Shown here in pieces: positions 1-32,967 of a DNA stretch of 32,967 bases. The stretch is from Nitrosomonadales bacterium. GTDB lineage: Bacteria; Pseudomonadota; Gammaproteobacteria; Burkholderiales; Gallionellaceae. The DNA is taken from the NCBI GenBank assembly GCA_947475825.1, contig CANJMS010000018.1, positions 1-32,967 of the forward strand, in the 5' to 3' direction. The first letter of the stretch is position 1, and each line of letters starts with the position of its first letter. The position numbers were made by a program, and so were the translations under genes. The notes under the pieces are model-generated. The model searched no databases, was not told the origin of the DNA, and saw only the letters and a program-made list of their open reading frames with translations.

Positions 1-1
1 C

Positions 2-79
2 GGCGAAGGCTCTCGCCCTCAAGGACGGGGAAATGCGTTAGATTCGAGAAATTGCCGCAAAAAGAGGGAGCGTAATTGA
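2..79 (+). CDS. C-terminal tail of an ORF entering from the left edge; possibly TnpB/OrfB-like
   Basis: Open frame from the window edge: GEGSRPQGRGNALDSRNCRKKRERN then TGA at 77-79. The GEGS-then-basic tail resembles the ends of IS200/IS605 TnpB proteins. Only 25 aa are visible. Confidence 0.25.
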   Translation, partial: GEGSRPQGRGNALDSRNCRKKRERN

Positions 80-119
80 TTTAATGCCGAAATCTGAGCG
101 TTAAATGCTATTACGCTCC
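67..119. other. Long inverted repeat / composite hairpin
   Basis: GGAGCGTAAT (67-76) pairs perfectly with ATTACGCTCC (110-119). Nested inside, ATTTAA (79-84) pairs with TTAAAT (101-106). On the minus strand it follows the stop of ORF 129-638 and precedes a T-rich stretch. Confidence 0.6.
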
Positions 120-128
120 ATTTCAAAA

Positions 129-638
129 TTAGTTTTGCAAGAAGCTCATAGGTGTGAATTTACTGGCTCTGGATAGGCTTATGCGAAATGCCCCATCTTC
201 AATAACGAAAGGGAACACCGACGAGCCCTTATCCTTGACTTCAAAGATGTGACCCGCAATGGCGTATTGTGCGAGAACTTGCTGATCTATTTCAGGGTGC
301 TGTGCAAGTTGCTTGAGTTTGGTTAATCGTTCCTGTACTTCAGGAAATAAATCTCCCTGATAAGACAAATATAGACTATCAACCCCAAATCTTAAAAGCT
401 TGAAATACTCATTATTGCTGTTATAGGGTACTGTGTTACTAGGCGGCGTACCCTGTGCGTCCTCGCCGCTTGTCCGTCCGTCCGCCACACGCTGCGCGTG
501 TGTACGGGCGGGAGGCCTCACTGCTGCGGCTTCAATGATTGCCTGATTGTGATTAGTAACGCTATCGGACAAGTCCGAAGTATTTTTTGGTTGGCTTGAC
601 ATACATCCTCCGTCTAATTGAGCGACCGCACCATGCAA
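129..638 (-). CDS. Hypothetical protein, 169 aa, possibly C-terminally truncated
   Basis: ORF with protein-like core (LRFGVDSLYLSYQGDLFPEVQERLTKLKQLAQ...FPFVIEDGAFRISLSR). It ends abruptly next to the 67-119 inverted repeat. Confidence 0.5.
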   Translation of the reverse strand: MHGAVAQLDGGCMSSQPKNTSDLSDSVTNHNQAIIEAAAVRPPARTHAQRVADGRTSGEDAQGTPPSNTVPYNSNNEYFKLLRFGVDSLYLSYQGDLFPEVQERLTKLKQLAQHPEIDQQVLAQYAIAGHIFEVKDKGSSVFPFVIEDGAFRISLSRASKFTPMSFLQN

Positions 639-700
639 TCGCTACGGAATGGATTAAATATGTCAGGGGGTGATAAGTATTCCACCCAAAAATCGAGTTT

Positions 701-1546
701 TTAAGTAGTAGCTTTTTTCTTCATGTAAGTGTCAGCGAATTTGCGTAAGGCTTTGGCATTGCCGCCACCCTTGGCATTGCTGGCATAGAGGCCTAATTCT
801 TCGACGAGTAACTGTTGGAGTTGTGAATCGGTTAGACGGGAAGCGCCCGCTTCATGCAGCACTTCAAACACAAGGCGCATCTTCTGGAAGTTTGCTTGCT
901 CACGCTTTGCCATTTTGCCATTTATAGCTGCCTTGAGCTTGGCAAAGAAGCGATTGTCCTGCAATAACGCAGCCTTGCTGATTCTACAGCTCACAGTTAT
1001 GCAGCCAATGACAGTCGGATCAATACGAACAGCGTCGAACAATGACTTGTCATCGCCAGCTCGAATGCGCTCAATTAATTCATTCAGAAAACAGCCGTGA
1101 TAAAGCACGCTACGCAGGGTGTGGTGCATAGACATGCAAAATCCTAAGATACCAGCAATGGTGGGGCGCATGTTTTTTTCAGCTTCATCACTGAGTTCTG
1201 TTTCGTCGAAGTGTTGGTCTATTTGACGGTAAACACCAGGCAGAGCGCCTATCTGTCCTGATGTATCCACAATCTGTTTATACCAATCTGCAACCTGTTC
1301 AACAGTGATGAGTCCGTTAGAATCCTGAACAATTGCAGCAAGAGAGTGAGTCATGTGCTGCATGATGGGGAGTTCATATAAGTGGCACCATGCAAATGGC
1401 TTGGAATCCTCATTCAATATTTTGTTTTTGTTCTCGATGGACATTTGCTGGGCTTCGTCAGCTTCGGCAGAAAATTTAGGCCAGAACTCAAGAAAAAGGC
1501 GCAGATCTTCGGCGGTGATACCTTTAGCGAAATAAGCTGTGCTCAT
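701..1546 (-). CDS. Hypothetical protein, ~281 aa (ORF opens at 1618; MSTAYFAKG start at 1546 is plausible)
   Basis: Long ORF with coding-like composition and the same orientation as the preceding hypothetical gene. No family recognised. Confidence 0.6.
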   Translation of the reverse strand: MSTAYFAKGITAEDLRLFLEFWPKFSAEADEAQQMSIENKNKILNEDSKPFAWCHLYELPIMQHMTHSLAAIVQDSNGLITVEQVADWYKQIVDTSGQIGALPGVYRQIDQHFDETELSDEAEKNMRPTIAGILGFCMSMHHTLRSVLYHGCFLNELIERIRAGDDKSLFDAVRIDPTVIGCITVSCRISKAALLQDNRFFAKLKAAINGKMAKREQANFQKMRLVFEVLHEAGASRLTDSQLQQLLVEELGLYASNAKGGGNAKALRKFADTYMKKKATT

Positions 1547-1807
1547 GATGTTTTTAGTATTTATAAATGCATCGTGCCAGTGTGAGTTACTTTGAGACAA
1601 AAGACCACGATGTGTCACAATAAGATCACAGTAAGCATGCGTGATAGTCTACAACGTGCCACAAGCAGACACTGGCAACCGGCAGCAATCAGTAATATCA
1701 CCCCCCCCCATATCAACTCCGGCTTATGCCAGCATGTCAACATTGACTGTGCGCCTCCCCAAGCGCACTATTGTCGCAAAATAAAGTGATGGAAGTAACC
1801 ACATACC

Positions 1808-4672
1808 GTGACCAGACATTCTCTCCTGACGCTGTTTCTCCCAGCTATCGCGCTGGTGAACAGGTTATCGTTTTCCAAGAAGTTTCTGTTGCTTGGCTCA
1901 ATCTCCTTGCTGGCCGTGAGCGTCGCGCTCTATGGCTATTATAACAAGCTCGATCAAATTATCAGCACTTCAAAAAAGGAAATCAAGGGGGTGGAGCTTG
2001 CGGTATCGTTAGTCAAAATTATACAGCAGGTACAGAGGCACCGTGGTTTCTCTGAGGGCACGCTGGGAGGGATCACTAATTTCGGCTCGGCGCTGGCAAA
2101 GAATGAACATGAGATTGAGGACGCATTTCTCGTATTGAATAACCGCCTTCCCGCCGGTTCCGAACAATTCGAGTCTTGCAAAGACCTCAGGGCTAAATGG
2201 AACAACATACAAGCCCATGGCCTGCTAATGGCGCCAAATGACAATTTCTTCATGCACACGCAACTAATTGCAAGAATGATGGAGTTTGCAACGTATCTCG
2301 CCGACGAATATAGCTTGACTACGGATACTGATCTTGATTCATCTTATCTGACTCATACCTCGCTTAATGAATTTATAGAAATGCTCGAACACCTAGCCAA
2401 AATTCGCGGTTTCGGCACATTCATTCTGGCGCAGAAAACTATTACCGACTTACAGAGGCCTATTATAAATAGCATGATTGTAGACGTCGATGACGCATAC
2501 GCGCGCCTCAAGACGGGGCTGGACAAGGTGGCGCGCTTTAACCCGGAGATGCGTGAAGTCATATCCAGCTCCAACAGTGAGATCGCGCAGATGACGCTAC
2601 AACTGACCGCTAAAGTGCGATCGGATATCTTGACAAAGCGCTTCACCTCCACTCCAGTCGATTTTTTTAGTATGGCCTCAAAGACCATCGACCATAGCTA
2701 TCTCGAATTGACTATGAATTTGTTGCCGCAAGCCAGCAAGCTGATGCAAAAGCGTATTACGCGCACAGAAAATGAGCTTAATGCCCTCGTTGGCATTGGA
2801 GCGCTATTGATGCTGCTGTTCGCTTATTTCATGGCGGCAATTTACTACGCCACCATTCACAACATCAATCTCCTTTTAAAAGCTACTACCCGGTTCGCAC
2901 ATGGCGATATGCATGAGCGCGTGCAGCTTGAGACCCATGATGAACTCGCCCAGATCGGACACAGCTTCAACAAAATGGCTGATGAAATTCAGAAATCCTA
3001 TGAGAAGCTGCGCATCGCCGCCAGCGTATTTGAAAGCAGCTTGGAAGCCATTACCATCTCCGATGCGAACAACAACATCATCGACATCAACCCGGCATTT
3101 ACAAAAATCACTGGCTACAGCCGCGAGGAGGCGATTGGAAAAAATCCCAAGCTGCAAAGTTCCGGGCTTCAGGACAAGGCTTTTTACGCCACGGTATGGC
3201 AATCGCTGAACCGGGACAGAGCTTGGCGCGGCGAGATATGGAACCGGCGCAAGTCCGGTGAGATTTATCCGGAAATTCTCTCGATCTCGGTTATCTGCGA
3301 CATCGATGACAAGGTGCTGCGCTACGTTGCCGTATTCACAGATATCAGCCAAATCAAAAAACATGAGGCAGAACTGAGCCACGCCGCCAATTATGATGTG
3401 CTGACGGGCATCCCCAACAGGCTGTTGCTGAGTGATCGTATGAGTCAAGGTATATCCAAGACTTCCCGCGAACAGAACTTGATGGCGGTCTGCTATCTTG
3501 ATCTTGACGATTTCAAATCGGTTAATGACAAACTTGGGCATGAGGCGGGTGACCAGTTGTTAATTGAGGTAGCGAACCGTATTGGCAATATCTTACGCAG
3601 TGATGACACGGTAGCCCGTCTGGGGGGCGACGAGTTTGTCATTTTATTGCTAGCGCTGAATAAGTTGGAGGATTGTGTGATGACACTAGAACGCCTACTT
3701 ATATCAATCTCGCAGCCCTTCACCGTGAAAGGCAGACCTCTGACGATCAGTGCCAGTATTGGGGTCAGCATCTATCCATCTGATGATGAAAATGCCGACA
3801 CACTTTTGCGTCACGCTGATCAAGCAATGTATTTAGCCAAACAATCAGGCAAGAATTGTCTTTCCATTTACAATCTTGAAATGGATCGGCTCACTCGTGA
3901 GCGAAACGAATTCCTGAAAACTTTTCGCCGTGGGCTGGAGCAGAATCAGTTCGAGCTGTACTACCAGCCTAAGGTCAACTTGCGTACAAAGGAACTGGTT
4001 GGTGCCGAGGCTCTAATACGCTGGCGGCATCCAGAGCGTGGCCTGCTTCCCCCCGCCGAGTTCCTTCGTCACATCGAAAATACCGATATGGACATAGTAA
4101 TCGGCGAATGGGTGACTGCTACCGCGCTCGCCCAGATGGATGTCTGGCGAAGTGCGGGGCTGGACATCGAGGTCAGCATCAATATCTCCGGTTACCACCT
4201 CGAATCTTCTGGTTTCCTGGAAACGTTGGGACAAAAGCTCGCAGACCATCCAGACATACTGCCGGGAAAACTACAGATAGAAGTGCTTGAAACTGTGGCG
4301 CTCAACGACATTGCCAGTGTTCGAAAAGTCATCGAGTCATGCCGCAAGATTGGAGTGAAATTTGCGCTGGATGATTTCGGCACCGGCTACTCCTCGCTAT
4401 CCTATCTGAGCAACCTGCCGTTTGAAACAATCAAGATAGACCAGTCCTTCGTGCGCGACATGCTGGAAGATAAGGGCGACATGGCCATCGTGCTGGGCAT
4501 CATCGCTTTGGCACGTGCATTCGATCGCCATACGGTTGCCGAGGGCATCGAGACCAAAGAGCATTTTCAGGCATTGCTCGACATGGCCTGCGAGCAAGGG
4601 CAAGGCTATTATATAGCCCGCCCGATGCCGGCGAATGAATTACCAAGCTGGCGTGCGAACCACCTCTTTTAA
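1808..4672 (+). CDS. Membrane-bound NIT-like/HAMP/PAS/GGDEF/EAL protein
   Basis: 954 aa. NIT-like periplasmic region (QQVQRHRGFSEGTLGG) between two TM segments, HAMP, PAS (FTKITGYSREEAIGKNP), GGDEF with RxxD I-site (RSDDTVARLGGDEF), EAL (GAEALIRWRHPERG) and DDFGTGYSSLSYL. Confidence 0.93.
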   Translation: MTRHSLLTLFLPAIALVNRLSFSKKFLLLGSISLLAVSVALYGYYNKLDQIISTSKKEIKGVELAVSLVKIIQQVQRHRGFSEGTLGGITNFGSALAKNEHEIEDAFLVLNNRLPAGSEQFESCKDLRAKWNNIQAHGLLMAPNDNFFMHTQLIARMMEFATYLADEYSLTTDTDLDSSYLTHTSLNEFIEMLEHLAKIRGFGTFILAQKTITDLQRPIINSMIVDVDDAYARLKTGLDKVARFNPEMREVISSSNSEIAQMTLQLTAKVRSDILTKRFTSTPVDFFSMASKTIDHSYLELTMNLLPQASKLMQKRITRTENELNALVGIGALLMLLFAYFMAAIYYATIHNINLLLKATTRFAHGDMHERVQLETHDELAQIGHSFNKMADEIQKSYEKLRIAASVFESSLEAITISDANNNIIDINPAFTKITGYSREEAIGKNPKLQSSGLQDKAFYATVWQSLNRDRAWRGEIWNRRKSGEIYPEILSISVICDIDDKVLRYVAVFTDISQIKKHEAELSHAANYDVLTGIPNRLLLSDRMSQGISKTSREQNLMAVCYLDLDDFKSVNDKLGHEAGDQLLIEVANRIGNILRSDDTVARLGGDEFVILLLALNKLEDCVMTLERLLISISQPFTVKGRPLTISASIGVSIYPSDDENADTLLRHADQAMYLAKQSGKNCLSIYNLEMDRLTRERNEFLKTFRRGLEQNQFELYYQPKVNLRTKELVGAEALIRWRHPERGLLPPAEFLRHIENTDMDIVIGEWVTATALAQMDVWRSAGLDIEVSINISGYHLESSGFLETLGQKLADHPDILPGKLQIEVLETVALNDIASVRKVIESCRKIGVKFALDDFGTGYSSLSYLSNLPFETIKIDQSFVRDMLEDKGDMAIVLGIIALARAFDRHTVAEGIETKEHFQALLDMACEQGQGYYIARPMPANELPSWRANHLF

Positions 4673-4784
4673 GAATCGTGAATGACTGCTATGTGCCGAT
4701 TCTGTTGAAAAACTCGTTGTTAAAACCGTCGTGGTGTTCTGAAATTTCGTGAGGTGAGCGCGTCATCACCCTTTTGGGTGCTTC

Positions 4785-4806
4785 AACTGGGTTCTGATAC
4801 CCAGTT
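4785..4806. terminator. Hairpin inside the IS, possible transcriptional insulator
   Basis: AACTGGGT-TCTGAT-ACCCAGTT, 8-bp stem, next to a second hairpin CACCC-TTTT-GGGTG (4767-4780). Both lie between the transposase stop and the IS end. Confidence 0.4.
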
Positions 4807-4832
4807 TGTAGGTTGATCGGATGGTTTTTGCC

Positions 4833-6221
4833 TCAAGCGGGCGCACCTATCCTGTCAATTAGCGGTCCGTGCGCAAGCAACTTGACCATGCGACGCAAAT
4901 TTTGAACGGTTGCGGCGAGCGTGAATTCGTCAGCAGCGCCACTCAGTCCGCGTAGTCGTAAGCGATCCAGTTTGAGAATGGACTTGAGATGAGCAAAGAG
5001 CATCTCGACCTTCTTACGTTCACAGCGTGACCTTTGATACTCCGGTGTCGTCGCAATTTGCCGGGCAACATCGCGAGCGTTCTCATGGAGGCTACGAGCT
5101 ATCTTGCGCACCGCTGTATTCGGGCAGCATCGAGCTTTCATCGGGCATGTAGCGCAATCACGCTGACTTGAACGATAGATGATGGTGTCAGCTTTGGTGA
5201 CATGCTTACGCGGATTCTTGAACAGGCGCCATTCACTACGCAGCGCGTTGCCAGTCGGACAGCGATATTCATCAGCCTCTTCGTTCCATTTGAAATCGTC
5301 TCGCTCAAAAGTTCCGTCCTTGCGTGCCGTCTTGTCCCACACCGGAATATGCGGCTCGATGGCCTTTTCCTCGACCATCCAACCCAACATAGATGCTGAG
5401 CCATATGCAGTATCTGCAATGAGACGTTCCGGTTTAATGTCGAAACGTTCCTCGACACGATCGACCATCAGCTTGGTTGACTCGACTTCTTCGGTGCGAC
5501 GTGCTGGCGTTGCTTCCACATCAAGGATTACCCCGTGGGCAGTATCGATCAGATAGTTTGTCGAGTAGGCGAAGAAGGCTATTCCTCCGGTCGCAGCAGT
5601 CCAGCGCGAATGCGGATCACTTAGCGATATTTTGCGAGGCGCTACCGCTGTCATTGGCTCTTGATCCAGGGCGGCAAGATACTCACGCACAGGGCGCGTG
5701 TCGATCTCGGGATTAGCCCAATCACAATGTTCTCCAGGTTGAACACTGTGCTGGTGGCTTGCGTTGGCCTCAATCAGGCTGGCATCCACCGCGAATCCTT
5801 CGCCTTTGACCAGACCGGCTGCCATGCAGCGGCGAACCACCTCGTCAAATACCCAACGAAATGCTCCGCTCTCGCGAAATCGGCCATGCCGATTCTTGGA
5901 GAAGGTCGAATGATCCGGCACAGCATCCTCCAGCCCAAGCCGACAGAACCAGCGATAGGCCAGATTCAAATGCACTTCTTCGCACAACCTGCGCTCGGAG
6001 CGTATGCCGAAGCTGTAGCCAATGATGAGCATACGGATCATCAACTCTGGATCAATGGATGGCCTGCCTGTGTGGCTGTAGTATTCAGCGAGATGTTGTC
6101 GAAGATTGCTTAGATCGAGATGCTGGTTGATGCCGCGAAGGAGGTGATTCTGTGGGACGTGGTCTTCAAGGTCAAAAGAGTAGAAAAGACGCTTCTGGTG
6201 ATCGGTATGCAATCCAATCAT
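4833..6221 (-). CDS. IS1182 family transposase
   Basis: 462 aa. MIGLHTDHQKRLFYSFDLEDHVPQNHLLRGINQ... with DDE-type core, RYRCPTGNALR zinc-type region and C-terminal KKVEMLFAHLKSILKLDRLRLRG. Confidence 0.92.
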   Translation of the reverse strand: MIGLHTDHQKRLFYSFDLEDHVPQNHLLRGINQHLDLSNLRQHLAEYYSHTGRPSIDPELMIRMLIIGYSFGIRSERRLCEEVHLNLAYRWFCRLGLEDAVPDHSTFSKNRHGRFRESGAFRWVFDEVVRRCMAAGLVKGEGFAVDASLIEANASHQHSVQPGEHCDWANPEIDTRPVREYLAALDQEPMTAVAPRKISLSDPHSRWTAATGGIAFFAYSTNYLIDTAHGVILDVEATPARRTEEVESTKLMVDRVEERFDIKPERLIADTAYGSASMLGWMVEEKAIEPHIPVWDKTARKDGTFERDDFKWNEEADEYRCPTGNALRSEWRLFKNPRKHVTKADTIIYRSSQRDCATCPMKARCCPNTAVRKIARSLHENARDVARQIATTPEYQRSRCERKKVEMLFAHLKSILKLDRLRLRGLSGAADEFTLAATVQNLRRMVKLLAHGPLIDRIGAPA

Positions 6222-6470
6222 AGCAAGGCTCCCAGCTTGTTTTGATGTGCGAAATTATAACATTCATAACATCAAAATATAAAGGAGTTTTTCAACAGAA
6301 TCTGCCACTTGCTGCCATTCCAATGAATGCAAAATCCAAGTCCTGAACGTCTGGTTAAAATAAAAGCCGCCATTTGAAATCCCGTAGGAGCACATATATT
6401 TCCCACAATTATCTGCCAAGGGTATGATTTGGTAGTCAGGCATTAATCATGTCGCCTTAAGAAGTGTTAC

Positions 6471-9446
6471 ATGCAACCTAAAAAGCGCATTAGCGCCAAG
6501 CCAGTGGTTAAGTCTACCCCCCGAGACATGGCCTCTAAGCCTGCCGCTCCGGGTTTTCCTATCGTCGGCATTGGTGCATCTGCTGGCGGATTAGAGGCGT
6601 TCGAGCAATTCTTTCATGCCTGTCCGGTGGACACCGGCATGGCCTTCGTGCTGGTGCCGCATCTTGACCCCAATCATCGCAGCCTGCTTACGGAAATCCT
6701 GCAACGTTGCACCGCCATGCCAGTGGCGCAGGCGCTCGATCAGGTTCCGGTGGAACCCAACCACATCTACATCATCCCGCCCAACCGCGAGATGGCCATG
6801 ACCAACGGCGTATTGCATCTCACCATGCCGGAATATGTAAGCGGGCAACGTTTGCCGATTGATGGCTTTTTTCGCTCGCTGGCTGAAAATCAGGCAGCGC
6901 ACGCCATCGGCATCATCCTTTCAGGCACCGCATCGGATGGCACCAAGGGGCTTGCCGCCATTCTCGCTGCGGGGGGCGTGTGCATGGTGCAGGAGCCGTC
7001 CACCGCCAAATATGACGGCATGCCGCAAAGCGCCATCAATGCCGGTTGCGCCATCCATATCCTGCCGGCAGAAGACATGCCAAAAATGCTGATGCAACTG
7101 GCACAGCAGTCAAACTTCCGTCTGCTTGTGCCACGCATTCTGTCCGTAGATGCACTGAGCGGCATGAACAAGATTTTGCTGCAAATCCGCAGCAGAACCG
7201 GTCACGACTTCTCGCACTACAAAAAGAGCACCATAGGTCGCCGTATCGAACGCAGGATGGCGGAGCACCGCATCGAGGACATGGCGGTGTATGCGAAGTT
7301 TCTTAAGCAAAGTCCCGCAGAAGTTAACGCGCTGTTCAAGGAACTGCTGATCAACGTCACCAGCTTCTTTCGCGACTCGGAAGCCTTCGACGTACTGAAG
7401 CAAGACATCCTGCCCGCCTTGCTCGCAAACAAGCCGGAAGACTACGTGTTTCGCATCTGGGTGGCAGGGTGCGCCAGCGGCGAAGAAGCCTATTCCATCG
7501 CCATCATACTGCGTGAGTTAATGGATGAGGCGCACAAGGATTTCAAGGTGCAGATCTACGCCACCGACCTCGATGATGATGCCATCAACAGCGCACGCAG
7601 CGGGCTTTACCCCGTAGGTATCGCAGAGGACGTCAGCCCCGAGCGCCTGCGCCGCTTCTTCAGCAAGAACGATAGCGGTTACAAGGTCAAGAAAGACCTG
7701 CGTGAGATGGTGGTGTTTGCCGTGCAGAGCGTCATCAAAGACCCGCCCTTCACCAAACTCGATCTGCTCAGTTGCCGCAACCTGATGATCTATCTGGAGG
7801 CGGAGCAACAACATCGCCTGATCTCCAATTTTCATTACGCACTCAAACCGGATGGGGTGCTGTTTCTTTCGGGTTCGGAAAGCATTACCGACCATCCCGG
7901 TTTGTTTCGCGTACTCAACCGCAAATGGAAGTTCTATCGCGCCATCCACATTTCGAACAAGTCAACCCTGCCCCAGTATAGGAGTTCACCCATGACAGCC
8001 GATATCCCCGCAGCACCCACCCATGTGGTGAGCCGTAAAGCCGCCCCGGTGGGTAGCGTCGCCGCCCTGAGCAATCGCATTCTGCTCCAGTCCTACGCCC
8101 CGGCCTCGGTGACGACTGATGCCAAAGGCAATATCCTCTATGTGCATGGCGACACCAGCCACTACTTGCGCCAACCTGCCGGGGAGGTGACCACCAATGT
8201 GATCGAGATGGCGTGGGATGGCCTGCAACTGGGTTTGCGCGCAGCTCTGCAGGAGGCAGTTCACGGTGCGCCTGTACAGAACCATGAAGTGGTGCTAAAA
8301 ACCGAGCGCGGCCTGCTCAAGGTGAGTTTCAGCATTCGTCTGTTGCCGTCAGCCCACCACGAGGAAGGGCCGTTGCTACTGGTGAGCTTTCAGGACGTGG
8401 CCGAGCCGGTCAAGCCCGCCAAGCGCAAAGGCAGCAAGGATATTCCCACGGCAGAAGAAGCGGGGCGCATCGAACACCTTGAACGCGAACTGTCCTACGC
8501 CAAGGAAAACCTGCAAGCCACCATCGAAGAGCAGCAGGCCACCAACGAAGAGCTTAAATCAGCCAACGAGGAGTTGCAGTCCACCAACGAGGAGTTGCAG
8601 TCGTCCAACGAAGAGCTGGAGACGTCAAGGGAGGAGTTGCAATCGCTGAATGAAGAAGCTATTACGGTCAACAGCGAAATGAGTAACAAAGTCGAGCAAT
8701 TGAACGACATCAAGAACGATCTGAAGAACCTGCTGGATAACGTGAATGCCGGCACCATTTTTCTGGACTACCAGCTGAACATTCGACGCTACACGCGCGA
8801 AGCGGTCAAAGCCTACAACCTGATTGCCACCGATGTGGGCCGTCCGCTGAGTGACATCACCTCGAATCTCGAAGGCGAGAGCCTGCATGCCGATCTGCAT
8901 ACCGTGCTGGAAAACCTGATCCCGATTGAGCGTGAAGTGCATACCCTCGATGGCATGTGGTATCTGGCGCGCATGCAGCCCTACCGGACATTGGATAACA
9001 TCATCGAAGGCGTGGTGCTGACCTTCACCGACATCAGCGTCAACCGCGAAGCAGCGCAGATCAAAGGCGCTGCGGTGCAACTGGCACGGGAACTGGCCGA
9101 AGGCATCGTCAATACCGTGGTCGAGCCACTCATCGTGCTGGATAGCGTCTTGCAGGTGGTCTCAGCCAGTCGTGCGTTCTTTCAGCATTTTAAGGTCACG
9201 CCAGAACAAACCGTGGGCCGTAAAATCTATGAGCTGGGCAATGGGCAATGGAACATCGCTGCCTTGCGCGATCTGCTTGAAGACATTTTGCCGCAGCGAC
9301 AGGTGATGGACGGCTTTGTGGTGGAGCACAACTTTCCCGATCTGGGGCCACGCCGCATGGTGCTCAATGCCCGCCGTATTGTCACAGCACTGGGCAATAC
9401 CGAGTTGATCCTGCTGGCGATGGTGGCGGTTGAGGCCAAGACGTAG
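6471..9446 (+). CDS. CheB/CheR fusion methylesterase-methyltransferase with coiled coil and PAS domains
   Basis: 991 aa. CheB motifs GIGASAGG, VPHLDP and GTASDG; CheR region (VTSFFRDSEAFDVLK, WVAGCASGEEAYSIAI, KLDLLSCRNLMIYL); long ATNEELKSANEELQSTNEELQ coiled coil; PAS domains. No N-terminal REC domain. Confidence 0.95.
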   Translation: MQPKKRISAKPVVKSTPRDMASKPAAPGFPIVGIGASAGGLEAFEQFFHACPVDTGMAFVLVPHLDPNHRSLLTEILQRCTAMPVAQALDQVPVEPNHIYIIPPNREMAMTNGVLHLTMPEYVSGQRLPIDGFFRSLAENQAAHAIGIILSGTASDGTKGLAAILAAGGVCMVQEPSTAKYDGMPQSAINAGCAIHILPAEDMPKMLMQLAQQSNFRLLVPRILSVDALSGMNKILLQIRSRTGHDFSHYKKSTIGRRIERRMAEHRIEDMAVYAKFLKQSPAEVNALFKELLINVTSFFRDSEAFDVLKQDILPALLANKPEDYVFRIWVAGCASGEEAYSIAIILRELMDEAHKDFKVQIYATDLDDDAINSARSGLYPVGIAEDVSPERLRRFFSKNDSGYKVKKDLREMVVFAVQSVIKDPPFTKLDLLSCRNLMIYLEAEQQHRLISNFHYALKPDGVLFLSGSESITDHPGLFRVLNRKWKFYRAIHISNKSTLPQYRSSPMTADIPAAPTHVVSRKAAPVGSVAALSNRILLQSYAPASVTTDAKGNILYVHGDTSHYLRQPAGEVTTNVIEMAWDGLQLGLRAALQEAVHGAPVQNHEVVLKTERGLLKVSFSIRLLPSAHHEEGPLLLVSFQDVAEPVKPAKRKGSKDIPTAEEAGRIEHLERELSYAKENLQATIEEQQATNEELKSANEELQSTNEELQSSNEELETSREELQSLNEEAITVNSEMSNKVEQLNDIKNDLKNLLDNVNAGTIFLDYQLNIRRYTREAVKAYNLIATDVGRPLSDITSNLEGESLHADLHTVLENLIPIEREVHTLDGMWYLARMQPYRTLDNIIEGVVLTFTDISVNREAAQIKGAAVQLARELAEGIVNTVVEPLIVLDSVLQVVSASRAFFQHFKVTPEQTVGRKIYELGNGQWNIAALRDLLEDILPQRQVMDGFVVEHNFPDLGPRRMVLNARRIVTALGNTELILLAMVAVEAKT

Positions 9447-9480
9447 CCATGCAAATACGTAACTGTGTAAAGGGGTAGCC

Positions 9481-11790
9481 ATGCAATCTGATAAAGAAAA
9501 GAAATCCTTACCCGCTGAGACAGATAGTGTGGTCGAGGGCGCTAATAACCTGAGCAAAATCGACGCTGCGGAGCTTAAGCAAAGGTATAAACAGTTGCGC
9601 GCCAAGGCGGATGAATTATTATATTTAGAAATATTGCATCCCCCATCGCCGCTAACGCAGTCACAGCTACAGCACGAGTTGCGCGTCCACCAGATCGAAC
9701 TGGAGATGCAGATCGAGCAATTGCGGCAGATGCAATTGGCACTGGAAGTGTCGCGCGATCGTTATGTCGACCTGTTTGAGCTTTCTCCGGTGGGTTATCT
9801 CACCCTTACCCACGAGGGAATGATCTCCGAGGTCAATCTGAAAACCACGGCCATGCTGAGAGTTGCGCGAGACAAACTGATCCGTCGTCTTTTTTCGCAG
9901 TTTGTTGCGGATCAGGACAAAGACAACTGGCATCGGGCGTTGATGAGCATGAATAAGGCTGGCGGTAGCGATGCGTGCAATATGGATATGTGCCTGAAAC
10001 GCAAAGATGGATCGCTGTTTTTTGCTCAGATCAACGCCCTGCGAATGACTGCGCTGGAGGCGAACGATGGGTTGCAGATCGCGATAATCGACATCACCGA
10101 GCGCAAGACTGCCGAGGGTGATCTCCGAATTGCTGCCATTGCGTTTGAATCACAGGAGGGCATGTTAATCACTGATGTCGATGGAACAATCCTGCGCGTC
10201 AACCAAGCCTTCACTAACATCACCGGTTATACCGCAGCAGAAGCCGTCGGACAGAACCCGCGTATGCTCAGTTCAGGCCGGCAGGATGCCGCCTTCTATG
10301 CGGTCATGTGGGAAAGCATCCATAGCACAGGCGCATGGCAAGGTGAAATCTGGAACCGGCGCAAGAATGGCAACATCTACCCGGAACATCTCCTCATCAC
10401 CGCCGTGAAAGACTCCAACGGTGTCGTCACAAATTATGTTGCCGCCCTCACTGACATCACGGTGAGCAAAGCGGCCTCAGATGAAATCAAGCATCTGGCG
10501 TTCTTTGACCCACTTACTAGTCTGCCCAACCGACGGTTTTTGCTGGATCGTCTCAAGCAGGCATTGGCTTCCAGTTCGCGTACCGGTAACAAAGGCGCGC
10601 TGCTGTTCATTGATCTGGACGACTTCAAGACCCTTAACGACACCCTCGGCCATGACATCGGCGACCTGCTGCTGCAACAGGTTGCTCGCCGGCTTGAATC
10701 CTGTGTGCGTGATGGTGACTCGGTGGCCCGTCTGGGGGGGGATGAGTTTGTGGTGATGCTGGAAGACTTGAACGAAAAGTCCATCGAAGCGGCGACACAA
10801 ACGAAAGTCGTTGGCGAGAAGATTCTAGCCACGCTCAATCAACCCTATCAGCTCGGCAAACACGAATGCCGCAGCACCCCCAGCATCGGTGCCGCCCTAT
10901 TCGCCGGTCAGCAGACAATAGATGAGTTGTTGAAGCAGGCTGACATCGCCATGTATCAGGCCAAGGCCACTGGCCGCAATACCCTGCGCTTCTTCGACGT
11001 GCAAATGCAGGCGAACATCACGGCCCGTGCCTCAATGGAAACAGACTTGCGCCTTGCCTTGGAGAGGAACCAATTCAGGCTCTATTTCCAGTTGCAGGCC
11101 AATCACAACCGCCAGATCGTCGGTGCCGAAGTGCTGATTCGCTGGCAACACCCGGAGCGCGGCTTGGTGCTACCTTTGGATTTCATTCCGCTGGCAGAAG
11201 AAACCGGCATGATCTTACCCATTGGGCTATGGGTGCTGGAAACCGCTTGTGCCCAGCTAAAATCATGGGAAGGCAATTCATTTACCCAGCATTTGCAGCT
11301 TGCCGTTAACGTCAGCGCCATACAGTTCCATCAAGCTGATTTTGTGGAACAGGTATGTCAGGTGATACGCCAGACTGCTATCAAGCCAGACAGGCTCAAG
11401 CTGGAGCTGACTGAAAGCCTTGTGCTGGATGACATCAACGACACCATCAGCAAGATAAACGCACTCAGTGAAGTGGGCGTACATTTCTCCATGGATGACT
11501 TTGGCACCGGCTATTCATCGTTATCCAACCTGAAGAAACTGCCCATCCACCAACTCAAGATTGACCAAAGTTTCGTGCGTGATATAGCAACTGATTCGGA
11601 TGATGCCGCTATTGTGCAGACCATTATTGCCATGGCTATCAATCTGGGTTTGGAAGTTATTGCTGAAGGCGTGGAAACGGAAGAACAAGTCACCTTTCTG
11701 CAACAGCATGGCTGCCTTGCCTATCAGGGCTATCTGTTCAGCAAGCCCGTACCGCTGGAAGAATTTGAGGCATTACTGAAGAAAGTTTGA
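9481..11790 (+). CDS. PAS-GGDEF-EAL bifunctional signalling protein
   Basis: 769 aa. PAS domains, GGDEF with RxxD (RDGDSVARLGGDEF), EAL variant EVL (GAEVLIRWQHPERG), DDFGTGYSS, LKIDQSFVRD. No TM segment evident. Confidence 0.93.
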   Translation: MQSDKEKKSLPAETDSVVEGANNLSKIDAAELKQRYKQLRAKADELLYLEILHPPSPLTQSQLQHELRVHQIELEMQIEQLRQMQLALEVSRDRYVDLFELSPVGYLTLTHEGMISEVNLKTTAMLRVARDKLIRRLFSQFVADQDKDNWHRALMSMNKAGGSDACNMDMCLKRKDGSLFFAQINALRMTALEANDGLQIAIIDITERKTAEGDLRIAAIAFESQEGMLITDVDGTILRVNQAFTNITGYTAAEAVGQNPRMLSSGRQDAAFYAVMWESIHSTGAWQGEIWNRRKNGNIYPEHLLITAVKDSNGVVTNYVAALTDITVSKAASDEIKHLAFFDPLTSLPNRRFLLDRLKQALASSSRTGNKGALLFIDLDDFKTLNDTLGHDIGDLLLQQVARRLESCVRDGDSVARLGGDEFVVMLEDLNEKSIEAATQTKVVGEKILATLNQPYQLGKHECRSTPSIGAALFAGQQTIDELLKQADIAMYQAKATGRNTLRFFDVQMQANITARASMETDLRLALERNQFRLYFQLQANHNRQIVGAEVLIRWQHPERGLVLPLDFIPLAEETGMILPIGLWVLETACAQLKSWEGNSFTQHLQLAVNVSAIQFHQADFVEQVCQVIRQTAIKPDRLKLELTESLVLDDINDTISKINALSEVGVHFSMDDFGTGYSSLSNLKKLPIHQLKIDQSFVRDIATDSDDAAIVQTIIAMAINLGLEVIAEGVETEEQVTFLQQHGCLAYQGYLFSKPVPLEEFEALLKKV

Positions 11791-11886
11791 TCAGCTGCTA
11801 TGTGGCGGTCACCAGCCATTGGATTATCGCAAGTGCCAATGCCCGCAAAGTGTCGTTAACGGCCATTCAAGATTTAAAAATTAAAA

Positions 11887-12028
11887 CCACAACAGCTATG
11901 CTCTTGTGAAGATTTTGATACAGACTGGCTATGCCAGACTGTAAATGTTGAATTGGCACAACAGCGATGTTCTTGTGAAATGCGTTGTCACAGACTTGCG
12001 ATGCAAGACTGTGGAGCAGGTCAATTGG
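11887..12028. repeat. Tandem duplication (~70-bp units) of a double-hairpin element
   Basis: Unit A hairpins at 11889-11907 (ACAACAGC-TAT-GCTCTTGT) and 11921-11941 (CAGACTGGC-TAT-GCCAGACTG). Unit B hairpins at 11958-11976 (ACAACAGC-GAT-GTTCTTGT) and 11991-12011 (CAGACTTGC-GAT-GCAAGACTG). Confidence 0.85.
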
Positions 12029-12033
12029 AACGA

Positions 12034-12542
12034 ATGACTGTAGCTAAAACTTACGAATGGCTGATGATTGATGCCAGCCACATCAAAGTACATCCTCACG
12101 CGGCAGGTGCAAAGGGAGGCAACCAAGATATGGCGCGTACAAAAGGGGGCTTAATACCAAGCTGCACTTGGCCGTGGATGCGCATGGTATGCCAATCCGA
12201 GTACTTGTCACGGCAGGTACCGTTGCAGATTGCACGCAGGCTGGCAAGCTCATTGAAGGTTTGACTGCGGAGAATTTGCTGGCAGACAAGGGTTACGACA
12301 GCGACGTGATTGTTGAACAAGCAAACCAACAAGGCATGAAGACGCAAATTCCCCCTAGAAAAAACAGGAAAGATCAACGCGACTATGACAAAGAACTCTA
12401 CAAATTACGGCACTTGGTGGAAAATGTCTTTTTGCATCTCAAGCGATGGCGCGGGATTGCCACACGCTATGCAAAATGCACCGCTTCATTCCTTGCGGCT
12501 GTACATATTCGCTGCATCGCACTATGGGTGACTGTCTTGTGA
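12034..12542 (+). pseudogene. 5'-truncated, frame-disrupted IS5 family (IS427-like) transposase remnant
   Basis: YEWLMIDASHIKVHPHAAGAKGGNQDMARTKGGL, then a -1 shift near 12153, then NTKLHLAVDAHGMPIRVLVTAGTVADCTQA...PPRKNRKDQRDYDKELYKLRHLVENVFLHLKRWRGIATRYAK. The N-terminal portion of the transposase is absent. Confidence 0.88.
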
Positions 12543-12841
12543 CGACACCATCTAGCAAGGATCGACCCATTTTTTTACCCGTATGATTCTACCCCAGCGC
12601 AACAAAACTTACACGATAGCAATTGTCTCCGATTCGTTAACGCTTACAAACCGCTCGAAATTGATTTGCCTTGCCCCTACAAGTATCTATAAAAATATTC
12701 GGCTCATTCATAAACACGAAATGCAGGTTAGAATGGCGTATTACCAGCTTAATATAACAATAGTTATAACAACGGACAGGGAAAACGGTTAAATACTTTA
12801 CCTCAACCGCTTTACCACCCTGTGCTATGTGCACAACATAC

Positions 12842-12860
12842 AGCCCATCTTTTGTGGGCT
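12842..12860. terminator. Candidate intrinsic terminator
   Basis: AGCCCA-TCTTTTG-TGGGCT hairpin with CCCTTTTTCTG starting about 8 nt downstream on the plus strand. Confidence 0.35.
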
Positions 12861-13061
12861 AATCGTACCCTTTTTCTGTTTTCTTAGTTCCTCCAAAAAT
12901 CTTGTCATGCATAAATAGCATTCTTCGGGCAAACTTATCATCTAGCAGAGCAACCCTGAGTACCTGCAAGTTTGATGATATACCGATCACCGGGCTCCAG
13001 ATTATAAGAATCCAAATCATCGGGGTACGGCAGGTCACATTCTGAACTTGGAAGGAGTTTC

Positions 13062-13901
13062 ATGCAGCCCACCCAACAATCTACGAACACCAGAAAAAAT
13101 TTGAATGCCATAAAAAATATAAATAACAGAAAAACTTTAATTTTCGCTCATCGAGGTGCAAATAATGAAGCCGCAGAAAATACGCGCGCTGCTTTTGAAC
13201 GCGCTCTGCAATACCCGATAGACGGTATCGAAACAGATATTCAGCTCAGCAAGGATGAAGTGACCGTGTTGTGGCATGATCGTTTTCTGGACAAGCTCGG
13301 CTATCCTACCAAGCATATTGACGACTTCGATTATGCACAATTGCATGAGATGAATGCGGCTGCACATTTTTTTACCACGCATCAAATAGATTCCGGCCAA
13401 CCTGAAAGTATCATGACTTTGGCAGAATTTTTAGCGACATATCGCAAGCGCACGCGCTTGTTGTTGGAGATTAAAAATCGTAATTGGGAAGCTGCTGCGC
13501 GCCATCATTTGAAAATTCAGCAAACGCTCGCCAGCGTTGGAGAAATTCGTAATGAGGAAATTTTCATGTCCTCATTTAATCTGGACAGCCTGATCTACGC
13601 ACATCAAATCCGACCTAAATTTCCGCTAATCTATAATCTAGAAGAGTACCAAACTATTGCAGATATGCGTGCGGTGTTGGCTGACCAACCATTTCTGCAC
13701 GGGTTATGTTTGCCGATCGCTAATCTGGGTGGTGACGTTGTACAACTGCTGCGCGAGCAAGGAAAAAGCATCACGGCATATACCTGCAATAGCGATGAGG
13801 AAATTAACCAAGCCCTGAGATGGGAGGTGGATATTTTAATTAGTGACCTGCCTGAAAAAAGTCTGAAGATGAGAGATGCCAAAAAGCATAATGAAGCGTG
13901 A
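13062..13901 (+). CDS. Glycerophosphodiester phosphodiesterase family protein
   Basis: IFAHRGANNEAAENTRAAFERAL...GIETDIQLSKDEVTVLWHD; SD GGAAGGAG upstream of ATG. Confidence 0.92.
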   Translation: MQPTQQSTNTRKNLNAIKNINNRKTLIFAHRGANNEAAENTRAAFERALQYPIDGIETDIQLSKDEVTVLWHDRFLDKLGYPTKHIDDFDYAQLHEMNAAAHFFTTHQIDSGQPESIMTLAEFLATYRKRTRLLLEIKNRNWEAAARHHLKIQQTLASVGEIRNEEIFMSSFNLDSLIYAHQIRPKFPLIYNLEEYQTIADMRAVLADQPFLHGLCLPIANLGGDVVQLLREQGKSITAYTCNSDEEINQALRWEVDILISDLPEKSLKMRDAKKHNEA

Positions 13902-15504
13902 TTTTCATTCGTTAGCCAACCAGAAATTTGACCTGCTCGTTTGTGGCGGGGGCATTTACGGAGCGTGGGTTGCATATGATGCTGCGCTGCGCGGCTTGCG
14001 TGTGGCCATTGTTGAGCAAAGCGATTGGGCAAGCGCCACCTCTTCTGCTTCTAGCAAATTGATTCATGGTGGGCTGCGTTATCTGGAATCGTTCGATTTT
14101 AAATTAGTCAAGAAAGCACTGGCCGAGCGCGATATGTTGCTAGCCGTCGCACCGCACCGCGTGTGGCCATTGCATTTTGGTGTGCCGGTGTATGCGAATG
14201 GCCGCATTGGATCGCTGCAATTAAAAGTAGGTTTAATGATTTATGATTTTCTCGCGACCCGACTGAATCAAGATTTAAAACATCACCACCTCAAGCGAGA
14301 GAATTTTTTCACGCGCTTTCCCTTCCTAAAACATTCCAATTTGAGCAGTGGATTTATCTACGCCGATGCACAGACCGATGATGCGCGATTGGTACTGGAG
14401 TTAATTGATGGTGCAATACAAGCGGGTGCAGTGTGTGTGAATTATTGCAAATTAACCAAGCTGATTGAGGCAGACAGTAGGGCAATCGGCGCGACCGTTC
14501 AGGATCAACTCAGCACACAAACTGTGAACATTCATGCGCGCCAGATAGTTTATGCAACGGGTCAATGGCAGGCGGGAAGGTGCGGCAGCCGCCTGACCAA
14601 GGGCGTGCACTTGGTGCTGCCTGCGATGGGGGTGAGCGATGCACTGCTGCTCACTACTCAATCGGATGGGCGCGTATTTTTTATCATTCCCTGGTATGGC
14701 ATGACGCTGGTTGGCACAACCGATAGCGATTATCGCGGCGACATCGAACAAGTAAAAGTGGAAGAGGCTGATGTTAATTACCTGCTGGCTGCGGTCAATG
14801 ATTTTCTGAAAACCACTTGGACACAAGCGGATATTGTTAATAGCTATGCCGGGTTGCGCGTGCTGAAGGGTAATGAAAAAGCGCAAGGAAAACAAGATTC
14901 TCCTTCATCCGTCAGCCGTGATTGGGAACTAAAAACGGCAGCCAATGGTGTGCATTATTCAGTTGGGGGGAAAATCACCTCAGCACGAGAAGATGCGGCC
15001 AGTATCGTGAACAACATCTGCGCCCAACTCGGTAAAATAAAAGTATGTGCCACGATAGGAAAACGTTTTCCTTGGGCACCTGCCGGACACTCCGCACAGA
15101 ATGGGTCGATGCAAGATGAAGCAGCACGAGACCATGAGTGGATACGCATGAGCAGCCTGCAAGCAGTGCGCTTGGGAGTCGATCAGGAAAGCAGCTTGTG
15201 GTTGGTGCGTCGTCACGGCCAGCGTGTAACCGAGATATTTGAGATGTTGAAAAATGACCCGCAGTTGGCACGGCGCATTGTATCGAGTGTGCCGTTGATC
15301 GTTGCCGATTTATTATTTTGTGCGGGTCACGAAATGGTATTGCACTTACCAGACCTGCTGCGGCGGCGTTTACCACTACTCATATTGGCAAAATTAACTG
15401 CACAGGATATACAGGCCATCGCTCAGAGTGTCGCCCCTATCATGATGTGGGACGAGCAAACTATCAGCAATGAAGTATCCGCATGTCTGAATAGCATCAC
15501 ATGA
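13876..15504 (+). CDS. glpD: FAD-dependent glycerol-3-phosphate dehydrogenase (start may be 13891)
   Basis: FDLLVCGGGIYGAWVAYDAALRGLRVAIVEQSDWASATSSASSKLIHGGLRYLE; overlaps the GDPD 3' end. Confidence 0.92.
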   Translation: MPKSIMKRDFHSLANQKFDLLVCGGGIYGAWVAYDAALRGLRVAIVEQSDWASATSSASSKLIHGGLRYLESFDFKLVKKALAERDMLLAVAPHRVWPLHFGVPVYANGRIGSLQLKVGLMIYDFLATRLNQDLKHHHLKRENFFTRFPFLKHSNLSSGFIYADAQTDDARLVLELIDGAIQAGAVCVNYCKLTKLIEADSRAIGATVQDQLSTQTVNIHARQIVYATGQWQAGRCGSRLTKGVHLVLPAMGVSDALLLTTQSDGRVFFIIPWYGMTLVGTTDSDYRGDIEQVKVEEADVNYLLAAVNDFLKTTWTQADIVNSYAGLRVLKGNEKAQGKQDSPSSVSRDWELKTAANGVHYSVGGKITSAREDAASIVNNICAQLGKIKVCATIGKRFPWAPAGHSAQNGSMQDEAARDHEWIRMSSLQAVRLGVDQESSLWLVRRHGQRVTEIFEMLKNDPQLARRIVSSVPLIVADLLFCAGHEMVLHLPDLLRRRLPLLILAKLTAQDIQAIAQSVAPIMMWDEQTISNEVSACLNSIT

Positions 15505-16955
15505 ATGCCGCTCACAATACTTCAACGATTGCCTTAGACCTCGGCACCACCTCTATCAAAGCTGGAATGTTAGATCAGTGGGGAAAATTAAGTGGCATCA
15601 TTTCTCACCCAGCCGCGCCCATCACAGGTAAAAATGGACGCTACGAAAGCGATGCGCTGGAATATGTAAAAATTGTCGAACGCGTGCTGCGCGATTGCTT
15701 GACACAAACCAATTCTGCGAATGCTGTATTGGGCATGTGCAGCCAGCGCTCCTCATTTTTAATCTGGGAGAAAATCAGCGGTCAGCCCGTCACGCCACTT
15801 ATTTCATGGCAGGACAATCGTGGTGCACCCACATGTGAGGCATTGCAGGAATCCAATAATTTAATCCACGCCCTCACCGGATTGCGCTTAACGTCTTATT
15901 ATTTCGCAACCAAGGTGTCCACCATGCTGAATGCCCCACAAGGGGACAATGAAAATTTGCGTACACGGCTGAAGCGAGGCGAATTATTGCTGGGTACGCT
16001 GGATACATTTCTCATTTGGCATTGGACTCAAGGTCAGCATTACATCACCGATGCCTCTATGGCAGCGCGCACCTTGTTAATGGACATCCAGCATCAGCAA
16101 TGGTTACCTGAGCTATGTCGGTTGTTTGACATTCCACCGCATATCCTGCCGCAGATAAAACCATCTGTAGCACTCAATTTGCCACTGCATATCGCGGGCA
16201 TAAAAAATGACCTGACCCTGCAAGCCAACGTGGCCGATCAATCTGCCGCGCTCATCGCCACGCTGGACAAAGATAACGCAGAAGCACTGATCAATCTCGG
16301 TACGGGCGGATTTATCATACGATATTTGCACGGGACAGCAGCCCAAAATATTGCATCTGTAAAACCAAGTGGATATTTAACCACCCTGGTCTATCAGGAT
16401 GAAAACCAGCGTGCTTACACTGCTTGCGAAGGAACACTCAACTCCATTGCTGCAGCGCTCGCACCTTATCATGTCAACGAATGCGCGTTGGAAGAGGACG
16501 TTGCACTCAATGAAATTTTTTGTCTGGCAGAACCCAGCGGTATGGGTGCACCCTATTTTCGTGCAGATATAGGACTCACTTTTTCACAATCAACAGCGCA
16601 CCTGACAGACAAGCAAGTTGCCACCTTGCTGCTGGAGGCGATCATCTTTCGCGTCACACGCATCGTGGAAGATTTCCACCACCACGCACCTCTCAAACGT
16701 GTATATCTGTCGGGCGGTTTGTCCGAAATAAAATGTCTGCAACAGGGCATAGCACAATGCCTAGCGTGCGATGTTTACCGGCTAAATCAAAAAGAAGCCA
16801 GCTTGTATGGCGCAGCGTTACTCGCTAGCGGCTCGGCATTATTGAGTGATAAACATAGTGAAAAAATAACAGCACATTCGGATATGTATCACTTGCTTGA
16901 AAAATATCAACGTTGGAAAATTTGGTTGGATGATTTGTTGGAATCTCACCGATAG
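15501..16955 (+). CDS. FGGY family carbohydrate kinase, glycerol kinase-like
   Basis: TIALDLGTTSIKAGMLD...SWQDNRGAP...RGELLLGTLDTFLIWHWTQG...LSGGLSEIKCLQQGIA. ATGA overlap with glpD stop. Confidence 0.88.
   Translation: MNAAHNTSTIALDLGTTSIKAGMLDQWGKLSGIISHPAAPITGKNGRYESDALEYVKIVERVLRDCLTQTNSANAVLGMCSQRSSFLIWEKISGQPVTPLISWQDNRGAPTCEALQESNNLIHALTGLRLTSYYFATKVSTMLNAPQGDNENLRTRLKRGELLLGTLDTFLIWHWTQGQHYITDASMAARTLLMDIQHQQWLPELCRLFDIPPHILPQIKPSVALNLPLHIAGIKNDLTLQANVADQSAALIATLDKDNAEALINLGTGGFIIRYLHGTAAQNIASVKPSGYLTTLVYQDENQRAYTACEGTLNSIAAALAPYHVNECALEEDVALNEIFCLAEPSGMGAPYFRADIGLTFSQSTAHLTDKQVATLLLEAIIFRVTRIVEDFHHHAPLKRVYLSGGLSEIKCLQQGIAQCLACDVYRLNQKEASLYGAALLASGSALLSDKHSEKITAHSDMYHLLEKYQRWKIWLDDLLESHR
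15934..15950 (+). repeat. Short palindromic repeat, copy 1 (inside FGGY kinase)
   Basis: CCCCACAAGGGGACAAT, translated as PQGDN. Confidence 0.8.
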
Positions 16956-17033
16956 AATTTTTACATCAAGCATCATTAAATCAGCGTTATGATAAACACA
17001 ATAAATTAATCAAGAATTCTGGAGATCTAAAGT

Positions 17034-17900
17034 ATGAAAAAAATAAAAAAACTGTTACGTGCGCCACGTCGTGGGCAATGGGTGGGAGATGGCTTTCCGG
17101 TGCGTGCAGTATTTGCTGACATGGCATTCACGCAGGAGATCAGCCCTTTCCTGATGTTTGATTATGGTGGCCCGCACGACTTCACACCGACTGAAACACG
17201 GCGTGGTGTGGGGCCACATCCGCATCGTGGATTCGAAACAGTCACTATCGCTTTTCAGGGCGAAATTGAACATGCGGATTCGGTTGGTAATAAAGACGTG
17301 ATCGGCCCGGGTGATGTGCAATGGATGACGGCTGCATCCGGCATTATTCATGAAGAAATGCATTCCAAAAATTTTGCCCGACACGGTGGTGCTTTGGAAA
17401 TGGCGCAACTGTGGGTCAATCTTCCAGCCAAATCCAAAATGGATCCGCCGCATTATCAACCCATTGTGAGCGCGAAAATTTCAGTGCATCAGTTGGATGT
17501 CAACAGCGGCAGCGTGCGCGTGATTGCGGGCAATTTTTCAGGTACGCAAGGAACGGCCAGCACACACACCCCGGTTAATTTATGGGATATGCATATTCAC
17601 GCAGGCAAAACAGTTGATTTCACCGTGCCTGCCGGACATAACACTATGTTGTTTGTACGCACAGGCAGGCTGGTGCTGAATGAAGAAACGCTGGGCGCGG
17701 CAGACTTGGTGATAATGGAACAGGCTGGACAGCAAATCCAACTGCGCGCGGTGGAAGCGTGTGATTTGCTGCTATTGGGCGGCGAACCGATCAACGAGCC
17801 CATCGCCGCACGCGGCCCTTTTGTGATGAATACCGATCAGGAAATCAGACAGGCGATGATGGATTATCAAAGCGGAAAAATGGGGCAAATGGCGGGTTGA
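17034..17900 (+). CDS. Pirin family protein
   Basis: SPFLMFDYGGPHDFTPTETRRGVGPHPHRGFETVTIAFQGEIEHADSVGNKDVIGPGDVQWMTAASGIIHEEM. Confidence 0.94.
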   Translation: MKKIKKLLRAPRRGQWVGDGFPVRAVFADMAFTQEISPFLMFDYGGPHDFTPTETRRGVGPHPHRGFETVTIAFQGEIEHADSVGNKDVIGPGDVQWMTAASGIIHEEMHSKNFARHGGALEMAQLWVNLPAKSKMDPPHYQPIVSAKISVHQLDVNSGSVRVIAGNFSGTQGTASTHTPVNLWDMHIHAGKTVDFTVPAGHNTMLFVRTGRLVLNEETLGAADLVIMEQAGQQIQLRAVEACDLLLLGGEPINEPIAARGPFVMNTDQEIRQAMMDYQSGKMGQMAG

Positions 17901-17979
17901 GTCAACCCAGCCACTGATGTTCGCAGTTGATAAGGGCTTTAACTTGGAAAATGGACAGATGAGGCGGAGCAATTTGGCA

Positions 17980-18294
17980 TCACTCTTCCGACTGCAAAAC
18001 TTTTTTTGGTATGTCGCTGATGGGCACGGGTATAGCAGATGACTCACTCGTTTGACTGGGGAGCTTTGCATTTTCTGCAGATATAATTCTGGCAACTTTT
18101 TCAGGAGAAAAGGGTGTGCCTTTCTTGCCTGCTGAAACTTCACCTGAGCATTTTGCAATGAGCTGAATAGTTGACAAGTCCAAACAATATCTAAGGTCAA
18201 TGGATCGATTGTCCATTGCAGGTTTGGTTTCAGCACCCACCATAGTGCTTGCAGTAAGAAATGAAACAGCGAGCAGTGATGCAATTTTATTCAT
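17980..18294 (-). CDS. Small exported hypothetical protein
   Basis: 104 aa with signal peptide-like start MNKIASLLAVSFLTASTMVGAE; SD AGGAG 7 nt upstream. Two Cys in the mature part. Confidence 0.65.
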   Translation of the reverse strand: MNKIASLLAVSFLTASTMVGAETKPAMDNRSIDLRYCLDLSTIQLIAKCSGEVSAGKKGTPFSPEKVARIISAENAKLPSQTSESSAIPVPISDIPKKVLQSEE

Positions 18295-18486
18295 ATGCGT
18301 TCTCCTGAATTTTGTGTGGCATATCTGCGCTCACACCTACTCTTGCCATGAAGCGTTTGGTGTATCTGGGTGAATATGTTTCGCTTATTGCACACTGCCT
18401 AGCCATGCGCGATTAAGAAATGCTGACAGGAGTTGCTGTGGCTTCCCATCAATAGAGTCGCGCAATGATTTAATTTAAGAGGAATG

Positions 18487-18972
18487 CTAGTGATGATGCC
18501 CACCTTCACCATGTGTATGTCCATGCGCAATTTCTTCAGCAGTTGCTGCACGCACGCCAGAAACCTCACCACTAAAGCTGAGGGTTTTGCCCGCTAAGGG
18601 GTGATTGCCATCTACCGTTACTTCATCTTCCGTGACATCAACTACAGTGTAAAGTGAGTATTCGTCATTCTCATCACCTTCCGCGCCGCCTTCAAATTGC
18701 ATACCAATAGCGATATTTTCCGGGAACATGCTGCGCGGTTCAACACGCACCAGATCGTGCTCATATTCACCAAATCCTTCATCTGGCGTAATCGTGATGG
18801 TAAGTTTTTCACCAACAGTTTTGCCATGCAATGCTTCTTCCACTGTTGGAAAAATTCCATCATAACCGCCGTGCAGGTAACTGATAGGCTCTTCAATTTT
18901 TTCCAGCAGTGTGCCATTTACATCAGACAACTCATAGCGTAGGGAGACAACGGTATTCTTTTCAATCTTCAT
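18487..18972 (-). CDS. slyD: FKBP-type peptidyl-prolyl cis-trans isomerase SlyD
   Basis: VSLRYELSDVNGTLLE...SYLHGGYDGIFPTVEEALHGKTVGEK; His-rich tail HGHTHGEGGHHH. Confidence 0.92.
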   Translation of the reverse strand: MKIEKNTVVSLRYELSDVNGTLLEKIEEPISYLHGGYDGIFPTVEEALHGKTVGEKLTITITPDEGFGEYEHDLVRVEPRSMFPENIAIGMQFEGGAEGDENDEYSLYTVVDVTEDEVTVDGNHPLAGKTLSFSGEVSGVRAATAEEIAHGHTHGEGGHHH

Positions 18973-19439
18973 TACATTTCCTTTGTTAAATTAAATACTT
19001 CTTGTGCGTGACCATGAGCATGAACACCATATAACGCATGTCGCACCTTACCCTGCTTATCGATTACAAATGTGGAACGTTTAATCGATATGTGTACGTG
19101 ACCATCGACTTCCTTGTCATACAACACACGATATTTTTTGCATACTTTGGATTCCACATCTGATAGCAGAATAACAGAGAGGCCATATTTGTCGCGAAAA
19201 TCTGCGTGACTCAAACATTCATCGCGACTCACACCCACTATAATGGTGTCCCGCTGTGCAAATTCATCATCCAGCTTGGTAAATTCATTAGCTTCCATCG
19301 TGCAGCCAGGCGTGTCGTCCTTAGGATAAAAATATAGCACAATGTTCTTTTTTCCAAGATACGCGGAAGAATGAAAATCTTCCATATCTGCATCCGGCAG
19401 AATGAACTGAGGAGCTTCCATTCCTGCTTGTAATATCAT
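18972..19439 (-). CDS. bcp: Thioredoxin-dependent peroxiredoxin (Bcp)
   Basis: YFYPKDDTPGCTMEANEFTKLDDEF; stop overlaps slyD start (TAATG). Confidence 0.93.
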   Translation of the reverse strand: MILQAGMEAPQFILPDADMEDFHSSAYLGKKNIVLYFYPKDDTPGCTMEANEFTKLDDEFAQRDTIIVGVSRDECLSHADFRDKYGLSVILLSDVESKVCKKYRVLYDKEVDGHVHISIKRSTFVIDKQGKVRHALYGVHAHGHAQEVFNLTKEM

Positions 19440-19549
19440 CGGTACACCCCCTGAAATCCAGACGTTAGTTTCAACAACGCGCTTTATTTTAACTGAATTT
19501 AAAATTTGATTAATATTTTTGTGGTGGGGACGCAGTTATAATTCTACCT

Positions 19550-20692
19550 ATGAAAAACAATATTCCAAAATCTCAAGCCCTGTCTATTTTGGGCGGACTG
19601 TCCGCCACTAATTTTTTAAGTGACTATTGGCAAAAAAAACCGCTACTCATTCGCCAAGCTATCCCCAACTTTACGGGCTTACTGGATCCACAGCAATTAA
19701 TGAACCTGGCGACTGATGAAAATGTGCAAGCGCGGCTAGTGACCCAGCAGCGCGACACTTGGCAATTACACCATGGCCCGTTTAGCGCGACGCAATTTTC
19801 AAGACTGGGCAAACGCAAGTGGACTGTGCTGGTGCAAGGCATTAACCACCACCTGGCTACCGGGACTGCGTTATTACAACGGTTTAACTTTATTCCCCAT
19901 GCGCGGCTGGATGATTTGATGGTGAGCTTTGCACCCCAGGGCGGTGGCGTAGGCCCACATTTTGATTCATACGATGTGTTTCTGCTACAAGGTTCAGGAC
20001 ATCGGCGCTGGCAGATTTCTGCCCAAAAGGATCGCACCTTAGTGAAAGGCGCACCACTGAAAATTTTACAACGCTTTAAACCTGAGCAAGAGTGGATATT
20101 ATCGCCTGGCGATATGCTCTACCTGCCACCAAACTACGCCCATCATGGTGTTGCAGAAGATGACTGCATGACCTACTCAATCGGTTTCCGTGCACCGACT
20201 TATCAGGAATTGGCGGAGCAATTTTTGGTATATATGCAGGATCGAATCAATCTGGCGGGCATGCTAACCGACCCTGATCTCCAGCCACAAATTCACCCTT
20301 CTGAAATCAGCATCGCGATGCTTGAAAAAATTGAAAGCATCGTTCGACAAATTCAATGGGGCAAAGACGATATTACCCACTTCGTGGGATGCTATTTAAG
20401 CGAACCCAAACCAGATATTTTTTTCGATCCCCCTATACGACCACTCAGCCGCCAGAGATTTACGCAACGTGTGCAAAAAAAAGGTTTAGTGCTGGATTTA
20501 AAATCGAAAATGCTATGTCACGACTACACAGTGTTCATCAACGGCATCGCCCATCCAGTTGATCACACTAGCTATGCAATATTAAGGCAATTAGCCGATA
20601 AGCGCGTAATGAGCCCTGCAATTGAGTGTCCTGCTGATGCAATGGAGCTTCTCTATCAAAGCTATCTGGATGGCTATTTGCAGTCAGCCTAA
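19550..20692 (+). CDS. roxA: JmjC/cupin ribosomal oxygenase, RoxA/YcfD-like (uL16 arginine hydroxylase)
   Basis: HFDSYDVFLLQGSGHRRWQI (HxD), LYLPPNYAHHGVAEDDCMTYSIGFRAPT. Confidence 0.88.
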   Translation: MKNNIPKSQALSILGGLSATNFLSDYWQKKPLLIRQAIPNFTGLLDPQQLMNLATDENVQARLVTQQRDTWQLHHGPFSATQFSRLGKRKWTVLVQGINHHLATGTALLQRFNFIPHARLDDLMVSFAPQGGGVGPHFDSYDVFLLQGSGHRRWQISAQKDRTLVKGAPLKILQRFKPEQEWILSPGDMLYLPPNYAHHGVAEDDCMTYSIGFRAPTYQELAEQFLVYMQDRINLAGMLTDPDLQPQIHPSEISIAMLEKIESIVRQIQWGKDDITHFVGCYLSEPKPDIFFDPPIRPLSRQRFTQRVQKKGLVLDLKSKMLCHDYTVFINGIAHPVDHTSYAILRQLADKRVMSPAIECPADAMELLYQSYLDGYLQSA

Positions 20693-20788
20693 TTCGAGAC
20701 ATCAGTGCGGTATGTTTCGGCGGATGGCACTGACTTTGAATTTCATCAAAAATAATGTATAAGTTACGTCTTCAATTTAAACCGATTA

Positions 20789-21850
20789 GTGATATTGCAC
20801 GCCTTGAATTCCATCACCCTGCTTCAGCAAAATTTAGTAGTTGAGCACGATCTACAGAGCTTTGTCAGCTTTGCCCTTGAGAGCGTCAAACGTTTAGGCG
20901 GAAATGTTTTTGCTGCTTCTATTCCCACCTTAAACACCATACAAGAGTTACGCAAAGCAGGTACAGCAACGGGCTATCCCTTGCCATCCAGTCTTTTATT
21001 GAACGAAAAGTCTATCCAAATTGCTTGGGGCAAAAAATGTGTGAATATAGCTAAGCTGGAACATTATCCTGCGCTTGACACAATTCTTCGGCTACAACTG
21101 CACCTCAAAAACTCAACTGCACTGGCTGATCCCTTCATTTTACTCCAGCGCAACAATGAAATGATAGAACATCTAAACGAGGTACTTGTACGTACCGGTG
21201 AAGAATTGACTACTTTAAAGACAAAAATAGAATCTCAACAAAATGAATTACAAAAAACTATTTTTCAAGCAGAAACAGATTCCCTTACAGGGCTGTTCAA
21301 TCGTCGCGCTTTTGAACAAAAATTGGACACTGCGTTCCGCCACGCCATGCGCCAAAAAAATGAGCCTCTTTCTCTAGTACTGCTTGACGTTGATTTTTTT
21401 AAACAAATTAACGACAAATTTGGCCACCAGCAGGGTGATGCCTACCTCATTAAAGTAGCAAATTCACTGCGCAGTGTTATCCGAGAAGATGTCGATTTTG
21501 CTTTCCGCTTTGGCGGCGACGAGTTCGCTTTAGTGATATTTGCCAACCATCAGTTGGCCTGCGATAAAGCACAGCGAATACTTGAACTCATGAGAAATCA
21601 AGCCAGTATTGGCATTTTTTCCATCAATCAACATTCATCCACCACCCTTACTCTAGAAACCTATATTCGGCGTGCTGACGCAGCCTTATATGAAGCAAAG
21701 CGCCTAGGGCGGGGACGAATAATAGTAGATGTATGTTTATCGCCTAATTTATCAGACTGCTCTCTACCCTGCCCCAGAAAGTCCACACCCGGTTATAGTA
21801 GATATGTGGAATTCACCAATCAACCGATCCCAGAGTGCTCGCCCGTTTGA
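20789..21850 (+). CDS. GGDEF domain protein (diguanylate cyclase); GTG start as given by the ORF track
   Basis: TDSLTGLFNRRAFEQKLD...LLDVDFFKQINDKFGHQQGD...FRFGGDEFALVIF. Confidence 0.9.
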   Translation: MILHALNSITLLQQNLVVEHDLQSFVSFALESVKRLGGNVFAASIPTLNTIQELRKAGTATGYPLPSSLLLNEKSIQIAWGKKCVNIAKLEHYPALDTILRLQLHLKNSTALADPFILLQRNNEMIEHLNEVLVRTGEELTTLKTKIESQQNELQKTIFQAETDSLTGLFNRRAFEQKLDTAFRHAMRQKNEPLSLVLLDVDFFKQINDKFGHQQGDAYLIKVANSLRSVIREDVDFAFRFGGDEFALVIFANHQLACDKAQRILELMRNQASIGIFSINQHSSTTLTLETYIRRADAALYEAKRLGRGRIIVDVCLSPNLSDCSLPCPRKSTPGYSRYVEFTNQPIPECSPV

Positions 21851-22007
21851 ACCCTGGTTTGATAATTTTATAAAAGAATCCATGGCTAAAATCTTCGACA
21901 GCGCAACAGATTGCAAATTGCTTTTCAGCAGCCCAGCACAAAATATGATAGTCGCACCAAAATTTGAAACCGCCACCGATATTACAGCTTGGCGGAAATC
22001 AAGGTGA
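21804..22007 (+). CDS. Possible small hypothetical ORF overlapping the GGDEF gene 3' end
   Basis: MWNSPINRSQSARPFEPWFDNFIKESMAKIFDSATDCKLLF...; coding-like composition but no clear SD. Confidence 0.25.
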   Translation: MWNSPINRSQSARPFEPWFDNFIKESMAKIFDSATDCKLLFSSPAQNMIVAPKFETATDITAWRKSR

Positions 22008-22157
22008 TATGGATTTATTACCAGTTAAGTATAAAGTTAAGAACAAAGTTCGCCCTAATGCCCCACAAGCTACGCCGTATATGATTTAAATGTTAAGCAA
22101 AAAAAGTTTCCACAATACCATAATTAAAATAAATTCTAATCTTTTAGGGGTGTCCGA

Positions 22158-22868
22158 ATGAGCAATGTTGATCCCGCTGAACTAGACAAATTCAGCCAAT
22201 TAGCCCACCGCTGGTGGGACACCAACAGCGAATTCAAACCGCTGCACGAAATTAACCCCTTACGCCTGAACTACATCAACGGCATCGCACCACTGCGCGG
22301 AAAAACCGTGCTGGATGTAGGTTGTGGCGGCGGCATCTTGTCAGAAAGCATGGCCGCGTCAGGAGCAGAAGTCACTGGCATTGATCTGGGCGACAAAGCC
22401 CTGCAAGTCGCCCAAATGCACTTGCTGGAAAGTGGGCAGCAGGTAAATTACCGCAAAATTTCTGCTGAAGATTTGACTACTGAAATATTGGCAGCAGCAC
22501 AACCCAGCCTTTACGATGTAGTAACCTGCATGGAAATGCTGGAGCACGTTCCCAATCCAGGCAGCATCGTGCAAGCCTGCGCGCAACTTGTAAAACCCGG
22601 CGGGCATGTGTTTTTTTCTACGCTTAATCGTAACCCCAAGTCCTACCTGTTCGCCATTATCGGCGCGGAATATGTATTAAACATGCTACCGCGCGGCACA
22701 CACGAATATGAAAAATTCATCAAACCCTCCGAACTCGCACAACTCTGCCGCCATGCCGCGCTCAACATATTTGATATCACTGGCATGAGCTACCACCCGC
22801 TATACAAAACTTACACGCTGGATAAAAACACGGATGTAAATTACCTCCTCACCTGCCGCCGCAATTAG
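22158..22868 (+). CDS. ubiG: Bifunctional ubiquinone biosynthesis O-methyltransferase UbiG
   Basis: [30 protein letters not shown]...[19 protein letters not shown]...[13 protein letters not shown]. Confidence 0.96.
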
Positions 22869-22871
22869 CTC

Positions 22872-23534
22872 ATGCAAGCTGGAATTAAAGCCGTCTTGCT
22901 CGACCTCGACGGCACTTTCGCCGACACTGCGCCCGACCTCGGTGCCGCACTCAACCACGTTCGCAGCCTGCATAATCTTCCACCATTACCGCTGTCAGTC
23001 ATTCGCCCGGAAGCGTCGCACGGCTCAGTTGGATTACTTAAAATTGGCTTCAACATCACGCCTGAGTCACCTGAATTTGCTGTGTTGCGTAAAGTCTTCC
23101 TCGATTATTACACCCAAAACATTTGCGACCACACCCTCCTCTTCCACGGCATGGCGCAATTAATCAACGCGCTGGAAAAACGCAACTTACCTTGGGGCAT
23201 CGTCACCAACAAACCGCATCGTTTCACCCTGCCCCTCATGCAAGCTTTAGGCTATGCCGAACGCGCTGCCTGCATAGTCAGCGGCGACACTTGCGCCCGC
23301 GCCAAACCCTATCCTGACCCACTATTGCACGCTTGTGAATTGCTGGCATGTTCACCCTATGAAGCACTCTACCTGGGTGATGACATACGCGACATGGAAG
23401 CCTGCCGCGCGGCCAACATGCCATTCGTCATTGCACGCTACGGCTACCTCAACGCTAATGAAGATCTCAGCGCTTGGCAGAGTCGAGGCAGCTTGAACAA
23501 CCCCATAGACCTACTCACCCATCTCAACACTTGA
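22872..23534 (+). CDS. HAD family phosphatase (phosphoglycolate / MurNAc-6-P phosphatase type, Gph/MupP-like)
   Basis: VLLDLDGTFADTAPDLGAALNHVR...GIVTNKPHRFTLPLM...LYLGDDIRDMEACRAANM; directly downstream of ubiG. Confidence 0.9.
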   Translation: MQAGIKAVLLDLDGTFADTAPDLGAALNHVRSLHNLPPLPLSVIRPEASHGSVGLLKIGFNITPESPEFAVLRKVFLDYYTQNICDHTLLFHGMAQLINALEKRNLPWGIVTNKPHRFTLPLMQALGYAERAACIVSGDTCARAKPYPDPLLHACELLACSPYEALYLGDDIRDMEACRAANMPFVIARYGYLNANEDLSAWQSRGSLNNPIDLLTHLNT

Positions 23535-24063
23535 GAGGATCAAAGCCGTGCCAGCCGATGGTTGCGTGTGCCATGTTGCTCTCCTTTGTGGTTTGTTGCG
23601 GTCAAGTAATTCAGGGTTGATTTTATTTCAGGGTAACGGGTATCGCTTTTGCAGTTGATAAGGGTGGAATAAGCATTGCCCGCCATTCGCCGCTTTGCAT
23701 ATCCAGCGTCAGGAAACGTCTGGCTGCGCCATGATCGGGAATGGCACGATACCGATCGTAAATTCCGAACAACTGATTACCGATTATTGTTGAATATTTC
23801 AATGTGCCTACTTCAAATGCATCCCAAGTTTTTTTTGCCATTGCCTAAAACCGCCTCGGTGCTCTGCAAGAAATATGGATATTCCTTCTTTCACGGCTTC
23901 TGCACTAAATTTGCAAGACGGCATTAATTGCCACTGCCGTACTCACCATCATGTTCCACAACATTCTCCAGAATGCTACTTACCTGCGCCATAGCATGCT
24001 GCGAAACGACACTAATTTTCTCAAGATTAATACCTTCGCTGCGGTTGCCGCAGGAACAGTGTA

Positions 24064-25068
24064 TTACGCCAACCACAAAATGGGCTCCTGCATTAACGCT
24101 ATCTGTTCGCGCAGTTCTAATATGCGATCTTGCCAATAGCGTTGAGTGTTAAACCAAGGGAATGCTAGCTTGAATGCGGGGTCGTCCCAACGCTGCGCCA
24201 GCCAGCCCGCATAGTGAATTAAACGCAAGGTACGTAATGCTTCGATCAGGTGTAATTCGTTGGGATTGAAATCGTAAAAATCTTCATAGCCTGCCAGCAC
24301 ATCACCCATCTGCCGCGCCATATCTGCGCGTTCACCAGACAGCAGCATCCATAAATCCTGTATTGCCGGCCCCATACGGCTGTCGTCAAAGTCGACAAAG
24401 TGCGGACCGTCATCTGTCCACAACACATTACCCGCATGACAATCGCCGTGCAGCCGGATGTTGGACACTTTACCTGCGCGATTAAAACAATCACGCACGC
24501 CACCCAATGCTTGCTCAACAACGCTGCGGTAGGCTGCATCCAAGTCAGGCGGAATAAAATTGTGAGTGAGCAAATAATCACGAGGTGTCACACCAAAACT
24601 TTCTATGCTCAGTGTGGGACGATTCTGAAACGGTTTAAGCGCGCCTATGGCGTGAATGCGCCCAAGAAAACGCCCCATCCATTCCAGTGTTTTTCTGTCT
24701 TCAAGCTCCGGCGCTCGACCACCATGCTTGGGGAAAACGGCATAACGAAATCCTTCAAATTCAAGCAGCGTTTTCCCATCAAATGCTAAGGGTGGCACCA
24801 CTGGAATTTCATGTTCGATCAACTCCTGCAAGAAGCTGTGCTCTTCGAGTATGGCGGCATCTGTCCAACGATCTGGTCGATAAAATTTTGTCACGACAAG
24901 CGCACTATCTTCTATGCCAACTTGCCTGGCTTCTAACCCAATTAAATAAACGCGGTTCTCATAACTGTTGAGCGCCAGCAAGCGACCATCCGTTTGCAAA
25001 CCTACACTATCCAGTGCATTCAATATGGAGTCAGGGCTGAGTGTGGAAAAATTATGGACGATGGTCAT
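24064..25068 (-). CDS. srkA: Stress response serine/threonine kinase SrkA (YihE/RdoA)
   Basis: SYENRVYLIGLE...ALVVTKFYRPDRWTDAAILEEHSFLQEL...RLHGDCHAGNVLWTDDGPHFVDFDDSRMGPAIQDLWMLL. Confidence 0.92.
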   Translation of the reverse strand: MTIVHNFSTLSPDSILNALDSVGLQTDGRLLALNSYENRVYLIGLEARQVGIEDSALVVTKFYRPDRWTDAAILEEHSFLQELIEHEIPVVPPLAFDGKTLLEFEGFRYAVFPKHGGRAPELEDRKTLEWMGRFLGRIHAIGALKPFQNRPTLSIESFGVTPRDYLLTHNFIPPDLDAAYRSVVEQALGGVRDCFNRAGKVSNIRLHGDCHAGNVLWTDDGPHFVDFDDSRMGPAIQDLWMLLSGERADMARQMGDVLAGYEDFYDFNPNELHLIEALRTLRLIHYAGWLAQRWDDPAFKLAFPWFNTQRYWQDRILELREQIALMQEPILWLA

Positions 25069-25093
25069 GATAAATATCGTCCCTCAAAGCTCA

Positions 25094-25663
25094 TCACTTT
25101 TTTCCTCGCAGTGGCTGCAAACCTAACGCTTCCCAGCCTGTATGTCCCATGCGGCGCAAAGTTTCAATGTTCTTTTCAAAAATCTGCTCGGCTTGCGGGT
25201 AGGCTTCAACTGCGCGCACCATGCTGCTCTCACGCAACAATTGCAACATAGGATAAGGCGAACGATTGGTGTAATTTTCAATATCCTCCGGCTGCGTATC
25301 GGCAAACCGATATTGCGGATGAAAGCTTGCAACCTGAATTGCATCGTCCAACTCCATGTCCCCTAATGCCTCATCAACCACATCCAGAAAATCGTTGTAC
25401 TCCAAAAAATCAGTCAGTATGTATGGGTGGATCACCAGAGTGGTGTCGACTTTTTCGGGTGAAATTTCAGCTAATGCTTCTAACTCAATCACTAAATCGC
25501 GCAGCAAGTCTTCGTGTGTGGAAGCTGTACTCACCACATAGCGGATTTGTTTTTTGACATGCACGGCTTTAGCAAAGGGGCATAGATTCAGGCCAATAAC
25601 GGCGCGCTCCACCCACTCTTGAGTGTGGGAAATGATGGTTACTGCGGTTAAATTGCTGCTCAT
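25094..25663 (-). CDS. DUF1415 family protein
   Basis: WVERAVIGLNLCPFAKAVHVKKQIRYVVSTA...FLEYNDFLDVVDEAL...YRFADTQPEDIENYTNRSPYPMLQLLRE. Confidence 0.85.
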   Translation of the reverse strand: MSSNLTAVTIISHTQEWVERAVIGLNLCPFAKAVHVKKQIRYVVSTASTHEDLLRDLVIELEALAEISPEKVDTTLVIHPYILTDFLEYNDFLDVVDEALGDMELDDAIQVASFHPQYRFADTQPEDIENYTNRSPYPMLQLLRESSMVRAVEAYPQAEQIFEKNIETLRRMGHTGWEALGLQPLRGKK

Positions 25664-25829
25664 GCGCGGCCTCTGGTTCAGTTAATAATCAGGGGGGATT
25701 ATAAAACAAACCGGAGTCCACCTGATTTGTTGTGGTCACTTCAGGCGGAATATAATTACACGAGGAATATATGGGCACTTTTAAAAATTCAAAATACCCA
25801 GACAGTGCCTCTCACTCTGCACATTGCAA

Positions 25830-26025
25830 ATCATTTTAATTGCTTACCAGCCATATCAAACACACTGACCTCTACCGGAATGCTCAGTCGCACGCTTTTC
25901 GTGACGGTACAAAATTTTTCAAACTGTTCGACTGCTCGATCAACATGCTCTAACTCTGCTGCCGTTTTACCCAACTTAAGCACTACTTTGATCTGCGTTA
26001 CTCGCACGTTCCCTTTTAGTGCCTC
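25830..26025 (-). pseudogene. C-terminal fragment of an OsmC family protein
   Basis: Minus-strand frame EALKGNVRVTQIKVVLKLGKTAAELEHVDRAVEQFEKFCTVTKSVRLSIPVEVSVFDMAGKQLK*. It matches the OsmC C-terminal pattern. There is no N-terminal half and no start codon. Confidence 0.7.
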
Positions 26026-26496
26026 TTAATAAAGCGTCCCATCTTTGCGACTAAACTGCCAATTTCCATTAACCATTTGAGCTTTCAGATCATCATCTGG
26101 ATAGGTAACAGTATCTCCCGCAGTGCGATCACCGACCTCCAAATACACCACATCAGCATCTGAACGATTGATGAGTTGATGGGCATCACCTGTGCCCGCT
26201 TTAAAGCCCGCACACATGCCGGAATGCAACTGAGTTTCGCCGCTATTTGTAACAAGAATCGGACTGCCTTCCAGCACATAAATAAATTCATCCTGCAAAG
26301 CGTGAGCATGGCGCAATGCCGACAGCGCACCCGGTGCAAGGCGGGTGAGATTGACACCAAAATTAGTCAGTGAAAACAAATCGCCGAGTGGTTTTTTCAC
26401 CCGATCTACCATGCGTGCGGCAAACTGCTCGGGGTAGATAGAGCGCTTGGCGCGAGGTGGCGCATCTTGTGCGATGATAGCAACAGGTTCTGCCAT
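26026..26496 (-). CDS. Cupin domain protein
   Basis: LTRLAPGALSALRHAHALQDEFIYVLEGSPILVTNSGETQLHSGMCAGFKAGTGDAHQLINRSDADVVYLEVGDR. Confidence 0.88.
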   Translation of the reverse strand: MAEPVAIIAQDAPPRAKRSIYPEQFAARMVDRVKKPLGDLFSLTNFGVNLTRLAPGALSALRHAHALQDEFIYVLEGSPILVTNSGETQLHSGMCAGFKAGTGDAHQLINRSDADVVYLEVGDRTAGDTVTYPDDDLKAQMVNGNWQFSRKDGTLY

Positions 26497-26604
26497 GATT
26501 AGTCCTTCATTTAAGTTTAAGGAAAAGCCAAACGTGAAAATTGATTAGCCGCTACATCATAGTGTCACTCGAAATAATGTCACCCAGAAAAGCCACACCA
26601 GTTT

Positions 26605-29600
26605 TTACATCACCTCGTGCAACACTCCATCGGCAAACAGCAATCCACAGCGCACAATTTTATCTATGTATATAGCCTGCATGGCATCGCGATATTCCTG
26701 CATTTGCTTGGAATGCAGTAGAGGATTGGTCTCGCCCGTTTTGTAATCCAACACCCACACTTCATTTTCAAATTCAACCAATCGATCTATACGGCTCAGT
26801 TCACCGAGTGTCGTTATGTAAGGCAGTTCGTTATAGGCGGCCCGATAGTGGTGTGGGTCAAAAAATTTTTGCAAGGTTGGCTGCCTGAGTATGTACTGGG
26901 CTTGTTGCCACAACGCTTTTATTTTATGTTCTGGAATGGCACACCGCTGCTGCAATTCAATTTTTGTTGCAGAGTTTATTTCATCAAAATTAAACATGGC
27001 ACTTCCCGATGGAGCCAGATGCTGCAACAACGCATGCAACCAAATACCCTGTTGCTGGGCAGATGCTGCATATTGATCGGATGTCACGCGCGGCTCACGT
27101 TGACCTGTTGGAATGGGTCGCTGCAACACACATTGTCCCCCTGTGGGATTGTCCCCTTGTGGGACGCTGTCCACTTCCTTAAAAATTGCGGGAGATGGCA
27201 TGATCTGCTGGCGACTGTGCGACAGTAACGGATTGCTTCGCTCGTTGTCCCCTTGTGGGGCATTTCTTTCTCGAGTGCTGTTCAAATCCCACAAGGGGAC
27301 AATGTCGCTGGTAGCTTGCGCGATGCGTCCGTACCAGGAAGTATCGACCGACTCGCCATGCCCACTCACCAGTAACGCTTGTTTGGCGCGGGTCATGGCG
27401 ACGTACAACAGATTCATTTCCTCGCGCTGTGCATAAGCTTCATCCGCTGCAAAATAATCTGCACGCAAACTGTCACGCTTATCGGTGAATAACGAAAAGT
27501 GCGTGGGGCGCGGCTTATTCGGTGGCCAATCGAGCAACACGTTATACCCATCCGGGCGACGTTTGGTGTCATTGGCATCGAGCAACCAAACAATAGGTGC
27601 TTCCAAACCCTTGGCCTCATGCACGGTGTAAATGCGAATCGCATTACCAACTTTTCCGACACGACCTTCGTCCGGTGCTTCGCTGTCGCTGGCCTCACGC
27701 AACGCTTGCAGCTCCATTAAAAATCGCGGCAAACTCGGATAACGCCCAGCGTCAACATTCAAGGCAATCTCCATGAATGCTTGCAAATTAGCGCGCACTG
27801 ACTCGTGTAGCTCTATAGGCAGGGCTGCCACATAGCGATGCACGACATCCGCCTCAAAATAAATATGATCCAGCAGGTCATGCACGGGCAATTTATCAGC
27901 CAACTTAATCCAGCCAGATAATAATTGATGCGCGCGTAATAATTCCGGCGATACCTGTTCATGTGCTGCGAGTTGTTGCAGGCGCTGCCACCAACTGCAA
28001 TGCTTGGGCTGCGCATCACTGGTGGATATTGACGTCCCACAAGGGGACAATGTGGCTGCCAGTTGCATCAAGTCTGTATCCGCGCAAGCAAACAATGGCG
28101 AACGTAAAGTCTGCGCCAATTGTAAATCTGCAAACGGCGTGATTAAAAAAGTCAGCAAAGCCTGCATGTCTTCTGTTTCCAAAGTATTCAGCAGACCACC
28201 GCGACGAGAAGTTAAAAAAGGAATATGGCGTTGACGCAAAGCATGTTCATAAATTTGCAAATGCAGGCGCTTGCGTACCAACACCATGATGTCGCTGAAT
28301 TCTGCTGGACGTGGCACGCCAAAACTATCTGACACCTGCCAATGCGCGACGATGTCGATCATTTTTGCGGCGAATTGAGAGGCTTCTAATTCCCGGTTAT
28401 CACTTTGTTTCTCGGCGCGTGCGGTGAAAAGCGGATTGCGCAATTGCAAAACTTTCGAGGCAGGCTCATCCGGCGCATCTGGCTCTGCCGCAGATGCCAG
28501 CAGCGGTAGCACCTCAACTTTGCCAAGCAACGCTGTTTGATGTGCGCTGTGCGTTTCAAAATCTATGAAGCCATTGGGATGCTGCTCAAATATTTTATTT
28601 ACAACATTTAAGATCGCAGGCGCATTACGTCGTGTAACGTTTTGCGATAAATACTGAGCATCAAAATTATTTTGCAACCAGCCGCTCGCCTCGCCGAATA
28701 GTCGCGCATCTGCGCGGCGAAATCGGTAAATGGATTGCTTGGGATCACCCACCACAAACACCGTCGGACGCGATTGCACAGCCTCAGCAGCGGCAAACCA
28801 TGCCTGCAAAACTTGCCATTGCACTGGGTTCGTGTCTTGAAATTCATCCAGCAACACATGGCTGTAGCGGCTATCCAGCTTGTATTGCATGTATTCCGCA
28901 TAATCACTCTGGCGTAATAAATGGCAGACCTGCCATTCCACATCGACAAAATCTATTTGCTGTTGGCGTAATTTTATATCTTGGTAATGCTGCAACAATG
29001 TCGCGCCACAACGCAGTGCGGCAGCATTCAAACGCAATAATGTACGCGCCATCAGGGCATCACGCGCAACTTGCATTGTGTGCAGCAATACCTCATGCGC
29101 CGATATAAATGACTCGGCATTTTGCTTTTTTGTAGGCGTAAAAATACGCGGCTCATCTGCCTTGGTATATAAACATTGTGTGACCTGTGCGTAGCGCTGC
29201 TGTATATCAGCAAGTGTTGTAGCGGTTTGCAGGCTATCCGCTGCATTGCGCTGCTTGTCTGTGCCATCTGTCGCCAGCACATTGGAAAAATTATTGATGG
29301 CATGTTGCAAGGTGTCATCTGCGAATAGTTCAGCAATGGGATCAACACTTTCTTCCACACCAAACTCATCGCGCAATTGTTGCAGCGCAAATGCCACTGC
29401 ATCACTATGTTCATCATTGCGCTCGCTGACATAAGCCCACCATTCGGCACGTTTATGCAAAAAATTGTTCAGCAATGTTTGCGTGCTGTGTAAACCATAT
29501 TCGGCGAACAACCATTGCAAAGCCAAGGAAATTTCACTTTCTGGCGCAGCTTGCAGGCTGTTGGTAAATTCCTGCCACGCTTCATCCTGCAAGGCTGAGG

Positions 29601-30030
29601 TGTGCTCCAGCAGATTCATTCCAAGCGGCACGTTCGAATTCAGCGGCGCGCTTTGTACAATCTGCATAAACCAACCATGAAAGGTATTGATGGTTATGCT
29701 CGGCTGCACCAGGAGTGACTCACGATATAAATTACGGGCGCGCGCCAAGATGTCTGCATCGACTTCATACATTTCACGCGCTTGCAAAAAAGCGCGCACT
29801 TCATCATCGCTTTGGGTCGCCAGAAAATGCAGCCACTCATTTAATCTCGCTTGCATTTCCTGCGCGGCCTTGCGCGTAAAAGTAATGGCCAAAATTTCGT
29901 CTGGCCTTACCCCAGCCAGAAGCAGCCGCACGATTCGCGAAACCAGCAACCAAGTTTTGCCGCTGCCTGCACAGGCTTCAACAATGACGCTGTGTTGTGG
30001 ATGCAACGCGATCCGATTATCCATGTTCAT
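26605..30030 (-). CDS. addA: AddA/RecB-like UvrD-family helicase with C-terminal nuclease domain
   Basis: EACAGSGKTWLLVSRIVRLLLAG (Walker A), AITFTRKAAQEMQ, LLDEFQDTNPVQWQVL, VVGDPKQSIYRFRRAD, TVHEAKGLE, LLYVAMTRAKQALLVSG, C-terminal WVLDYKTGE. Confidence 0.88.
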   Translation of the reverse strand: MNMDNRIALHPQHSVIVEACAGSGKTWLLVSRIVRLLLAGVRPDEILAITFTRKAAQEMQARLNEWLHFLATQSDDEVRAFLQAREMYEVDADILARARNLYRESLLVQPSITINTFHGWFMQIVQSAPLNSNVPLGMNLLEHTSALQDEAWQEFTNSLQAAPESEISLALQWLFAEYGLHSTQTLLNNFLHKRAEWWAYVSERNDEHSDAVAFALQQLRDEFGVEESVDPIAELFADDTLQHAINNFSNVLATDGTDKQRNAADSLQTATTLADIQQRYAQVTQCLYTKADEPRIFTPTKKQNAESFISAHEVLLHTMQVARDALMARTLLRLNAAALRCGATLLQHYQDIKLRQQQIDFVDVEWQVCHLLRQSDYAEYMQYKLDSRYSHVLLDEFQDTNPVQWQVLQAWFAAAEAVQSRPTVFVVGDPKQSIYRFRRADARLFGEASGWLQNNFDAQYLSQNVTRRNAPAILNVVNKIFEQHPNGFIDFETHSAHQTALLGKVEVLPLLASAAEPDAPDEPASKVLQLRNPLFTARAEKQSDNRELEASQFAAKMIDIVAHWQVSDSFGVPRPAEFSDIMVLVRKRLHLQIYEHALRQRHIPFLTSRRGGLLNTLETEDMQALLTFLITPFADLQLAQTLRSPLFACADTDLMQLAATLSPCGTSISTSDAQPKHCSWWQRLQQLAAHEQVSPELLRAHQLLSGWIKLADKLPVHDLLDHIYFEADVVHRYVAALPIELHESVRANLQAFMEIALNVDAGRYPSLPRFLMELQALREASDSEAPDEGRVGKVGNAIRIYTVHEAKGLEAPIVWLLDANDTKRRPDGYNVLLDWPPNKPRPTHFSLFTDKRDSLRADYFAADEAYAQREEMNLLYVAMTRAKQALLVSGHGESVDTSWYGRIAQATSDIVPLWDLNSTRERNAPQGDNERSNPLLSHSRQQIMPSPAIFKEVDSVPQGDNPTGGQCVLQRPIPTGQREPRVTSDQYAASAQQQGIWLHALLQHLAPSGSAMFNFDEINSATKIELQQRCAIPEHKIKALWQQAQYILRQPTLQKFFDPHHYRAAYNELPYITTLGELSRIDRLVEFENEVWVLDYKTGETNPLLHSKQMQEYRDAMQAIYIDKIVRCGLLFADGVLHEVM
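27132..27148 (-). repeat. Short palindromic repeat, copy 2
   Basis: ATTGTCCCCCTGTGGGA, one substitution from consensus; in addA. Confidence 0.75.
27148..27165 (-). repeat. Short palindromic repeat, copy 3 (abuts copy 2)
   Basis: ATTGTCCCCTTGTGGGAC; encodes VPQGDN in AddA. Confidence 0.8.
27244..27260 (-). repeat. Short palindromic repeat, copy 4
   Basis: GTTGTCCCCTTGTGGGG; encodes APQGDN in AddA. Confidence 0.8.
27287..27305 (+). repeat. Short palindromic repeat, copy 5
   Basis: TCCCACAAGGGGACAATGT; encodes DIVPLWD in AddA. Confidence 0.8.
28034..28053 (+). repeat. Short palindromic repeat, copy 6
   Basis: GTCCCACAAGGGGACAATGT; encodes TLSPCGT in AddA. Confidence 0.8.
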
Positions 30031-32797
30031 CGGCCTGCTTGCCGCCTATGCTCCACTCAGATTTCCGGCACAGCCCGCGCATTTCACAGTATTGGCAAAT
30101 CTGATCTATCCCATTCGCGGGCAGTGCTACGCCAGATTGCATGTGCTCAAACACAGTAATCAACCGATCCATGTTGGCTTGCACCAGATCGCTCAGATCG
30201 TGCGGTGGTTCGATTATTTGAATTTTATCTTTGTCGAAACTGATGTAAGCAGCACTATTACTCTCACCAGCAGCGGCATAACAGGCAAGCTGCACATCTT
30301 CCCCTGGGTCTTTTAATTTATTTCGCAGCCGACCCGCGTCGATCATTTTGTAATCCAACACGCGCATTACTTGATTAGACCCATCCACTCGATCAATACG
30401 TCCATGTAAGAGTAAATCGTCGGTCAGGCGTAATTCAAATGGCAACTCACCACTTTTAAAATGCCAGCCTTCTAATTCCATTTTAATTTGCACATTTAGA
30501 TAAGGCTCGATTGCCTGCTGCCAGCGCAGCAGCCAAGCTCGAGTCAAATAATCACGCTGTAACGCGGGCGCGAAAACGACATCGCTGATACGGCGCAACG
30601 CACTGTTTAATTCCTCAACTTTGTGTTGCGCCAGCACCGGAAACTGCTGATGAAATTGATGCAAAATATCATGCACCCATTTTCCATAATCACTCTTTTC
30701 CACAGCTTCGCTTACTTCATCCATTTCATTCAGGCGTAAAATATGTCGCGCATAAAATTGATACGGACAGGCCACTAGACTGTTATACCCCCCCGCGCTA
30801 ATCTTGTGTGGCAGGGCATCACGCGGCACAGCAGGGGTGGGCATGGACGATAAAACAGGCAACGAAAACGGGGCACTGCGAACTTGCGCGATATCGAGTA
30901 TTTCGCCTAATTCACGCTCGGCCAGGTCATCGTTATATGCCATCTGATGTAAGGTGCGTAGCATTTCCAGATAGGGACTGAGCAAATTTATTTCGCCGTT
31001 TTTGCTGGCCTGCCAAGTTGCCAGCACGCAGTCGTTCATGGTTAATAATGACAGCAGAGCATCACGTTGCCGTGCCAAATTTATTTGACGTGTCGGCAAG
31101 CCCAAACTCACGCGCACCCCATCGTTAAACCACATCCCGCCACTCTCTTTGCCAGGCAGGTGTGTGTCATCGCAACCCAACAGTAGCACTGCGTCAAAAC
31201 TACGCCAGCCAGTTGCGGCAAGGTGGGTCAGCAGCACTGGGCTGGTGATGTTTGTATCACGAAATGTGTTTGCATCGAGTTGTTGCGCCAACCAGTGCCG
31301 CCATTCACGCAGACTAAAACGTGTGGAATTACCCGCTAATTCGCGCTGCCATGTTTGCAGTGATTGCAGTAGCTGTGCGCCTGCCTCATCAGTCGCTAAA
31401 CCCATGCCAAGTATTTCAAAACTATTTTGCAATGCGTCCAACCACCCCACCAGCGTGTCAGTTTTTTTCCGCCCCCCATTTTTTTGCATGGCAGCCGCCG
31501 CCTGATGCAGGCGCGCCAATGATGCCTGTACTGCGCCTTCGCCTGTCGCCATTTCCATAAATGCTGGCAGGTGCGCTACCACGCTGTGTTTACGCAGCAG
31601 TTGCTCCAGCTTGTGTAGCACTTGCTTGCGTTCGTCCGCTGCTCGATCCAAAAAAATAAAAGGTGATTTGAGTAGATCAAGTAAATCATGAAAATAAAAA
31701 TCACTCTGCAAGGCATCCAGCCAGCGCATCAACACGGTGCTGACCGAAAGCGTGGACAGTGTCCAGCCTGTTTCATCGCGCACCAATACTTCAGCACGTT
31801 CCAGCAGTGCGCGCACCCGTCTTGCCACTAAACGATCCTGCGCGACGATGGCAATACTTTTTTTGCCTGCCAATAACCAGCGTCTGACTTGCAACTCGGC
31901 TGCGCGTGCCTCATGTTCCAAATCATGTGCGCCAAACAACCTGAGCCGGTTCGCTAAATTGGAATGATGCTCTCGCACAAATTGTGCTTGCTCGTGCAGC
32001 GTCCCACAAGGGGACAATGTAGTTAAATGTTTTTTATCCTCGCCCACAGTGCTATGCAAGGCCGCGTGAATAATTACGCCGTGTGCTTGTTGTGTCGACA
32101 TTGCACGTATATCAAATAATGTGACGGGCATGCGCGCTCGACACGCATTTAAAAAATTTTCCTCCGCAAATGAGAAATCACAGGCCTGCAACACATAAAT
32201 TGGTGCTTGCACAGCAAGGGCTAATTGAGCCAATCGTTGTTGATAAGCGAGCACCCCATCCAGCTCGCCCGTGTTATTCATGGCGTACCATAACTCGTGT
32301 ACTACCCGCGCTTCAAACTGCATAGCCGTCCCGCGCTTGGCTTGATAGGCTTGTTCCAGTTGCACTAAAAAATCATCCGCATTTTTTGGCAACGTGACAT
32401 GGTGCTGCGTCATCTCGTCCAACAGAATCAATAACTCCTTGGTGATGCCCCACAAATCTGCATTCGCAAACCAACGCTGAGTGCGTAATGCCTCATACAA
32501 CATTGCAGCACGACAGCTATCTGGTGTCACCTTTGTTGTTATGGGCAGGGATTGTGCCCAATCTTGCAGCGTAATCATGCGCGGCAACAGCAACGCAGAT
32601 TGCGCAGACTGCCTAATCAAACTTTGTGCGAGTGGCTGTGCTGCATGGTAATTAGGCAGCAGGATGGTGGCGTGATGCAGTGGATTATTTTTAGACTCCT
32701 CCAGCAGCGGGCGATGTTGCGCCAATATATACTGTGCGACCGCATCAAAAAAAACAGCGGCTCCGCTAGGGTAGCCGCTATTTTGCGTAGGATTCAT
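30017..32797 (-). CDS. addB: AddB-like PD-(D/E)XK nuclease/inactivated helicase subunit
   Basis: 926 aa. AGGYNSLVACPYQFYARHILRL, RIDRVDGSNQVMRVLDYKM, C-terminal CQYCEMRGLCRKSEW (Fe-S type Cys cluster); overlaps the addA start by 14 bp. Confidence 0.82.
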   Translation of the reverse strand: MNPTQNSGYPSGAAVFFDAVAQYILAQHRPLLEESKNNPLHHATILLPNYHAAQPLAQSLIRQSAQSALLLPRMITLQDWAQSLPITTKVTPDSCRAAMLYEALRTQRWFANADLWGITKELLILLDEMTQHHVTLPKNADDFLVQLEQAYQAKRGTAMQFEARVVHELWYAMNNTGELDGVLAYQQRLAQLALAVQAPIYVLQACDFSFAEENFLNACRARMPVTLFDIRAMSTQQAHGVIIHAALHSTVGEDKKHLTTLSPCGTLHEQAQFVREHHSNLANRLRLFGAHDLEHEARAAELQVRRWLLAGKKSIAIVAQDRLVARRVRALLERAEVLVRDETGWTLSTLSVSTVLMRWLDALQSDFYFHDLLDLLKSPFIFLDRAADERKQVLHKLEQLLRKHSVVAHLPAFMEMATGEGAVQASLARLHQAAAAMQKNGGRKKTDTLVGWLDALQNSFEILGMGLATDEAGAQLLQSLQTWQRELAGNSTRFSLREWRHWLAQQLDANTFRDTNITSPVLLTHLAATGWRSFDAVLLLGCDDTHLPGKESGGMWFNDGVRVSLGLPTRQINLARQRDALLSLLTMNDCVLATWQASKNGEINLLSPYLEMLRTLHQMAYNDDLAERELGEILDIAQVRSAPFSLPVLSSMPTPAVPRDALPHKISAGGYNSLVACPYQFYARHILRLNEMDEVSEAVEKSDYGKWVHDILHQFHQQFPVLAQHKVEELNSALRRISDVVFAPALQRDYLTRAWLLRWQQAIEPYLNVQIKMELEGWHFKSGELPFELRLTDDLLLHGRIDRVDGSNQVMRVLDYKMIDAGRLRNKLKDPGEDVQLACYAAAGESNSAAYISFDKDKIQIIEPPHDLSDLVQANMDRLITVFEHMQSGVALPANGIDQICQYCEMRGLCRKSEWSIGGKQADEHG
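32001..32020 (+). repeat. Short palindromic repeat, copy 7
   Basis: GTCCCACAAGGGGACAATGT, identical to copy 6; encodes TLSPCGT in AddB. Confidence 0.85.
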
Positions 32798-32801
32798 TGC
32801 T

Positions 32802-32967
32802 TCAATTCAGATTGATGAATTCATACATGGACGCCCACTTTTGCCAAGTTTTCAATCGATGATTTTGAGAAGGTAAAGATTGCAGCCATACATCCGGATT
32901 TTTGTTGAAGCTTTCGCCTCTATCCCTGATGGAATTCGCTGAGAAGCTCCTTATCATTTCAACGCAC
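32802..32967 (-). CDS. Partial CDS entering from the right edge, unidentified
   Basis: Minus-strand open frame ...VEMIRSFSANSIRDRGESFNKNPDVWLQSLPSQNHRLKTWQKWASMYEFINLN*; its stop lies 4 nt before the addB start codon. Confidence 0.6.
   Translation of the reverse strand, partial: CVEMIRSFSANSIRDRGESFNKNPDVWLQSLPSQNHRLKTWQKWASMYEFINLN

Follow-up and report, generated by a model that had tools for sequence, protein, structure and literature searches.

A conserved double-hairpin element at the joints of tRNA-integrated islands in iron- and ammonia-oxidising bacteria

The integron attachment site attC is a cassette recombination site folded from one strand (PMC3053210). Tycheposons are tRNA-integrated islands reported in Methylophilaceae (PMC10872708), and defence hotspots are described for P4-like satellites (PMC9122126). 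A distal tRNA 3' fragment, a tyrosine integrase at the tRNA and defence cargo are common to these islands and to those described here, and in the main texts of the latter two papers a text search turns up nothing on hairpins at the joints. The ways in which defence islands acquire and trade cargo are for the most part still an open question. Other short folded elements include the REP/BIME/REPIN family (RAYT, TnpA-REP) and the mitochondrial double-hairpin elements. The latter resemble the element studied here in name, in having two adjacent short hairpins and in being discussed as mobile, but they belong to organelle genomes and have no known link to integrases or tRNA islands.

The window (the whole analysed stretch of 32,967 nucleotides, contig CANJMS010000018.1 of a Nitrosomonadales bacterium of the family Gallionellaceae) carries at 11884-12014 on the + strand a tandem pair of 62-bp double-hairpin units, here called U. 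A search limited to open-licence papers found no report of U. The islands themselves are of known kind, and U is the new part. The two units are made up as follows.

11884..11944, + strand: U unit A, CTGGC/GCCAG type (cmsearch 74.3 bits, E 8e-18)
11888..11908, + strand: unit A hairpin 1, CACAA-C-AGC TAT GCT-C-TTGTG, with a C.C mismatch (sequence; conserved stem)
11919..11943, + strand: unit A hairpin 2, ACAG-A-CTGGC TAT GCCAG-A-CTGT, with an A.A mismatch (sequence; pattern search; conserved stem)
11953..12014, + strand: U unit B, CTTGC/GCAAG type (cmsearch 74.4 bits, E 8e-18)
11957..11977, + strand: unit B hairpin 1, CACAA-C-AGC GAT GTT-C-TTGTG (sequence)
11989..12013, + strand: unit B hairpin 2, ACAG-A-CTTGC GAT GCAAG-A-CTGT (sequence; pattern search)

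Each unit has two triloop hairpins with their centres about 32 bp apart. With three mismatches allowed, a pattern search finds either hairpin pattern twice in the window, against a shuffled mean of 0.01. The preliminary description had reported two tandem double-hairpin units with triloops, a C-C mismatch in hairpin 1 and an A-A mismatch in hairpin 2; all are present in the window, and cmsearch recovers both units. The step from CTGGC/GCCAG to CTTGC/GCAAG, which had been called compensatory, is a true paired change: among 44 relatives the pair is G-C in 25, T-A in 18 and G-T in one, and a larger set gives 66 G-C, 39 T-A and one intermediate. Two pairs of hairpin 1 vary similarly in the larger set (A-T 95 and G-C 10; A-T 79 and T-A 23).

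Across 44 distinct U sequences, 97.2% of stem cells pair as compared to 90.2% after shuffling, and cells with a double change number 51 vs. a shuffled mean of 14.8. Sliding the partners by one to three columns brings pairing down to 15-42%. The earlier view that structure is conserved over sequence is borne out, since paired positions covary and further copies exist; a lack of other copies, with stems broken in homologues, is not what is seen. The mismatches had been described as fixed. This holds for hairpin 2, where the column is A.A in 104 of 108 distinct copies. Hairpin 1 is less fixed (C.C 54, A.C 41, A.A 6 and C.A 3, that is 104 of 108 distinct copies), yet its two bases almost never pair. 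The matching loops within a unit turned out to be a matter of chance: they agree in both window units, but are identical in 10 of 108 distinct copies, with 10.4 expected. Judged from the alignments, a folded single strand, whether DNA or RNA, appears to be favoured over a protein dyad on duplex DNA, because the paired positions change in step with few intermediates. In a test for which strand folds, core pairs show 20 G.T and 10 A.C wobbles, and U stably folds on either strand.

A covariance model built from the 44 U units detects U in 43 of 151 genomes of the window's family, with about 1-6 matches each, some of which are reverse-strand shadows. The own genome has three units in all, the third being at C48:14693-14754; weak blast matches on its contig C24 were rejected as AT-rich chance. 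In the order, 10 of 400 genomes carry U, 3 of them from the window's family and 4 from a family (f16) that is probably Nitrosomonadaceae, its locus G473 coinciding with that of Nitrosomonas sp. Nm84 (L069). The exact hairpin-2 pattern leads to 55 stretches from species genomes, almost all of Gallionella, Nitrosomonas, Nitrosospira, Nitrotoga and relatives. The bearers of U are mostly Gallionellaceae and Nitrosomonadaceae, iron- and ammonia-oxidising bacteria, and U is almost absent elsewhere in the order. A few stretches are filed under WOR-1, Bacteroidia, Planctomycetota and Gammaproteobacteria. Four with such non-family labels (L022, L033, L056 and L020) have Gallionella- or Nitrosomonas-like flanks around U, yet carry the labels WOR-1, Planctomycetota, Bacteroidia and Gammaproteobacteria; they are probably mis-binned contigs. 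The pattern search gave no exact hairpin-2 pattern in viral contigs, and a similarity search gave no DNA similar to U in plasmids and phages. Four weak matches to the model in another genome (G059:C1 57830, 2189039, 2831849 and 2856986) have an equal score of 23 bits, and one of them is within 500 bp of a Y1_Tnp gene; they are perhaps insertion-sequence ends rather than U.

This distribution bears on the preliminary suggestion of REP/BIME-like DNA, and more broadly on the idea that U is an ordinary REP or MITE repeat that inserts into intergenic DNA and spreads with islands by chance. U is indeed short, palindromic and intergenic with mismatched stems, has two hairpins per unit and units in tandem as REP/BIME/REPIN elements do, and Y1 transposases are common in the family. 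However, there are only about one to six matches per genome, and U occupies a joint position in islands. No Y1_Tnp match at E up to 1e-8 occurs in 16 of the 43 U-bearing genomes, namely the window's and 15 others, and Y1 shows no association with U (27 of 43 U-bearing vs. 75 of 108 other genomes, p=0.45). An alignment of 44 units has no conserved columns for a tag tetranucleotide (GTAG, CGTC) beside a hairpin. Copies inserted independently, moreover, would not have a flank in common on just one side. We regard this explanation as extremely improbable, and the REP/RAYT assignment was rejected.

In many loci, a stretch of about 100 bp that contains short direct repeats lies downstream of U and gives way to the 3' half of a tRNA gene, as is characteristic of attachment sites that tyrosine integrases leave behind. 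Of 79 elements, 23 have a tRNA T-arm within 320 bp downstream on their own strand, as compared to 1.9% of random windows; on the opposite strand, none of the 79 does. Both features of a tRNA-integrated island end are found: the distal tRNA 3' fragment (23 of 79 elements) and a tyrosine integrase at the tRNA with matching arm sites, seen at tRNA-His on the own-genome contig C10, where the integrase is broken, and with intact integrases at tRNA-Arg in L117 and L112. The tRNAs at U loci include Val, Arg, Lys, His and others, with several types of arm region, and in the tRNA-His and tRNA-Val islands the attachment arms are common to both island ends. A second group has U facing a P4-type integrase (Pfam Arm-DNA-bind_3 and Phage_integrase) from its 3' side, with the integrase starting near an intact tRNA-Ser; U is behind only about half of the closest P4-type integrases. 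A third group has a toxin-antitoxin pair (RelE with an HTH/Xre antitoxin) with U after it and often also before it. Intact 353-aa integrases lie at tRNA-Arg in L117 and L112. The former island reads tRNA-Arg, integrase, a gene matching PADLOC PDC-M68B (DUF2326), RelE/HTH pair, U-U, arms and tRNA-Arg fragment, whereas the latter reads tRNA-Arg, L117-type integrase, type III methylase, ResIII gene, U and L117-type arms. The order at the distal attachment site is cargo, U, integrase arm repeats and tRNA 3' fragment. U is a joint element of tRNA-targeted integrative islands, positioned between modules.

This position could also mean that U serves the attachment site as an accessory part to which an integrase, an excisionase or a bending protein binds. 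In attR at tRNA-Val, U directly abuts the arm repeats (GACTGT-GGTGACTTTT.GGTGACTT), as such a part would. However, U goes with several unrelated arm types and integrases, and the copies behind P4-type integrases or beside toxin-antitoxin cassettes are more than 1 kb from the core, which makes this a very unlikely explanation.

In the window, the following parts lie to the right of the two units.

12015..12053, + strand: start of the attachment-site arm region, containing CTGTAGCTAAAAC, broken off at about 12053 (L032 match; C10 arm)
12054..12792, + strand: segment in place of the tRNA-His fragment; it carries a truncated DDE transposase (no L032 match here)
12793..13901, + strand: chromosomal DNA that flanks the island on the right (85-89% match to the part of L032 directly behind its tRNA-His fragment)
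13062-13901: GDPD gene in the right flank (Pfam GDPD)

Window positions 11957-12053 match L032 at 93%, and L032 continues to a tRNA-His 3' fragment. The truncated transposase ORF (12168-12542) covers positions 41-199 of 200 of Pfam DDE_Tnp_1. Contig C10 has an intact tRNA-His, then a broken integrase related to the L117 integrase (71% and 51% identity in two frames), then the arm sequence CTGTAGC[C/T]AAAACGTAGCTA as in the window. Because arm and flank match L032 and C10 carries the tRNA-His with the broken integrase, the window copy most likely marks where a decayed tRNA-His island ends on the right (attR), its tRNA fragment having been lost to a transposon. We infer that the left end of this island is on C10 and that the island spans from C10 into this contig. 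An empty tRNA-His site was not found in the genus, where the flank is closely shared by the genome of L032 only. Elsewhere in the window, at 8500-8618 inside ORF 6471-9446, a 21-bp unit is repeated 5.7 times in tandem.

Clustering of the flanks of 95 U elements reveals extensive shuffling of modules. One left module, the end of a toxin-antitoxin pair, is joined via U to six right modules, among them the end of a P4-type integrase as well as att arms; right modules, in turn, are combined with as many as nine left modules. Similarity ends within at most 5 bp of the U edge in 52 of 57 and 177 of 179 pairs, a statistic that is partly built in, since the flank clusters were themselves drawn up close to U. 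U begins in L121 at the point where a type I methyltransferase gene breaks off. The two U loci of the own genome share 80 bp at 96% identity and then run into different att modules. Among toxin-antitoxin copies at least 94% identical to the query, U comes right after the stop codon in 9 of 11, whereas the nine full-length copies read that are at most 90% identical have unrelated sequence after the stop. The joints in L066, L110 and L171 fall inside hairpin 1 at differing points, a pattern that resembles illegitimate recombination more than a site-specific process.

Such shuffling needs no special enzyme if both partners carry U. It may be supposed that U is a mere shared homology of 62-131 bp for RecA-driven module exchange, its hairpins being kept otherwise or by recent descent; tandem copies, found in 23 of 95 elements, would lengthen the homology. 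However, plain homology does not need compensatory changes and conserved mismatches, and U copies differ by 10-30%, a divergence that makes a poor substrate for RecA. We consider this explanation unlikely.

U may alternatively act as RNA where cargo transcripts end at the 3' side, as a terminator, stabiliser or insulator against read-through into the att site or integrase. In 24 of 87 elements, as compared to 6% of random places, a same-strand ORF of at least 80 aa ends no more than 40 bp before U, the 3' end of the upstream gene faces U in 45 cases and the 5' end in 24, and the stable folding of both strands would suit such a role. Much of the 3'-end excess, however, comes from two toxin-antitoxin families that spread with U, many copies come after a tRNA or adjoin a divergent gene on its 5' side, and no T tract is present on either side. 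An intrinsic terminator was rejected: the T fraction is 0.34 after U vs. 0.29 further on, and at least five T in the first 8 nt occur in 14 of 95 elements. Rfam 15 gives no match at gathering score over the window and none up to E=10 over 11800-12100. U may be a small structured RNA, as proposed earlier, but its flanks are unconserved, with neither a promoter of its own nor a T tract. We find a role at transcript ends improbable. Of the options listed in the preliminary description, a recombination site fits best, the copies being situated between reshuffled modules of integrative islands.

In working principle, integron attC is the closest known system to U. In both, structure is conserved over sequence and unpaired stem bases are kept; both are found at gene 3' ends, between exchangeable cassettes, with toxin-antitoxin cassettes among them and tyrosine recombinases nearby. 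The differences are also clear. The R''/R' 7-mers (RYYYAAC...GTTRRRY) occur in 0 of 95 U elements, and U has two separate hairpins whereas attC is one long imperfect palindrome. The four IntI-bearing stretches tested have no U, and U was rejected as an attC site on sequence. No IntI match at E up to 1e-60 occurs in 9 of 43 U-bearing genomes. IntI is enriched among the U-bearing genomes (34 of 43 vs. 54 of 108, p=0.001), perhaps because such genomes carry more mobile DNA. The integron integrase model TIGR02249 scores above cut-off in 85 of 151 family genomes, including the own genome (G000) at C53:14816-15754, a contig that has no attC pairs with exact complementary 7-mers.

Tentatively, and with rather less than even confidence, we propose that U acts in strand exchange as a structure-dependent site of junction or recombination, placed where cargo modules meet attachment modules. 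To the observed position of U, the shuffling across it and its conserved fold with mismatches, this proposal adds a presumed recognition of the folded strand and a presumed recombinase. Single-stranded U would fold into two mismatched hairpins, a protein would recognise them by shape, and strand exchange at or beside the hairpins would join, lose or swap cargo modules between islands, so that U would work in the manner of an attC site without being one. The proposal is based on the same-strand tRNA T-arms downstream, the 3' ends of P4-type integrases, the shuffling, the covarying stems and the kept mismatches, as well as on the gene cut at U in L121, the two own-genome copies leading into different att modules and the arms common to both ends of tRNA-His and tRNA-Val islands. 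It is weakened by the presence of U behind only about half of the closest P4-type integrases, by the varied cuts in hairpin 1, by the partly built-in edge statistic, by wobble pairs that single out neither strand as the folded one and by the lack of a circular cassette and of an empty site in the genus. At least three integrase types accompany U and none is tied to it, which also counts against a recombination site. A bolder version, which we deem doubtful, makes U the site recognised by a cassette-exchange system that is undescribed and distinct from integrons, with a recombinase acting on the two folded hairpins and, as part of the same doubtful claim, defence and toxin-antitoxin modules being loaded and swapped in tRNA islands.

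The interchangeable parts of the tRNA islands are defence genes, toxin-antitoxin pairs, integrases and attachment sites, and U, found at the joints between them, may be the seam where such islands swap their cargo. Such a seam marker would make module exchange readable directly from genomes, and U is small enough to test. Should a recombinase indeed recognise the folded U, a cassette system besides integrons would be at hand. Even failing that, U can be used to flag islands that are cryptic or decayed, like the one in the window.

Several smaller islands and modules were also observed. Islands of about 2 kb at tRNA-Val (L167/L132, G144:C14; L168/L052, G124:C80) contain little beyond a tyrosine integrase and a RelE-type toxin-antitoxin pair. 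In L066, L125 and L138, U lies in a stretch of a few kb beside a full tRNA where no intact integrase is seen; a deletion in L066 seems to have taken away the integrase end and to run into hairpin 1 of U. Finally, L118, L142, L143 and L115, which share right module R7, have a conserved palindrome, TTATAAGTTGAGCCACA...TGTGGCTCAACTTATAA, after U and before a possible small gene.
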